DNA of 64,000 nt from Halalkalirubrum salinum (GTDB taxonomy: Archaea; Halobacteriota; Halobacteria; Halobacteriales; Haloferacaceae), in assembly GCF_005543295.1 (NCBI RefSeq), contig NZ_SRSG01000026.1, positions 1-64,000 of the forward strand, written 5' to 3'. Numbering within the stretch: the first letter of the stretch is position 1; each line of letters begins with the position of its first letter. Under the pieces are notes generated by a model. That model worked only from the letters and a program-made list of their open reading frames with translations, had not been told where the DNA came from and ran no database searches. The position numbers and the translations under genes are program-made. Positions 1 through 64,000 of the stretch are shown piece by piece.

Positions 1-140
1 CTGAGAGGCGTCGCTCTCAGGCGGCTCTGTTTTGTGACCATCACATGATATATTGGGTCGAGACACCCGCAAATTTAGCAACTCCTATCAGATAATGCGT
101 GATAAGAACGTACAGTCCACCGGTGAGGAGACTAATTCAG
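1..140. other. window edge, non-coding, possible IS end
   Basis: I find no convincing gene here. A short stretch near position 20 (GGCGGCTCTGTTTTGTG) resembles the sequence just downstream of the transposase near 3,127 (GCGGCAGCTCTGTTTT). This may be the end of another insertion sequence cut by the window edge. An inverted repeat GAG(A)G...CTCTC at 3-20 could form a small hairpin. The assignment is weak. Confidence 0.2.
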
Positions 141-401
141 TCAAGCCCATGCCGCCGGTCGAACTAATTTTGAGCGTGCAATAGGGTATCCGTAGACTGA
201 ATCGAAGCGAGTGTACACCGCTGCAAATGCGATAAAGACAGCAATTGCTCCGATACCGACACCAATCCATTCTCCGTATGGAACACCGTATTCTAACAGA
301 CCAATTGCAAGCCGTTCTCCAACAAATGCCATCATCATGATGACGCCTAAGCCGAGGAGAAAGCTCACAACGAAGTTCCGTTCGATGATGTTCTGTTCCA
401 T
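141..401 (-). CDS. small two-helix membrane protein
   Basis: An 86-residue protein of unknown function. Two hydrophobic segments are visible, at about residues 10-35 (FVVSFLLGLGVIMMMAFVG) and 44-62 (WIGVGIGAIAVFIAFAAVY), consistent with a helical hairpin in the cytoplasmic membrane. The ATG at 401 follows an AT-rich GAAATATCTT stretch that can act as a TATA box for a nearly leaderless transcript. It lies in the segment without the CGATCG signature, beside a winged-helix gene on the same strand and a transposase, so it is probably accessory DNA. I recognise no family. Confidence 0.55.
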   Translation of the reverse strand: MEQNIIERNFVVSFLLGLGVIMMMAFVGERLAIGLLEYGVPYGEWIGVGIGAIAVFIAFAAVYTRFDSVYGYPIARSKLVRPAAWA

Positions 402-516
402 ACAAGATATTTCTCGTAAGGGTAATAGGTTTTCCGTCCTTCTTGATGCTCAGTGCGCAGTCGTAGTGATCTACGGTCTCAAGAAACAATATCTCGAAAT
501 AAAGTCACTCGGAGAG

Positions 517-996
517 TTATTCCTTAGTAAAGAACTCATCATCATAATCTCGATCCGAGTCTTCACCGGAGAAGCCCGTCACATCTTCACCGAACGGATC
601 AACGTACGGATCGCTGTCACTACGTCTCGCTAACTCCTCTTTCGTCTTCTCACCCTCAATCCACTCCACCAGTTCGTGCTTTCCATCCTCAACTTGTGCC
701 TGCATATCAAGCATTGTTCGATACGCGTGGACGATGTCTAATCGGTCCATTTTTGCTACTACATACTGCCCACGCTCTGTAACCCGATACTGATTCTTCA
801 CCGATGTCTCCCGGTCATCGATTTCTGGGGTAATCAGCCCGAGGTCTTTCGCTTCCCCAATCCGCTTCGACAAAGTTGATGAACTAATCTGTAATCGCTC
901 GTTCAGATGCTTGAATCGTTTTGATCCACCTTTCAATACGACAAGAAGGCCGATCCCGCCACGCAGCTCAAAGAATTCCCTAAGCGTGTCTGCCAT
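517..996 (-). CDS. winged-helix transcriptional regulator
   Basis: A 159-residue protein. Residues 1-90 form a winged helix: helix 1 (LREFFELRGGIGLLVVLKGG), a recognition helix in ISSSTLSKRIGEAKDLGLI, and a wing ending in YRVTERGQYVV. This layout matches HxlR/MarR/PadR-like regulators that detect repeated half-sites as dimers. The C-terminal third is acidic and low-complexity, common in haloarchaeal regulators. An inverted repeat GTTCCAAA-N11-TTTGGAAC lies 65-91 bp upstream and could be its own operator (inference). The target is unknown. It sits in the probable mobile segment, so it may control an element rather than housekeeping genes. Confidence 0.7.
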   Translation of the reverse strand: MADTLREFFELRGGIGLLVVLKGGSKRFKHLNERLQISSSTLSKRIGEAKDLGLITPEIDDRETSVKNQYRVTERGQYVVAKMDRLDIVHAYRTMLDMQAQVEDGKHELVEWIEGEKTKEELARRSDSDPYVDPFGEDVTGFSGEDSDRDYDDEFFTKE

Positions 997-1326
997 GTGT
1001 CACACGCTATACCCTGTTGGCATCCGTAGTCAAACTTTCTTCTACTCTGAACTTAGCTTCGTTCCAAAACACAATTTGATTTGGAACAATTTGGAAATCG
1101 AATTATCCCGCACGCACATCGCGTTTAACCACCCATAGCGTAGGTTAAGGCAGGTTTCCGGAAACAACACCCCGATCCTTACACTTCGATTCAAAGTAAT
1201 ATACTGGTACGCTATGAACGGCTCCCCACTATTCGGCCACGGTCTGCTCGCGGTCGGGAGCCACGCGTCAACTCCTGCTTCGCTTCAGCGTCACCAACAG
1301 CTACGACTTCCGGAAAGGTGGTGTCG
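997..1326. other. intergenic region between regulator and transposase
   Basis: No credible gene lies in this stretch of about 330 bp. It holds the likely promoter of the leftward winged-helix gene, an inverted repeat at 1061-1087 and, further right, the presumed left end of the insertion sequence. I could not match a terminal inverted repeat between this region and the right flank of the transposase, so the IS boundary is not defined. Confidence 0.4.
1061..1087. promoter_or_regulatory. inverted repeat, candidate operator
   Basis: GTTCCAAA (1061-1068) and TTTGGAAC (1080-1087) are exact reverse complements separated by 11 bp. A further TTTGGAA half-site follows. The dyad lies upstream of the winged-helix gene that starts at 996. 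It is the right size for a dimeric winged-helix regulator, so autoregulation is plausible but inferred only from position. Confidence 0.35.
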
Positions 1327-3092
1327 ATGACAGCGTCTGAAACACCGTCTTCAGACGAAATCCTTCGGTCTATTGAGGCCCAGACAGAGGATCTGTGCCA
1401 CATTCACGACCACATCACACGCATCATCACGAATCTCGACATCGGTGCCGAGTGGTTCAGCGGGTACGACGACCCCGGTCGTGCGAAGTTCGATTTGGAA
1501 CCAATGGTTCGGTTATTCCTCTACAAGCACGCACGCGATCTGAATCAGTCGGAGCTCGCCCGCCGCTTGCAAGGCGCTGCGTACGTGCATCTCCGTCTCG
1601 GATTCGACCGCCCGATCTCACAGCAGATCATCAGTCACAATAAGCGAGAACGGTTCGACCCGGACGAACGCCGACTGCTGAAAGACGCTGCTGAAGTCAT
1701 TCGGTCAGTGTACAGCGATCACGACATCATCCGGACGAATGAGCCAGCACTTGACCTGAAACGGTTCAGCACGACCAGGTCAGTGACACGGAGATCATGG
1801 ACGCGGTGGAGCGTGCGACTGAACTTGGGTTCAGTGAATTCACCGCAGATCGTGCCAGTAACGCGAAGTACCCGTTGGAAGCGTATTTCGAGCGACAAGG
1901 GTACCTAAATATGTCTCGGGCCGGGACAACGACTCCATCGCGCCGGTTCGCCCGGCTTAGCGAACGAGAAAGCGTTCCGCACGGCTCTTCGCATAACCGT
2001 ACGATGAAGAAGGTCGCCAAGCCTGAATCACAACTCACGTTCGATGAATTCGTGACTGGGACGCAGGTTCCCGCGTGGAAACGAATCCGTGACGAAGTCC
2101 TCGAACCGTTCCACGCGGGCGTTGAGAACATCTTAGAGGAGCTCACCGATGAAGCGTACGATGATGCTGGGTTCACGGAACCGGTTCACGCGGCGATAGA
2201 CATCACTGCATGGAATTTCTACGCCTCGCCGTTCATGTCCGAGAAACAAGCTCGTGACTCGGACAGAGACCCCATCAGAGTGACCATTGACGGGAAAGAG
2301 AAACTGTTGGACCCCGAGCACCCGGACTTGGTTTCCGGGCTCAAAAACAGCGATGAGCGTGGATACAAGCTTGCGACGATCACGATTATCGCAGAGAACA
2401 CGCCGATTGTCCTCGGGGTGGAACCGGTACGCGATAAGCGGAAGTGGGAACACGAGATGGAATGGGACGTTGAGCGAACATCTCGTGCTGACATCGTGGA
2501 AAGTTTGTTAGAACAGGCGGCCCGTCACGTGAACATTCATAAGGTGTTCCTTGACCGTGGGTTCAGCAGCAAAGAGACGCGGGATGTGATCGACCGGCGT
2601 GGATTGCTATACGTGCTGGGGAAGCCAGCCCGTGCGGAAGTAGATGCGGAGAACATCGAGGAGATCAAAGACAACGACGTGTACGACAGTCGTATCGGGC
2701 ACGGCACGCACGAGTACGACGGTCGTGAACACGACATCACGTACATCTACACGCCGTCGAAGAAGGACGGGGATAAGTACGCGGTGTTCACGGTGAACGA
2801 GCACATTGATCATCACCGCGCAGAAGCGCTGCTTGGACAGTACGGCCAGCGGATGGAGATTGAAAACGAGTACAAGACCATCAAGAAGCACTTCCTGCCA
2901 ACGACGGCATCGAAGGACTTCCGCATCCGGTTCCTGTACTTTGTGGTCGGGACACTGCTGTATAACGTGTGGCGGATGGCGAACTTCATGCTGCGGGACG
3001 CAATGGATGTCGATCTGGGTGAATCTCCCCCGATTCTTGCGGGAGAGCTGATTGCGTTGGTCGCGTTCTGCCTGTTCACCCCACCTGACTGA
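1327..3092 (+). pseudogene. IS4-family (YREK) transposase, frameshifted
   Basis: Two reading frames together make one DDE transposase. The first runs from about 1327 to about 1770. The second is usable from about 1767 and ends at 3092, so the join needs a -1 shift near 1767-1775 (FSTT in one frame, QHDQVSDTEI in the other). In the second part D of HAAIDITAW, D of KVFLDRGF and E of the signature Y-x2-R-x3-E-x6-K (YGQRMEIENEYKTIK) give a complete catalytic triad and the IS4-family YREK motif. The usual transposase is one chain, so a one-base deletion is most likely. Programmed frameshifting cannot be excluded, although no classic slippery heptamer is visible. Codon use lacks the CGATCG-rich style of the rest of the window, consistent with acquisition. 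Terminal repeats were not located. Confidence 0.8.
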
Positions 3093-3278
3093 CCGCCGAT
3101 TTTCTCCGTGTGAGCCTGTTTTCACGAGCGGCAGCTCTGTTTTTTCAGCGGTATTTCCACCCAAATCTCACCGATCAACACTCGAATGGTAATCTAACCG
3201 AGTTTTCTGTCGCGGGTTTCGTTCGTACGACTTGTTTGGTCACCTGAACCATCGCTCACCCCCTCATTTCGTTTGTAG
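3093..3278. other. right flank of transposase and element border
   Basis: Non-coding. It holds T-rich sequence after the transposase stop (CTCTGTTTTTTCAG near 3,135), which could be the IS end or a terminator, and then the change to resident-type DNA. CGATCG is absent up to 3,330, then occurs five times between 3,331 and about 3,505. The element border therefore lies somewhere between about 3,150 and 3,330. Confidence 0.4.
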
Positions 3279-3280
3279 AA
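3258..3280. other. ORB-like sequence (isolated)
   Basis: The sequence ACCCCCTCATTTCG followed by TTTGTAGAA resembles the haloarchaeal origin recognition box, which in reverse complement has a run of C, then TCGTTTC and TGTGGAA. The match is imperfect and there is only one copy. No orc1/cdc6 gene is nearby, so this is at best a remnant. Confidence 0.2.
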
Positions 3281-3437
3281 ATGCCAAACAGTCAGGTTGG
3301 GCTCCATCGATGCCGGGAAGATCGATGAAGCGATCGCTGAGGAGTGGCTGTCGACGTGGATCGATGAAACTGGGTGCTGTGTCCCATATCGGACGATCGC
3401 TGAATATGACGGCCTTGCTCGGATTTCGAAACCGTGA
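3279..3437 (+). pseudogene. 3' remnant of a truncated gene
   Basis: An open frame of 52 codons without a start ends at TGA 3435-3437. It reads as ordinary acidic haloarchaeal protein (DAGKIDEAIAEEWLSTW, then a CCVPYRTIAEYDGLARI stretch). It contains the first CGATCG sites of the resident type. I interpret it as the tail of a resident gene whose front was lost when the left-hand element arrived. The family is not recognised, and it could also be a chance open frame. Confidence 0.3.
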
Positions 3438-3491
3438 GCCGTCACAACCGATCGCCCGACTCGCTCGCGATCGAACGCAGACGTGATCGCC

Positions 3492-4178
3492 TCAGCGATC
3501 GACGCCGAGTTCGTCCAACAGCGTCACCGCAGCCTCGTGCGAGGATGGCGGACCGCGGGCGGTGATGAGATCGCCGTCGACGGTCACCGAGGTGTCGTCG
3601 TCTAGTTCGGCATCCCAGTTCCCGCCAGCAGCCTTGACCTCGTCTTCGACCCAGTACGGGAGCTTTCGGCCGTCGGGCATCAGGTCCTGCTCGTCGACGA
3701 TGCCTTCCTCCCACGCGTTCGGGAAGCCGGTCACGTTTCGCCCCTCGACGAGCATCTCCCCGTTGGAGTCACGAGTAAACGCCAGGATGCCGACCGCGTG
3801 ACAGACGACGAGTGCCGTTCCGTCCTCGCCCTCGACGGCAGTCCGAAGGGCCGCCCGCGCGTGTTTGTCCTGGGTGATGTCCCACTCGGTTCCGTGGCCG
3901 CCGGGGAAGACGATCGCGTCGTACGCTGCTGGCTCAGCGTCCGCAAGCGCGATCGGGTTGTTCAGCCGCTCGTCGGTTTCGTGGACCTCCATCACGTGTT
4001 CGGCCTGTGCCTCGCCGACTTCCTCGGGATCGACCGATCGCTCGTCGACGACTGGCGGGTTCCCGGTCGGTGTGGCAACCGTAATCTCGACGCCTGCCTC
4101 TGTGAGCGTGGTCAACGGCTCGATACATTCTTCGCCCCAGTAGCCATGCTCGCTGACAATGAATAGTGCAGATACCAT
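3492..4178 (-). CDS. DJ-1/PfpI family protein (Hsp31-like)
   Basis: A 228-residue class I glutamine-amidotransferase-like protein. The N-terminal Rossmann strand (ALFIVSEHGYWGEECIEPL) carries the conserved Glu region, FPGGHG follows, and the nucleophile elbow is ALVVCHAVGIL with the expected Cys. Length and the VFPGGHGTEWD segment fit the Hsp31/HchA-like group, whose members act as glyoxalase III, deglycase or chaperone; the exact activity here is not predictable. ATG 4178 (MVSALF) is preferred to the ATG 30 bp upstream because the fold starts directly there. It is transcribed divergently from the PPC protein, across a gap of about 100 bp that must hold both promoters. Confidence 0.8.
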   Translation of the reverse strand: MVSALFIVSEHGYWGEECIEPLTTLTEAGVEITVATPTGNPPVVDERSVDPEEVGEAQAEHVMEVHETDERLNNPIALADAEPAAYDAIVFPGGHGTEWDITQDKHARAALRTAVEGEDGTALVVCHAVGILAFTRDSNGEMLVEGRNVTGFPNAWEEGIVDEQDLMPDGRKLPYWVEDEVKAAGGNWDAELDDDTSVTVDGDLITARGPPSSHEAAVTLLDELGVDR

Positions 4179-4276
4179 TGTACTCGGGTATTGGTGACCC
4201 AGCCGCAAAGGCCGATCGGCTGCGGAACATCGCTTCGATACGTAGCTTTTTCTTCGCGTCGTGCTACAGCGTGGAT

Positions 4277-4696
4277 ATGCACTACCGCGACGTCACCACG
4301 ACCGGAGAGTACCTCGCGCGGCTCGAAACCGGAGCCGACTGGCGCGAGGAGATTGAGTCACTCGCGCGCGCGGAAGACGTTGAGGCCGGCTGGTTCAACG
4401 CGATGGGCGCGGTCCAGGACGCGGAGGTGTGGTTCTACGATCAAGCCGACACCGAGTATCAGTCTGTGACGTTCGAAGAGCCACTCGAGGTCGCCGCCTG
4501 CGTGGGCAACATCGCGCTGTTGGACGGCGAGGTGTTCGCACACACCCACGCTGTCTTATCGCGCCCCAGCGGACAGGCGCTTGCGGGACATCTCAACGCC
4601 GGAACCGTGTTTGCTGGCGAGGTGTACCTGCGGGCCTTCGAGGAGCCCCTCGTTCGATCCCACGACGAGGTCACCGATCTGGACCTGTGGCTCTAA
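4277..4696 (+). CDS. PPC/DUF296 domain protein
   Basis: A 139-residue single-domain protein of the PPC (DUF296) family, trimeric proteins with AT-hook relatives in plants and free-standing versions in prokaryotes. The hallmark is the His-rich turn VFAHTHAVLSRPSG followed by ALAGHLNAGTVFAGEVYL. Early features are a long helix with LARAEDVEAGWFNAMGAVQD. ATG 4277 (MHYRDV) begins the domain; the upstream extension in the same frame overlaps the promoter of the divergent PfpI gene. polC starts 18 bp downstream, so the two are probably cotranscribed. The molecular role of archaeal DUF296 proteins is unclear. Confidence 0.8.
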   Translation: MHYRDVTTTGEYLARLETGADWREEIESLARAEDVEAGWFNAMGAVQDAEVWFYDQADTEYQSVTFEEPLEVAACVGNIALLDGEVFAHTHAVLSRPSGQALAGHLNAGTVFAGEVYLRAFEEPLVRSHDEVTDLDLWL

Positions 4697-4714
4697 GATG
4701 AGTCGGGCTGACAT

Positions 4715-7700
4715 ATGAGACCCGACGACGAGCGCTACTTCGGACGGATCGAAGACCGCCTCGACGAGGCGATCGAGCTCGCGAGCGAGGCGAAATCCCA
4801 GGGCAAAGATCCCGAGCCGGAGATCGAGATCCCTGTCGCCCGCGACATGGCCGATCGCGTCGAGAACATCCTCGGGATCGACGGCGTTGCCGAACGGGTC
4901 CGCGAACTGGAAGCCCAGATGTCTCGCGAGGAGGCTGCTCTCGAACTCGTGACCGACTTCGTCGAGGGGACCGTCGGCGACTACGACAGCCGCGAGGGCA
5001 AGATCGAGGGCGCGGTCCGGACCGCGGTCGCGCTGCTCACCGAGGGTGTCGTCGCCGCGCCGATTGAGGGGATCGATCGGGTCGAACTCCTCGAAAACAG
5101 CGACGGGACCGAGTTTGTCAACGTCTACTACGCGGGGCCGATCCGCTCTGCAGGCGGGACCGCCCAGGCCCTGTCGGTGCTCGTCGCTGACTACGCGCGA
5201 TCGCTTTTGGGCATCTCCGAGTACGATGCTCGCGACGACGAGGTCGAACGCTACGTCGAGGAGATCGGTCTGTACGACAAAGAGACCGGTCTCCAGTACA
5301 GCCCGAAAGACAAAGAGACCCGGTTTATTGCCCGGAACATGCCGATCATGCTCGACGGGGAAGCCACCGGCGACGAGGAGGTCTCGGGGTATCGTGACCT
5401 CGAACGCGTCGACACCAACTCCGCCCGCGGCGGGATGTGTCTCGTCATGGCTGAGGGGATCGCGCTGAAGGCACCGAAAATCCAGCGCTACACCCGCCAG
5501 TTAGACGAAGTCGACTGGCCGTGGCTGCAGGACCTCATCGACGGGACGATCGGGACCGACAGCACAGACGCCCCGGCCGACGACGAGACTGCTCACACCG
5601 ACGGCGATACCGAGGACAACGAGAGCGAGGAAACGGATGATTCTGCAAGCGACGGCACGGATGCTGACGCTTCTGCGGAGAGCCACGGGCCGGTTCGGGC
5701 GGAGCCGGCGACGAAGTACCTCCGGGATCTGATCGCCGGCCGGCCTGTCTTTGGACACCCCTCCGAAGCCGGCGGCTTCCGGCTCCGATACGGCCGTGCA
5801 CGAAACCACGGATTCGCGACTGCAGGCGTCCACCCGGCGACGATGCATCTGATCGACGACTTCCTTGCGACTGGCACACAGATCAAGACTGAGCGCCCGG
5901 GCAAAGCCGCCGGCGTCGTCCCCGTGGACTCGATCGAGGGTCCAACTGTCCGCTTGGCCAACGGCGACGTGCGGACGATCGACGATCCGGCGGAGGCCCT
6001 CGAGATCAGAAACGGCGTCGAAGAGATCATCGACGTGGGCGAGTATCTCGTCAACATCGGCGAGTTCATCGAGAACAACCACTCGCTCGTCCCTGCCTCG
6101 TACGTCTACGAGTGGTGGATTCAGGACTTCGAGGCCGCTGGTGCGGACGTCCAGGCGCTGTCGGATGACCCGCGCGTCGACTTGCACGACCCAACCCCAG
6201 AGGAGGCGATCGCGTGGGCAACTGACTACGACTGTCCGCTGCATCCGGCGTATACGTATCTGTGGCATGACATTTCTGTCGAGGCGGCGCTGTCGCTGGC
6301 AGAGGCGATCGAGGCCGGCGAAATCGTCGACGGCGTGCTCGCGATCGAGCGCACGGAGACGACCCAGCGGGCGCTCGAACACCTCCTGTGTGAACACAGC
6401 GCGACCGCTGACGCGCTACGGGTTCCCGAGTGGCGGCTGCTCGTCCGATCGCTCGGTATTTCCGCCGGGCTGCGCCGCGAGTGGAGTCGTGAGGACCTCT
6501 CTGAGCGGGCGTTAACGTGGGATGACGGCGAGAACGCGATCGAACTCGTCAACGAGGTCGCGCCCTTCGAGGTCCGCGAGCGAGCCCCAACCCGGATCGG
6601 CAACCGGATGGGTCGGCCCGAGAAATCAGAGAAGCGCGATCTCTCGCCGGCGGTCCACACGCTGTTTCCGATCCGAGACTTTGGCGGGAACCAGCGAAAC
6701 GTCGCCGAGGCGTCCCGGCAGATGGACGATCGCGGCCGGCGAGGTGTTTTCGACGTCCAGATCGGGGTCCGTGAGTGTCCGGACTGTGGCACACATACGT
6801 ACAAATCTGCCTGTCCGGACTGCGACACTCACACCGAGCCGTACTACGAGTGCGAGAACTGCGGGATCGAGTGCGAACCCGACGAGTCCGGCCGCGTGGT
6901 CTGTCCGCGCTGTGAATCGGAAGTCTCCTCGGCCGTCTGGCAGGAGGTTGATCTCCGCGAGGAGTATCGCAACGCGCTCTCGGAACTCGGTGAGCGTGAG
7001 GCATCCTTCGACATTCTGAAAGGCGTCAAGGGGCTCACCTCAGAGCACAAGGTTCCCGAGCCGATCGCAAAGGGCGTGTTCCGGGCGAAACACGGCGTCT
7101 CGACGTTCAAAGACGGCACTGTCCGCTACGACATGACCGATCTGCCGGTTACGTCGGTTCGCCCCGAGGAGCTCGACGTGACTGCCGATCACTTCCGACA
7201 GTTGGGCTATGAGACTGACATCGACGGCGAGCCGCTCGTTCACGACGATCAGCTTGTCGAGCTGAAGGTCCAGGATATCGTGCTCTCGGACGGGGCAGCC
7301 GAACACATGATGCGGACCGCGGACTTCGTCGACGAGCTGTTGACCGATTTCTACGAGCTGCCGGCGTTCTACGAGATCAACGAGCGCGACGATCTGATCG
7401 GCGAGTTGGTGTTCGGGATGGCTCCCCACACGAGCGCTGCGGTTGTCGGCCGAGTCGTCGGGTTCACCACCGCGGCGGTCGGCTACGCACATCCGTACTT
7501 TCACGCGGCCAAACGACGCAACTGCTTTCATCCGGAGACGACGTTCTGGTATCGCGACGAAGCCGGCGCGTGGCATCACGATCGCATCGACCAGTTCGTC
7601 GACGCGCGCCTCGATGATCCCGCCGAGGACGACTTCGGCACACTCGTCTCCGAACTCGACGGCGACGTGTTTGTCCCGTCACTGACCGAGAACGGCGAGG

Positions 7701-10700
7701 AGGTATTGCAGCCGGTCGAAGCGGTCTCGAAACACGTTGCTCCCGACCACATGGTCCGCGTGGAAACCGAGCGCGGCCGGGAAATAACCGTCACGCCGGA
7801 TCACGAGATGCACGTCTTCGACGGCTCGGAGATTCGCTCGCGCGCGGCGACCGAACTAACCGCGGATGAGCACCTCATCACGCCGGCACACCTCGACGTG
7901 ATCGAGGGTGACCCAGTGCCGACGATCGACCTCCTTGCAGCAGTCGTTGACACCGATGGGATTAGTGTCGATCAGCTGGTGCGTTCGGAGCTGGAGGGCA
8001 CCACCGACTCGATCGACTCACTGCTCGCGTCCGTGCCGAGAGATGCAACACTCAGCCTGGCGGGCGAGTCGATCGAGATCGATCGAACGATCGAGGTGAC
8101 TCCACGAGTCGCAGCGCTACTCGGCTGCTATGCGGCTGGAGGTTCAACCTCCGAACAAGAGACACCTGCGGAAACGGTCCACCAGACGACGATCCGCGTT
8201 GCCGACGAGCAGACACGCGATCGCTGCGTCGACACGCTGCGTTCAGCGTTTGGTGTCGACCCAGTGTGTACGGACGACGGGACGGTCATTGTCCACAGTC
8301 GGCTGCTTCGGGCGATCTTCGAGAGCGTGTTCGACGCTGACGCTGACGCCACGAAACGGGTCCCACAGTGTATCTTCAACGCGAGCGACGACATCGTCGC
8401 GGGCTATCTTCGTGGATTCTTCGGTGGTGCTGCGACCATGGACCGCAACGGAGCGGTTCGATCGGTGCCAATCGCCAGCCAGGCCCACAAAGACGACCTG
8501 CTCGCGTTGCTCTCGCGGCTCGGAATCGACGGAGCGGCCGAGATCGAAGATTCAGAGGCGGCGGCCCAACGCTACGTGCTCTCCGTTCAGTCCAGGGACG
8601 CGATCGACCGCAGAGAACGCACTGCGACCGATCCAGGCCACCGTCCTCAGCCCGAGCATGCTGCCGACGGCGGCAGCGAAGACGCGATCGTCGATCCCAT
8701 CAGCTCTGTCACAGTGGTCGAATCGGACATCGACCACACGTACTGTCTCACCGTGGCCGAGACGCACTCGCTCGTCGCCAACGATCTCTCACAGAAGCAG
8801 TGCGACGGCGACGAAGACTGTGTGATGCTCCTCATGGACGGGCTATTGAACTTCAGTAAGTCGTATCTGCCGGATCAACGCGGTGGGAGCGTCGCCGAAG
8901 ATTCACGGCTCGTTGCAGTCGGGCCGGACGGTTCGATACACTTCACCACATTCGAGGAGTTCTGGAACGAACTCGAGAGTCCGATTGAGTACGACGGGAA
9001 GTTCCGGAAAAAGACGTGCTTCGCAGAAGGCTGGAAAACGTACGCGTTTGACGATACCCACGAGGCGTCTCTGAAACCCATCGAGAAGGCGATCCGCTAC
9101 GAGGCAGACGAAAACGAGCATCTCCTCCGAATCGAGACGCAGTTCGGCCGATCGCTGGATATTACCGAACACCATAGTCTGTTCCGGTACAACGACGGTA
9201 TCGAGGAGGTGGCTGGTGCCGATCTTGCGGCTGGCGACCTGATCGTCGCGCCTCGGACACTCGGTGTCCAGGCTGAACCGACGACAATCGATGTGGTTGA
9301 CGCTGTCGACGATCCGTACGTCTTCATTGACGACGCGGTGCAGTCGTATCTCACGGACGTTTGGGAGGACTCGGCGCGGGGTAGTGAGACGAGAGCCGCA
9401 TTTGACGGCGGTCTCTCGTATCGTCTCTCGAAGAACAAGACTGCTTTTGAAACGCTTACGGACATCGCTTCGACGGCCGGCGTCGCCCCGGACTGGAACG
9501 CGACTATCGGACTCCAGCGGTCGTCGACGGGTATCGATCGATACGTCGACGTCGACGAGTCATTTGCGTGGCTGCTCGGCATGTTCGTTGCCGAGGGATC
9601 GCTCTCCGGTACTCGTCCAACGATCCACAATGCGGACGAGGAACTGATCGATCGCGTTGTCTCTGCGAGCAAGGAATCCCTTGGTGTCGAACCGGCAATC
9701 CGGTGGACAAACAAAGCATACGAGGTCGCGTTTCCTGCCGTGTTTCGTGCGGTGTTGTACGACCTCGGATTCGAAGATCGAGACAGCTACCGTTCGAGTG
9801 AAAACATTATTCCAGACTGCATCTTACGGAGCCGAGACGAGGTCGCGCTGTCGTTCCTCCGTGGATTTATCGCCGGTGACGGAAGCGAACAGCGTGACGA
9901 TAACCACACCACGATCGCGTTCTACACCACGAGCGAGGATGTGAAAGATGGTATCGTGTTCTTGCTCCATCGGTTCGGACTTGTCGCGAATATCTCGAAA
10001 CGGGAACGCGACGCACGCCGACAGCCGATCTACAACGTTACGGTCTCCGGCGGTGCGACGGATAACCCCCTTCGACGGCTGTTGGAGGGCGAGCGACCGT
10101 ACCATGAAAAAAGCCTCGTCGTATCGGTTCCTGAGGCCTTGATAGACATCCGAGAGCTGGATATCTCCGGCGTGAAACAGATTATCCCGAAGTACCTGAA
10201 ACGCCGCGACAATGTCTCTCTCGAGAAACTCCGGGAGATGATCGACGAACTCGACGCCAGGGGCCTCCCGGAAGTAGCCGAGCGTAAACTGGACGATGTT
10301 CGACCGCTCGTCGACGGTGACCTCTCGTACCTCCGCGTCAAGAACATCGAGCGTGTCGCGTACGACGGGTTCCTCTACGACTTGCAGGTCGGCGGCGATC
10401 CAGTCTTCACGGCTAACTGGCTGTACGCACACAACTCTATGGACGCACCCCTCGTGATGTCCTCGCGGATCGATCCCTCGGAGATCGACGACGAGGCGCA
10501 CAACATGGACATCGTTAGGGAGTATCCCCGAGAGTTCTACGAGGCGACGCTGCGGATGGCCGACCCTGACGAGGCGGAGGAGCTGGTCACGATCGCCGAG
10601 GATATCCTCGGCACCGACGAAGAGTACCACGGCTTCGATCATACCCACGACACAACCACCATCCACATGGGACCGAGCCTCTCGGCGTACAAGACGCTCG

Positions 10701-11101
10701 GATCGATGATGGACAAGATGGACGCCCAACTGGCGCTGGCCAGAAAACTCCGGGCGGTCGACGAGACTGACGTGGCCGAACGGGTGATCGAGTACCACTT
10801 CCTGCCCGATCTGATCGGCAACCTTCGGGCGTTCTCCAGACAGGAGACGCGGTGTCTCGACTGCGGCGAAAAGTACCGGCGGATGCCGCTGACGGGCGAG
10901 TGTCGCGAGTGCGGCGGCCGGGTGAACCTCACCGTCCATCAGGGATCGGTCAACAAGTACATCGACACCGCGATCGAGGTCGCCGATCGGTTCGACTGCC
11001 GTGAGTACACCAAACAGCGCCTCGCCATCTTGGAGCGATCGCTCGAATCAGTCTTCGAGGACGACACGAACAAACAAAGCGGAATTGCGGACTTCATGTG
11101 A
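4715..11101 (+). CDS. polC: DNA polymerase D large subunit DP2, with two inteins
   Basis: The catalytic subunit of the archaeal replicative polymerase PolD, which works with the DP1 exonuclease subunit (not in this window). The open frame has 2,128 codons. Removing inteins at residues 937-1362 and 1392-1907 leaves 1,186 residues, normal for a haloarchaeal DP2. Visible landmarks are an N-terminal domain, an acidic haloarchaeal insert at about residues 285-330, a cysteine-rich zinc module near 688-735 (CPDCGTHTYKSACPDC), the catalytic CDGDED motif directly after intein 1, and a C-terminal zinc finger (CLDCGEKY...CRECGG) that contacts DP1/PCNA in known PolD. The protein is active only after both inteins splice. 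It follows the DUF296 gene by 18 bp. Confidence 0.97.
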   Translation: MRPDDERYFGRIEDRLDEAIELASEAKSQGKDPEPEIEIPVARDMADRVENILGIDGVAERVRELEAQMSREEAALELVTDFVEGTVGDYDSREGKIEGAVRTAVALLTEGVVAAPIEGIDRVELLENSDGTEFVNVYYAGPIRSAGGTAQALSVLVADYARSLLGISEYDARDDEVERYVEEIGLYDKETGLQYSPKDKETRFIARNMPIMLDGEATGDEEVSGYRDLERVDTNSARGGMCLVMAEGIALKAPKIQRYTRQLDEVDWPWLQDLIDGTIGTDSTDAPADDETAHTDGDTEDNESEETDDSASDGTDADASAESHGPVRAEPATKYLRDLIAGRPVFGHPSEAGGFRLRYGRARNHGFATAGVHPATMHLIDDFLATGTQIKTERPGKAAGVVPVDSIEGPTVRLANGDVRTIDDPAEALEIRNGVEEIIDVGEYLVNIGEFIENNHSLVPASYVYEWWIQDFEAAGADVQALSDDPRVDLHDPTPEEAIAWATDYDCPLHPAYTYLWHDISVEAALSLAEAIEAGEIVDGVLAIERTETTQRALEHLLCEHSATADALRVPEWRLLVRSLGISAGLRREWSREDLSERALTWDDGENAIELVNEVAPFEVRERAPTRIGNRMGRPEKSEKRDLSPAVHTLFPIRDFGGNQRNVAEASRQMDDRGRRGVFDVQIGVRECPDCGTHTYKSACPDCDTHTEPYYECENCGIECEPDESGRVVCPRCESEVSSAVWQEVDLREEYRNALSELGEREASFDILKGVKGLTSEHKVPEPIAKGVFRAKHGVSTFKDGTVRYDMTDLPVTSVRPEELDVTADHFRQLGYETDIDGEPLVHDDQLVELKVQDIVLSDGAAEHMMRTADFVDELLTDFYELPAFYEINERDDLIGELVFGMAPHTSAAVVGRVVGFTTAAVGYAHPYFHAAKRRNCFHPETTFWYRDEAGAWHHDRIDQFVDARLDDPAEDDFGTLVSELDGDVFVPSLTENGEEVLQPVEAVSKHVAPDHMVRVETERGREITVTPDHEMHVFDGSEIRSRAATELTADEHLITPAHLDVIEGDPVPTIDLLAAVVDTDGISVDQLVRSELEGTTDSIDSLLASVPRDATLSLAGESIEIDRTIEVTPRVAALLGCYAAGGSTSEQETPAETVHQTTIRVADEQTRDRCVDTLRSAFGVDPVCTDDGTVIVHSRLLRAIFESVFDADADATKRVPQCIFNASDDIVAGYLRGFFGGAATMDRNGAVRSVPIASQAHKDDLLALLSRLGIDGAAEIEDSEAAAQRYVLSVQSRDAIDRRERTATDPGHRPQPEHAADGGSEDAIVDPISSVTVVESDIDHTYCLTVAETHSLVANDLSQKQCDGDEDCVMLLMDGLLNFSKSYLPDQRGGSVAEDSRLVAVGPDGSIHFTTFEEFWNELESPIEYDGKFRKKTCFAEGWKTYAFDDTHEASLKPIEKAIRYEADENEHLLRIETQFGRSLDITEHHSLFRYNDGIEEVAGADLAAGDLIVAPRTLGVQAEPTTIDVVDAVDDPYVFIDDAVQSYLTDVWEDSARGSETRAAFDGGLSYRLSKNKTAFETLTDIASTAGVAPDWNATIGLQRSSTGIDRYVDVDESFAWLLGMFVAEGSLSGTRPTIHNADEELIDRVVSASKESLGVEPAIRWTNKAYEVAFPAVFRAVLYDLGFEDRDSYRSSENIIPDCILRSRDEVALSFLRGFIAGDGSEQRDDNHTTIAFYTTSEDVKDGIVFLLHRFGLVANISKRERDARRQPIYNVTVSGGATDNPLRRLLEGERPYHEKSLVVSVPEALIDIRELDISGVKQIIPKYLKRRDNVSLEKLREMIDELDARGLPEVAERKLDDVRPLVDGDLSYLRVKNIERVAYDGFLYDLQVGGDPVFTANWLYAHNSMDAPLVMSSRIDPSEIDDEAHNMDIVREYPREFYEATLRMADPDEAEELVTIAEDILGTDEEYHGFDHTHDTTTIHMGPSLSAYKTLGSMMDKMDAQLALARKLRAVDETDVAERVIEYHFLPDLIGNLRAFSRQETRCLDCGEKYRRMPLTGECRECGGRVNLTVHQGSVNKYIDTAIEVADRFDCREYTKQRLAILERSLESVFEDDTNKQSGIADFM
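7523..8800 (+). mobile_element. intein 1 in PolC, homing endonuclease decayed
   Basis: A 426-residue in-frame intein inserted between AAKRRN and the catalytic CDGDED motif, a known PolII/DP2 insertion site. It starts with Cys (CFHPETTFWY). The block B motif is VTPDHEMHVF, with the Thr-x-x-His pattern. It ends in VANDLSQKQ before Cys+1. The usual His-Asn end is thus Lys-Gln; Gln-ended PolII inteins that still splice are known. The two LAGLIDADG-type helices read LLGCYAAGGS and LRGFFGGAAT, both without the acidic residue, so the homing endonuclease is probably dead. CGATCG occurs about 10 times, as dense as or denser than in the exteins, suggesting long residence. Confidence 0.9.
8888..10435 (+). 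mobile_element. intein 2 in PolC, with LAGLIDADG endonuclease
   Basis: A 516-residue in-frame intein 29 residues after intein 1. It starts with Ser after PDQRGG and ends YAHN before SMDAPLVM, so both splice junctions are canonical apart from Ser at position 1. Block B reads DITEHHSLF. The endonuclease helices read WLLGMFVAEGS and FLRGFIAGDGS, keeping Glu and Asp, so homing activity looks intact. CGATCG occurs only about 4 times in 1,548 bp, about half the density of the exteins, suggesting later arrival than intein 1. The later part (about 10,140-10,350) is a non-splicing helical insert near the endonuclease C-terminus. Confidence 0.9.
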
Positions 11102-11137
11102 GCGTCGGCGGGCGATCGCGCTGGCTGGCTGCGCAAT

Positions 11138-11797
11138 TCACTCGACCGGGTCGATCGGTGCGCCGGGAGCGTTCGTCTGGACGCTGTGGAGGCCCTGTTT
11201 GGCCTTCTGTTTCGACGCGTAGCCTTGCCCGCTATCGGCGATGATGTTTCCGTTGTCGTGGCGGAGCCGCCAGCGCCACTCGCCAGCTTCGTCGGTGAAC
11301 AGCTCGAACGTCGCGTTACTGCCGCCCTCCCCTAGCGGTGTTTCGTCGCGTGACCGATCGAGCACGTATGCGCCTGGGGCGTTCCGTTTCACGCTTTCGA
11401 GGCCCTGTGTCGCCTTCTGTTTCGAGGTGTATCCCTCGCCGCTGTCGGCGATGATATTTCGGTTGTCGTGGCGGAGCCGCCAGCGGTAGTCGCCGGCGGC
11501 GTCCTCGTAGCGCTCGAAGCTGGCCTTGCTGGCGACAACGCTTGTCTCGACTGAACCGGCTTCTTCGGGCCATTCGAGTTCGATGTCAATCGAGACGAGA
11601 CCGTTCATGCGGTCGACTGTGACTGCCATGTCCGGTTCGTCCGGTACTTCGACGGCCACGTGTTGGGCCGCATCGACCGCAACCGGTTCACCGCGAGCGA
11701 GCCGATCGGCGAACTGGCGGAAGAACGACGCGATCGATCGTCGTTTGCGTGGTCTCTGCTCCTCGAGAACTCTCCCGTCCGCTGGATTGTCGCTCAT
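11138..11797 (-). CDS. amphi-Trp plus two DUF1508 (YegP-like) domains
   Basis: A 219-residue three-part protein. Residues about 15-85 resemble the small amphi-Trp domain (ASFFRQFADRLARGEPVAV). Two DUF1508 repeats follow, each with a WRLRHDN.NIIADSG.GY.SKQKA core (compare YRWRLRHDNRNIIADSGEG and WRWRLRHDNGNIIADSGQG). DUF1508 proteins are small beta-alpha proteins, and the haloarchaeal HVO_2922-type dimers have been structurally solved, but no activity is established. ATG 11797 is chosen over the upstream frame start because a TATA-like GATAACTAT lies about 28 bp before it. A 22-bp repeat array lies immediately upstream. The gene converges on polC. Confidence 0.8.
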   Translation of the reverse strand: MSDNPADGRVLEEQRPRKRRSIASFFRQFADRLARGEPVAVDAAQHVAVEVPDEPDMAVTVDRMNGLVSIDIELEWPEEAGSVETSVVASKASFERYEDAAGDYRWRLRHDNRNIIADSGEGYTSKQKATQGLESVKRNAPGAYVLDRSRDETPLGEGGSNATFELFTDEAGEWRWRLRHDNGNIIADSGQGYASKQKAKQGLHSVQTNAPGAPIDPVE

Positions 11798-11836
11798 ACC
11801 ACAACGCACGCAGGGCGATCGTATAGTTATCCTCCC

Positions 11837-11924
11837 CACTATCACGGTCTGTGCTTCCCACTATCACGGTCTGTGCTTCCCACTATCACGGTCTGTGGCT
11901 CTCACTATCGCAATCTGTGTGGTC
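11837..11924. repeat. 22-bp tandem repeat array in a divergent promoter
   Basis: The unit CACTATCACGGTCTGTGCTT+CC occurs at 11837-11858 and 11859-11880 as perfect copies, at 11881-11902 with a changed end, and at 11903-11924 as a decayed copy. The array fills the space between the TATA boxes of the leftward amphi-Trp gene (near 11,825) and the rightward zinc-ribbon gene (near 11,944). The unit length equals two helical turns, so an activator or repressor binding array is possible. A slippage-born minisatellite is the alternative. Confidence 0.85.
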
Positions 11925-11969
11925 TGTATCGTCGGAACGGTCAATATCGTGTGACACATAAACATACTC

Positions 11970-12278
11970 ATGAATCCGACTACACGCGGCGGTGACGCGG
12001 ACGCACAGCACGTCGAGATCGGCGACGCAATCTACGATGCCGATGGGACCAAACTGGGCGTCATCAGAGGTTTCGACGGCTCCGGATTCTACGTGACTGC
12101 ACCCACGGCCACGGGGGAGTTGGCGCTCGATCGATCGACTGCCGGCGGCGCTGGCGAAGCGTATCTGATGTGGCGATGTTGGGAGTGCGGTGAGATGGGC
12201 CAAATCGACGAACTCCCCGAGTCGTGTCCGAGTTGCGGCGCGGGCAAAGAGGAACTGTACTACTGGGCAGAGGACTGA
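11970..12278 (+). CDS. rubredoxin-like zinc ribbon protein (DUF7130-like)
   Basis: A 102-residue haloarchaeal protein. The N-terminal 65 residues form a small beta domain (VEIGDAIYDADGTKLGVIRG) like that of a PRC-barrel or related adaptor. The C-terminus is a two-knuckle zinc ribbon (WRCWECGEMGQ...SCPSCGAGKEELYYW), as in rubrerythrin and rubredoxin-like tails. Metal binding by the four Cys is likely; redox function is not shown. The promoter shares the 22-bp repeat region with the divergent gene. TATA-like CAATATCG lies about 27 bp before the ATG, so the transcript is nearly leaderless. Confidence 0.75.
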   Translation: MNPTTRGGDADAQHVEIGDAIYDADGTKLGVIRGFDGSGFYVTAPTATGELALDRSTAGGAGEAYLMWRCWECGEMGQIDELPESCPSCGAGKEELYYWAED

Positions 12279-12356
12279 TTCGCTCTGTTGTCGCGGCGTG
12301 CCGGCCGATCGGCTTCGATCGCCATCTTTGATACTGCTCGCCCGTGACCCGCTGGT

Positions 12357-13277
12357 ATGGAGATTGTCGTCTTCGGCGCGGGGAGCCTCGGCAGCCTGCT
12401 CGGTGGCCTGCTCGCGCGCGCACACGAGGTTACGCTCGTCGGCCGCGATCCACACATGGCGGCGATCGCCGAGGATGGGCTGCGAATTCGCGGGGCGATC
12501 GACGACCACGTGTATCCCACCGCTGTCACGAGCGCGCGTGGCTGTGACGCCGATGTCGCGATCGTGACGGTCAAAGCGTACGACACAGACGCGGCAGTCA
12601 CGGCACTCGCATCGAACCGCTACACGGCGGTGCTCTCGCTACAAAACGGCCTGACTGAAGAGCGCCTCGCCGCGGGGCTTGCGGGAACTGTTCTTGCGGG
12701 GACCGCGACCTACGGCGCGCGGCTTCCAGAGCCGGGCGTGGTCGAATGTACCGGCCGCGGACGGGTGACGATCGGCCGCCACGGCGGTGGCACGGATGCG
12801 TGGGCCGAGCGGGTCGGGAAGGCGTTCCGCGATGTCGGCGCAAACGCTCTCGTCGCGACCGACATGCCGCGGCGACGATGGGAAAAACTCGCGGTGAACG
12901 CGGCGATTAATCCGCTTACCGCACTCACGCGGTCGCCAAACGGCGTGCTTGCAGAGCCCCCGCTCAACTCGATCGCCCGATCGGCTGCCCGCGAAACTGC
13001 CCAGACCGCCCGCGTCTGTGGTGTCGAACTCGCAGCCGATCGCGCGATCGAGGCGGTCGAAGCTGTGGTCGACGCCACCGCCGCGAATCGATCGTCGATG
13101 CTTCAAGACGTCGAACGCGGCAGTCGAACCGAAATCGGGGCGATCTGTGGGGCGATCGTCGATCGGGCAACAGAACGGGGAGTCGACGTCCCAACGATTG
13201 AACTACTCGACGCGCTTGTCACGGCATGGGAACGCGAACACGTGTCTGGCGGCGGCGCTGGCAATCGAATGAAGTAA
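12357..13277 (+). CDS. panE: ketopantoate reductase (2-dehydropantoate 2-reductase)
   Basis: A 306-residue NADPH-dependent enzyme that reduces 2-dehydropantoate to pantoate for coenzyme A synthesis. The N-terminal Rossmann motif is VVFGAGSLGSLLGG, and the catalytic Lys lies in VTVKAYDTD. The C-terminal helical domain starts with WEKLAVNAAINPLTALT, the substrate-binding Asn/Lys helix of the ApbA/PanE family. Length is typical. The gene appears monocistronic: a TATA-like TTTGATACT lies about 28 bp before the ATG, and the next gene on the right is on the opposite strand. Confidence 0.93.
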   Translation: MEIVVFGAGSLGSLLGGLLARAHEVTLVGRDPHMAAIAEDGLRIRGAIDDHVYPTAVTSARGCDADVAIVTVKAYDTDAAVTALASNRYTAVLSLQNGLTEERLAAGLAGTVLAGTATYGARLPEPGVVECTGRGRVTIGRHGGGTDAWAERVGKAFRDVGANALVATDMPRRRWEKLAVNAAINPLTALTRSPNGVLAEPPLNSIARSAARETAQTARVCGVELAADRAIEAVEAVVDATAANRSSMLQDVERGSRTEIGAICGAIVDRATERGVDVPTIELLDALVTAWEREHVSGGGAGNRMK

Positions 13278-13319
13278 CACCGACAAATCAGACGGGGTTG
13301 TGCCCGCAAAAGCGATTGA

Positions 13320-13487
13320 TCAGCACCACTCAGCCAGCACGGGCGCATCGTCGGCTCGGACCGAAACCCACGCCTCGTCGCGGGAAACGTCCGCGATAAT
13401 AAGGCTCGGGCGGGAATCGTCTCCATCGACCGAGGCCATGACCTCGGGGTTCGATCCGTCCGTCCCTGGTGTGGGGTTCGGTGTCAT
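13320..13487 (-). CDS. small conserved-looking haloarchaeal protein
   Basis: A 55-residue protein starting MTPNPTPG and ending SRDEAWVSVRADDAPVLAEW plus Cys. The second half (SLIIADVSRDEAWVSV) reads as a beta hairpin and has normal haloarchaeal composition. Other in-frame starts lie up to 27 bp upstream. No function is recognised. It faces panE convergently and shares an upstream region rich in inverted repeats with the CBS gene. Confidence 0.5.
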   Translation of the reverse strand: MTPNPTPGTDGSNPEVMASVDGDDSRPSLIIADVSRDEAWVSVRADDAPVLAEWC

Positions 13488-13504
13488 GGTTGTATGTCTC
13501 ATCC

Positions 13505-13582
13505 GTTGATACAAAAGCCCGTCGAAACTGTCGTTGGTGTATCAACACGTTTGTGTATTGATCTGCCGATATATGTACACAT
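13505..13582. promoter_or_regulatory. dyads in the divergent control region of the CBS operon
   Basis: GTTGATACA (13505-13513) and TGTATCAAC (13538-13546) are exact reverse complements, 33 bp centre to centre, about three helical turns. A direct copy GTGTATTGAT follows near 13,553, and ATATGT-AC-ACATAT near 13,570 forms a second dyad. The cluster lies between the small leftward gene and the CBS gene. Its position suits a looping or cooperative regulator, which is not identified. Confidence 0.4.
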
Positions 13583-13728
13583 ATGTGCTGCTTTTTCGTC
13601 GAGAATGCTGGTGTTTGTGCCTTTCGAACCGAATTGTGGACCTTTCGCCGATTAACCGTGGTCTCGGGCAGTGGAACAGTCAATACGGCTTCGGAGTATA
13701 CAAGAGGCTGGCCAACGCTACAGCGGGT

Positions 13729-14586
13729 ATGAACGTCTCGGACGCAATGACACAGCGCGACACGCTGGTGACGGTTTCCTTGCCCGGCACGCGCGACGAC
13801 GTGTTGGTGTACCTCCAAGAGCACGGCTTTTCGTCTGTCCCGGTTGTCAAAGATGTCGACGGCACAGCGGTATTCCGCGGACTCGTCTCGCGGGACGACC
13901 TGATCGAAAACCCCGATGAGGACCAGTTGGCGCTTCTCATGCGGGACGTCCCAACGATCGACCCCGGAGAAACCCTGGCCGCTGCCGCCGCACTCATGCG
14001 TGAGACCGGCACCCGTCGGGTTCCAGTCGTCGCTGAGGACGGTGACGGCGACCTCGACGGCATTATTACCGTCACCGATCTCATTCGGGCGATCGCCCGC
14101 GAGAACGCCAACGGCGACGTCGCGGTCGGCGACCTCGCCTCGACGGACATCAACACGACCTACGTCAAGACGCCGTTGCCCGTCGCCGAGCGCGAGATCT
14201 ACTACGCAAACGTCCCCTACGCGATCGTGCTCGACGACGACGCCGACATGGCTGGCATTATCACCGAGGTCGATATCGTCGAGGTGGCCCGTGTGGTCGA
14301 AGGTGAAGAAGAAACCGGCGAGTCGATCGCCGAACAGGACTCTGCGTGGGCGTGGGAGGGCATCAAAGCTGTCGGTGGGCGCTACCTGCCGACCCGGAAC
14401 GTCGAGATCCCTGCGGAGGCAGTTTCGGAATTCATGAGCGAGGATGTTGTCACCGTTACTCGGAAACGGAGTGCGCGCGAGGCAGCCCAGGCGATGATCA
14501 CAAACGACATCGAGCAGATCCCACTCGTCTCCGGCGGCGAACTGATCGGTGTCGTCCGAGATATTGATCTGTTGGAGGCAATCTAG
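13729..14586 (+). CDS. four-CBS-domain protein
   Basis: A 285-residue soluble protein made only of CBS motifs. Four repeats are visible: MNVSDAMTQRD... with FSSVPVVKD, VPTIDPGETLAAAAALM with TRRVPVVAE, a third central repeat with PYAIVLDDDADMAGIITEVDI, and VSEFMSEDVVTVTRKRSAR with IEQIPLVSGGELIGVVRDIDL. Paired CBS domains bind adenine nucleotides or SAM and sense energy state. ATG 13729 starts the first domain. The gene ends in TAG directly abutting the glyS ATG, so it is translationally linked to glycyl-tRNA synthetase. This context suggests, but does not prove, a link to nucleotide or charging status. Confidence 0.88.
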   Translation: MNVSDAMTQRDTLVTVSLPGTRDDVLVYLQEHGFSSVPVVKDVDGTAVFRGLVSRDDLIENPDEDQLALLMRDVPTIDPGETLAAAAALMRETGTRRVPVVAEDGDGDLDGIITVTDLIRAIARENANGDVAVGDLASTDINTTYVKTPLPVAEREIYYANVPYAIVLDDDADMAGIITEVDIVEVARVVEGEEETGESIAEQDSAWAWEGIKAVGGRYLPTRNVEIPAEAVSEFMSEDVVTVTRKRSAREAAQAMITNDIEQIPLVSGGELIGVVRDIDLLEAI

Positions 14587-16389
14587 ATGGCCGAGCAAGC
14601 CGACGTCATGGAACTCGCAAAGCGACGTGGCTTCTTTTTCGGCTCGAATGAGGCCTACGGCGGCGTGGCGGGCTTCTACACGTTTGGCCCACAGGGGGCG
14701 GCGCTGAAGCGCAACGTCGAAGCCGCCTGGCGCGATCAGTTTACGGTCAAACTCGGCAACGACGAGATCGAGGCGCCGACGATCATGCCCGAGCCCGTTT
14801 TTGAGGCGTCTGGGCACCTCGATGGCTTCGACGACATGCTCGTCGAGTGTGCGGAGTGTGGCGAGAGCCACCGTGCGGACCACCTCGTTGAGGACGCGAT
14901 CGAGGGCATTGAAGACGCCGAGGCGCTCGGAATCGAGGCCGTCGCGGACCTGATCGCCGAGCACGACCTCGCGTGCCCCGCGTGCGACGCGGCGCTGGCC
15001 GGCGAGCCAGTCGAGGATTTCAATCTCATGTTCGAGACGGCGATCGGCCCCGGCAGCGGGCAACCCGGGTACCTCCGTCCCGAGACGGCTCAGGGGATCT
15101 TCGTCGAGTTCCCGCGGCTCAAAGAGTACGCCCGCGGACAGTTACCCTTTGGCGTGACGCAGATCGGGCCGGCGTACCGAAACGAGATCAGTCCACGGCG
15201 CGGTATCATTCGTGTTCGTGAGTTCACCCAGGCCGAATTAGAGCAGTTTATCGACCCAGAAGCTGACGAGCCGCCGATCGACGAGGTTGCTGACGTCGCG
15301 GTCACGCTGTATCCGGCCCCCGAACAGGAAGCCGACGACGGCGGATACGTCGAAACCACGATCGGCGAGGCGGTTGCCGACGGGACGATCGCCTCGCCGT
15401 GGGTTGGGTACTTCCTCGGGGTCGCCCAGGCGTGGTACGAGCGGGTCGGGATCGACACCGATCGGTTCCGGTTCCGCCAGCACCGATCGGGCGAGCGAGC
15501 CCACTACGCCTCAGACTGTTGGGACGCCGAGGCGGAGATCTCGGGCAACTGGATCGAGATCGCTGGCTTCGCCTACCGCGGCGACTACGATCTCTCAAAA
15601 CACGCCGAGCACTCCGGCGATCGCTTTACCGTGTTCAAACGCTACGACGAACCCAAAACGATCGAGGCGGCAACGGTCGATCCGGATATGGCGACGCTCG
15701 GACCCGAGTTCGGTGCCGACGCTGGCGATGTTGCCGACGCGCTGGCGTCGTTGGCCAAGCACGATCCAGCCGCGTTCGACGCCGATACGGTCACTGTCGA
15801 GGTCGACGGCGACTCCTACACCGTCGACAGCGATGTCGCGAACTTCTCGATCGAAGAGCGCACCGAGTCGGGCGAACACATCACGCCGCACGTGATCGAA
15901 CCCTCCTTCGGTGTCGGCCGGACGGTGTACGCGCTCATCGAACACGCCTACGCGACCGACGCGGTCGATGGTGAAACACGGGCGTACCTCTCGTTAGTAC
16001 CCGAAATTGCGCCGACAGACGTTGCGGTGTTTCCGCTTGTCTCCGACGATCGGCTCGTCGAATTAGCAAACGAGATTGCCAGTTCGCTTCGTCACGAGGG
16101 AGTGAGCGTCGCGTACGACGACTCCGGATCGATCGGTCGGCGGTATCGCAGACAAGACGAGATCGGGACTGCCTTCTGTGTGACTGTCGACCGTGACGGG
16201 ATCGAAGGCGACGGCGACGCGACGGTCACCGTCCGCGAGCGCGACACCGCCGAGCAGGTGCGTGTGCCGGTTCCGTCGCTGTCGGCGGAGCTATCGGCGC
16301 TTTTCGACCCCGAGAGCGATCGCACCTTTGCCGACCTTCGGGCGGCCTACGGTGCTGTCGAGACCACCGTGACGACCGATTCGTCGTGA
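14587..16389 (+). CDS. glyS: glycyl-tRNA synthetase
   Basis: A 600-residue class II synthetase of the homodimeric (eukaryal/archaeal) type that charges tRNA-Gly. The N-terminal catalytic start is ELAKRRGFFFGSNEAYGG. Motif 2 is FRNEISPRRG-like (YRNEISPRRGIIRVREFTQ). Motif 3 is PHVIEPSFGVGRTVYA. The C-terminal anticodon domain begins at EIAPTDVAVFPLV. A zinc-like CAECGESH...CPACDA knuckle lies in the insertion near residues 90-140. It begins one base after the CBS gene stop, and the membrane kinase-like gene follows after 10 bp, giving a three-gene operon. Confidence 0.97.
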   Translation: MAEQADVMELAKRRGFFFGSNEAYGGVAGFYTFGPQGAALKRNVEAAWRDQFTVKLGNDEIEAPTIMPEPVFEASGHLDGFDDMLVECAECGESHRADHLVEDAIEGIEDAEALGIEAVADLIAEHDLACPACDAALAGEPVEDFNLMFETAIGPGSGQPGYLRPETAQGIFVEFPRLKEYARGQLPFGVTQIGPAYRNEISPRRGIIRVREFTQAELEQFIDPEADEPPIDEVADVAVTLYPAPEQEADDGGYVETTIGEAVADGTIASPWVGYFLGVAQAWYERVGIDTDRFRFRQHRSGERAHYASDCWDAEAEISGNWIEIAGFAYRGDYDLSKHAEHSGDRFTVFKRYDEPKTIEAATVDPDMATLGPEFGADAGDVADALASLAKHDPAAFDADTVTVEVDGDSYTVDSDVANFSIEERTESGEHITPHVIEPSFGVGRTVYALIEHAYATDAVDGETRAYLSLVPEIAPTDVAVFPLVSDDRLVELANEIASSLRHEGVSVAYDDSGSIGRRYRRQDEIGTAFCVTVDRDGIEGDGDATVTVRERDTAEQVRVPVPSLSAELSALFDPESDRTFADLRAAYGAVETTVTTDSS

Positions 16390-16399
16390 GGCGGTTGTC

Positions 16400-17020
16400 G
16401 TGAGCCTTGAGATTGGACGGCGGGTGGTACACGCAAGCGGGGCAGGGATTCCACTGGTGTATCTCCTTGGACTCGGGACGTGGCAGCAGGTACAGTACTT
16501 GCTCGTGCTCGCGACCACGATCGCGCTCACTCTCGAGTTCCTGCGGATCGTCGTCGGATTGAATCATGCGATCTACGATCGGCTCACCCGCGAGTACGAA
16601 CGCGAGGCGCTCGCCGGCTACGCGCTGTACATGCTGAGTATGACTGCCGTTGGGCTCGTGTTTGCGCCGACGGTCGCGGTGCCGGGAATGTTGATGCTCG
16701 CGATCGGCGATCCGATCAGCGGGCTACTCGGCTCGAACGGCCCATACGAGCACAAATCGCCGCGGGTCTGGATCACGATGTTCTCTGTGAGCTTCGCCCT
16801 CGCAGCGATCGTGGTTATTCCTGCGGTTGGTGGACTGCCAGCAGTGATCGCCGCGGTGCTCGGCGCGCTTGGTGCGGCTGTTGCCGACGGAATCAAACCG
16901 ATTATCGGGGGCGTTCCGATCGACGACAATCTGACCATTCCACCGGCGGCGACGCTTCCGATCGCCGCGGTGCTGTGGGCAATCGGGATCCCAATTTTCG
17001 AACCGCTCACGATCGTCTGA
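16400..17020 (+). CDS. dolichol kinase / phosphatidate cytidylyltransferase-like membrane protein
   Basis: A 206-residue polytopic membrane protein with about six hydrophobic segments. The signature of the SEC59/DgkA-like CTP-dependent lipid kinases is present: AIGDPISGLLG, the KSPRVW basic stretch, an ADGIKPIIGG turn and DDNLTIPPAA near the C-terminus. In archaea, members are expected to phosphorylate polyprenol or archaeal lipid alcohols. Substrate and reaction are not certain here. The GTG start at 16400 follows glyS by 10 bp and gives a sensible N-terminus (SLEIGRRVVHASG). Confidence 0.75.
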   Translation: MSLEIGRRVVHASGAGIPLVYLLGLGTWQQVQYLLVLATTIALTLEFLRIVVGLNHAIYDRLTREYEREALAGYALYMLSMTAVGLVFAPTVAVPGMLMLAIGDPISGLLGSNGPYEHKSPRVWITMFSVSFALAAIVVIPAVGGLPAVIAAVLGALGAAVADGIKPIIGGVPIDDNLTIPPAATLPIAAVLWAIGIPIFEPLTIV

Positions 17021-17100
17021 CTGTGCCCGCATGATATATGTATCCAGCGCGGTTATCGTAAAAAAATGCAACAGAGTCACTACCGGCACGAGGCGCGTTG

Positions 17101-18981
17101 GTGACTGATCTCGACACTCGGACTATCCGAACGGCGATCGAGACGGCCAACGATGTTGTCTTGATTATTGGTCCCGACTGTCGGATCCGCCACTGGAGCG
17201 GTTCGTTTGAGTCACTGACTGGCTATTCGACCGAGTCGCTTTCAGGAATGAGCTTGCTTGAGCTTGTTCCAGCGTCCGAGCGTGAAGAATTCCGATCACG
17301 GTTTCACGCAGCCGTGGATGGTTCGACGATCGACATCGAGACTCGATTCGAGACCGCGACTGGCGCGTCTGTACCGATCAGATACACCGCTACCCAACTC
17401 GATCAGCCGATCGACGATACCCTGTTCTGTGGGATTATTCGCGACGTATCGGCTGATCGCGAACGCAAGCAAACGCTGCGCAAGCAAACCGAGCGGTTCG
17501 AACTGCTGACAAAAAATCTCGACGAGGTGGTCTGGATCCGTGCGGGCGATGACAACCACTTTGCTTTCGTGAGCGAGGCGTACGAAACCGTCTGGGATCG
17601 GCCGAAAGCAGAGCTGTACGACGAGCCCGATCGGTTCTTTGACTCGATCCACCACAAGGACCACGATCGGGTCCGGGCCGCGTTCGACGGGGTCACAGAC
17701 GACGGGGTCGACATTGAGTATCGGATCGTTCGGCCCAACGGTGAGGTCCGCTGGATTCACGACACCGCCAAAGGCGTCTACAACGAGGTCGATGGATCGG
17801 ACCAGCTTGTTGGTATTGCTCGCGATATCACGCACCGAAAGCGACGTGAGGACCAGCTGAACGCGCTCCATGAGGTCACCCAGTCGCTCATCGAGGCCGA
17901 AACCCGCTCGGCGGTCGCCGAGATTGCGGTCACCGCTGCTGACCGCGTCCTCGGATTCGACAAGGTCGGCCTCCACCTCTACGACGAGCAGACAGATACG
18001 CTCGAACCGATCGCGTACACGCCTGCGCTCCGGCGGACCATCGGATCGCCGCCACCGGCGTTCGATCGCGGCGAGGGACTCGTCTGGGAGGCCTACGAGA
18101 CCGGGATTACGGTGTACTACGACGATATTACGACCGAATCTGAGCGGTATCGCGAGGAGACCCCGTTCCGCAAGGAACTGCACGTGCCGCTCGGGACCTA
18201 TGGCGTGATGGTCTTTGCGACGACGAGCGAGGACGCATTCAGCCACGGGGATCGATCGCTCGCAGAGTTGCTTGGGGCAAACATTCGTTCGACGCTGCGG
18301 AGCATCGAGCGCGAGGAGCTCATTGCGACCCAGCGCGATCGACTCGACGAACTGTTGGGCGTCATCTCCCACGACATCCGGAACCCACTGAACGTCGCTC
18401 GCGGGCGTGCGGAACTGACGGCCGAAACCGGCGATATCTCGCACATCGATCCGGTCATTACGGCGCTCGAACGTGTTGAGGAGCTGACTGATAGCCTCCT
18501 GTCGGTGGCTGGAAAATCAGGTGCCGCCAGCGAGCAGACGCCGATCAATCTGGGTTCCTGTGCGGAAGCGGCATGGGAGATGATCGACGCACCGGCGGCG
18601 GCGATCGCGATCGATGATGGCCTCCCGACAGTCACCGGCAACGAAAGCCAACTTCAGCAGCTGTTCGAAAACCTGTTCAGCAACGCGGTTCGGCACGCGG
18701 GTCCGGACGTTTCGATTATCGTCGCTCCGACCAATGATGGGTTCTTTATTGCAGACGACGGCCCTGGAATCGATCTCGATGAGCGCGACCAGATTTTCGA
18801 GATGGACTACTCGACCGACACGGAAGGGACTGGATTCGGGTTGTTGATCGTCCAGCAGGTGATCGACAGCCACGGCTGGTCGATCGCGGTCGAGGCGGCT
18901 GACGCCGGCGGCGCGCGCTTTACTGTGACAATCGACACAACTGATCTACTCGACGACTCGATCGCTCCAATCGACGGCTGA
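17101..18981 (+). CDS. PAS-PAS-GAF sensor histidine kinase
   Basis: A 626-residue soluble sensor kinase. It has PAS 1 (about 1-125, VVLIIGPDCRIRHWSGSFE), PAS 2 with a PAC tail (about 130-260, RIVRPNGEVRWIHDT), and GAF (about 265-410). A HisKA helix carries phospho-acceptor His at about residue 424 (LLGVISHDIRNPLN). HATPase_c has the N box NLFSNAVRHAGPD, G1 box ADDGPGIDL and G2 box TGFGLLIVQQ. There are no membrane segments, so the signal is cytoplasmic (light, redox or ligand). No response regulator is adjacent. GTG 17101 is preferred over the TTG one codon earlier. It is separated from the neighbouring operons. Confidence 0.9.
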   Translation: MTDLDTRTIRTAIETANDVVLIIGPDCRIRHWSGSFESLTGYSTESLSGMSLLELVPASEREEFRSRFHAAVDGSTIDIETRFETATGASVPIRYTATQLDQPIDDTLFCGIIRDVSADRERKQTLRKQTERFELLTKNLDEVVWIRAGDDNHFAFVSEAYETVWDRPKAELYDEPDRFFDSIHHKDHDRVRAAFDGVTDDGVDIEYRIVRPNGEVRWIHDTAKGVYNEVDGSDQLVGIARDITHRKRREDQLNALHEVTQSLIEAETRSAVAEIAVTAADRVLGFDKVGLHLYDEQTDTLEPIAYTPALRRTIGSPPPAFDRGEGLVWEAYETGITVYYDDITTESERYREETPFRKELHVPLGTYGVMVFATTSEDAFSHGDRSLAELLGANIRSTLRSIEREELIATQRDRLDELLGVISHDIRNPLNVARGRAELTAETGDISHIDPVITALERVEELTDSLLSVAGKSGAASEQTPINLGSCAEAAWEMIDAPAAAIAIDDGLPTVTGNESQLQQLFENLFSNAVRHAGPDVSIIVAPTNDGFFIADDGPGIDLDERDQIFEMDYSTDTEGTGFGLLIVQQVIDSHGWSIAVEAADAGGARFTVTIDTTDLLDDSIAPIDG

Positions 18982-19314
18982 CCGTCCGCGATCGCTGCTG
19001 TCTGTTTTCGTGGACTGTCACCAGTACTCACGACATGTTTTTATGAATTAAGCCCAGTACAGTAACCAATGAGCGGATTCCGTCCCAGCGCGCCCGCTGT
19101 TCCCGCTGAGCGACGGGTCCGATCGCCTCGACGCCGACCGCGACCGGTCGGTGACCGACGACGACCGGCCCTCTGGGCCTAATACACATTCTCTCTCGTC
19201 GTCGGCTTTTGCCTCGAATTCCTCCAGTCCTTGGTTCCGTAGCGTCCAGTCCCCCATTTTATTACAAAATTAAAAACGTTGAATTTAAGGGGTAGAGCGT
19301 CCGAGAACGGTGTA
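18982..19314. other. intergenic region before argG
   Basis: About 330 bp without a certain gene. It holds a TATA-like GTTTTTATGAATTAA near 19,036, followed by a short Arg-rich open frame at 19,069 that looks non-coding. It also holds a possible leftward 69-codon gene at 19048-19257 (listed separately) and an AT-rich divergent promoter at 19,258-19,300. TTGAATTTAAGG near 19,284 lies about 28 bp before the argG ATG and is the likely TATA element. Confidence 0.4.
19048..19257 (-). CDS. possible small protein divergent from argG
   Basis: A 69-codon frame starting MGDWTLRNQGLEEFEAKAD. The first 25 residues look like a real amphipathic acidic helix, and the ATG lies at the edge of the AT-rich argG promoter, consistent with a divergent leaderless start. 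The remainder is Ser/Arg-rich and looks much less like coding sequence, so the gene may be shorter, decayed or spurious. Function unknown. Confidence 0.3.
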   Translation of the reverse strand: MGDWTLRNQGLEEFEAKADDERECVLGPEGRSSSVTDRSRSASRRSDPSLSGNSGRAGTESAHWLLYWA

Positions 19315-20589
19315 ATGACACAGCGCGTGGCACTCGCGTTCAGCGGTGGACTAGACACGACCGTTTGCGTTCCGCTTCTGGAAGAAGAGTACGGATACGA
19401 CGAAGTGATTGGCGTCACCGTCGACGTCGGCCAACCGAAAGCCGAGTTCGAGGAGGCCGAAGAGACTGCGGCGGCGCTCGATCTCGAACACTACGTCGTT
19501 GACGCAACCGAAGAGTTCGCACAGCTCTGTCTGGACTCCGTTCGGGCGAACGCAGACTACCAGGGATACCCACTCGGGACCTCGCTCGCCCGGCCGGTGA
19601 TCGCACAGGCGATTCTCGAAGTCGCACTCGAACACGACTGTACGGGGATCGCCCACGGCTGCACGGGCAAGGGCAACGACCAACTCCGTTTCGAGGCCGT
19701 CTGGCGCTCGAGCGACCTGGAGGTCATCGCCCCCGTCCGCGAGCTTGGGCTCACCCGCGAGTGGGAGATGGAGTACGCCGAGAAAAAGAGCCTCCCTGTC
19801 CAGGGCGGCAACGAAGGCGTCTGGTCGATCGACACCAACATCTGGAGCCGTTCGATCGAAGGCGGCCACTTAGAAGACCCGAGCTACGTTCCGCCCGAGG
19901 ATATCTACGAGTGGACGACTACCCCGACCGGCGAGAGCGAGACGATCGAACTCGAGTTCGAGAACGGCTATCCGGTCGCCCTGAACGGCGAGGCCTACGG
20001 ACCGGTCGAGCTGATCGAGACGCTCAACGAACTGGCCGGCTCCTACGGCGTCGGCCGCACAGACATGATGGAAGATCGGATGCTCGGGCTGAAGGTGCGT
20101 GAGAACTACGAGCATCCGGCTGCCACGACGCTGCTCAACGCCCACGAGGGGCTCGAACAGCTGGTGTTGACCAAAGAAGAGCGCGACTTCAAAACGCTCG
20201 TCGACAACGAGTGGTCCCAGAAGGGCTACGAGGGTCTCGTCGACGCGCCGTTGGTTTCGGCGCTCGAGGGCTTCATCGAGGAGACCCAGACGAAAGTTAC
20301 GGGCACGGTGACGATCAAACTACAGGGCGGACAGGCCCGCGTCGTCGGTCGTGACAGTGAGTACGCGGTGTACTCCGAATCCGCCGCCTCGTTCAACACC
20401 GAGACGGTCGACGGGATCAAACAGGAAGACGCCACGGGCGTCGCAAAGTACCACGGCTTCCAGAGCCGGCTGGCCAACAAGGTGACCGCCGCGGTCACCG
20501 AAGCCGCGAATAAGTCTAAAGAGTCCGAAGAGTCCGAAGAGTCCGAGGAAGAAGACACCCTGAAAGCCGACGGCGGCACCTTCGAGTAA
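19315..20589 (+). CDS. argG: argininosuccinate synthase
   Basis: A 424-residue enzyme that joins citrulline and aspartate with ATP to give argininosuccinate, the second-last step of arginine synthesis. The N-terminal PP-loop is VALAFSGGLDTTV. Later signatures include HGCTGKGNDQLRFE and SLPVQGGNEGVWSIDTN. ATG 19315 starts directly at the fold and has a TATA-like box about 28 bp upstream. The C-terminus carries a low-complexity tail with three Glu-Ser-Glu repeats, encoded by near-identical 9-bp units around 20,517-20,550. argH follows after 2 bp. The product is cytoplasmic. Confidence 0.97.
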   Translation: MTQRVALAFSGGLDTTVCVPLLEEEYGYDEVIGVTVDVGQPKAEFEEAEETAAALDLEHYVVDATEEFAQLCLDSVRANADYQGYPLGTSLARPVIAQAILEVALEHDCTGIAHGCTGKGNDQLRFEAVWRSSDLEVIAPVRELGLTREWEMEYAEKKSLPVQGGNEGVWSIDTNIWSRSIEGGHLEDPSYVPPEDIYEWTTTPTGESETIELEFENGYPVALNGEAYGPVELIETLNELAGSYGVGRTDMMEDRMLGLKVRENYEHPAATTLLNAHEGLEQLVLTKEERDFKTLVDNEWSQKGYEGLVDAPLVSALEGFIEETQTKVTGTVTIKLQGGQARVVGRDSEYAVYSESAASFNTETVDGIKQEDATGVAKYHGFQSRLANKVTAAVTEAANKSKESEESEESEEEDTLKADGGTFE

Positions 20590-20591
20590 CA

Positions 20592-22061
20592 ATGACTGAC
20601 GAGGGCGCTGAAACGGTCGTTCGCCGCGATCGCTTCAGCGGCGGTCCCGCCCGCGGGTTCATGTCGAGCCTCGCGGCCGACGAGCGGATTTTCGCGGCGG
20701 ATCTCGCGGTCGATCGCGCCCACGTGCTCATGCTCGCCGAACAGGAGATCATCGACGATGACGAAGCCGCCGAAATCCTCGGGGCGCTCGATGCCGTCGA
20801 GACGGCGGGTCACGGTGCGCTGCCGGACGGCGAGGACGTCCACGAGGCGATCGAATCCGCTGTCATCGATCGGATCGGCCCCGTCGGCGGAAAGATGCAC
20901 ACCGCCCGCAGCAGAAACGACGAAGTTGCAGCCTGTCTTCGCTACCAGTTGCGCGAAGACCTGCTGTCGGCGATCGAGGCGACGATCGCGCTGCGGGAGT
21001 CCCTGCTCGAGACTGCGGCCGAGCATCTCGATACGACGATGCCCGGCTACACGCACCTCCAGCCCGCCCAGCCCATTACTGTCGCCCACTTTTTGTGTTC
21101 CTACGAGGCGACGATCGCCCGCGATACTGCGCGCCTGCGTGACGCGTACGATCGGACGAACCAATCACCGCTCGGGGCGGCCGCGTTCGCGGGGACGCCC
21201 TTCGACATCGATCGCGAGCGGACCGCCGAGCTGCTTGGGTTCGACGGCGTCATGCGGAACTCGATGGACGCCGCTGCCGCGCGAGACTTTCTCGCGGAGG
21301 TGACCGCGGCGCTCGCAGCGCACGCGACGACGCTCTCGGGACTTGCTGAGGACCTCATCGTCTACTCGAACAAGGGGTTTCTCGAGCTGTCGGACGCGTA
21401 CTCCTCGACCTCTTCCATCATGCCACAAAAGAAGAATCCTGACACGATGGAGCTGACACGGGGGGTCGCCGGCGACGCGATCGGCTCTGTCACCGGCGTG
21501 CTCTCGACGCTGAAAGGGCTCCCGCGGGCGTACAACCGTGACCTGCAACGCGCGCATGGTCACGCGTTCGAGGCGATCGACGTCGTCACCGAGGCAAGCG
21601 CCGTCGCGGCTGGCGCGGTCTCGACAGCCAACTGGGACTCCGAGGCGCTTGCGGCCGCCGCGGGTGAGGGATTCTCGACGGCGACCGGGATCGCCGACCT
21701 GCTCGCAATGGCTGGGATCCCGTTCCGGACGGCCCACGAGCTCGTCGCCCACGCCGCCGAGGCTGCCGAAACACAGCCAGAGGGGGTCACAGCCGCAAAT
21801 CTTGACGCGGCCGCTGAAGCCGTCCTCGGTGAGTCCCTCTTCGAACACGTGACCGAAGCGGCGATCGAGGAGGCGCTGGATCCAGCGGCGAGCGTCGCAA
21901 GCCGTGACTCCGTCGGCGGGCCGGCTCCTACCGCGGTCGACGCGACGATCGAAGCGGCGACTGCCGACGTGGATGCCCACACGGCCGCGGTAGCCGACCG
22001 CCGATCGGCCCTCGAGACGGCCGCCGATATGCTCGACACGGAGGTACTCGATCGTGTCTGA
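20592..22061 (+). CDS. argH: argininosuccinate lyase
   Basis: A 489-residue fumarase-superfamily enzyme that splits argininosuccinate into arginine and fumarate. The family signature is STSSIMPQKKNPDTMEL. Other conserved segments are KMHTARSRNDEVA and MPGYTHLQPAQPITV, which carries the catalytic Thr-His region. Length is normal. It starts 2 bp after the argG stop, so argG and argH form an operon. A short hairpin lies 18 bp downstream, before the separate promoter of argW. Confidence 0.97.
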   Translation: MTDEGAETVVRRDRFSGGPARGFMSSLAADERIFAADLAVDRAHVLMLAEQEIIDDDEAAEILGALDAVETAGHGALPDGEDVHEAIESAVIDRIGPVGGKMHTARSRNDEVAACLRYQLREDLLSAIEATIALRESLLETAAEHLDTTMPGYTHLQPAQPITVAHFLCSYEATIARDTARLRDAYDRTNQSPLGAAAFAGTPFDIDRERTAELLGFDGVMRNSMDAAAARDFLAEVTAALAAHATTLSGLAEDLIVYSNKGFLELSDAYSSTSSIMPQKKNPDTMELTRGVAGDAIGSVTGVLSTLKGLPRAYNRDLQRAHGHAFEAIDVVTEASAVAAGAVSTANWDSEALAAAAGEGFSTATGIADLLAMAGIPFRTAHELVAHAAEAAETQPEGVTAANLDAAAEAVLGESLFEHVTEAAIEEALDPAASVASRDSVGGPAPTAVDATIEAATADVDAHTAAVADRRSALETAADMLDTEVLDRV

Positions 22062-22079
22062 GCCGGCGATCCGACGACC

Positions 22080-22093
22080 GTCCCTAACGGGAC
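22080..22093 (+). terminator. terminator-like hairpin after argH
   Basis: GTCCC-TAAC-GGGAC forms a 5-bp stem with a 4-base loop, followed by GAATTT. It lies 18 bp after the argH stop and could reduce read-through into the argW operon. Archaeal termination depends mainly on T-runs, which are weak here, so the role is tentative. Confidence 0.3.
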
Positions 22094-22107
22094 GAATTTG
22101 ATATCAT

Positions 22108-22127
22108 GAAATCTGACATATGATTTC
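22108..22127. promoter_or_regulatory. inverted repeat upstream of argW operon
   Basis: GAAATC (22108-22113) and GATTTC (22122-22127) are reverse complements with an 8-bp spacer, inside a longer AT-rich imperfect dyad. It lies about 110 bp upstream of argW. It may be an operator for an arginine-responsive regulator, but no such regulator gene is in the window. Confidence 0.3.
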
Positions 22128-22202
22128 TCATGCGGCGTTAACCGCCTGAATTCACCGGTAGCTTCGGCTGCGTAGAATGTTTATTGTCTGATAAGTTCGA
22201 AG

Positions 22203-22240
22203 CCTTTATGTACTCGTACGCGATAGTGGCAGGTACACTA
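22203..22240 (+). promoter_or_regulatory. promoter of the argWXCBDEF operon
   Basis: The TATA-like sequence CCTTTATGTA at 22,203-22,212 lies about 30 bp before the argW ATG at 22240, the normal haloarchaeal spacing for a leaderless or nearly leaderless mRNA. Purine-rich TTCGAAG just upstream could be the BRE. Confidence 0.55.
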
Positions 22241-22410
22241 TGAGCGAAGCAGAATGCGTCGAATGCGGGGCCGAACTATCCCTGCACGACGATCTGGAGG
22301 CTGGAGAGATCATTGATTGTGGCACCTGCGGTGCAGAACTCGAGGTTATCGATACGGCACCACCAGTCCTCGATCGAGCCCCCGAGCTCGAAGAGGACTG
22401 GGGTGAGTAA
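22240..22410 (+). CDS. argW: amino-group carrier protein ArgW (LysW-type)
   Basis: A 56-residue acidic carrier protein. It has two zinc knuckles (ECVECGAELSL and DCGTCGAELEV) and the diagnostic C-terminus EDWGE. In this pathway the gamma-carboxyl of the terminal Glu is joined to the alpha-amino group of glutamate by ArgX, and the intermediates stay attached while ArgB, ArgC and ArgD work; ArgE releases ornithine. This gene is short and easily missed. It starts the operon directly behind a TATA box and is followed 2 bp later by argX. The location beside argX-argF defines it as the arginine version rather than a lysine one. Confidence 0.97.
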   Translation: MSEAECVECGAELSLHDDLEAGEIIDCGTCGAELEVIDTAPPVLDRAPELEEDWGE

Positions 22411-22412
22411 CA

Positions 22413-23300
22413 GTGCACGTCGGGATACTCTACTCACGGATTCGCCGGGATGAGAAGCTGCTGTTGAACGAGCTGCGCGATCGCGGCCACGAGGTCGAAA
22501 AGATCGACGTCCGCAAACAGCAGTTCGGCCTCGACAGGATGACCACTGACGTCTCCGAGTTGGATCTGGTGATCGATCGGTGTCTGGCGACGAGCCGATC
22601 GCTGTACGCCACAGAGTTCCTCGACAGCTACGGCGTCACCGTGATCAACAACCCACGGACCGCCGACATCTGTGCGGACAAGGCCAAAAACAGCCTCGCG
22701 CTTGCTGAGGCGGGCGTGCCCACGCCCAACACGAAGGTCGCGTTCACGACCGACGCGGCGCTTGAGGCGATCGAGGAGTTCGGCTACCCCTGTGTTCTCA
22801 AGCCGGTTGTCGGCTCGTGGGGGCGGCTGATGGCCAAGATCGACTCCAGAAACGCCGCCGAAGCGATCCTCGAACACAAAGCGACCCTCGGCCACTACGA
22901 GCACAAGGTGTTCTACGTCCAGGAGTTCGTCGACAAGCCGGGCCGTGACATCCGCGTGCTCGCAACTGACGGCGAGCCGGTGGCCGCGATGACGCGATCA
23001 TCGGAGCACTGGCTCACGAACGCCGCCAAGGGCGGCAAGACCGCGGCGTTCGAACTCGACGAGACGGCGCTCGATCTCGTCGAAACAGCCAGCGACGCGG
23101 TCGGCGATGGGCTGCTCGGCATCGATCTGATGGAAGTTGGCGGCGCGGGCAGCGGCGAATACACCGTCCACGAGGTCAACCACACGGTCGAATTCAAAGC
23201 GCTGAACGACTCGACCGACGTCGACGTGCCTGCGCGGGTCGTCGACTGGCTGGAGACGAAGGCGGCCGAATCAGACGCGGCGGAGGCACCGATTGCATGA
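22413..23300 (+). CDS. argX: glutamate--ArgW ligase (ATP-grasp, RimK/LysX family)
   Basis: A 295-residue ATP-grasp ligase that attaches glutamate to the C-terminal Glu of ArgW, the first committed step. Features are the LysX-like N-terminus VGILYSRIRRDEKLLL, the ATP-binding stretch PCVLKPVVGSWGRLMAKI, and metal-binding VHEVNHTVEFK near the end. The GTG start at 22413 lies 2 bp after the argW stop. The gene overlaps argC by 4 bp (ATGA), indicating translational coupling. Confidence 0.95.
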   Translation: MHVGILYSRIRRDEKLLLNELRDRGHEVEKIDVRKQQFGLDRMTTDVSELDLVIDRCLATSRSLYATEFLDSYGVTVINNPRTADICADKAKNSLALAEAGVPTPNTKVAFTTDAALEAIEEFGYPCVLKPVVGSWGRLMAKIDSRNAAEAILEHKATLGHYEHKVFYVQEFVDKPGRDIRVLATDGEPVAAMTRSSEHWLTNAAKGGKTAAFELDETALDLVETASDAVGDGLLGIDLMEVGGAGSGEYTVHEVNHTVEFKALNDSTDVDVPARVVDWLETKAAESDAAEAPIA

Positions 23301-24361
23301 GCGAGGACACCCCGATCGACTCGGAGACGCTGTCGGCGGCTGTTATCGGCGGCTCTGGGTTCACTGGCGGTGAACTCCTCCGGCTACTCGCTGGGCATCC
23401 GAATTTCGAGATCGCCCAGGCGACGAGCCGATCGTACGACAACAAGACCGTCGGCTCGGTCCACCCGAATCTTCGGGGACTCGACCTTCGCTTCTCCTCG
23501 CCGGAAGACCTCGACTCCGTCGACGTGTTGTTCGCGGCGACGCCCCACGGCGTGTCGATGGGCCAAATTGACGAGTTCTTCGACCACGCCGACACCGTCG
23601 TCGACCTCTCGGCGGACTTTCGGCTCAACACCGAAGCACAGTATGAGGAGTACTACGACGGCCACAGCGCACCCGAATATCTCGATCGCAGCGTCTACGC
23701 GCTCCCCGAACTCACCCGTGAGGCGCTGCCGGGCGCAGACCTCATCGCCTCCGGCGGCTGTAACGCGACCGCGACGATCCTCGGATTGAAGCCGCTTTTC
23801 GACGCCGACATCCTGGGTGGCTCCGAAGACATCGTCGTCGACGTGAAGGTCGGCTCCTCGGAGGGTGGTGCCGGCGGCGGCCCTGCCTCTTCCCACCCCG
23901 AGCGATCGGGCATTGTCCGCCCGTACGCGCCGATCGGCCACCGCCACGAGGCCGAGATCGAACAGTTCCTCGGGCTCTCGGTTTCCTTTACTGTCCACGC
24001 GGTCGATATGATCCGCGGCGCCTCGGCGACCTGTCACGTCTTCCCCGACGGACCGGTTTCGAAAGGCGATCTCTGGACGGCCTACCGCGGCAGCTACGAG
24101 GACGAGCCGTTCATGCGGCTCGTCGCCGGCGGGGGTGGCGTCTACCGCTATCCGGAGCCGAAAGCCGTCGCCGGGACGAACTACGGCGAGGTTGGCTTCG
24201 AGCTTGACCCCTCGAACAAGCGGATTGTCGTCTTCTCGGCGATCGACAACATGATGAAAGGATCGGCGGGCCAGGCGATCCACGGCGCGAACGTCGCGCT
24301 CGGACTCGAAGAGACCGCTGGCCTCGACTTCATCGGACTTCACCCGGTTGGCGCACCCTGA
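23297..24361 (+). CDS. argC: ArgW-gamma-glutamyl-phosphate reductase (ArgC/LysY)
   Basis: A 354-residue NADPH-dependent reductase that converts the carrier-bound glutamyl phosphate to the semialdehyde. The Rossmann start is AAVIGGSGFTGGELLRLL. The catalytic Cys lies in ASGGCNATATI, and HPERSGIVRPYAP and HAVDMIRGASATCH belong to the substrate domain. It is similar in length to LysY/ArgC of the LysW pathway. It overlaps argX by 4 bp, and argB starts 30 bp downstream. Confidence 0.95.
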   Translation: MSEDTPIDSETLSAAVIGGSGFTGGELLRLLAGHPNFEIAQATSRSYDNKTVGSVHPNLRGLDLRFSSPEDLDSVDVLFAATPHGVSMGQIDEFFDHADTVVDLSADFRLNTEAQYEEYYDGHSAPEYLDRSVYALPELTREALPGADLIASGGCNATATILGLKPLFDADILGGSEDIVVDVKVGSSEGGAGGGPASSHPERSGIVRPYAPIGHRHEAEIEQFLGLSVSFTVHAVDMIRGASATCHVFPDGPVSKGDLWTAYRGSYEDEPFMRLVAGGGGVYRYPEPKAVAGTNYGEVGFELDPSNKRIVVFSAIDNMMKGSAGQAIHGANVALGLEETAGLDFIGLHPVGAP

Positions 24362-24391
24362 GACGAACCGACTACGTTCGACACTCGACAC

Positions 24392-25396
24392 ATGGAATCC
24401 ACGTACACGCGCGAGGACCTCCTCGCCGCACACGACGAGCTCATCGATGCGGTCGATGAGACGGGAGCACAGCCCGCCGCTTCGGCGAACCAGGTACGCA
24501 CCGACGGCGGCGAGCGGCGAGCTCCGCCACTCGTCGTCAAGATCGGCGGCGCACGCGCGGTCGATCCCGAAGGGGCGATCGCAGATGTCGCCCACCTCGT
24601 CGCGAACGGACGGGAGGTTGTCGTCGTCCACGGCGGCTCGACGGCCGTCGACGAGACGCTCGAACGGCTGGGGATCGACCCGACGTACGTCGAGACCCCC
24701 GGCGGTGTAACCGGCCGCTTTACCGACGCGGAGACGATGTCGGTGTTTTCGATGGTGATGGCCGGCAAGCTCAACACCGAGTTGACCGTCGCGTTCAGAA
24801 ACGCCGGCGTCGACGCGCTCGGGCTCTCCGGCGTCGACGGCGGGCTGTTGACCGGGCCACGAAAGTCCGCGGTTCGAGTGCTCGAAGACGGCAAAAAGAA
24901 GATCAAACGCGGCGATCACTCTGGAAAGATCACGGATGTCAACGTCGACCTCCTCACGGGAGTGCTCGCAGACGGCTACACCCCGATCGTCTCTGTGCCC
25001 ATACTGGGCGAAGAGTCAGACGGGAGCGTAACCGCGGTCAACGCTGACGCGGACCGCTCGGCTGCGGCGATCGCCGGTGCACTCGGCGGGGAACTAGTCC
25101 TTTTGACGGACGTCTCGGGGATCTACGCGGACCCTGACGATCCGGACACGCTCATCGACGCAGCGACGACGCCCGCCGAACTCGACGCGATCGAGTCGGC
25201 GGCCGAGGGGTTCATGACAAAGAAGGTCATGGCCGCCACAGAGGCGCTCTCGGGCGGGGCGACGACGGCGATCGTCTCAGACGCCAACGCCGACAAGCCG
25301 ATCGTCTCGGCGGTCAACGGGGCGGGAACGCACATCGACGCGAGCGCGCTGGCAACAGAATCAGCGGGAAGCGACCCCGCAGAGGTGGACCAATGA
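24392..25396 (+). CDS. argB: ArgW-glutamate kinase (ArgB/LysZ)
   Basis: A 334-residue amino-acid-kinase-family enzyme that phosphorylates the ArgW-bound glutamate. It has VVKIGGARAVD (phosphate-binding), VVVVHGGSTAVDETLERLG (substrate loop) and LLTDVSGIYADPDDP (ATP site). About 50 acidic residues precede the core, so the protein is longer than most LysZ/ArgB (about 260-290); the real start could be downstream, but no better start is evident. It overlaps argD by 4 bp. Confidence 0.93.
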   Translation: MESTYTREDLLAAHDELIDAVDETGAQPAASANQVRTDGGERRAPPLVVKIGGARAVDPEGAIADVAHLVANGREVVVVHGGSTAVDETLERLGIDPTYVETPGGVTGRFTDAETMSVFSMVMAGKLNTELTVAFRNAGVDALGLSGVDGGLLTGPRKSAVRVLEDGKKKIKRGDHSGKITDVNVDLLTGVLADGYTPIVSVPILGEESDGSVTAVNADADRSAAAIAGALGGELVLLTDVSGIYADPDDPDTLIDAATTPAELDAIESAAEGFMTKKVMAATEALSGGATTAIVSDANADKPIVSAVNGAGTHIDASALATESAGSDPAEVDQ

Positions 25397-26532
25397 GTGG
25401 CTTTGTGTTTTCTGAAAAACCGATCACGATCGAATCCGGCGAGGGACCATATCTCTACGACGACGCTGGCAACGAGTACCTCGACTTTGGGGCGAACTAC
25501 GCGGTCGCGCCGCTCGGCCACAGCCACCCGGCGGTGACCGAGGCGGTCCAACAGCAGGCTGAGACACTGACGTACGTGCAAGCGTCGTATCCGACCGAGG
25601 TTCGCACGGAGCTGTACGATCGGCTTGCGGACGCCTCTCCGGAGGGAGCGCTGCCAAACGTGTGGCTGTGTAACTCCGGGACCGAAGCCAACGAGGCGGC
25701 GATGAAGTTTGCCCGCGCGGCCACCGGGAACTCGAAGATTATCGCGACGAAACGCGCCTTCCACGGGCGGACGATGGGCGCGCTCGCGATGACCTGGAAA
25801 AAGAAGTACAAAGCGCCGTACGAGCCGTTAGCCGGCGATATCGAGTTTGTGACCTACGGCGACGACGAGGAACTGGCCGAGGTGGTCGACGAGGAGACCG
25901 CGGCGGTATTTTTAGAACCCGTACAGGGCGAGGGCGGTATCCATCCGGCGACGATCGAGTACCTCGAACGCGCTCGTGAAATAACCGACGAGACGGGGTC
26001 GGCGCTCGTGTTCGACGAGATTCAAACCGGCGTTGGCCGGACGGGAACGCTTTGGGCCTGCGAGCAGGCCGGGGTTGTCCCGGACATGCTCACGACCGCG
26101 AAGGGCATCGCCAACGGCATGCCGCTCGGCGCGACGCTGTGTGCGGACTGGATCGCCGAGAACCACGGCGACCACGGCTCGACCTTTTCGGGCAATCCGG
26201 TCGTCTGTGCGGCTGCGAACGCGACGATCGAGACGCTCCTCGCCGAGGATATCCCAACCCACGCCGGCGACGTCGGGGCGTATCTGATGGAGTCGATGGA
26301 GACTGCGGCCGCCGACCACGACCTGCCGGTTCGGGAGGTCCGCGGCAACGGGTTGATGATCGGGATTGAGGTGAAACGGGGGGCCAACCGGGTACTTCGC
26401 GACCTCGCGCTCAATCACGGCGTGTTGGCGCTGCCGGCGGGTCGGACGGTCGTCCGGCTCTTACCGCCGCTCATTATTGAGGAGTCTCACGCTGACGAGG
26501 TTGTCGACGCACTCACGGAGGCACTATCATGA
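25393..26532 (+). CDS. argD: ArgW-semialdehyde / acetylornithine aminotransferase
   Basis: A 379-residue class III PLP aminotransferase that aminates the carrier-bound semialdehyde to ArgW-ornithine, using glutamate. It has [19 protein letters not shown] near the PLP phosphate, [12 protein letters not shown] (the Asp contacting the pyridine N) and catalytic Lys in [14 protein letters not shown]. It overlaps argB and argE by 4 bp each. In related organisms the same enzyme can serve lysine synthesis, but the operon points to arginine. Confidence 0.95.
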
Positions 26533-27611
26533 GCGCAGTCTACGAACCCGTCTCGGCGGACGCCCACCCAGCGTTGACCACCGAGGGGCGGACGCTCCTG
26601 TACGAGCTGGTGTCGACGCCGTCGGTTTCCGGTGCGGAAGCCGAAGCGGCCTCGCGGCTCGTGGAGTTCTTCGAGGCGCACGATCGGGAGGCGTTCACCG
26701 ACGCGGTCGGCAACGTCCACGCGCCGGGTGACGATACGGCCCTTTTGACCTCACACATCGACACGGTTCCCGGCGAGATCCCCGTCGAGATCAAAGACGG
26801 CGAGGCGGGGCCTGAGCTGTGGGGCAGAGGCAGCGTTGACGCGACGGGACCGCTCGCGGCGATGGCCGTTGCTGCTGTCGAGACTGGGGCGTCTTTCGTC
26901 GGTGTCGTCGGCGAGGAGACGAGCTCCCGGGGCGCGAGACACCTCGTCGAGACGCGCGAGGAACCTGAGGCGGTCATCAACGGCGAACCGTCCGGGTGGG
27001 ACGGGATTACCCTCGGGTACCGCGGCTTCCTCGCGGGAACGTACGTCGCGACGAGCGAGTCGGGCCACACCTCCCGGCCGGAGCCGAACGCAATCCAGCA
27101 CGCGATCGGGTGGTGGAACCGTGTCGAGGCCGTGTTCGATCCCGACGAGTGGCGCCCAACGTTCGAGCAGGTGACGACAAAACCCGTCGGCTTCGACGGC
27201 GGCGTCTCCGTTGACGGGCTGTCAATGGAGGCGACTGTCGACGTGCAGTTGCGGGTGCCGCCGAACCTGACGATCGACGAGGTCCGCGAACTCGCCGACG
27301 CCGAACTGGAAACCGGGACGGTCAACTGGAAAGAGCCGATCCCACCGGTGATGACAGACCCCCGAACGCCCTTGGCGCGGGCGTTCCGCGTCGCGATTCG
27401 TGCGACCGACGGTGACCCTCGGCTGCTCAGAAAAACCGGCACAAGCGATATGAACCTCTACGCGGCTGACTGGGACTGTCCGATGGTCACCTACGGGCCG
27501 GGCGACTCTTCCCTTGATCACGCCCCCGACGAGCATCTCCCGCTCGCGGACTTCGATCGAGCCGTCGACGTCCTGGTGTCGGTCTGTGAATCCATGGAGG
27601 TGGGCAAATGA
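26529..27611 (+). CDS. argE: ArgW-ornithine hydrolase (LysK/ArgE family)
   Basis: A 360-residue M20-family zinc peptidase that releases ornithine from ArgW, so the carrier can be reused. Metal-binding landmarks are LLTSHIDTVPGEI, GRGSVDATGPLAA, FVGVVGEETSSRGARH and RKTGTSDMNLYA, as in LysK. About 50 N-terminal residues precede the first metal ligand. It overlaps argD upstream and argF downstream by 4 bp. LysK homologues can also release lysine; in this operon ornithine is the expected product. Confidence 0.93.
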   Translation: MSAVYEPVSADAHPALTTEGRTLLYELVSTPSVSGAEAEAASRLVEFFEAHDREAFTDAVGNVHAPGDDTALLTSHIDTVPGEIPVEIKDGEAGPELWGRGSVDATGPLAAMAVAAVETGASFVGVVGEETSSRGARHLVETREEPEAVINGEPSGWDGITLGYRGFLAGTYVATSESGHTSRPEPNAIQHAIGWWNRVEAVFDPDEWRPTFEQVTTKPVGFDGGVSVDGLSMEATVDVQLRVPPNLTIDEVRELADAELETGTVNWKEPIPPVMTDPRTPLARAFRVAIRATDGDPRLLRKTGTSDMNLYAADWDCPMVTYGPGDSSLDHAPDEHLPLADFDRAVDVLVSVCESMEVGK

Positions 27612-28501
27612 GCCTCTCGATCGAGCACTTCCTCGACATCGACGATCTGAGCGCCGCGGAGCTTGAGACGGTCCTCGATCGGGCTGAAGCCATGAAATCC
27701 GGCGCAGACGACGCCCAACTCCCCCAACAGACGCTCGGGATGCTCTTCGAGAAGCCGAGCACCCGGACGCGGATCTCCTTCGAAACCGGGATGACGAAAC
27801 TCGGCGGGCACGCGATCTTCATGGGTCCAGAAGATATCCAGCTGGGTCACGGCGAACCGCTGAAAGACACCGCCAGAGCGGCCTCACGCTATGTTGACGG
27901 CATTATGGCCCGGCTGTTCGCCCACGAAGATATCGAGACGATCGCCGAGTACAGCGAGGTTCCCGTCATCAACGGCCTCACCGACGACGCCCACCCGTGT
28001 CAGACGCTCGCAGATCTGTTGACGATCCGCGAGCGCTTCGACGAGGACGTTTCGGTCGCGTGGGTCGGCGACGGCAACAACGTTGGCCAGTCGTTCGTCA
28101 TCGGCTGCGCGCTCGCCGGCATTGAGCTGACTGTCGCCACGCCGCCCGACTACGGGATGGACGACGACGTGCTCGATCGCGCCGCCGAGATCGGCAACCC
28201 ACCCGCGGTGACCACAGATCCAACCGAGGCGATCGAGGGTGTGGACGTCGTCTATACCGACGTGTGGGTCAGTATGGGACAGGAAGACCGACGCGAGGAG
28301 AAGCTGGCGGCGTTCGAGGGCTTTCAGCTGAACGAGACGCTGCTTGCGGGCAGCGACGCAAAGGTGATGCACTGTCTGCCCGCCCACCGCGGCGAGGAGA
28401 TCACCGACGCCGTCGTCGAGAGCGATCGGGCGATCGTCTGGGATCAGGCCGAAAACCGCCTGCACGCCCAGAACGCGCTGTTGGTCGAACTGCTCGGCTG
28501 A
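27608..28501 (+). CDS. argF: ornithine carbamoyltransferase
   Basis: A 297-residue transferase that makes citrulline from ornithine and carbamoyl phosphate, linking the carrier-bound branch to ArgG-ArgH. The carbamoyl-phosphate loop is EKPSTRTRISFE, the ornithine loop is HCLPAHRGEEI, and DDAHPCQTLADLLTI lies between. Length is typical. It is the last gene of the operon. Its last codons and stop are duplicated in tandem directly downstream (see the repeat at 28483). Confidence 0.97.
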   Translation: MSLSIEHFLDIDDLSAAELETVLDRAEAMKSGADDAQLPQQTLGMLFEKPSTRTRISFETGMTKLGGHAIFMGPEDIQLGHGEPLKDTARAASRYVDGIMARLFAHEDIETIAEYSEVPVINGLTDDAHPCQTLADLLTIRERFDEDVSVAWVGDGNNVGQSFVIGCALAGIELTVATPPDYGMDDDVLDRAAEIGNPPAVTTDPTEAIEGVDVVYTDVWVSMGQEDRREEKLAAFEGFQLNETLLAGSDAKVMHCLPAHRGEEITDAVVESDRAIVWDQAENRLHAQNALLVELLG

Positions 28502-28552
28502 TCTGGTCGAACTACTCGGCTGATCGTATTAGTCGAACAACTTGAGCGATCG
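28483..28552. repeat. tandem echo of the argF 3' end
   Basis: The 22-bp unit GGTCGAACTGCTCGGCTGAT+CT (28483-28504) contains the last argF codons and the TGA. It recurs at 28505-28526 with 2 changes and again, strongly decayed, at 28527-28552. Because 22 is not a multiple of three, the copies are not coding. The same kind of gene-end duplication occurs at 33,751 and 50,495. Confidence 0.8.
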
Positions 28553-28632
28553 GTCGCACTCACCTGCCTCTGCGCGGTGGTTTCGGCAAAAAATATCGAT
28601 CCCGTTCGCTGAATTTGGTATTCGTCGACTGA

Positions 28633-29106
28633 TTACTCACGCATGGTTGCGTACACCGCGCCGAGTACAATCCCGTAGACCGTGTGGCCAACAAGACTCT
28701 CGACACCGATGTTCGGCAGCGGCGGCGCACCGGCGAAGCCGACCGCCGACAGCCAGATTGGCATCACAAGTACCGCGAAGATCACCCACACCGCAATCCC
28801 GTATACCGTGCCGGTTGCGACTGTTTTCCCGATCGACGCGTCCGATTCGAGGGCGACACCGGCGATCGCGGCGAACACGAGCCCGAGAACTGCTCCGTGA
28901 GACATGTGAATAATCCAGCCGATCGCACCTGCCGGTCCCTCGATACCGTACAGCGCTGGAATCGCCATCTGCAGCACCATCGGTGTCATGAGGCTCATGA
29001 GCGCCCCAAAGGCGAGTCCGCCGGCCAACCCACCGACGACACCCGGCTTCCAGCTCTCTGAGTCGGTCACTGTGCTTGCTGTCGCTGATTCAGTTTGTGT
29101 CGACAT
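28633..29106 (-). CDS. four-helix membrane protein, unknown function
   Basis: A 157-residue polytopic protein. A hydrophilic Ser/Thr-rich N-terminus is followed by about four hydrophobic segments, roughly at residues 25-47 (Gly-rich GGLAGGLAFGALMSLM), 60-85, 95-120 and 130-155. Haloarchaeal members of such families are sometimes mislabelled as histidine kinases; no kinase motif is present. ATG 29106 is preferred because the longer frame adds a tail with no membrane character that overlaps the promoter of the divergent helicase. Function unknown. Confidence 0.65.
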   Translation of the reverse strand: MSTQTESATASTVTDSESWKPGVVGGLAGGLAFGALMSLMTPMVLQMAIPALYGIEGPAGAIGWIIHMSHGAVLGLVFAAIAGVALESDASIGKTVATGTVYGIAVWVIFAVLVMPIWLSAVGFAGAPPLPNIGVESLVGHTVYGIVLGAVYATMRE

Positions 29107-29248
29107 ACGGTTAGTAATCGCGAAGTTACCGGAAAGGATTGCTGCTATTGTGCGGCGATACTGCACATCCTTCGGGTTGGCACTGTTTCATGTTGCCCTG
29201 TGGGTTTGCAGCCGAGGGTTTTAGCCGGATCGCGGCGAATCACTCCCT

Positions 29249-31444
29249 GTGGCAGCCGTCGACGACAGCCTTCGGTTCTTCCCCTACAAGGAGCCGTACC
29301 CGAACCAACGGGAGGCGATCGATCGGATTGCGAACTCGCTGGCGCGCGGGCAGGATGTCCTGCTCGAGGGCGCGCCGGGGACTGGCAAGACGCTCTCAGC
29401 GTTAGTCCCGGCGCTGTCGTTCGCCCGCGAACACGACAAGACGGTGGTCATTACGACAAACGTCCACCAGCAGATGCGCCAATTCATCGAGGATGCCCGC
29501 GCGATCACCCGGACCGAGCCGATCCGGGCGGTCGTCTTCCGCGGCAAGTCCTCGATGTGTCACATCGACGTTGGCTATCAGGAGTGTCAGTCGCTGCGCG
29601 ACACCACCCGATCGCTCGTGGACAAACAGGCCGATCGGGCCCAGCTCGAACGCCGCGAACAGGAGCTCCTTGAGGAGGGCCGCGAGGGCGACACAGACGC
29701 CACCGAGGCCCGAGGGGCGATCGTCGAGGAACTCGAATCGGTCGAGGCAGAGATCGACGATGTCGCAGAGACGAACGTCTGTGACTACTATTACAACAAC
29801 CTCACCGACGACACTGACGAGTTTTTCTCCTGGCTCTTCGAGGATGTCCGGACACCCGACGAAATCTTCGAACACGCCGGCAGCCAGGGCTTTTGCGGCT
29901 ACGAACTGCTCAAGGAGGGCCTCGAATCCGTCGATCTCGTGGTTTGTAACTACCACCACCTGCTCGATCCGATGATCCGCGAGCAGTTCTTCCGGTGGCT
30001 CGATCGCGACCCGGCGGACGTGATCACCGTGTTCGACGAGGCCCACAATATCGAGGGGGCCGCCCGCGACCACGCGACACGGACGCTGACAGAGAACACC
30101 CTCGCCTCGGCGATCGACGAACTAGAGGGAACAGACGACTCTCGCGCCCAGCCGGCGCTGAACGTGATCGGTGCGTTCCACGAGGCGCTCATCGAGACGT
30201 ACGAGTCGTCGTTCGGCTTCGGCGATCGCGAATCCGTCGGCGACGCCTGGACGGACGTCCCCATCGCGAACGAGGACGCCCGCGACGAGCTTACGCTTGC
30301 GTTCCTCGATCGCTACGAGGGCAAAGGGATTGGTATCGAAACTGAACTGGCGATCCAGCTGGGGCAGGCGTTCGACGAGGAGTACGAACGAGCGTACAAG
30401 GAAGGCGAAGCAACTACGCGCGCAGAGTCGTCGACGCTCGAGGCGGCGACGTTCATCAGCACGTGGATGGACGAAGGTGCCGAACTGGGCCAACATCCGG
30501 TCCTCGGCGTGCGTCGAGACGCCGGCACCGACGAGGTCTACGGCCGCGCAGAGTTGTACACCTGCATTCCCCGAGAGGTAACGCGCGGGCTGTTCGAGGA
30601 GGTGTACGGGAGTGTGCTCATGAGCGCGACGCTTCGGCCCTTCGACGTCACCGAGGACGTCCTCGGGTTGGACAACCCTGCAACTCTCGCGTACGGTCTC
30701 GAGTATCCTGAACAGAACCGCCGGACATACGCGGTCAAGACGCCGGCGTTGTTCGCCAGCGAGCGATCGAACCCCGAAACCCAGTCGATTATCGCCGACC
30801 TGCTGTCAGACGTAATCCGCTTTACGCCTGGCAACACGCTCGCGTTCTTTCCCTCCTACGCCGAAGCCGAACGGTACCACGGGCGACTCAGCGGTTCGAT
30901 CGGCGGGCCAGCCGCAGGCGACCTCGGCGAGTTGCTGCTCGACGAGGCGGGCGTCCCGACCGAAGACCTCCGCCAGCAGTTCGTCACGAGCGAGGATGCG
31001 GCGCTTTTCACCTCGCTTTGGGGCACACTCGCAGAAGGTGTGAGCTTCGACGGCGACGACGCCCGCACTGTCGTCGTGGTCGGTGTTCCCTATCCGCACC
31101 TTTCAGAGCGAATGGATGCCGTCCAGGCGGCGTACGATCGCATCTACGGCGGCTCCCCCGGCGGTCGCGACGCCGGCTGGGCGTACGCCGTCGAGATTCC
31201 GACGATCAGAAAGACCAGACAGGCGCTCGGCCGGGTGATCCGATCGCCAGAGGACTTCGGCGTCCGGATTCTCGCGGACAAACGCTACACGAACGCCGAT
31301 ATGGGCAAATACAGCGTGCGAAAGGCATTCCCAATCGAGGAACGCGAGGAGCTAACCGACATTGCGCCCACGAAGCTCAAGTTCGCTATGCTGAACTTCT
31401 TCAGGGATCACGACGCCTACGACGGCGAGCCGCCCGCCCCGTAG
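29249..31444 (+). CDS. XPD/Rad3-like Fe-S DNA helicase
   Basis: A 731-residue superfamily 2 helicase, probably a 5'-3' DNA helicase acting in repair or replication stress. Walker A is GAPGTGKT (residues 41-48) and the DEAH box is VFDEAHNIEG (about 261-270). Between them four Cys at 104, 113, 178 and 216 (MCHID, ECQSL, VCDYY, FCGYE) match the 4Fe-4S domain of XPD, Rad3 and DinG. Helicase motif VI is RKTRQALGRVIRSPEDFG. The Cys113-Cys178 segment carries a charged coiled-coil-like Glu/Arg insert (about 125-172), longer than usual. The GTG start has TATA-like GGTTTTAGC about 30 bp upstream. It converges on ligA. Confidence 0.88.
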   Translation: MAAVDDSLRFFPYKEPYPNQREAIDRIANSLARGQDVLLEGAPGTGKTLSALVPALSFAREHDKTVVITTNVHQQMRQFIEDARAITRTEPIRAVVFRGKSSMCHIDVGYQECQSLRDTTRSLVDKQADRAQLERREQELLEEGREGDTDATEARGAIVEELESVEAEIDDVAETNVCDYYYNNLTDDTDEFFSWLFEDVRTPDEIFEHAGSQGFCGYELLKEGLESVDLVVCNYHHLLDPMIREQFFRWLDRDPADVITVFDEAHNIEGAARDHATRTLTENTLASAIDELEGTDDSRAQPALNVIGAFHEALIETYESSFGFGDRESVGDAWTDVPIANEDARDELTLAFLDRYEGKGIGIETELAIQLGQAFDEEYERAYKEGEATTRAESSTLEAATFISTWMDEGAELGQHPVLGVRRDAGTDEVYGRAELYTCIPREVTRGLFEEVYGSVLMSATLRPFDVTEDVLGLDNPATLAYGLEYPEQNRRTYAVKTPALFASERSNPETQSIIADLLSDVIRFTPGNTLAFFPSYAEAERYHGRLSGSIGGPAAGDLGELLLDEAGVPTEDLRQQFVTSEDAALFTSLWGTLAEGVSFDGDDARTVVVVGVPYPHLSERMDAVQAAYDRIYGGSPGGRDAGWAYAVEIPTIRKTRQALGRVIRSPEDFGVRILADKRYTNADMGKYSVRKAFPIEEREELTDIAPTKLKFAMLNFFRDHDAYDGEPPAP

Positions 31445-31453
31445 TCGGCTGCA

Positions 31454-31476
31454 GTGCGATCGTCCGGCGATCGCAC
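31454..31476. terminator. perfect hairpin between convergent genes
   Basis: GTGCGATCG-TCCGG-CGATCGCAC is a perfect 9-bp stem with a 5-base loop, located between the stop codons of the Rad3-like helicase and the oppositely oriented ligA. It may serve as a bidirectional transcription barrier. It is also built from the CGATCG hexamer that is over-represented in this genome. Confidence 0.45.
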
Positions 31477-31504
31477 GTGGTTCCAAACTGTCCACTCGCT
31501 CCGC

Positions 31505-33625
<2,121 letters not shown>

Positions 33626-33750
33626 TTAGGCTAGGATCTCCAGGGATGAAAAACCGATCAGGATGTCGCCGCGCCGTGGTCATCCGCGGATTGTGCGATC
33701 GTCGAACAGCGATCGGCTTTCGGCGACTATCTGCGACACATTTGCGCGAA

Positions 33751-33840
33751 CAGCGATCACTCATGCTGCATGCGTTCGAACAGCGATCACCCATGCTGCA
33801 TCCGCTCGAACAGCGATCGACGTCCGCGTTCGAGCCCGTA
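33751..33840. repeat. 30-bp tandem echo of the DUF2157 gene 3' end
   Basis: The unit (plus strand) CAGCGATCACTCATGCTGCA+10 bp at 33751-33780 and 33781-33810 differs at only 3 of 30 bases. A third, diverged copy lies at 33811-33840. The 33781 copy contains the last codons and stop of the leftward DUF2157 gene (FERMQHG-stop). The 33751 copy repeats this as FERMQHE-stop beyond the gene end. The period is 10 codons, so the frame is kept. Confidence 0.85.
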
Positions 33841-35136
33841 GCCGACCGCGAGTAACGTGGCACCTGCGACGACGAGCGCGATCGGCCCCGAGAGGCCGTC
33901 GATGACGGTTGACAGGAGGAACAGCCCAAGCTGTGCGACGAACGCAGCGATCGCCGCGTTGACGAGTGCCGTCGATCCCGCGGTGTAGCCCGCCCAGACT
34001 GAAAGCACCAACACGGCTAAACAGATTGCGTTGAGCACGAATACGAGCGGATCGCCGGCGAGCACCGCTGGTGGGGCTCCCGCCAATGCGATCGCGCCTG
34101 CGGCCGCGGCACCGCCGAAGGCCGGCCATGCGAGGCGATCGACCCACCGTGACTCTGCGGAATCTCGCCGGGTTGCAAGCGCAGAGAGCGCGAGAACGAT
34201 GGTCGCCCCAATCGCGATCGGGCCCCATACCCGAACCGGCTCGAACGGGGACGTTGTGGCTGCGAAGCCGTCGCTGATTGCCCACAAAAGCGGGATGACG
34301 ATCCCGAGGAGTCCGACGAACCGGTAGGCGTCGGCGACTCCCTCGTCGCTTGCACCCAGCGGCGCGGTAGCGATCGCCGCCAACAATGTGCCGTACGCCG
34401 CCACGGACACGAACGGTACCACCGGGGTTGACAGCGAAATCACGAGCGCTCCGACGACGGCCAACCCAAGTACTGTCGCCAGTCGTGACGCAATGAGATG
34501 CCCCGCAGGAACTGCGACGATCGCCCACGCCGCCAGCAGGACCCTGGGCTCGATTGCGAGATCGTACAGGTCAGTGAGCATGAAAAGCGCCAGTCCGACG
34601 AGGCCGCTACCAGCAGTCCACACCGCGGCTCCCGACCGGGGTGCCACGCGCGTCGACCACAGCTGCCAGCCGATTGCAAACGAGCCGATCGGTGCGACGA
34701 CCAACAGGGCCGCGCGGGCTGTCCGGGAAATTGTGGCCCAGTTGGCGGTGAGATAGACGACAATTCCTGCCGTCACGAGAACGGCGCCCATCAGCGAGAC
34801 GATCGCGACGAGCCGCGATCGTCCGTAGACGAGCTGATCATCAGTCGTTAATCGGTCCCTACCGGCCTGGCTGCCTGCGGCATCGCCATCTTCGGTCTCC
34901 GGTTCGGCCGGCTGCGATTCATACCGCGACCTGAGTATTTCGGCCTGCTTGTCAGTGACAAGGCCTTCGGTCTGCCAGCGATCGACCTCCCGAGCGAGCC
35001 ACGCCCACTGCCGGGGAGCGATCTCGATCGGCTCGAGTTCAGGCATCTCGACGTCTGAATCCGTTCCCCACAGCTCGGTCGGATCCGCCGTTGACACTGT
35101 CTCGTCCTCGTTGGATGGGTCGTCTGTGGGGGCCAT
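33787..35136 (-). CDS. DUF2157 multi-spanning membrane protein
   Basis: A 449-residue membrane protein. The cytoplasmic N-terminus contains the DUF2157 hallmark, a helix WLAREVDRWQTEGLVTDKQ that proposes an adaptor-like domain, and an acidic linker. About 12 hydrophobic segments follow from residue 110 to the end. Members are common in haloarchaea and bacteria; their transport or sensor role is not established. TATA-like TTTTTAGTAG lies about 27 bp before the ATG. The C-terminus ends in a basic helix (GYGLERGRRSLFERM) whose DNA is tandemly duplicated past the stop. Confidence 0.8.
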   Translation of the reverse strand: MAPTDDPSNEDETVSTADPTELWGTDSDVEMPELEPIEIAPRQWAWLAREVDRWQTEGLVTDKQAEILRSRYESQPAEPETEDGDAAGSQAGRDRLTTDDQLVYGRSRLVAIVSLMGAVLVTAGIVVYLTANWATISRTARAALLVVAPIGSFAIGWQLWSTRVAPRSGAAVWTAGSGLVGLALFMLTDLYDLAIEPRVLLAAWAIVAVPAGHLIASRLATVLGLAVVGALVISLSTPVVPFVSVAAYGTLLAAIATAPLGASDEGVADAYRFVGLLGIVIPLLWAISDGFAATTSPFEPVRVWGPIAIGATIVLALSALATRRDSAESRWVDRLAWPAFGGAAAAGAIALAGAPPAVLAGDPLVFVLNAICLAVLVLSVWAGYTAGSTALVNAAIAAFVAQLGLFLLSTVIDGLSGPIALVVAGATLLAVGYGLERGRRSLFERMQHG

Positions 35137-35183
35137 ACGCGGCTCAACACGCTGGGGCTACTAAAAACGGCACCCGAATTTTC

Positions 35184-36365
35184 TCACTCCGAGTCGTCTT
35201 CTTCGGGCAACGAGAGGACGTTCTCGCGGCCAAGTCGGAACCCGTCGAGATCGCCCTCCTCGCGGAGCCCTTTGGTCACCTGGCTCGTCTTGGCGTCGGT
35301 CCATCCCAGCTCCTCGGCGACGGCCTGTTGTTTCATCCGCCCGCCGTTTTGCGCTAACAGTTTGATGACCTGCTCTTCGTTGCTCAACAGCTCTTGATCG
35401 ATCGCGTCGGCTGTTTCGTCGGTCTCGTCCGCGTCTGCGGTGTCAGCTTCATCGGCAGCTGTTCCAGCAGTTCCACTGGCGGCTGCACCGGTCGTTCCGT
35501 CAACCGCGGCCGGTTCTGGTACAGTACCCTCCGCGTCGTCCCCGCGTCGCCGCCTGTAGAAGAGTATCCCTCCAGCAAGCAGCGCGAGGATAACTGCCGC
35601 GGCCGCGAGTCCACCGAGGGGGCCGATCGCCGACAGGAGCCCGCGCTCGGCCGTGACTATCTGTGGCTGTCCGGAGCCGAACTCGGTTGGCCCAGACCAC
35701 ATGACCGATTGATCGCGGGTCTCTGTGGGGTTCGGTGAGGCGGTTTCGAGCGCATACGATTCCGGCCACGAAACGAGCAGGCGGGTGTCTTCATCGAGGA
35801 ACATCCCCTCGATTGCGTCGCCGATCACGAGTTGATCGTCCGCTGTCGTGGCAAATCCCTGCCACTGGAACTCGTAGCTGATGACGCCGTACTCCCGTGG
35901 CAGCTCGCGGCGATCGGCGCTCACGGTCATCCCCGTTATTGCCATCTCTCGGCCAGTCGCCGCCGAGGCCTCCTCGGCGGTCGTGTTCATTCGGTCTTCG
36001 AACCTGGACTCGTACTCGCTGGGATCGGCCGCGATCTCGTCGGCGATCGCTTCGAACGCCTGGACGTCCTCGTCGGTCGTCAGCTCGGTACGGTACTCGA
36101 TCGTCCACCTCGCGGTCCCGTTCGCTGCGACGTCGACTGATAACAGGATGTCATCGGGATCAATATCAGTCTGTTCGAGCGCCGTCCCGTCGAGCTGTGT
36201 GCGATCGACGGTCTCTCCATTTGGCATTGCCCCCGTACTCGCGGTGACTGCGCCGACGCCGATCGATGCGGCGATGAGCAGCCAGCATACAACCCCGACG
36301 GTGACGATTCGGCGCACGGACGGGTCAATGATTTGCCCCAATAAAACGGTTGTCACACGTCGCAC
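35184..36365 (-). CDS. membrane-anchored winged-helix protein (DUF7345-like)
   Basis: A 393-residue protein with an unusual layout. It has an N-terminal signal or anchor (about 19-42, IVTVGVVCWLLIAASIGVG), an extracytoplasmic beta-rich domain (about 65-240), a second membrane helix (about 250-275, GGLAAAAVILALLAGGILFYRRRR), a long acidic/Ala linker, and a C-terminal cytoplasmic winged helix (about 330-393, EEQVIKLLAQNGGRMKQQA). The topology suggests a one-component transmembrane regulator with an outside sensor and an inside DNA-binding domain. It lies 6 bp after the secreted DUF7096-like gene, with which such proteins are typically paired in haloarchaea. Confidence 0.75.
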   Translation of the reverse strand: MRRVTTVLLGQIIDPSVRRIVTVGVVCWLLIAASIGVGAVTASTGAMPNGETVDRTQLDGTALEQTDIDPDDILLSVDVAANGTARWTIEYRTELTTDEDVQAFEAIADEIAADPSEYESRFEDRMNTTAEEASAATGREMAITGMTVSADRRELPREYGVISYEFQWQGFATTADDQLVIGDAIEGMFLDEDTRLLVSWPESYALETASPNPTETRDQSVMWSGPTEFGSGQPQIVTAERGLLSAIGPLGGLAAAAVILALLAGGILFYRRRRGDDAEGTVPEPAAVDGTTGAAASGTAGTAADEADTADADETDETADAIDQELLSNEEQVIKLLAQNGGRMKQQAVAEELGWTDAKTSQVTKGLREEGDLDGFRLGRENVLSLPEEDDSE

Positions 36366-36371
36366 GGCTCG

Positions 36372-37256
36372 TTATTGTACGGATTCCCACTCTTGCTGCT
36401 CGGACGATTGGTTCGACTGGCCTGTCTCAGAGCGATCGTTCGATGATCCGCTGTCACGGTCTCCGGATGGCCCGTCTCTGTCATCGTCAGTATTGGTTCC
36501 TGCCTGGTTGTCGGTGCCGTTCCCCGCGCGATCGTCGGGCTGTCCTGGGTCACGATCGCCTGGCGGTCCGGTTTCCTCGCCGGCATTCCCGCCGGGGCCG
36601 CCGGGCATGTCAGAGCCGTTTGCGGCTTGTGATGCGTTCGCAGGTGGGCCCATCGGGCTTCCGGCTCGATCGCCGCCGATGCCGCGGGCAATTTCTCTGA
36701 CCTCGGGACCGCGAAGCTCACTTGCCTGTGTTCTCAGCGTCGAGATCCGTTCAGCGTCGACGCCCCGATCGGCTAACATCTCCGTCGGAATTCCTTCGGC
36801 TGCCGTAGCGCTCTCGTTTGTCGTCCGCTCGATCGACCGAATCTCGACGGCTAGTTGCGCCATTCGTGCGCGATACTGCCCTTCAGACAGTTCACCCGCT
36901 TCACGCTGCTCACGGAGCGCTTCTTGTTGTGCCTCGAGTTCTTCCAGTCGGGCTTCGTTATTCTCGAGTCGCTCGTCGACGAGATCGGCTCGCGATTCGT
37001 TCGAGGCGGCCTGTGCGACCTGCAGTCCGAACGATCGGGCTTCGACTTCGCCGTCAATTTCGGCTTTTTGTACGCCGACGACGCCAGCGAACTGCTCGCC
37101 CGGCTTCGTTTCGTTTTCATCTGCTGATTCGTTGAGCTGTGCTGTGTTCCCGTCGGACTGTGCGAGTGGCCCGCTGCCGACCGCTGTGGCGGCCGGGATG
37201 ACCGCGAGGAGGGCGATCAGCACCAGGGAAAAGGCAATCGTGGCCTGTCGGTTCAT
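36372..37256 (-). CDS. secreted coiled-coil protein (DUF7096-like)
   Basis: A 294-residue exported protein. A cleavable Sec signal occupies residues 1-25 (TIAFSLVLIALLAVIPAATA). A conserved domain with FAGVVGVQKAEIDGEVEARSF follows, then a coiled coil (about 85-150, ERLENNEARLEELEAQQEAL) and a disordered Gly/Asp/Asn-rich tail. It begins an operon with the membrane-anchored winged-helix gene. The pair may act as an extracellular sensing module in which this protein is the ligand or partner of the sensor domain; that is inference from gene order and topology only. Confidence 0.7.
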   Translation of the reverse strand: MNRQATIAFSLVLIALLAVIPAATAVGSGPLAQSDGNTAQLNESADENETKPGEQFAGVVGVQKAEIDGEVEARSFGLQVAQAASNESRADLVDERLENNEARLEELEAQQEALREQREAGELSEGQYRARMAQLAVEIRSIERTTNESATAAEGIPTEMLADRGVDAERISTLRTQASELRGPEVREIARGIGGDRAGSPMGPPANASQAANGSDMPGGPGGNAGEETGPPGDRDPGQPDDRAGNGTDNQAGTNTDDDRDGPSGDRDSGSSNDRSETGQSNQSSEQQEWESVQ

Positions 37257-37437
37257 ATCTGGCTAGTGGCGATGCGGTCAGTTATAGCACGTCGATCGTA
37301 ACCCAGAATTTGGCCGAATTATCCCGGATTATCCCCGGCGTGTTCGCCGCGATCGCTCCAGCAGCCAACAATCGGGCAGCGGCGGCTTTTGCCGTAACTG
37401 ACGGTCATAAACGAGTGGAGATATATGCATGAGATAC

Positions 37438-38715
37438 ATGACCAACGGGTTCCACACGCGGAGTCTCCACGCCGGGCAGGCGCCCGATCCCCAGACAGGC
37501 GCGCGTGCGCCACCGATCTACCAGACCACATCCTACGAATTTGACGACGCGGACACGGCCGCCGCACTGTACGCGCTCGAAGCGGAAGACCACGTGTACT
37601 CACGCATTTCGAACCCGACTGTGTCAATGCTCGAAGACCGTCTAGCGGACCTCTCAGGCGGTGTCGGCGCGGTTGCGACTGCCGCCGGCATGGGTGCGCT
37701 CGATTCGATTACTACGATTCTTGCGGATGCTGGTGATTCGATCGTCGCCAGCGAGGACATGTACGGCGGCACCAGCACCTACTTTTCGAAGCTCACGAGC
37801 CGCCGCGGAATCGACACCAAAACCGTCGAGACACTCGACTACGATGCCTACGCGGATGCGATCGACGATAACACAGCCTTTGTTCACGTCGAGACGCTTG
37901 CGAACCCGTCGCTCGTCACGCCGGATTTCGAACGACTCGCCGATATCGCTCATGACCACGCGGTGCCGCTCGTCGTCGACAACACATTTGGAACCCCGGT
38001 CCTTTGTCGACCGATCGAACACGGTGCAGACATCATCTGGGAGTCGACGACGAAGTGGATCCACGGCTCGGGCACGACGATCGGCGGCGCTGTTATCGAC
38101 GGCGGGACGTTCCCGTGGGGACACCCTGACGCGGAGTACACGGAGCTTTCTGGTGAAAACCCCGCTTTCGACGTCGATTTGGTCGAACGCTTCGGCGATC
38201 GAGCGTTCACCATGGCAGTGCGTCACCGAGCGGTTCGATCGCTCGGCAACCAACAGTCGCCGTTCGACGCATGGGCCACGCTGCAGGGGATCGAAACCCT
38301 CCCGCTTCGGATGGAGAAACACTGTGCGAACGCCCGCTACGTTGCGGAATTCCTTGCAGACGATCCTCGGGTCGAGACGGTGACGTACCCTGGCTTCGAG
38401 ACGCATCCAACCCACGACAACGCGACTGAATACCTCGCTGACTACGGCGGTATGGTGACATTTAGTGTCGCTGAGGGCTACACAGCCGCAAAACGGGTGT
38501 GTGAAACCGTCGAGTTGATCAGCTTCCTTGCGAACATCGGCGACGCAAAGAGTCTCATTATCCATCCAGCCTCGACCACGCACGCGCAGTTGAGCCCCGA
38601 CAAGCAGCGCGCGGCGGGGATCAACCCCGAACTACTCCGGCTGTCGGTCGGAATCGAAGATCCAGAAGATATCGTTGCTGATCTCGATCGGGCGCTCACG
38701 GAGGCGACGACATGA
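37438..38715 (+). CDS. metY: O-acetylhomoserine sulfhydrylase
   Basis: A 425-residue PLP enzyme of the Cys/Met metabolism family that makes homocysteine from O-acetylhomoserine and sulfide, for methionine synthesis. Features are the N-terminus [20 protein letters not shown], the [10 protein letters not shown] region, [20 protein letters not shown] and catalytic Lys in [12 protein letters not shown]. HLxx-type details ([11 protein letters not shown]) fit MetY. ATG 37438 is chosen over the one 9 bp earlier; GATATATGC lies about 15-20 bp upstream. metX follows after 31 bp, so the two make an operon that both produces and uses O-acetylhomoserine. Confidence 0.93.
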
Positions 38716-38746
38716 CGCTCCCCGAGACGAGCGTGGAGGGACAGCC

Positions 38747-39967
38747 ATGAGCGAGACCGATCGCGGTGCGATCGACCTCGGAGCGTTCGATTTCGAGTGC
38801 GGCGAGTCGATCGACGAACTCACCATCGCCTACGAGGCCTACGGGGAGTTCGACGGCTCGAACGCGGTGTTGATCTGCCACGCACTCACCGGCAGCCAGA
38901 ATGTCGCGAGCCGGCGAACACCCGGGACTGCGGGGCAGGCGCGGGCGTGGTGGGCCGACATCGTCGGTCCGGGCAAGGCGATCGACACGAACGACTACTA
39001 CGTCGTCTGCGCGAACGTCCCCGGTTCGTGTTACGGCTCGACCGGCCCGGCCTCGGAGGGACCCGACGGCGAACCGTACGGCACTGATTTCCCACCAGTG
39101 ACGATCGGCGACTGGACCCGTGCACAGCGACAGCTGCTCGACGCGCTCGGCGTTGGCCGACTTCGGGCAGTTCTCGGCGGCAGTGTCGGCGGGATGAATG
39201 TCCTCGAGTGGGCCAAACGCTACCCGGACGACGCGGACTTCATCGTCCCGATCGCCGCTGCGGCACGCCTTGACCCGCAGTGTCTCGCGCTCAATTCGAT
39301 CGCTCGGCGGGCGATCCGGATGGACCCCAACTGGAATGGCGGCGACTACTACGACGCCGAGCACCCAGACCAGGGGCTCGCGCTCGCCAGACAGATCGGC
39401 CACGTGATGTACCTCTCGAAGGCGTCGATGGAGCGGAAGTTCGGCCGCCGATCGGCCGGCAGGGACGCTCCCGCGGGCGCGGAGTTGTTCCCCGCCGATC
39501 GCGCCGGGGCGTTTTTCCCGTACCGAGAGGTTGAGTCGTACCTCGATTACAACGCGGGCAACTTCGTCGATCGCTTCGACGCGAACGCGTACCTGTATCT
39601 CACCCGTGCGATGGACGATTACGACCTTGCAGAGGGCCACGGGACAGACGCGCGGGCGCTATCGGCCTTTGAGGGCGAGGCGCTCGTACTGTCGTTCACC
39701 GGCGACTGGCATTTTACGGTCGAACAGTCCGAATCGCTTGCGACGGCCATGCGATCGGTCGACGTTCCGGTTGCTCACCACGTCATCGACTCCGATCATG
39801 GGCACGACGCCTTCCTCGTCGAACCCGAACACGTTGGTCCGCCGCTTGCGGACCTACTCGAGGCGGGACTCGACGGGCGGGCGATCACAGACACGGATTC
39901 CGATGACGAGGAGTCTTCCTCAGACACGGAGTTTGCGCCCGTTCATACCAGCCTCTTTTCTGGGTAA
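38747..39967 (+). CDS. metX: homoserine O-acetyltransferase
   Basis: A 406-residue alpha/beta-hydrolase that transfers an acetyl (or succinyl) group from CoA to homoserine. Features are [13 protein letters not shown] (oxyanion), the nucleophile elbow [27 protein letters not shown] with the catalytic Asp region, and [12 protein letters not shown] with the catalytic His. The C-terminal acidic tail ([15 protein letters not shown]) is haloarchaeal. The enzyme supplies the substrate of MetY, encoded just upstream. Confidence 0.93.
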
Positions 39968-40050
39968 CTCCTCGCCACTTTCGCGTTCACAAAAACGGGC
40001 GTTACTCTCAACACGCAGTTTTATATAGAGTGTATGGTATTGACTCACAT

Positions 40051-40236
40051 ATGAGTGCGACGCACAATCCGTTCGACTCCGAAATCGATGATCGCTCGGA
40101 TCGATCGACGCCAACTGACCGTGATCCGATGGCCGACGAATCCGATCGGGGCGCTGAGCGATCTGACGAGCCGGACGAGCCGATCGTCCATCCTGGAACG
40201 CGGTATCTGCTCACCGCGGAGTTCGGCTTCTGGTGA
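40051..40236 (+). CDS. small acidic haloarchaeal protein
   Basis: A 61-residue protein, mostly Asp/Ser/Arg and disordered (DDRSDRSTPTDRDPM), ending in a short ordered tail VHPGTRYLLTAEFGFW. TATA-like TTTTATATAG at about 40,020 lies 25-30 bp before the ATG at 40051, a strong haloarchaeal promoter. The ordered tail suggests a genuine gene. Function unknown. Confidence 0.5.
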   Translation: MSATHNPFDSEIDDRSDRSTPTDRDPMADESDRGAERSDEPDEPIVHPGTRYLLTAEFGFW

Positions 40237-40260
40237 GAACCACCCAACCGCAGGCTGTTT

Positions 40261-40503
40261 TCACCGCTCGTAGATTTTTTCTCGACTCTTCGACCCTGCC
40301 GTAGAGGAGTCAGCGATGAACGTGGTGTAGAGCCAGTAGACGCCGAACCCGATCGCGCCGAGTACGACCAGCAGGATTGCGATCTGGATCGCCCAGATGA
40401 TCGCGCTCACGACGACACCGAATAAAAATAGTGCGAGCCGGAGCAATACGAGTACCGCGAGACCGATCGCCGCCCACTTGAGGAGGTCTTTCGCGTCAAC
40501 CAT
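40261..40503 (-). CDS. small membrane protein
   Basis: An 80-residue protein with two adjacent hydrophobic helices (about 12-32, GLAVLVLLRLALFLFGVVVS, and 36-62, WAIQIAILLVVLGAIGFGVYWLY, with a break between), and a short polar tail. It is likely a hairpin membrane protein of unknown function. ATG 40503 is preferred (MVDAKDLLKW). It lies between a small acidic gene and lipA. Confidence 0.6.
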   Translation of the reverse strand: MVDAKDLLKWAAIGLAVLVLLRLALFLFGVVVSAIIWAIQIAILLVVLGAIGFGVYWLYTTFIADSSTAGSKSREKIYER

Positions 40504-40602
40504 AGTCACTCGTTAGCGTGACGGCGGCATATGGCTTGTGGGACGGTTCGACCGCCGATCGAGCGGTCTACGACGCGATCGATCGTCCTGCCGAGTGCCT
40601 CC

Positions 40603-41535
40603 TCACTCGGCGGCCGCGGCGGCCGCGCGCGCCTCCGAGACTGTTTTGCCGTCACGCACCAGCGCGTCGACGAACAGCTCGCCGGCTTTGTACGACGAGC
40701 GGACCATCGGCCCCGACGCACAGTACAAGAAGCCGAGTTCGTCCTCTGCGATCCGCTCCCAGGTGTCGAAGGCGTCAGGGTGGACGTACTCAAAGACGTC
40801 CAGATGCGACGCCGACGGCTGGAGGTACTGTCCAAGCGTGACGATGTCAACGTCAATTTCTTTGAGGTCCGACAGCGTCTGGTAGATCTCGTGGGCGTAC
40901 TCGCCGAGGCCCAACATGAGGCTGGTTTTCGTGTAGATGTCTGATTCGCGTTTGACCTGTTTGAGTACTGACAGCGACTGTTCGTATGTCGCGCGACGAT
41001 CGCGGACGGGCCACTGCAGCCGCTCGACGGTCTCGACGTTGTGGGCGATCACGTCGGGTTCGGCCTCGATAATCTGTCTGACCTGTTCGGGCTCGCCCTG
41101 AAAGTCGGGAATGAGTACCTCAACGAGTATCGAGGGATCGCACCGCTTGATTTCGCGGATCGTCTCCGCGAAGTGCGCAGCGCCGCCGTCGGCGAGATCG
41201 TCGCGATCGACCGACGTGAGCACGACGTAATCCAGCCCGATTTCGGCGACTGCCTCGGCAACGTTCGCGGGCTCGTTGGGGTCGAGTGGTTCCATCCCGC
41301 CGGTCTGTACGTCACAGAAGTTACAGCCTCGCGAGCAGCGATCGCCCATGAGCATGAACGTCGCTGTCCCGGGGCCGTCTCGGCCGCTCCAGCACTCTCC
41401 GAGGTTCGGGCAGTTGGCCTCCTCGCACACGGTGTGGAGGTTTCGATCGCGGAGGGTTGATTTGATCTCCGTGAATCGCTGTCCCGACGGGGGACGCATC
41501 TTGAGCCAGTCGGGTTTCCGCCGTCTGGACGCCAT
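40603..41535 (-). CDS. lipA: lipoyl synthase
   Basis: A 310-residue radical SAM enzyme that inserts two sulfurs into protein-bound octanoyl chains. The auxiliary cluster Cys lie in [13 protein letters not shown], and the radical SAM motif is [25 protein letters not shown] and [11 protein letters not shown] also match LipA. ATG 41535 ([10 protein letters not shown]) is chosen because the fold starts there and the longer frame shadows the neighbour. The C-terminus is Ala-rich from GC-rich repeats. No lipB, lplA or dehydrogenase genes lie nearby. Confidence 0.95.
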
Positions 41536-41593
41536 ACCATAGACTTCGGGCCTGACGGCAAAAACGTACGGTTCGTCTGGCGGACGAGACGAC

Positions 41594-43024
41594 TTACTGG
41601 GTGAGCCGATCGACCGTTTTCGAGACCGCCTGGATCTGCGTGGCCTGTTGTTGGTTCGCCGCCGCGATTTCGTCAACCTCCTCGGCCACCTCCTCGAGGT
41701 CGCGCACAACCGTATCCGTCATACTCGCAACCTCCTCGGTTGATGCAGCCTGATCATCAGTTGCCCGCGACACTTCATCGATTCCTTGTGCGGTGTCCTG
41801 GACGCGTTCGACGATCGTCTGGAGCCGAGCCTGCGTCTCGCTCACCTGGGTGATTCCTTGACTGACTTTCTCAGTTGCATCGACCAGACTCTCAGTGGTC
41901 TCTTGGGTCCGCGACTGCACCGCTTCGATCGTCTGTTCGATCTCGGCGGCGTTCTCTTTGGATTCCTCAGCGAGTCCTTTGACCTCATCAGCGACGACAG
42001 CGAACCCGCGGCCGTCTTCACCGACCCGTGACGCCTCGATGTTCGCGTTTAGTGCCAAGAGATTTGTCTGATCGGCAATTTTGTTGATCAGTTCTGTGAA
42101 CTCACTGACTGCGTCCATCTGCGATCGAAGTTCGCTCATCTCGTCGCCGACCTCGGACACTGCCCCCTCAATTGACACCATTTGCTCGATCGCCGTGTCT
42201 GCTGATTCATTCCCTTCTTCAGCTAACTCCTCTGCCCGACGGCTCGTTTCGGCGACGTCGGTCGCTGTTGAGGCGATCTCCTGAATTGTCGCACTCATGT
42301 CTGAGACCTCCCCAGCCACCTCGTTCATCGAGTCTGTCTGATGCTGCACCGTTTTGTTGACCCGCTTTGAGCTTTCAGTGGCACCCTGTGCGGCTTCGGC
42401 AACCTGCTCGATCGGCTGCTGGAGATCTGCCTCGACCTGCTGCATAAGCGCTTTTTGTTTTGCCATCGCATCCTCGACCTGCTCGTTGTAGGAGTAGATG
42501 TACGTGTCCATGGCAATCTGCTGGTCAAGGTTGATGAGCTTCTGCACAGCTAAAATTCGCCCAGCAAGCGTCTCTATTGCAGTCTCAAAGTCTTCTGGAT
42601 CAAATGATGATTTGACGTCTTCGACAAACCGCTCAATAATTCCACGGTAGTAGATCGTATACGCGCCAAAGTAGATTTTCGGCCCGAGATCTAACATATC
42701 GTGAATCTTCCCGATCCGCGCCCGTCGATCGAAGTATTGCTGGCCGTACTGCCCTGAGCCGAGTTCCCGCAAATACTGCTGTTGATCGTTCTTGAGGGCC
42801 TGAATCGGCTTCGATGAGGAATCAAGGATTGCGATCGTCTCATTGTGGCTCTGGAGATGGTCGTAGAAGTCGTCAACGAGCCCTTCGGCAATATCCGCAA
42901 AGAGGTGGCCTACCGATTCGAGTTCGCGCGCATCAGTCGCTGTGAATTGGGTGTATTCTTTCCGCCACGCGATCTCATCTTCGTCAACACCGATCTCGCC
43001 TGTCAGTTGACTACCGTTTACCAT
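41594..43024 (-). CDS. globin-coupled chemotaxis transducer (HemAT-like)
   Basis: A 476-residue soluble transducer for oxygen-guided movement. Residues 1-170 are a globin sensor: the proximal His is about residue 108 in [14 protein letters not shown], with [14 protein letters not shown] following, as in HemAT of Halobacterium. There is no membrane segment. The remainder is a long methyl-accepting coiled coil with the conserved hairpin tip [19 protein letters not shown]. This part passes the signal to CheA/CheW, which are not in the window. ATG 43024 (MVNGSQ) begins at the globin; earlier in-frame starts add an unconvincing N-terminus. Confidence 0.9.
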
Positions 43025-43123
43025 CCGGCGCTCTTCGCTGGAAATCTTGTATGATCTACTTGACATACATCCCGGTTGCAACCTCGATATATAGTGATGC
43101 TGGTAAAAATATCAGAACCAATA

Positions 43124-46100
43124 TTAGGGGCTATCGCGATCGTGCAGCCGTTTTGCCGCGAGTGCGCCGCCGCCGATCGCGGCCGCGCCCGCACCGAGTC
43201 CGAAGCCGGGAATGTTGTCCGCACCGTCGGCTTCGCCTTCGGGTGCCTCAGACTCGTTGTCCGACGCGTCTTCGCTGTTATCATCTTCACTGCTATCTTC
43301 GCTGCTGTCTTCGTCGGTGTCGTCATCCGCTCCGTCTGACTCCGTTTCCGATTCATCGTCACCGACGTCTGCGAGCAGATCCTCGCGGCTTAGATCGCCG
43401 ACCGTCACGAACGGGATCGCCGCCCGGGTGTCTTCGTCGTACTCCGACAGCACGTCTGTGCGATCGACACCGTCGGGCGTGACCATGTCCATGACTGCTG
43501 GATCGCGCCCGCCTTCGCGGCCGCCACCGATCGTGTGTTCCTCGGCCTCGGGACCGATCGGCCGGATCCCACCGTCGCCGAAGCCGTCGTAGGGCATTAC
43601 TGTTGGCGCGAGTGCAATCCCGGCCTCGCGGTCCCAGCCGATCGCCGCCCGTGGGAGGACGATCTGAACGGTCTCGCCGTCGGTTTCTGCTGACACGTCG
43701 TTCGTTACGCCGTTGCCCTCGGCGTCCTCGACGGCCATCGTCCCCTCCCCGTGGACGACCACGCGGTAGTGGTAGGGTACCTCCGTCTCGATGTTGGTTC
43801 CCGTCCGTCCGGTGGTCGATTCGGGGCCATCCGCGTCTGGATCGTGGACGTACACCTGGAAGAACGGGTGGCTAAAGCCCGGATCGAAGCCCCAGGGGTT
43901 CTCTGGGGGCTCCGCAAGCGTGAACTCGAAGGCCACGTCGTCGCGGGACGCCTCGATCGCAAACTCGTCGATATCCCAGGCGGCCTCGTAGTAGTCTTCG
44001 CCGGTCGGGACCTCGTAGGTTCCTGGACCGTACGGTTCGCCCGTCGGGACGTCGATCGTCGTTACTGACTCGAACGGGGTTTCAAGCGGTATGTACCCGA
44101 TCGCTGCGGGCGAGTCCGCGCTGTATGCGAGCGCGTCGGCGCGATCGACGGTGCTGTCGGTCACCAGATCGATCACGTTCGGATTCGCGTCGCCGTCCTC
44201 ACCGCCGCCGAACGTCGTCTCGGTCGCATCGGCAGCCACCTGCGCAATGTTGCCCGGCCTGTCGGGATCGTAGCCGAACAACACCGGAGCGACGCTGTAG
44301 GCCGACAGCGGGCGCTCGAAGGCGTTTTTTGGGAGGTTTGCGACGATCGCGCCGGTCACCTCGTTGACCTGGACGCGTCCCTCGGTTACCTCCTCTCCAT
44401 CGTGTTGTTCGAGCCGCGCGCCGCGATCGCCGTCGACGACCACCCGCAGCTGGTGCGGCTCGGTAAGGGCCGCGTTTGCGCCCTCTCGCATCGCGGTCGT
44501 GCCGCTGTCGGCCTCGGGGTCGCGGAGGTACACCTGCAGGTGCTGGACGGTGAAGCCTTCTGGGCGATCGCGGTGATTCGTCAGGTCGCCGTCGACGACC
44601 AACCGGAACTGGTAGGCCTCGGGCGTCTCATGGAGGGTGAACTCGTCGATGTCGAGTGCGCCTTCGGTGTACGCCTCGTCAGCGGGATAGACGTAGCCGC
44701 CTGGGCCGTCGTCGGTGCCGGTTTCGGGGTCGAACGCCGCGACGCGCGAGCCGATCTCGAGGAGATCGGGGGTTTCGAGAATCGCGATCGTGTCCACGGC
44801 GACCTCCGTTGCGTTCGAGACCGTTTCCTGGCTGATATCTGCGCCGGTGACGAGGTCGACGCCGTCGACGCTCGGGCGGAGAAACACTCCCGCTTCGCCC
44901 GGATCGGGATTGATCACGACGATGGCGCGATCGGGACCGTCCACGTCGTCGAGCCCGCTCGCGTCCCGGCCGAAGACGAGCGCGTCGCTCATACTGTTCG
45001 ACCACGCGCCCGAAAGCGCGGCCTCGGGTTTGAGTACGTCTAATTCGTGGTAGGTCTCGATCAGTTCCTGGTAGAACGCGAGGTGCTCCTCGTCGTATTC
45101 CTCCCAGTTCATGAACGCTCGTTGCATCCCGTCCGGCCGGACGTCGCCTTCCGTTCTGGGATCTTCGTCGCCCTGATGGCGATTCTCGCCGTACTCTGAA
45201 ACCGCTCGCTCTTGACCGTAGTAGACGAACGGGACGCCTGGCAGCGCCACGCCAGCGGCCCATACCGCCCGCTGAGCTTTACGTGGATCGCCACGCGTGC
45301 CGTCCATTGCCTCGTTGAGCGTCCGGTTCTCGTCGTGGTTTTCGATCGCGTTCAAAAACAGCGTGTGATCCGGAAAGCCCTCGTTTTGACGCTCCCGGAT
45401 CGCTTCGAAGAGGGCGTCGAGATCGGCCTCACCGCGGGCGATCTGGTGGGCCGGAACGGTGAATTCCTCGGTGTCGAAGTGTGCGTCGAACTCGTTTTCC
45501 GAGAACGCGCGATCGTTGGGGATCGCCTCGTCGAGCAGCATGAACTCGCTGTCGGCGGCGCGGACGACCTCGCGGAACTCCTTCCAGAAGCTGTGGGGGA
45601 CGCCCCACGCGATGTCACAGCGGAAGGCGTCGACGCCGATCTCGCCGGCCCAGAAGTCCGCGAACGCGAGCATGTACTCGCGGACGGCCACGTTGTCGAA
45701 GTTGAAGTTCGGGTGCAACTGCAGGTTCCAAAAGCCCGTTGCATGGGGAGCGACTTCGAGCGTCTCGCCGTCGTGTTCGAAGGGAACGTCGAGGCGATCG
45801 AACCAGTCGAAGTACGGCGACTCCTCGTCCCACGCCTCGACGATCGGCCAGAACTCCGGCTCGTCGGTCTGGTGTTCGATCGTGTCCTGAAACTTTGGCA
45901 GTGTCCGCCCACAGTGGTTGATGACGACGTCTAAACAGACCTTGATATCGTGGTCGTGGCAGGCGTCGACGAACGCCTCGTACGCCGCAAGCCCTTCCTC
46001 ACCCTCGGGAACGAGATCATCGGCAACGTCGAAGTAGTTGGTGATGTCGTAGCCGTGTGGGCCGCCGCCGGGGAACTCCCGCTCGGCGCTCACCGCGGGG

Positions 46101-47095
46101 TGGATCGGCGTGAGCCAGACGACGTCGATCCCGAGTTCGTCGAGGTAGTCGACGCCGCGGGCGATCTCGTCGCCCTCTGCGAGCGTCTGGAACGTCGTTT
46201 CGCCGCGACGACCCGCCCACGATCGCGTGAAGATCTGGTACATGACCGCGTCGTTCATCCACTCTGGCGGGCGGTTCGGCAGCTCAATTGCCCCGTCCGG
46301 CGAGAGCTCGATCGTGTCAACAACGCTGGATTGACTCCCGTCGTAGACGACCGCGTGGACGCGCGCACGCTCGTCGTTGAGTGCGTCGACGGGAACCGTT
46401 GCGGTCAGTCCGTCGACCTCGATCGCCTCGGTTTCGAGCGCGTCGCGGTCGTCAGCGACAAAAATCGCCTCCAGATCGGCGATCGATGTCCGGCTGTTCG
46501 GCGCGGTCTTCGCGTTCGTTTCGATCTCGAACGTCGAGCCCTCGACGGAGCCGGACAGCTCGATTCGCGGCGGACCGCCCTCGCTGTCGTCGACCTCGGG
46601 GAAGGCGTGGATCGTCCACTCATGGGTGCCGTCCGGGGCCTCGAGTTCGATCGTGTACCGTCCGGGGACGTCTGCCTCGAACTCGCCGACGTTGTCTCGG
46701 CCGGCGTCGTAGCGCGGCTGGTCGTCGAACAGCGAGGACGCGTACGTGATCTCGGCGTCGCTGCCGTCCGGGCGATCGACGATGCGCCACGAGAAATCTG
46801 CGGCGTCGTACCCCTCAGGATCGGCGCTCGGGTCTGGGATCCGGGGGGCGAGGTTATCGCGATCGCTGATGTACTCCGGGGAGACCCACGCCGGGTTCCA
46901 GAGCGTCTCGCCGACGTGGACGAACCGCGGCTCGCCGGGGTGGTGTGAGGCTGCACCCACGTCTGTGACCTGCCTGCGCGCGGCGAGCCGATCGGCGGCC
47001 GCGCCCGTCGGGGCCACAGAGAGCAGTCCAATTCCCGCGAGCCCGCCGAGGACGGCCCGCCGGCTCGCCGTCGGGGTGTGTGGTCGATCGCTCAT
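43124..47095 (-). CDS. exported GH13 alpha-amylase family protein
   Basis: A 1,323-residue protein. The Tat signal ASRRAVLGGLAGIG with a hydrophobic run starts it, so it folds before export. Next come beta-rich domains, then a GH13 (beta/alpha)8 barrel: GVDAFRCDIAW (nucleophile Asp, about residue 490), LLDEAIPND (acid/base Glu, about 522), IENHDENR (third Asp, about 585), and QIFTRSWAGRRG at the entrance. Two DOMON-like glucodextranase-type C-terminal domains follow (YVYPADEAYTEGALDIDEF and YEVPTGEDYYEAAWDIDEF), then an acidic linker and a PGF-CTERM-like tail (PGFGLGAGAAAIGGGALA). It likely degrades starch at the cell surface. ATG 47095 is chosen; the upstream open frame is a shadow. Confidence 0.88.
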   Translation of the reverse strand: MSDRPHTPTASRRAVLGGLAGIGLLSVAPTGAAADRLAARRQVTDVGAASHHPGEPRFVHVGETLWNPAWVSPEYISDRDNLAPRIPDPSADPEGYDAADFSWRIVDRPDGSDAEITYASSLFDDQPRYDAGRDNVGEFEADVPGRYTIELEAPDGTHEWTIHAFPEVDDSEGGPPRIELSGSVEGSTFEIETNAKTAPNSRTSIADLEAIFVADDRDALETEAIEVDGLTATVPVDALNDERARVHAVVYDGSQSSVVDTIELSPDGAIELPNRPPEWMNDAVMYQIFTRSWAGRRGETTFQTLAEGDEIARGVDYLDELGIDVVWLTPIHPAVSAEREFPGGGPHGYDITNYFDVADDLVPEGEEGLAAYEAFVDACHDHDIKVCLDVVINHCGRTLPKFQDTIEHQTDEPEFWPIVEAWDEESPYFDWFDRLDVPFEHDGETLEVAPHATGFWNLQLHPNFNFDNVAVREYMLAFADFWAGEIGVDAFRCDIAWGVPHSFWKEFREVVRAADSEFMLLDEAIPNDRAFSENEFDAHFDTEEFTVPAHQIARGEADLDALFEAIRERQNEGFPDHTLFLNAIENHDENRTLNEAMDGTRGDPRKAQRAVWAAGVALPGVPFVYYGQERAVSEYGENRHQGDEDPRTEGDVRPDGMQRAFMNWEEYDEEHLAFYQELIETYHELDVLKPEAALSGAWSNSMSDALVFGRDASGLDDVDGPDRAIVVINPDPGEAGVFLRPSVDGVDLVTGADISQETVSNATEVAVDTIAILETPDLLEIGSRVAAFDPETGTDDGPGGYVYPADEAYTEGALDIDEFTLHETPEAYQFRLVVDGDLTNHRDRPEGFTVQHLQVYLRDPEADSGTTAMREGANAALTEPHQLRVVVDGDRGARLEQHDGEEVTEGRVQVNEVTGAIVANLPKNAFERPLSAYSVAPVLFGYDPDRPGNIAQVAADATETTFGGGEDGDANPNVIDLVTDSTVDRADALAYSADSPAAIGYIPLETPFESVTTIDVPTGEPYGPGTYEVPTGEDYYEAAWDIDEFAIEASRDDVAFEFTLAEPPENPWGFDPGFSHPFFQVYVHDPDADGPESTTGRTGTNIETEVPYHYRVVVHGEGTMAVEDAEGNGVTNDVSAETDGETVQIVLPRAAIGWDREAGIALAPTVMPYDGFGDGGIRPIGPEAEEHTIGGGREGGRDPAVMDMVTPDGVDRTDVLSEYDEDTRAAIPFVTVGDLSREDLLADVGDDESETESDGADDDTDEDSSEDSSEDDNSEDASDNESEAPEGEADGADNIPGFGLGAGAAAIGGGALAAKRLHDRDSP

Positions 47096-47305
47096 GCCTT
47101 TCGGTGTACTGGGGGGCGGTTGTACATGCGTGACTCTGTCTCGTATGCAGTCAACGCGCCGAGTTAAATCTTTACGAAAAATCACCTCATACTTGTATAT
47201 CGAGTTGTTGGCAGGGCAGTTCGCGGCCTGGCGCGATCGAAGGAAACGCATTTGCCTGCGGAGCACTCGGCTTTGCGTGATGAGGATTGCCGCCGGTGAG
47301 AGCCG
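47096..47305. promoter_or_regulatory. divergent promoter region, amylase and helicase
   Basis: 210 bp between two divergent starts. AT-rich TTTAACTCGG (read leftward) near 47,165 and TCATACTTGTATATCG near 47,190 are the TATA-like elements. No repeat or dyad stands out, so nothing can be said about starch regulation. Confidence 0.35.
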
Positions 47306-49648
47306 ATGAAGGTTGCCGATGCGGTTCCAGAATTCGCCGACGCGTTCGGGTTTTCGGAGTTCAATCGAATGCAGCGCGAGGCGCTGTCTGCACTGCTCGA
47401 CAGCGACGCGAACGTCGTTGCGAGCGCACCAACTGGCTCCGGGAAGACGGCACTCGCTGAGCTCGCAATCTGTAAAACGCTCCAGGACGGCGGGACGGCA
47501 CTGTTTATCGCGCCGCTTCGGGCGCTCACAAACGAAAAAGAGGCTGATTGGGAGCGCTTTGAGTCGCTTGGATACTCGGTGTACGTCGTCACTGGCGAGC
47601 GCGATCTCAATCCCCGCCGGGCCGAACGGGCAGACATTCTCGTGATGACGCCTGAAAAGACCGACTCGGCGACCCGAAAGCACGACTCGCCGCGGTACTC
47701 GTTCATTACCGATATCGACTGCTGTGTTATTGACGAGGTTCACCTGCTGGACTCGGACGGCCGCGGCGGCGTGCTCGAAGTTACCGTCTCGCGGCTCCGG
47801 CGGCTCTGTGCTCCCCGAATTGTCGCGCTGTCGGCCACAATGCCTAACATCGATGATGTGGCCGCGTGGCTCGATGCGCCGCCCGACGCGGTCTTTGCGT
47901 TCGACGAGGACTACCGCCCGGTCGACTTGCACTCGGGCGTACAGACGTACACGCACGGACAGAACGCCTTCGTCGACAAGTACATCCGGCTCTCGAAGGC
48001 GATCGACCTCGCAGAGCCACACATCACCGACGGCGGGCAGGCGCTCGTGTTTGTCTCGTCGCGACAGGACACCGTTCGGGCGGCCCAGAAGGCTCGTGAC
48101 GAGATTGCCGAACGCGATATCCCAATGGGCGCTCGCGGCGACTACGATGTCCACACGGCCGCAAAGGAATTGGACAACGAGACGCTTCGGAAGTCGATCC
48201 CTGACGGCGTCGCGTTTCACCACGCGGGCCTGTCGAAGGGCGATCGCGACCAGGTCGAGGCGTGGTTCAAAGACGGCACTGTTCAGCTGTTGTTTTCGAC
48301 TTCTACGCTCGCGTGGGGCGTGAATCTCCCGGCGCGGTGTGTCGTCATCCGAGACACCAAACACCACGATCCGCTGGAGGGCGAGGTCGACATCAGCCCA
48401 CTCGACATCCTCCAGATGCTCGGGCGGGCTGGGCGGCCGGGCTACGACGACGTGGGCTACGGCTGGGTCGTGTGCGACCGTGGCGACGCCGACAAGTACC
48501 GCACGCTGCTCACCGACGGCACGGAGATCGAGTCGCGACTCGCGGCTGATCTCGACGCTCACCTGAACGCCGAGATCGCCATGGGGACGATCGCCGATCT
48601 CGAGGACGTGCTGTCGTGGCTCGAAACCACGTTCTACTACCAGCGAGCCCGCTCGAAGCCCGAAGAGTACGGTTTCGACGGCCTGCGCGATCGGGTCCGA
48701 TCCTCGCTCGAACGGCTCGTCGATCGCGGCTTCGTCGAGACCGACGACGACCTCGGCATTGACGCCACCGCGCTTGGCCGGCTCACCTCGAAGTACTACC
48801 TCGACCTCGATACCGCCTACGCGTTCCGACAGCTCGCCGATCGCGATCGGCTCACTGCCGACGACATTCTCGAGACGGTCGCTGCGAGCGCGGCCTTCGA
48901 CAGTGTCTCTGCCAGACAAGCCGAATCGGACGCGATCGGAAACGTCCTCCGGGGAGTCGACACTGACCTCGACGACGGCCACCGGAAGGTCCGTGCGATC
49001 TTGGAGGCGAGCATGGCCGATTCGATCCCGGGCGACCTCCGCAGTGACGCATGGATAATCCGCCAGAACGCCCTCCGGCTGCTCGCGGCGCTCGGGGAGT
49101 TTCTGGATCGCTTCTCGGGGCCGCGGGCGGCAAACCTCGCCTGCCGCGTCGAATCGCGAGTCGAAAACGGTGTCGCTGCTTCCGCGGTCGCGCTCACTGC
49201 GATCGACGGCGTCGGCGCGGGGCGTGCAGAGACGCTCGCGAACGCAGGGCTGACCTCGCCGGCAGACGTGCTCGCGGCCGGCCACCGCGAATTGACGAAC
49301 GCCGGATTCTCTGCCGGGGTCGCAACACGAGTCGTCGATGCTGCGGGTGAACTCCCACGGATCGAGGTCGACTGGGGGGTGCTGCCCGACGAGATCGCGA
49401 CCGGCGATAACAAACTGGTCGAGGCAACGATCGAAAACCACGGCGGTGCTGCCCGTGCCGGGATTCGCGTCACAGTCAACGGCGTCGAGATGAGCGAAAC
49501 CACGGCGTATCTCGCCGATCGGACGACGACGCCGATCGCGGCGTTTGGCTCGCCGGCGGCCGACGAACTCGAGTATACGATCGAGGTGACGTTTCCCGAT
49601 CTGCCGCTGTTGCCGGTGCAGGCCTCGCGGACGGTCCGCGTCGAGTGA
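47306..49648 (+). CDS. Ski2-like helicase with Sec63-type module
   Basis: A 780-residue superfamily 2 helicase. Walker A is APTGSGKT (41-48) and the DEVH box is CCVIDEVHLLD (about 140-149). SATMPNIDDVAAWL is motif III, and QMLGRAGRPGYDDVG is motif VI. After the helicase core come a winged helix and ratchet (about 430-560), a helical bundle, helix-hairpin-helix (ALTAIDGVGAGRAETLANAG) and a beta-sandwich of about 80 residues (VEATIENHGGAARAGIRVTV). That order matches the Sec63 module of Brr2/Mer3 and differs from classic Hel308, which ends after the helical domain. Substrate (DNA or RNA) is uncertain. It is followed 68 bp later by the zinc-ribbon gene. Confidence 0.85.
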   Translation: MKVADAVPEFADAFGFSEFNRMQREALSALLDSDANVVASAPTGSGKTALAELAICKTLQDGGTALFIAPLRALTNEKEADWERFESLGYSVYVVTGERDLNPRRAERADILVMTPEKTDSATRKHDSPRYSFITDIDCCVIDEVHLLDSDGRGGVLEVTVSRLRRLCAPRIVALSATMPNIDDVAAWLDAPPDAVFAFDEDYRPVDLHSGVQTYTHGQNAFVDKYIRLSKAIDLAEPHITDGGQALVFVSSRQDTVRAAQKARDEIAERDIPMGARGDYDVHTAAKELDNETLRKSIPDGVAFHHAGLSKGDRDQVEAWFKDGTVQLLFSTSTLAWGVNLPARCVVIRDTKHHDPLEGEVDISPLDILQMLGRAGRPGYDDVGYGWVVCDRGDADKYRTLLTDGTEIESRLAADLDAHLNAEIAMGTIADLEDVLSWLETTFYYQRARSKPEEYGFDGLRDRVRSSLERLVDRGFVETDDDLGIDATALGRLTSKYYLDLDTAYAFRQLADRDRLTADDILETVAASAAFDSVSARQAESDAIGNVLRGVDTDLDDGHRKVRAILEASMADSIPGDLRSDAWIIRQNALRLLAALGEFLDRFSGPRAANLACRVESRVENGVAASAVALTAIDGVGAGRAETLANAGLTSPADVLAAGHRELTNAGFSAGVATRVVDAAGELPRIEVDWGVLPDEIATGDNKLVEATIENHGGAARAGIRVTVNGVEMSETTAYLADRTTTPIAAFGSPAADELEYTIEVTFPDLPLLPVQASRTVRVE

Positions 49649-49716
49649 AAAGTAGGCGTACTTTACTGGCCCTGGTCGCCGGAGATTTACGTACGATCGC
49701 GAGGCCACCCCGCTGT

Positions 49717-50511
49717 ATGTCCGAGACTGTTCGGCTGTTCACCGGCGACTGCACGACGAAATTCGACGGGACGCGGAGCCAGACCCAACGCGGCACGGTC
49801 GTGATCGTGGTCAAGCCCGATCGCACCGTACTCGTCCACGACGCTGACGGCTACCAGCCCGTCGCGTGGCTGACCCGTCCCGACGAACTCACGATTGAGG
49901 AGGACGACGCCGGGTTTTCGATCGTCGCACAGGCAGGCGAGCAGACGCTACGAGTTGTCTCTAATGCAAAGGGCCGTGCGTGGTCTGCGCCGATCGGGGC
50001 GGCCGGCACGCCGATCGGGACCTGTCCGGACTGCTCGGGACCGCTCGTGCGGATTCGCGGTGACGTACGGTGTCTCGACTGCGAGGACCGCTACGGCCTC
50101 CCCTCGGGTGCGGCCATCCTCGACGATACCTGTGAGGCGTGTGGACTACCGAAAATGGCCGTCGAGCGCGGGGAGCGATTCGAACTTTGTGTCGACTACG
50201 CGTGTGAGGGTCTCGCCGATGCCGTCCGCGATCGTTTCGAGGGCGAGTGGGACTGTCCAGATTGTGGCTCGCCGCTGTCGGTGAAAAGCCCAGACGGACG
50301 AATCTTTCTCGGCTGTTCGGCGTATCCGGACTGCGAGACGACGTTTTCGATCCCTTCGGGTACGATCTCAGGAGCCTGTGCTTGTGGGCTCCCCGTGTTC
50401 GACACCCCCGCGGGCGAGCGCTGTCTCGACGGGACCTGTGACCACGGATCGCACGCTACTGACGGCGGTCGACCGTTTTGGCCGTCCGGCGATCGATCGT
50501 CTGCATTGTGA
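49717..50511 (+). CDS. NucS-like N-domain fused to zinc ribbons
   Basis: A 264-residue protein. The N-terminal about 90 residues (GTVVIVVKPDRTVLVHDADG, then QPVAWLTRPDEL) resemble the N-terminal dimerisation/DNA-binding domain of NucS/EndoMS (DUF91). The nuclease domain is absent. Instead there are three to four zinc ribbons: CPDCSGPLVRIRGDVRCLDC, CEACGLPKMAVERG...LCVDYAC, CPDCGSPLSVKSPDG with GCSAYPDC (a topoisomerase I-type C4 ribbon), and CACGLPVFD...CLDGTC. It probably binds nucleic acid; catalysis is not expected. ATG 49717 is used because the NucS-like start follows it. Its 3' end is tandemly duplicated past the stop. Confidence 0.75.
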   Translation: MSETVRLFTGDCTTKFDGTRSQTQRGTVVIVVKPDRTVLVHDADGYQPVAWLTRPDELTIEEDDAGFSIVAQAGEQTLRVVSNAKGRAWSAPIGAAGTPIGTCPDCSGPLVRIRGDVRCLDCEDRYGLPSGAAILDDTCEACGLPKMAVERGERFELCVDYACEGLADAVRDRFEGEWDCPDCGSPLSVKSPDGRIFLGCSAYPDCETTFSIPSGTISGACACGLPVFDTPAGERCLDGTCDHGSHATDGGRPFWPSGDRSSAL

Positions 50512-50572
50512 GTTAGCGGCGATCGTCTGCATTGTGAGTTAGCGGCGATCGTCTGCATTGTGAGTTAGCAGC
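50495..50572. repeat. 26-bp tandem echo of a gene 3' end
   Basis: The unit GATCGTCTGCATTGTGAGTT+AGCGGC is present three times in succession: 50495-50520, 50521-50546 (identical) and 50547-50572 (one change). Two decayed copies follow to about 50,625. The first unit spans the stop codon (TGA at 50509-50511) of the zinc-ribbon gene, so the gene end has been copied three or more times. Confidence 0.9.
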
Positions 50573-50664
50573 GATCGTCCACGCTCTGGGTTGGTGGTGC
50601 TCATCGACGCTATGAGTTGCGGACGATCGGTGCGTCTTTGTCTGCCCAGAACCCCCCTCGGTAC

Positions 50665-51738
50665 ATGGACGGAACCCTCCGCGAGGACGCCGTCGAACTC
50701 GGCGGCAACGCGAAACAGCGGTTCTACGACGCCCGCGGCTACGGCCGACCAGCCGGCGGCGATCGCATCGAACTCACGGCCGTCGAGGCCGCCCACCTGC
50801 TGTTCCGGGGCGACCTCGACGCGGTTGTCGTCGATGGCGATCGCCTCGACTTCGAGCCGTTTTTCATCCACACAGCCGGGGAGACGACCGCGTTCACGAA
50901 GCGCTTTCTCGTCTACTCGGACCTGCGCGATCGCGGTTTTTACCTCTCACCGGCACGGAAGGGCTGGCCTGGTGCGGACGCTCTCGACGAGACGTCTCCG
51001 ATCGACTTCACGGTCTACCCACGCGGCAGCGGGCCCGGCGACGGGTCGGTTGCACACCGGATCTCGGTCCACGGCGAGCGTGAGCGGATCCCAGCCGCCG
51101 GGCTGGCTGGCCGGACGCTTGCGATCGTCGACGAAGAAAGCGAGATCACCTACTTCGAGCTGACGCGCCCGTCGTTCGAGGGGGCCTCGATGTACGAACC
51201 ACCAGAGCCGATCGAGGCCGAACTCATCGGCGATCGGGTTGTCTGCTGGGATCCACCTGACGCAGTCCACGAACGGGGATTCTACGGCCAGCCGCTCTCG
51301 GGACGAGCGGCGATCGTCGAGGGAGCGATCCAGCTGTCATTGGTCGAGGCTGCGGGACTTGCGGCGATCGATCGACTCTCTGTGGCTGGTGAGTCTGATC
51401 CGTACGCGGCGATCGTTGAACGCGGCCGGGCAGTTGAGGGCGAGCGGTTCGATCGCCGGCTCGCAGTGTACGAACACCTTCGCGCACAGGACGTAGTTCC
51501 CAAAACGGGATTCAAATTCGGCGCGGATTTCCGGACGTACGACGCGGTCGAGACGGTCTCGGAGCTGCCACACTCAGAGCGGCTGGTTCGGGTCGTTCCG
51601 CCGGATCACGTTTTCGATCCTAGGGAGCTGTCACTCGACGTCCGACTTGCCGGCGGGGTCCGGAAACGAATGGTTTTTGCGTTGACCGACGCGACAGGAC
51701 AGATAACGTGGCTTTCGGCGAGCCGCTTGACACCATGA
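50665..51738 (+). CDS. endA: tRNA splicing endonuclease
   Basis: A 357-residue homodimeric-type (fused two-repeat) splicing endonuclease that cuts bulge-helix-bulge motifs in archaeal pre-tRNA. The active C-terminal repeat has Tyr in FRTYDAV, His in PHSERLVRVV and Lys in GVRKRMVFALTD. VYEHLRAQDVVPKTGFKFG is the family signature, and the N-terminal repeat keeps only a degenerate copy (VYSDLRDRGFYLSPARKG). ATG 50665 starts directly after the repeat array. The gene overlaps trpS by 4 bp, notable because tRNA-Trp is the best-known intron-containing tRNA of haloarchaea. Confidence 0.93.
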   Translation: MDGTLREDAVELGGNAKQRFYDARGYGRPAGGDRIELTAVEAAHLLFRGDLDAVVVDGDRLDFEPFFIHTAGETTAFTKRFLVYSDLRDRGFYLSPARKGWPGADALDETSPIDFTVYPRGSGPGDGSVAHRISVHGERERIPAAGLAGRTLAIVDEESEITYFELTRPSFEGASMYEPPEPIEAELIGDRVVCWDPPDAVHERGFYGQPLSGRAAIVEGAIQLSLVEAAGLAAIDRLSVAGESDPYAAIVERGRAVEGERFDRRLAVYEHLRAQDVVPKTGFKFGADFRTYDAVETVSELPHSERLVRVVPPDHVFDPRELSLDVRLAGGVRKRMVFALTDATGQITWLSASRLTP

Positions 51739-53339
51739 CCGACGAGGACACCCCAACCGACATCTATGCGGACGGTGGCACAGCAGAAGGAGCCGACAGC
51801 GTCGCCATCGATCCGTGGGGCTCCTCGACGATCGGCGACTACGGGGACCTCTTTTCTGAGTTCGGGATCGAATCCTTCGAGGACGTCCTCGCTGACGTGC
51901 CGTATCCCCACTACCTGATGCGCCGCGGTGTCATCTTTGGGCACCGCGAGTACGATCGTGTCGCCGCGGCGATGGCCAACGACGACCCCTTTGCGGCGCT
52001 GTCTGGGTTCATGCCGACCGGCGATCCCCACATCGGCCACAAGCTCGTTTTCGACGAGCTGATCTGGCATCAACAGCGCGGCGGGGACGTCTACGGGCTC
52101 ATTGCTGATCTCGAGGCACACTCCGCACGCGGGATCAGCTGGCCGGAGATCGACGAGCACGCGAGAAACTACCTGCTCAGCCTGCTCGCGCTCGGGTTCG
52201 ATCCCGACGAAGGGACGCTCTACCGGCAGTCGACGAACCGCGATGTCCAGGACCTGGGCTTCGAGTTGGGCTCGCGGGCGAACTTCTCGGAGTTCGAGGC
52301 GATCTACGGCTTCGACGGCGAGACGAGCGTCTCGCACATGCAAAGCGTCGTAACCCAGATGGCCGACATCCTCTATCCGCAGTTGGCCGACGAGCCGAAG
52401 CCGACCGTCATCCCGGTCGGCCCCGATCAGGACCCACACGTCCGGTTCGCCCGCGATCTGGCCGTCAGAATGCGGTATTTCAAAGTAACTGAGGCGTTCG
52501 CGAGCTTCGAGGCTGACGACGCCGAGCGGGTCCTCCTGGGAGACGCATACGACTCGCTCTCGTCTGAGACGGCCCCTGACGCAGATGGCCATACCGCCGC
52601 CGATGAGCCGGTCCGCTGTGAGGACGCCGCCCAGTGGCTGTCGATGGCCGACATAGACCCAGAGTTCGAGCCCGCCCGCCGATCGGCGATCGGCAAGCTC
52701 GAATCCGCCGGCAAGGAACCGCTTCGCCCTCGCGTGCGGTTCTTCCATCGTCACGGCCCCGAGGCGGCGTTTGAGGCGATGATCGGGGCGATCGACGGTG
52801 AGAAACGCGTCTACGAGGGTCACATCGACTCGTTTGACCTCGATCTCGGAGCCGCTGAGGAGTTGGCCCGCGAGGTCGAACTCGACCACGGCGGCTTTGG
52901 CTTCATGCAGCCGTCGTCGATCTACCACCGATTCATGTCCGGGCTCACCGGCGGGAAGATGTCTTCGTCGATCCCTGCGAGCCACATCTCGCTGCTCGAC
53001 GATCCCGAAGACGGCTACGACAAGGTGAAAGCCGCCTCCACCGGTGGGCGACAGACCGCCGCCGAACAGCGCGAACTCGGCGGCGAGCCCGACAAGTGCC
53101 CCGTCTACGAGCTGTACGCGTACCTCCTCGCTGCGGACGACGACGAGTTCGCAACCCGCGTCTACGAGGAGTGTGCCGGCGGCGATCGACTCTGTGGCGA
53201 TTGTAAAGAACAGGCCGCACAGCTCATGAAGGAGTTCCTCGCCGATCATCACGAAAAACGCGAGGAAGCTGCGGAGCTGCTTTCGGAGCTTGACATCGAT
53301 CTCGATCTCGATCGCCGTGGCCCCGGCGGCGCACACTAA
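51735..53339 (+). CDS. trpS: tryptophanyl-tRNA synthetase
   Basis: A 534-residue class I synthetase of the archaeal/eukaryal type that charges tRNA-Trp. The HIGH-like motif is GFMPTGDPHIGHK, and the KMSKS-like motif is TGGKMSSSIPASH. The N-terminal acidic extension (about 1-70) is longer than in non-halophiles. A possible zinc-like CAGGDRLCGDCKEQ knuckle lies near the C-terminus. ATG 51735 overlaps the endA stop (ATGA), so the start is fixed by translational coupling. It is also the last gene of the run. Confidence 0.96.
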   Translation: MTDEDTPTDIYADGGTAEGADSVAIDPWGSSTIGDYGDLFSEFGIESFEDVLADVPYPHYLMRRGVIFGHREYDRVAAAMANDDPFAALSGFMPTGDPHIGHKLVFDELIWHQQRGGDVYGLIADLEAHSARGISWPEIDEHARNYLLSLLALGFDPDEGTLYRQSTNRDVQDLGFELGSRANFSEFEAIYGFDGETSVSHMQSVVTQMADILYPQLADEPKPTVIPVGPDQDPHVRFARDLAVRMRYFKVTEAFASFEADDAERVLLGDAYDSLSSETAPDADGHTAADEPVRCEDAAQWLSMADIDPEFEPARRSAIGKLESAGKEPLRPRVRFFHRHGPEAAFEAMIGAIDGEKRVYEGHIDSFDLDLGAAEELAREVELDHGGFGFMQPSSIYHRFMSGLTGGKMSSSIPASHISLLDDPEDGYDKVKAASTGGRQTAAEQRELGGEPDKCPVYELYAYLLAADDDEFATRVYEECAGGDRLCGDCKEQAAQLMKEFLADHHEKREEAAELLSELDIDLDLDRRGPGGAH

Positions 53340-53493
53340 TTGTACTCGCTGGCACACTCCTTTCAGCCGCGGATACCGCATTTCGATCGCCGAGGCGCGT
53401 TCTCCGTGCGCTCGTTGATGATGTAACACGGCCGCTGGCTGCTGTCTGTGCCTGGCGCAAACGCTTATCTTTTCAGTTGTGGTATACGTAGCT

Positions 53494-54351
53494 ATGTCCC
53501 TATTCACCCAGATACGTCAACCCGAGTACACCGGCGAGAACCGCTGCATCCCGTGTACGATCGTAAATGTCGCATTGACTGCGATCGGAGCGATTGCGCT
53601 TTTTTTCGTTTCGGTGCCGCTTGCGATCGCCTTCACCCTTGTCGGACTCGGCTCGATCTGGCTCCGTGGGTACCTCGTCCCGGGGACACCCGAGTTGACA
53701 AAGCGATACTTCCCCGACTGGCTGCTCGCACGGTTCGATAAGCTTCCAGCGGACGGCTCGCCGGTCGATCAACCCGATATCGATACCATAGACGACACTG
53801 TCCCCGACGAAGCAGATCTCGTCGATCCCGTCGAGACGCTCCTGTCGGCGGGCGTCATCGAACCCTGCGACGACGACGTCTGTCTCACGGCATCGTTCGC
53901 CGATCGGTGGCGGGCTGCACTCGACGAACTCGAAGCGGATCGTGACGCCCAGGCGGCGGCTATCCATTCACTTCGTGGCCTCCCATCGGCGCAGTCAGTG
54001 ACCCTCGAGACCGACCAGTTCGATCGGCACGTTGCGAGCGCCGACGGCGACCGGATTGCCCGCTGGACGAGCGAAGGGGCATTGCTCGCCGATCTTGCCG
54101 CCCACGAGGTGCTGTCTTCGAGTACCGATATGTGGATGGATATCGTGCCCGTCCAGCGGTTCGCAATTCTCGAAGCATTCCGGTCGTTCCTCGATCGCTG
54201 TCCGGTCTGTGGCGGCGAGGTGGCGATGACTGAAGAGACTGTCAAATCGTGCTGTCGCTCCTGGGATGTCATCGCGGTTGTCTGTGCGGACTGTGAAGAG
54301 CGGTTCCTCGAAGTGGACCCAGATGCGATCGAGGCGGCCGCCGTCGCCTGA
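53494..54351 (+). CDS. membrane protein with C-terminal zinc ribbon
   Basis: A 285-residue protein of unknown function. An N-terminal amphipathic start with CIPCTI precedes one or two hydrophobic segments (about 25-62, LTAIGAIALFFVSVPLAIAF). A cytoplasmic acidic domain follows and ends in a zinc ribbon (CPVCGGEVAMTEE, then CCRSWDVIAVVCADCEERF). Haloarchaea carry such small membrane zinc-ribbon proteins widely. ATG 53494 fits a TATA-like box at about 53,465 (CTTATCTTTTC). It lies alone between trpS and pheS. Confidence 0.65.
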   Translation: MSLFTQIRQPEYTGENRCIPCTIVNVALTAIGAIALFFVSVPLAIAFTLVGLGSIWLRGYLVPGTPELTKRYFPDWLLARFDKLPADGSPVDQPDIDTIDDTVPDEADLVDPVETLLSAGVIEPCDDDVCLTASFADRWRAALDELEADRDAQAAAIHSLRGLPSAQSVTLETDQFDRHVASADGDRIARWTSEGALLADLAAHEVLSSSTDMWMDIVPVQRFAILEAFRSFLDRCPVCGGEVAMTEETVKSCCRSWDVIAVVCADCEERFLEVDPDAIEAAAVA

Positions 54352-54436
54352 TCGCCGCCATTCGGCCGCCGGATAGCCGCTGGCCGGAGTCCGGAACGGA
54401 TAACTGCGGACCCCTCCGTTATGCAATCAAGACAGT

Positions 54437-55942
54437 ATGCGACTTCCAGAATCACAGCTCGCAGTCATGGAAGCTGCGAGCGCGACCGACCCCACGTCCG
54501 TCGACAGCCTGGCCGAGGAAACTGGCCTGAAGCCCGAGACCGTCACCCGGGCGGCGTTTGATCTCCGCGACGAGGGGTTGGTCTCGATCGACGAAACGAC
54601 GGCCACGAGTGCCGAACTCACTGCCGAGGGCGAGACGTACCTGACCGAGGGGCTTCCGGAGGTGCGGCTCTACCGTGCAGCGATCGAGGCGGGCGCAGCC
54701 AATGAGCCCGTCGAGATGGGACAACTGCTCGGTACGGCTGGACTCAAGGGATCGGCGGTCAACATCGCGCTCTCGAACTTCGCCCGCAAAGGGTACGGCT
54801 CGATCGACGCCGGGGCCGTCTCAGCGGATCCCGATGCCGATCCTGACACCGACTCTGAACGCACCGCGCTTGCAGCGATCGCGGACGGCGAGTCCGTCGA
54901 CGACACGGGACTGCTCGAGCAACTCGAACGCCGTGAGCTGCTCGAACGCTCTGAGCGCACGGTCCGATCGGTGACACTCACCGACGATGGCGTGACCGCG
55001 CTGATGGAAGGGATCGAGGCTGCAGAGACGGTCGATCGGCTCACACCCGAACTGCTCACCTCCGGGGAGTGGGAAGATGTCGAATTCACCGAGTACAACG
55101 TCGAGGCCGATGCGCCCGAACTCGACGGCGGCCGGAAACACATCCTCAGACAGACCGCCGATCGGGTCAAGGACGTCCTCGTCGGGATGGGATTCAAAGA
55201 GATGGAGGGGCCACACGCCGACGCGGACTTTTGGATCAACGACTGTCTGTTCATGCCCCAGGACCACCCGGCGCGAACCCACTGGGATCGGTTCGCGCTC
55301 GATGTCGATCCGATCGGGTCGGTGCCCGAAGACCTCGCCGAGCGGGTCGAAGACGCCCACCGAAACGGGGTGAGCGAGGACGGCGACGGCTATCACTCCC
55401 CGTGGAGCCGCGAATTCGCCGAGGCGATCGCGCTGCGCGGGCACACGACCTCGCTGTCGATGCGGTACCTCTCCGGATACGCCGGCGCGGACATCGAGCC
55501 GCCAAAGCGGTATTTTTCGGTCGAGAAGGTCTACCGTAACGACACGCTCGATCCGACCCACCTCCTCGAGTTCTTCCAGATCGAGGGCTGGGTGATGGCC
55601 GAGGATCTCTCGGTTCGTGACCTGATGGGCACCTTCGAGGAGTTCTATGCCCAGTTCGGGATTACCGATCTGGAGTTCAAACCCCACTACAATCCCTACA
55701 CGGAGCCGTCCTTCGAGCTGTTCGGGACGCACCCGACGACCGGCGAACTGGTCGAGATCGGCAACTCCGGGATGTTCCGCGCGGAGGTGCTCGAACCGCT
55801 CGGAATCGAAGTCGACGTGATGGCGTGGGGGCTCGCACTCGAGCGGCTGCTCATGTTGATGTACGGCTTCGAGGATATCCGCGACGTTCACGGAACGTTG
55901 TGTGACCTGCAGTTGCTTCGCGAAACGGAGGTGCTCTACTGA
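54437..55942 (+). CDS. pheS: phenylalanyl-tRNA synthetase alpha subunit
   Basis: A 501-residue catalytic subunit of the (alpha-beta)2 enzyme. The N-terminal about 230 residues hold winged-helix DNA/tRNA-binding-like repeats (AVMEAASATDPTSVDSLAEE, LLGTAGLKGSAVNIALSNFA). The class II core follows: VLVGMGFKEMEGPH (motif 1), YFSVEKVYRNDTLDPTHL (motif 2), and MAWGLALERLLML (motif 3). The long acidic linker (about 130-165) is haloarchaeal. It shares one base with pheT (TGATG), so the two are coupled. Confidence 0.95.
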   Translation: MRLPESQLAVMEAASATDPTSVDSLAEETGLKPETVTRAAFDLRDEGLVSIDETTATSAELTAEGETYLTEGLPEVRLYRAAIEAGAANEPVEMGQLLGTAGLKGSAVNIALSNFARKGYGSIDAGAVSADPDADPDTDSERTALAAIADGESVDDTGLLEQLERRELLERSERTVRSVTLTDDGVTALMEGIEAAETVDRLTPELLTSGEWEDVEFTEYNVEADAPELDGGRKHILRQTADRVKDVLVGMGFKEMEGPHADADFWINDCLFMPQDHPARTHWDRFALDVDPIGSVPEDLAERVEDAHRNGVSEDGDGYHSPWSREFAEAIALRGHTTSLSMRYLSGYAGADIEPPKRYFSVEKVYRNDTLDPTHLLEFFQIEGWVMAEDLSVRDLMGTFEEFYAQFGITDLEFKPHYNPYTEPSFELFGTHPTTGELVEIGNSGMFRAEVLEPLGIEVDVMAWGLALERLLMLMYGFEDIRDVHGTLCDLQLLRETEVLY

Positions 55943-57684
55943 TGCCTGTTGTTGATGTCGATCCCGACGAACTCCGCCGGCTCACCGGCGCAGCCGAAAA
56001 GACCGACGAAGAGTTGCAAACCGATCTGTTCAATCTCGGGCTCGAATACGAGGGCGAAACCGATTCGGGCGAGATGCAACTGGAATTTGCGCCCGATCGG
56101 CTCGATCGACTCTCGGTCGAGGGTGTCGCGCGATCGCTGCGCTACCAGTACGGCGACGACCGCGGCGTCTACGTCCCGAAGACGAACGATCCTGACTGGG
56201 TCTACGAAGTTGACCCAGACGTCCCCGACGAGCGTCCCTACGTCACCGGCGCGGTCGTCCGTGGCGTGAACCTCACTGAGCAGGCGCTCGATTCGCTCAT
56301 CCAACTGCAAGAGAAGCTGCATGCGACGATGGGCCGTCAGCGTGCGAAGGGCGCGATCGGCATTCACGACCTGACGATGCTGAAAGGCAAGGTTCTCGCC
56401 GAAGACGCCACCGGAAACTCGATTACCTACACTGGCATCGAGCCAGACGGCGATCGGTTCGTGCCCCTGGACTCGGACGCTGCACTCACGCCCGGTGAGG
56501 TACTCACCGAACACGACACCGGGAAGAAGTTCGCCGACCTCGTGAGCGAGTACGATCGCTACCCGGCGATCTACGACGAGCTCGGGCTGTTTTCGTTTCC
56601 ACCGGTCATCAACGGCCGCCGGACAGAGGTCTCGACGGACTCGCGAGACCTGCTCATCGAGCTAACGGGAACCGACCAGTGGACGATCGACCACATGTGT
56701 AACATCCTCTGTTATGCGCTCGACGCCCGCGGTGGGACGATCGAGGAAGTCGAGATCCACTACCCAGACGCGACCGGTCCGTACGCCGACGTCGGCGCGG
56801 AACTCGTTCGACCGAACTTCGAGACGGACGAAAAGGCGGTTTCACACGCCGAAATCGAGCGGATGCTGGGGATCGAACTCACCGCTGACGAGGTCGTCGA
56901 CCACTTCGAGCGATCGGGACTGGACGCAACGTACACGCTTGGAGAGCAGACGGTCTACACGGTCGAGGTGCCGCCATATCGCGTCGACGTGTTGCATCCG
57001 TACGACTTGATCGACGATGTCGGGCGCGCGTATGGGTTCAATAATCTGGAGCCGGCATACCCGGATGTCGGCACCGTTGGCGGCCGCCACGAACGGACGC
57101 GTCTCGAAGACGCCGCCCGCGCGAGCCTCATCGGCCTCGGCTTCGAAGACCTGTTGAACTTCCACATGATCTCCGTGGAAGACAACTACGATCGAATGCG
57201 AATCGAACCCGGAACTGACGACTTTGGTGCGGGCGAGCCCGCGGTCATTACTGAGCCCTACAGCGAGGACTACACCCAGCTTCGATCGTGGGTGCTGCCC
57301 TCGCTACTGATGGTGCTCGAAAACAACACCCATCGGGCGTATCCGCAGGATATCGCCGAAATTGGGCTCGCAGCACGGGTCGACGAAACGGAGAACACGA
57401 ACGTCGCCGAGCACCGATCGATCGCCGCGGTGCTCGCGCGAAACGACGCCAGCTACGAGGACGCGAAAGCCCGTCTGCAAGCGCTGTGTGCGGACTTCGA
57501 TGTCGAATTCGCCACGCCCGCGATCGACCATCCGACGTTCATCCCCGGCCGTGCGGCAGCGATCGTCGTTGACGGTGAACACGTTGGCGTTCTCGGGGAG
57601 ATCCATCCTGCCGTGCTCGTCGAACACGATCTTGAACTCCCCGTTGCCGCGTTCGAACTGCGACTGGACGCGCTCGCGGCCTGA
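55942..57684 (+). CDS. pheT: phenylalanyl-tRNA synthetase beta subunit
   Basis: A 580-residue archaeal-type beta subunit, which binds tRNA and has editing function in the heterotetramer. B3/4 editing-domain segments are present (YPAIYDELGLFSFPPVINGR). The DNA-binding-like B5 domain follows (ELTADEVVDHFERSGLDA). The catalytic-like B6/7 core includes DLIDDVGRAYGFNN and LIGLGFEDLLNFH. The C-terminal segment ends in GVLGEIHPAVLVEHDLELPVAAF. Length is typical of archaea (about 550-600). It begins one base inside the pheS stop. Confidence 0.95.
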   Translation: MPVVDVDPDELRRLTGAAEKTDEELQTDLFNLGLEYEGETDSGEMQLEFAPDRLDRLSVEGVARSLRYQYGDDRGVYVPKTNDPDWVYEVDPDVPDERPYVTGAVVRGVNLTEQALDSLIQLQEKLHATMGRQRAKGAIGIHDLTMLKGKVLAEDATGNSITYTGIEPDGDRFVPLDSDAALTPGEVLTEHDTGKKFADLVSEYDRYPAIYDELGLFSFPPVINGRRTEVSTDSRDLLIELTGTDQWTIDHMCNILCYALDARGGTIEEVEIHYPDATGPYADVGAELVRPNFETDEKAVSHAEIERMLGIELTADEVVDHFERSGLDATYTLGEQTVYTVEVPPYRVDVLHPYDLIDDVGRAYGFNNLEPAYPDVGTVGGRHERTRLEDAARASLIGLGFEDLLNFHMISVEDNYDRMRIEPGTDDFGAGEPAVITEPYSEDYTQLRSWVLPSLLMVLENNTHRAYPQDIAEIGLAARVDETENTNVAEHRSIAAVLARNDASYEDAKARLQALCADFDVEFATPAIDHPTFIPGRAAAIVVDGEHVGVLGEIHPAVLVEHDLELPVAAFELRLDALAA

Positions 57685-57750
57685 TCGCGACCGAGTTTTG
57701 TTCATTACTGCAGTGCATTTCCCGCCGTCGAATATTCCTTTATTGCATTT

Positions 57751-57775
57751 CTAAGTTCGTGAACGAAATACTTAG
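57751..57775. promoter_or_regulatory. nested dyad upstream of the metB-like gene
   Basis: CTAAGT (57751-57756) and ACTTAG (57770-57775) are reverse complements, and between them TTCGT-GA-ACGAA forms a second dyad. The cluster overlaps the expected transcription start, following TATA-like CTTTATTGC near 57,739. This is the position of a repressor site, and methionine or sulfur control is a natural guess. Confidence 0.45.
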
Positions 57776-57800
57776 GTGCCAATGCGTACCGATATTTATC

Positions 57801-59042
57801 ATGGATCCTCACAACCGATCGATCGAGACGGACGCGGTGACCTACGGCGAGCGCGGCCGCGGCCCCGCTCCGGGCGTCGAGGACGTGGTGGTTCCGGTTC
57901 ACCTCTCTTCGACGTACTCGATCCCCGAGATCGAGCGGGGGATGAGTCTTGAAGCTGTCGACGCCGATCAGGGTGAGTACCTCTACTCGCGGCTGTCGAA
58001 CCCGACGCGGAACGCGTTGGAACACCGTCTCACCGCGTTAGCAGGCGGCGAGCACGCGTTCGCGATGGTCTCTGGGACGGCGGCGATCGCCACGACTATG
58101 ATGGGTATCCTCTCGCCGGGTGATCACGTCGTGGCCTTCGAGGATCTCTACGGCGGGACGCGATCGATGCTCAAGCGGCTGTTCGCCGATCGACTGGGTG
58201 TCGAGGTCGACTTTGTCGACGCCACTGACACCGCAGCCGTCGAGGCGGCGATGCGCCCGGAGACCGAACTGGTGTGGATGGAGACCCCCACAAACCCACT
58301 GATTCACCTCTGTGATATCGCGGCGATTGCCGAGATCGCCCACGCCCACGACGCGGCTTTAGGCGTGGACAATACCTTTTCCAGTCCGTACTTCCAGCGG
58401 CCGCTGGCACTTGGGGCAGACGTGGTGATTCACAGCACGACGAAGTACCTCAACGGACACTCCGATTCGATCGGCGGCGCGATCGTCACCGACGACGACG
58501 CGCTTGCAGAGGAAATTGGGTTCCTCCAGCAGGTCGGTCTCGGCGCGATGTTGTCCCCATTCGACTCGTATCTCACCCTCCGCGGGATCAAAACCCTCCC
58601 GTTGCGGATGGAGCGCCACGAAAAGAACGCGCTTGCGATCGCACAGTTCCTTGAGGATCACCCCGCAGTCTCCGCGGTTCACTACCCGGGGCTCGAAAGC
58701 CACCCGCAACACGAACTCGCTCGCAAACAGATGTCCGGGTTTGGCGGCGTGTTGTCCGTCGAGCTTGCGACGGACTTCGAGGGCGTCCTCGCGTTCATTG
58801 ATGCACTAGAGCACTTCCCGCTGGCGGTCAGCCTCGGCGGTGTCGAGTCACTGGTTGAACACCCTGCGACGATGACGCACTCGCCGCTCACGCAGGCCGA
58901 ACGTGACGCGCTCGGCATCTCCGATTCGCTGTTGCGGATCTCAGTCGGGATCGAGGCTACCGACGATCTCCTTGCCGATTTGGACGGTGCGCTGTCGACA
59001 ATTGTGGACCCCGACAGCCCGGCCCCGACGGCCGACGTCTGA
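57801..59042 (+). CDS. cystathionine gamma-synthase/lyase family PLP enzyme
   Basis: A 413-residue Cys/Met metabolism PLP enzyme. The family landmarks are YSRLSNPTRNALEHRL (PLP phosphate), MVSGTAAIATTMM, PTNPLIHLCDIAAIA, LGVDNTFSSPYFQRPLALG and catalytic Lys in IHSTTKYLNGHSD. Motifs such as FGGVLSVEL and SLGGVESLVEHPATMTHSP fit MetB/CGL rather than MetY. Whether it makes cystathionine, or cleaves it to cysteine or to homocysteine, cannot be decided from sequence. ATG 57801 follows a dyad operator-like site. metY-metX lie 20 kb away. Confidence 0.88.
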   Translation: MDPHNRSIETDAVTYGERGRGPAPGVEDVVVPVHLSSTYSIPEIERGMSLEAVDADQGEYLYSRLSNPTRNALEHRLTALAGGEHAFAMVSGTAAIATTMMGILSPGDHVVAFEDLYGGTRSMLKRLFADRLGVEVDFVDATDTAAVEAAMRPETELVWMETPTNPLIHLCDIAAIAEIAHAHDAALGVDNTFSSPYFQRPLALGADVVIHSTTKYLNGHSDSIGGAIVTDDDALAEEIGFLQQVGLGAMLSPFDSYLTLRGIKTLPLRMERHEKNALAIAQFLEDHPAVSAVHYPGLESHPQHELARKQMSGFGGVLSVELATDFEGVLAFIDALEHFPLAVSLGGVESLVEHPATMTHSPLTQAERDALGISDSLLRISVGIEATDDLLADLDGALSTIVDPDSPAPTADV

Positions 59043-59182
59043 GACGGCCGATCGTCGCACGTTGTCGGTCGATCGCTCCTCGCCCCGGTTGCCCGACACC
59101 CGCTCCGATCGATCGCTGGTCGCCGGCTGTCGTCCGTGGACCGAGGCGTTTAACACCGGAGGCAGCCGAAATTCCTCCGAAG

Positions 59183-61783
59183 ATGCCCAGTGGAGAATAC
59201 GACCCCGACACCGCAGAGCCGACGTGGCAGAAACGGTGGGTCGACGACGAGACATACGCCTACCCCGACGCCGCGGCCGATCCAGATACTGCCTTCTCGA
59301 TCGACACCCCGCCGCCGACGGTATCGGGCAGCCTTCACTGGGGCCACGTGTACGGCTCAATCCTCCAGGACATCGTCGCGCGCTACCACCGCATGGCGGG
59401 CAACGACGTGTTGTTCCCGTTCGGCTACGACGACAACGGGATCGCCTCCGAACGGCTCACCGAACGCGAACTCGACATCCGCCACCAGGACTACGAGCGC
59501 CGAGAGTTCCAACAGCGCTGCCGAGAGATCTGTCTGGAGTACGAACAGGAGTTCACCGAAAAGATGCAGGCGATGGGAATCTCCATCGACTGGAACAACA
59601 CCTACCGGACGATCTCGGAGGACGTCCAGCGGATCTCACAACTATCGTTTGTCGACCTCTACGAGCAGGGTCGTGAGTACCGCAAAAAAGCGCCGGCGAT
59701 CTGGTGTCCCGAGTGTGAAACGGCGATCTCACAGGTCGAAACCGAAGACGACGAGCGCGACAGCCACTTCCACGACATCGAGTTCGCGCTCACCGAGCCA
59801 ACAGCGAGCGGGCGAGATTCCTTTGTCATCTCGACGACCCGCCCCGAGTTACTTCCAGCCTGTGTTGCGGTCTTCGTCCACCCCGACGACGAGGAGAACG
59901 CCGAACTGGTCGGTATGGACGCCGAAATCCCGCTGTTCGGCCAGACGGTGCCGATCATCGAAGATGAGCGCGTCGACATGGAAACCGGCTCCGGTGTCGT
60001 CATGTGCTGTACCTTCGGCGACCAGACCGACATCGAGTGGTACCAGGCGCATGATCTGGACCTGCGGATCGCGATTGACGAATCGGGCCACCTGACCGAC
60101 GTCGCTGGCGAGTACGAGGGCCAATCCTCGACTGACGCCCGCGAGTCGATCGTCGCCGACCTCGAGGCGGCCGGTGCCCTTGTCGATCGCCGCGCGATCA
60201 CCCACACCGTCAACGTTCACGAACGCTGTGGGACCGGCGTCGAGTTCCTCGTCACGAAACAGTGGTACATCGAGGTACTCGACAAGAAACAGGAGTACCT
60301 CGAGGCTGGCCGGGAGATGGAGTGGTTCCCCGAAAAGATGTTCACCCGCTACGAACACTGGATCGACGGCCTCCAGTGGGATTGGCTTATCTCCAGACAG
60401 CGATCGTCTGGTATTCCGTTCCCGGTGTGGTATTGTGGGGACTGTGATACGGAGATCATCGCAGCGAAAGACGACCTGCCGGTCGATCCGCTCAGCGACG
60501 AACCGCCCGCCGACGCCTGTCCCGAGTGTGGTCACGAGACGTTTGTCCCCGAATCGGACGTGCTCGACACGTGGGCGACATCGTCGCTCACGCCGCTCAT
60601 CAACAGCGGCTGGGACCACAACGGCGAGGAGTTCGTCATGGATCGCCCTGAGATCTACCCGATGGACGTCCGCCCGCAGGGCCACGACATCATCTCTTTT
60701 TGGCTGTTCCACACGGTGATCAAGTGCTACGAACACACCGGTGAGGTGCCCTTCGAGTCAGTCATGATCAACGGCATGGTCCTCGATGAGAACCGCGAGA
60801 AGATGTCGAAATCGAAGGGAAACGTCGTCGATCCCGACGCTGTCTTGGATAAATACCCTGTCGACGCCGCGCGGTTTTGGGCCGCCGGCTCGGCGATCGG
60901 CGACGATCTGCCCTACCAGGAGAAGGGGCTCCGCGCGGGCGAGAAACTGATCCGGAAGCTGTGGAACGCCTCGAAGCTCGTCGATTCGTTGACGCCCGAC
61001 GAGCGGGTCGACCAGCCCGAGGAACTGCGGGCGATCGACGCGTGGCTGCTGGCCGCGCTCGATGAGGAAATCGAGGTGATCACCGATCGGCTCGAACACC
61101 GGGAGTTCTCGAAGGCCAGAGACCGCCTCCGGACGTTCTTCTGGGGCACGTTCTGTGACGACTACCTCGAAATCGTCAAAGAACGCGACGACAACTCCGC
61201 AGCGTACACGCTCCAGACCGCCCACGAGCGGTTCCTCAAGCTGTTCGCGCCGATCCTCGCACACGTGACAGAAGAGCTGTATCAGGACATGCACGCGACA
61301 GACGGCGAGAGTCTCCACACTCAGCCGTGGCCCGAACCGCTCGACATTGCCGCCGATCGGGCTGCCGGTGAGCGCGCGATCGAGGTTATTGGTGCGCTCA
61401 GAAAGTACAAAAGCGACAACGGGCTCCCGCTGAACACCGAGCTCGGCACCGTCGAGGTGTACGGCGATGTCGCGGGATTCGAGGACGATATCCAACGCGT
61501 GATGCAGGTCGAGGAGTTGGCTGTCCGCGAGGGCGACGCCCCTATCGAGACCGTCCAGACCGGTATTGATCTGGAGTATTCGATCGTCGGCCCAACGTAC
61601 GGCGGGCAGGTGCCCGAGATTGAGGCGGCGATCGAATCGGGCGACTACGAGATCGAAGACGGCCACTTGCACGCCGCTGGCGTTGAACTCGATCCGGAGG
61701 CGTTTTCGATCGAAGAAACGCGACAGTACTCTGGTGACGGTGAATTCTTAGACGCCGGCGAGACGATTGTGATCGTCCACTGA
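59183..61783 (+). CDS. valS: valyl-tRNA synthetase
   Basis: A 866-residue class I synthetase with CP1 editing domain that charges tRNA-Val. The HIGH-like motif is VSGSLHWGHVYG. The editing domain includes VISTTRPELLPACVAVFVHP and the Zn-type CPECETAISQ. The KMSKS motif is NREKMSKSKGNVVDPD, and DIRPQGHDIISFWLFH-like VRPQGHDIISFW lies in between. TATA-like GTTTAACAC lies about 30 bp before the ATG. Length is normal for archaeal ValS (about 860-890). The terminal helical coiled coil is short. Confidence 0.97.
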   Translation: MPSGEYDPDTAEPTWQKRWVDDETYAYPDAAADPDTAFSIDTPPPTVSGSLHWGHVYGSILQDIVARYHRMAGNDVLFPFGYDDNGIASERLTERELDIRHQDYERREFQQRCREICLEYEQEFTEKMQAMGISIDWNNTYRTISEDVQRISQLSFVDLYEQGREYRKKAPAIWCPECETAISQVETEDDERDSHFHDIEFALTEPTASGRDSFVISTTRPELLPACVAVFVHPDDEENAELVGMDAEIPLFGQTVPIIEDERVDMETGSGVVMCCTFGDQTDIEWYQAHDLDLRIAIDESGHLTDVAGEYEGQSSTDARESIVADLEAAGALVDRRAITHTVNVHERCGTGVEFLVTKQWYIEVLDKKQEYLEAGREMEWFPEKMFTRYEHWIDGLQWDWLISRQRSSGIPFPVWYCGDCDTEIIAAKDDLPVDPLSDEPPADACPECGHETFVPESDVLDTWATSSLTPLINSGWDHNGEEFVMDRPEIYPMDVRPQGHDIISFWLFHTVIKCYEHTGEVPFESVMINGMVLDENREKMSKSKGNVVDPDAVLDKYPVDAARFWAAGSAIGDDLPYQEKGLRAGEKLIRKLWNASKLVDSLTPDERVDQPEELRAIDAWLLAALDEEIEVITDRLEHREFSKARDRLRTFFWGTFCDDYLEIVKERDDNSAAYTLQTAHERFLKLFAPILAHVTEELYQDMHATDGESLHTQPWPEPLDIAADRAAGERAIEVIGALRKYKSDNGLPLNTELGTVEVYGDVAGFEDDIQRVMQVEELAVREGDAPIETVQTGIDLEYSIVGPTYGGQVPEIEAAIESGDYEIEDGHLHAAGVELDPEAFSIEETRQYSGDGEFLDAGETIVIVH

Positions 61784-61802
61784 CCGGCGCAGCCAATCGC
61801 GG

Positions 61803-62858
61803 TTACTGTTCGGTTCCAACCGCCGCCTCGATCGAGTCGAACCCATCTGCTTCGAGGCGTTCGACCAGCCCACGGTTGATATCGCGGGCGATTGTTGGTC
61901 CCTCGAACACCAATCCTGTGTAGAGTTGGACCACGCTCGCGCCCGCGCGTATCTTTTCGTACGCACCGTCTGCATCGGAGATCCCGCCAACGCCGACGAT
62001 CGGCACGTCGGTTCGATCGTAAATAAATCGAATCAGGTCGGTGGCCTCGGCCTCGATCGGCGCTCCCGAGAGCCCGCCACGCTCGGCTTTGTTCGGGTTC
62101 GTCAGCTCGTCTGGGCGTGCGGTTGTCGTGTTTGTCGCGATCACGCCGTCAAGATTGAACTCGGCGACTACAGCCAGTGCCTCTGAAATCGCTGCCCGCG
62201 GCAGATCCGGTGATAGCTTTACCAACAACGGCGCTGCTCCCGCGTCGACGAGCCGTGTGATGATCGCTTCGAGAGCGTCGCGGTTTTGCAGCGATCGGAG
62301 CCCTGGCGTGTTTGGGCTGGAAACGTTGACGACAAAATAATCGCCCGCCTCCCGCACGCGCTCGAAGGTGTACGCATAATCGGACGGCGCATCCGCAAGC
62401 GGCGTCGTTTTTGACTTTCCAATGTTAACCCCGACCGGGACATCCGGTAGCGGCGACTCCGCAAGCCGTTGGCCGATCTGATCGGCTCCGTCATTGTTGA
62501 AGCCCATCCGGTTTATCAACGCGCCGTCCTCGGGGAGCCGAAACAGCCGGGGACGCCGGTTACCGGGTTGTTTTTTCGCGGTGACCCCGCCGACCTCCAC
62601 GTGGCCAAAGCCGAGTGCGGCCAGCATCGACGGCACCTCGGCGTTCTTGTCGAATCCAGCTGCCACGCCAACTGGGTTTGGGAACGAACAGTCGAATGCG
62701 GTGGTTTTGAGCCGATCGTCGTCGACCTGACACTGGCTCTGAACGGCGGTCTCGATCGGCGTGTGCTGGGCGGCTCCCAGCACGCGGTGGACGAGCCGGT
62801 GGGCGGTTTCCGGCGGTAGGGAAAACAACACCGGCTTCAACGCGTCGTAGATGCTCAT
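61803..62858 (-). CDS. pyrD: dihydroorotate dehydrogenase, class 2
   Basis: A 351-residue flavoenzyme that oxidises dihydroorotate to orotate in pyrimidine synthesis. Class 2 (quinone-linked, membrane-associated) features are an N-terminal amphipathic helix (SIYDALKPVLFSLPPETAHR), catalytic Ser in VVNVSSPNTPGLRSL, and GVNIGKSKTTPLADAPSD (FMN/substrate). IVGVGGISDADGAYEKIRAG holds the FMN phosphate. ATG 62858 (MSIYDAL) is chosen over longer in-frame starts. It converges on valS with only 19 bp between stops. Confidence 0.95.
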   Translation of the reverse strand: MSIYDALKPVLFSLPPETAHRLVHRVLGAAQHTPIETAVQSQCQVDDDRLKTTAFDCSFPNPVGVAAGFDKNAEVPSMLAALGFGHVEVGGVTAKKQPGNRRPRLFRLPEDGALINRMGFNNDGADQIGQRLAESPLPDVPVGVNIGKSKTTPLADAPSDYAYTFERVREAGDYFVVNVSSPNTPGLRSLQNRDALEAIITRLVDAGAAPLLVKLSPDLPRAAISEALAVVAEFNLDGVIATNTTTARPDELTNPNKAERGGLSGAPIEAEATDLIRFIYDRTDVPIVGVGGISDADGAYEKIRAGASVVQLYTGLVFEGPTIARDINRGLVERLEADGFDSIEAAVGTEQ

Positions 62859-62968
62859 TGGCAGAATATGCTGACCGATCGGTATAGAGATTGCTTTCGC
62901 TCCGCAATCAGTCGCCGACCTGAGAGCGATCGCTGCTCGGACTCGAAATTTCGACACAATCGGGCAGT

Positions 62969-63166
62969 TCAAAAGTCGTGTTCTACGTCGTCTGAATCAG
63001 CCTTCTGTATGATGATTTTTCCGTCCCGCACGCGAACGAACACCTCGTCGCCGATATCCATCCCGGCGACAGCGAGTTCGTCCTCGTGGAGATTGATGTG
63101 GACGTTGTGGTACTCGCCGTTCTCGTCTTTGGCGCCACTCGGGCTGAGCTTCTTCTTGCGGACCAT
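62969..63166 (-). CDS. small AbrB/SpoVT-like protein
   Basis: A 65-residue protein starting MVRKKKLSPSGAK. The end half (GMDIGDEVFVRVRDGKIIIQKA) matches the swapped-hairpin beta pattern of AbrB/SpoVT DNA-binding or antitoxin-like proteins. A TATA-like TTATGTAT near 63,203 is about 37 bp upstream of ATG 63166, so this start is better supported than the upstream GTG at 63193. No toxin gene lies nearby, so a transcriptional role is more likely than an antitoxin role. Confidence 0.6.
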   Translation of the reverse strand: MVRKKKLSPSGAKDENGEYHNVHINLHEDELAVAGMDIGDEVFVRVRDGKIIIQKADSDDVEHDF

Positions 63167-63329
63167 CGCGGGTATCTGTATGTGTTTCGACACAGGGCAT
63201 ACATAAGTGTTGTTTACCGGCTCTCAGTCGTGATTGCGATGTGGCCCAGCGCTGTTCCCGTCGTTTATTTTCGTCCTATCGGAGGCCCACAATCCGCCTT
63301 CGTCGATCGATCTAGCCCTCATTTTCCCG

Positions 63330-63350
63330 ATATATTTATTATATACCCTG
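63330..63350 (+). promoter_or_regulatory. strong TATA element of the MC1 gene
   Basis: CCGATATATTTATTATATAC at 63,329-63,348 is an extended AT-rich TATA region about 30 bp upstream of ATG 63377. It is among the most AT-rich promoters in the window, consistent with high expression of an abundant chromatin protein. Confidence 0.6.
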
Positions 63351-63376
63351 TCTATCTTTCGCATGGAGAACAAACC

Positions 63377-63685
63377 ATGGTACGTGATGACGGTAAGCGC
63401 AATTTCGCGCTACGAGCCGAGGATGGTTCTGAAGAGAGCGTCTTCTCGGGGAGCACCCCAAGACAGGCCGCTCTGAAGGCAGCACGACGGCTTAATCCTG
63501 CTGACTCAGAGGACGCCGCCGAACGCGTCCCACTGCACCTTCGCGAGAAAGGAACCGACAAGATACACAAATACGAGGGATGGGCATGGAACGAGACAGC
63601 ACCGGACGACAAACCCGACTGGATGCCCGACGAGATCACTGAAGCCAACGTCTCAAAACAGGGGATTGAACACCTCGACGAGTAG
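63377..63685 (+). CDS. chromosomal protein MC1
   Basis: A 102-residue DNA-bending protein of the MC1 family (monomeric architectural protein of methanogens and haloarchaea). The family core is visible: RNFALRAEDGSEESVFSG, then TPRQAALKAARRLNP, LREKGTDKIHKYEGWAW and KPDWMPDEI. The real ATG at 63377 (MVRDDGKRN) follows a strong TATA region; a slightly earlier ATG at 63363 is out of frame. In haloarchaea this protein is more acidic than in methanogens, as here. It probably binds and bends the chromosome; a hairpin with T-rich loop closes the gene. Confidence 0.9.
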   Translation: MVRDDGKRNFALRAEDGSEESVFSGSTPRQAALKAARRLNPADSEDAAERVPLHLREKGTDKIHKYEGWAWNETAPDDKPDWMPDEITEANVSKQGIEHLDE

Positions 63686-63690
63686 CCGCC

Positions 63691-63710
63691 GTCGATAGGG
63701 TTTTATCGAC
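63691..63710 (+). terminator. terminator-like hairpin after MC1
   Basis: GTCGATA-GGGTTT-TATCGAC forms a 7-bp stem with a 6-base loop, starting 6 bp after the MC1 stop. It is a plausible transcription end signal. Confidence 0.5.
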
Positions 63711-64000
63711 GTATCGGCGTTACACAGACGCGCGGCCCTCACTCGGCGGGACCACGTGTACACGCACGGGATGACCGTCTGGTCTCCATCCGCGCAACAC
63801 CACGCTCGACGAGTCGCATCGTTCTTTATTCGTTACATATTCCCGACTGACGGCTGTCGTTTTATATACTCTCTCCTGTGTGTCATACGCCGCTTGTCGG
63901 CGGTACTCGACGGTGTCGCTGCTTGTCTAAACCGCTCAAGATTGGGTGTGATCATGCGAGTAATCGACACACCAACGCGCCATGAAACTGCATGCCGTAG
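63711..64000. other. window end: promoter, hairpin and possible gene start
   Basis: About 290 bp without a complete gene. A TATA-like TTTTATATACT at 63,860-63,870 lies about 20-25 bp before a 5-bp hairpin CGCCG-CTTGT-CGGCG at 63888-63902. An open frame starts at ATG 63954 (MRVIDTPTRH...) and runs off the end; a second ATG at 63982 is in another frame. A rightward gene probably continues past the window, but its identity cannot be given. Confidence 0.35.

Follow-up and report, generated by a model that had tools for sequence, protein, structure and literature searches.

The tandem repeats that run across gene ends in the haloarchaeon Halalkalirubrum salinum are most probably copy-number-variable minisatellites (VNTRs), which differ from lineage to lineage and are apparently neutral where they cross a stop codon. 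They are of a kind already known, ordinary minisatellites, and they sit over stops mainly because selection tolerates them there. The analysis started from a window of H. salinum DNA (the whole stretch analysed, 64 kb) and compared the genus through two genomes, those of H. salinum (G000) and its sister species 'Halophilic archaeon SHRA6' (G001).

The array closest to endA lies at the end of a gene on the forward strand (49717..50511, TGA at 50509-50511) whose product carries zinc ribbons (Pfam Zn_ribbon_Top1, Auto_anti-p27) and a PH-like domain of the NucS_N type. This gene is without a recognised nuclease domain, has a variable C-terminal tail, and is kept 5' of endA in many haloarchaea, including most of the haloarchaeal loci examined. 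The downstream gene is endA itself (50665..51738, forward strand; tRNA-splicing endonuclease, Pfam tRNA_int_endo and tRNA_int_endo_N). Tandem Repeats Finder (TRF) placed a 26-bp array of 3.3 copies with a 98% match at 50494..50579 on the same strand, with the unit CGATCGTCTGCATTGTGAGTTAGCGG, and near-perfect copies are found at 50494-50519, 50520-50545 and 50546-50571, the last with one change. The first copy holds the last codons and the TGA of the NucS_N/zinc-ribbon gene. Sequence comparison added a decayed fourth copy (50572-50597) and then the remnant of a fifth (about 50598-50629). TRF and the sequence thus agree with the preliminary description of this locus, in which a 26-bp unit containing the stop occurs in at least three copies. 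With head-to-tail units within the range of about 10-100 bp and high identity, the array is a minisatellite by the usual definition. A DNA search of the genome with the 26-bp unit matched at the endA array only.

At the endA locus SHRA6 is 94-95% identical to H. salinum and carries the same array at the same site in about 12 copies (12.3), as against 3.3, with both numbers taken, like all array copy numbers here, from public assemblies. The array is therefore not a chance match, and the difference between the sister species identifies it as a copy-number-variable minisatellite. The decayed fourth copy is common to both species, and the remnant of the fifth is missing in SHRA6. The protein ends in SSAL* in H. 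salinum and in SSIS* in SHRA6, which means that protein tails can join a repeat and be rewritten. Most orthologous array pairs of the two genomes differ in copy number, or have an array in one species and about one copy in the other, as with GACGATCGGTGAGTGAGTTTCTCT, present five times in SHRA6 and once in H. salinum. A direct search for recent tandem duplications in 212 kb of alignment between the two genomes turned up just 9, a number too small to support a test.

Three of the four non-coding minisatellites in the window span a stop. Besides the endA-proximal array, these are a 22-bp array of 2.0 copies (28482..28525, forward strand) over the stop (28499-28501) of argF (27608-28501, forward strand), with a decayed third copy reaching about 28556, and a 30-bp array of 2.4 copies (33747..33818, reverse strand) that contains the 3' end and stop (33787-33789) of a gene with a Pfam DUF2157 domain (33787-35136, reverse strand). 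The architecture first noted at these two genes was confirmed in both. The counter-example is a 22-bp array of 3.4 copies at 11835..11919, between two divergent gene starts, which spans no stop. In SHRA6, the argF orthologue has an array with a period of 26 and 2.5 copies, and the DUF2157 array has an equal copy number with its variants shuffled. Elsewhere in the window, a 2194-codon open frame (43124-49708, reverse strand) extends from the true glycosidase gene across the antisense of a helicase gene (47306-49648), and naive gene callers fuse the two.

The endA-proximal array was born in this lineage, as shown by its relatives. Natronocalculus, the nearest other genus (75% protein identity), has the same gene pair with a short spacer and no repeat. 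Repeats at the orthologous gene end were absent in most of the 39 haloarchaeal loci with the gene, and those in two of them are unrelated: a 16-bp repeat directly after the stop in Halegenticoccus soli and a 32-bp repeat starting inside or at the gene end in Halopenitus persicus. Unrelated arrays have thus arisen at this position in other lineages.

The array trait as a whole is patchy over the haloarchaea. Good-quality non-coding arrays occur at about 0.33 per kb of intergenic DNA in H. salinum and 0.31 in SHRA6, and at about 0.06 in two other haloarchaeal genomes; the 400 kb of sequence examined from Natronocalculus held none (p = 5e-6). The densities in Halorubrum sp. 48-1-W (0.94) and Halopenitus persicus (0.43) are biased upward, since these genomes were chosen for their array-rich endA loci. 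Stop-spanning arrays outnumbered start-spanning ones in both (8:0 and 11:2, respectively).

The preference for stops was quantified in 784 kb of H. salinum (window included) and 800 kb of SHRA6, together 1.58 Mb and about 23% of each genome, in which genes were called with a purpose-built codon-usage model and TRF was run for periods of 15-60 at a score of at least 50. About half of the non-coding arrays in this sample span stop codons: 47 span a stop and one spans a start (p = 3e-13). The stop preference relative to the intergenic share was present in each genome, with 18 stop-spanning and no start-spanning arrays in H. salinum, where random intergenic placement expects 5.3 ± 2.0 stop-spanning ones, and 29 and one in SHRA6, where it expects 7.9 ± 2.6. 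The combined count is about 3.5 times that of random placement; the outcome that would have refuted the preliminary description, no preference for stops over their share of intergenic DNA, was thus not seen. Per available position, arrays were densest over the stop itself (1.8 per kb) and sparser just beyond it (0.7 per kb), a contrast that counts against a reading by tolerance alone. Starts exclude arrays: the distance profile was empty between -27 and 0 bp, which is what a bar on arrays in promoters and leaders would produce.

The periods of the arrays are independent of the reading frame outside genes. Inside genes, 93 of the 96 periods were divisible by 3 (93:0:3 by remainder), as against 43:33:31 for non-coding arrays and 16:16:15 for the stop-spanning subset, indicating that genes retain only frame-neutral events and that a unit crossing a stop may have any period. 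Consensus units differ in sequence between loci, and together with the search of the genome this rejects a shared unit family of the kind formed by dispersed repeats such as MIRUs. Growth outward from the gene end was likewise rejected: in 19 stop-spanning arrays the gene-proximal copies had 31 mismatches and the distal ones 14, and in the endA-proximal array of SHRA6 it is likewise the copy at the gene end that diverges. The decay toward endA that had been described in H. salinum is real at 50572-50629 and is not a general feature of these arrays.

Duplications with the observed periods and copy numbers were then simulated in collapsed intervals and called under identical TRF settings. The only places closed to them were coding interiors and a promoter zone of 30 or 60 bp, and the maximal interval was 200 or 400 bp. 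Across all settings the simulations gave 20-29 stop-spanning arrays, compared with 32-45 observed; before shared arrays were removed, the figures were 21-29 and 36-45. As two constraints yield most of the stop-spanning count, tolerance explains most of the pattern: exclusion from coding DNA and promoters accounts for the larger part of the stop excess. The leftover excess was 1.2- to 2-fold in both samples and significant in three of four settings once shared arrays were removed. At the strictest setting (60-bp promoter zone, intervals of at most 200 bp, orthologues removed) there were 32 arrays against 26.5 expected (p = 0.13). Removing the five shared arrays gave 36 against 25.1 (p = 0.006) in another setting, and 36 against 21.6 (p = 3e-4) and 40 against 19.6 (p = 1e-6) with intervals of at most 400 bp. 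The settings were picked one after another, and these p-values are a range rather than a single test. The size of the leftover excess depends on what fraction of the longer intergenic stretches is truly free.

For minisatellites under such constraints, local single-copy DNA would be tandemly duplicated, with replication slippage or short-homology recombination as the probable cause, and the resulting arrays would expand, contract and be homogenised. They would persist where harmless, that is outside coding frames and core promoters. Within a gene, a duplication would shift the frame; close to a start, it would disturb the promoter. A unit that runs from the last codons through the stop would do no harm, since the end of the protein is retained in the first copy and later copies fall in the 3' flank.

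A sequence feature that may assist duplication is the palindrome CGATCG, close copies of which may serve as short homologies. It occurs at 5.2-5.4 per kb in H. salinum and SHRA6, about 16 times the expectation from base composition, and was found in 37 of 105 array units as against 11.8 expected from position-matched controls, roughly a 3-fold enrichment. One orthologue pair (G001 s1:354940) fits this picture, its single-copy state being flanked by CGATCGCT on both ends. Elsewhere CGATCG is in 14-18-fold excess in Natronocalculus and in 3-8-fold excess in many Halorubrum, while several other haloarchaea have no more of it than expected, or less. It is thus a patchily distributed iterated palindrome of the type of HIP1 (GCGATCGC) in cyanobacteria, where CGATCG and GATC methyltransferases have been linked to such palindromes (PMC4390886). 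Our literature search found no haloarchaeal report of a CGATCG-type iterated palindrome. CGATCG was rejected as a sufficient cause, as it is 14.5-fold in excess in Natronocalculus, yet the 400 kb sampled there hold no good non-coding array. Separately, CTAG is strongly under-represented in the H. salinum and SHRA6 sample (316 occurrences against about 2850 expected from composition).

Among the other explanations, the one that fares best is that duplication is focused on transcript 3' ends, through R-loops, collisions at convergent genes or pausing at terminators; we consider it unlikely. The excess over simulations with intervals of up to 400 bp speaks for it, as do the convergent intervals of H. 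salinum, which carry 16 of the 38 placed arrays in 16% of the intergenic bases. That excess nevertheless vanishes at the strictest setting, unannotated promoters and small or missed genes in long intervals would mimic the pattern, and the share of arrays that span stops is lower in two other array-rich haloarchaea (8/28 in Halorubrum sp. 48-1-W; 11/51 in Halopenitus persicus, or 11/53 including edge cases). The mechanism at transcript ends proposed in the preliminary description is therefore possible and not required, as simulated duplications without it already give most of the arrays. Its more specific form, in which the last codons and stop are copied outward in this genus by a CGATCG-aided process tied to transcript 3' ends or convergent transcription, seems slightly less likely again.

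It is more doubtful still, to the point of being improbable, that the repeats have a function in the 3' UTR, as terminators, RNA stabilisers or protein-binding sites. Measured against shuffled sequences, the first two units of stop-spanning arrays do fold a little more stably (mean z of -0.86, compared with -0.29 for control 3' ends), but local structure arises in any tandemly repeated DNA, and at p = 0.057 the signal is at most marginal. T-runs (TTTT) are present in just 2 of the 47 stop-spanning arrays. RNA 3'-end structure and repeat-mediated termination, both raised at the outset, are not clearly supported. The enrichment of the CGATCG palindrome in array units speaks for a function, but the motif is equally common in stop-spanning (17/47) and other intergenic arrays (20/56). 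Moreover, the unit differs at every locus, most haloarchaea lack the repeat at the end of the orthologous gene, and copy number varies freely between the sister species. Backup stop codons, by which the extra copies would supply further stops on readthrough and which had also been suggested, are scarcely credible: the 30-bp period at the DUF2157 gene does bring TGA back in frame in copy 2, but selection would favour periods divisible by 3, and the 16:16:15 split contradicts this, as do the periods of 26, 22 and 30 in the window, which fall in all three modulo-3 classes.

Minisatellites in compact genomes thus appear to be sieved by selection, being kept across stops and not in frames or at starts. 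Such arrays would be good strain-typing markers, and the leftover stop excess, if real, would be a sign that duplication in archaea can be linked to transcription. In their non-coding tandem units of 15-60 bp, their variable copy number among relatives and their in-frame periods within genes, they resemble bacterial minisatellites and VNTR loci, from which they differ in that about half of the non-coding arrays span stops and the units are enriched in CGATCG. Mycobacterial interspersed repetitive units (MIRUs) are likewise tandem units between genes with a variable copy number, and the end of a unit may lie over the stop codon of the preceding gene. MIRUs are all related sequences, about 50-100 bp long, of a single dispersed family, whereas each locus here has its own unrelated unit. 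In Haloquadratum walsbyi, indels have been reported between direct repeats 4-20 bp long, and most of them delete a core that is not itself repeated (PMC3119063); such short direct repeats are a plausible engine for array contraction, while tandem expansion is not described in the part of that study drawn on here. The marine Beggiatoaceae have tandem intergenic direct repeats of TAACTGA, some of which (13 sets) extend over the stop codon of the gene before them (PMC4679880). Those repeats share one heptamer and lie mostly just 5' of starts, whereas the haloarchaeal units are long, unrelated to one another and start-avoiding.
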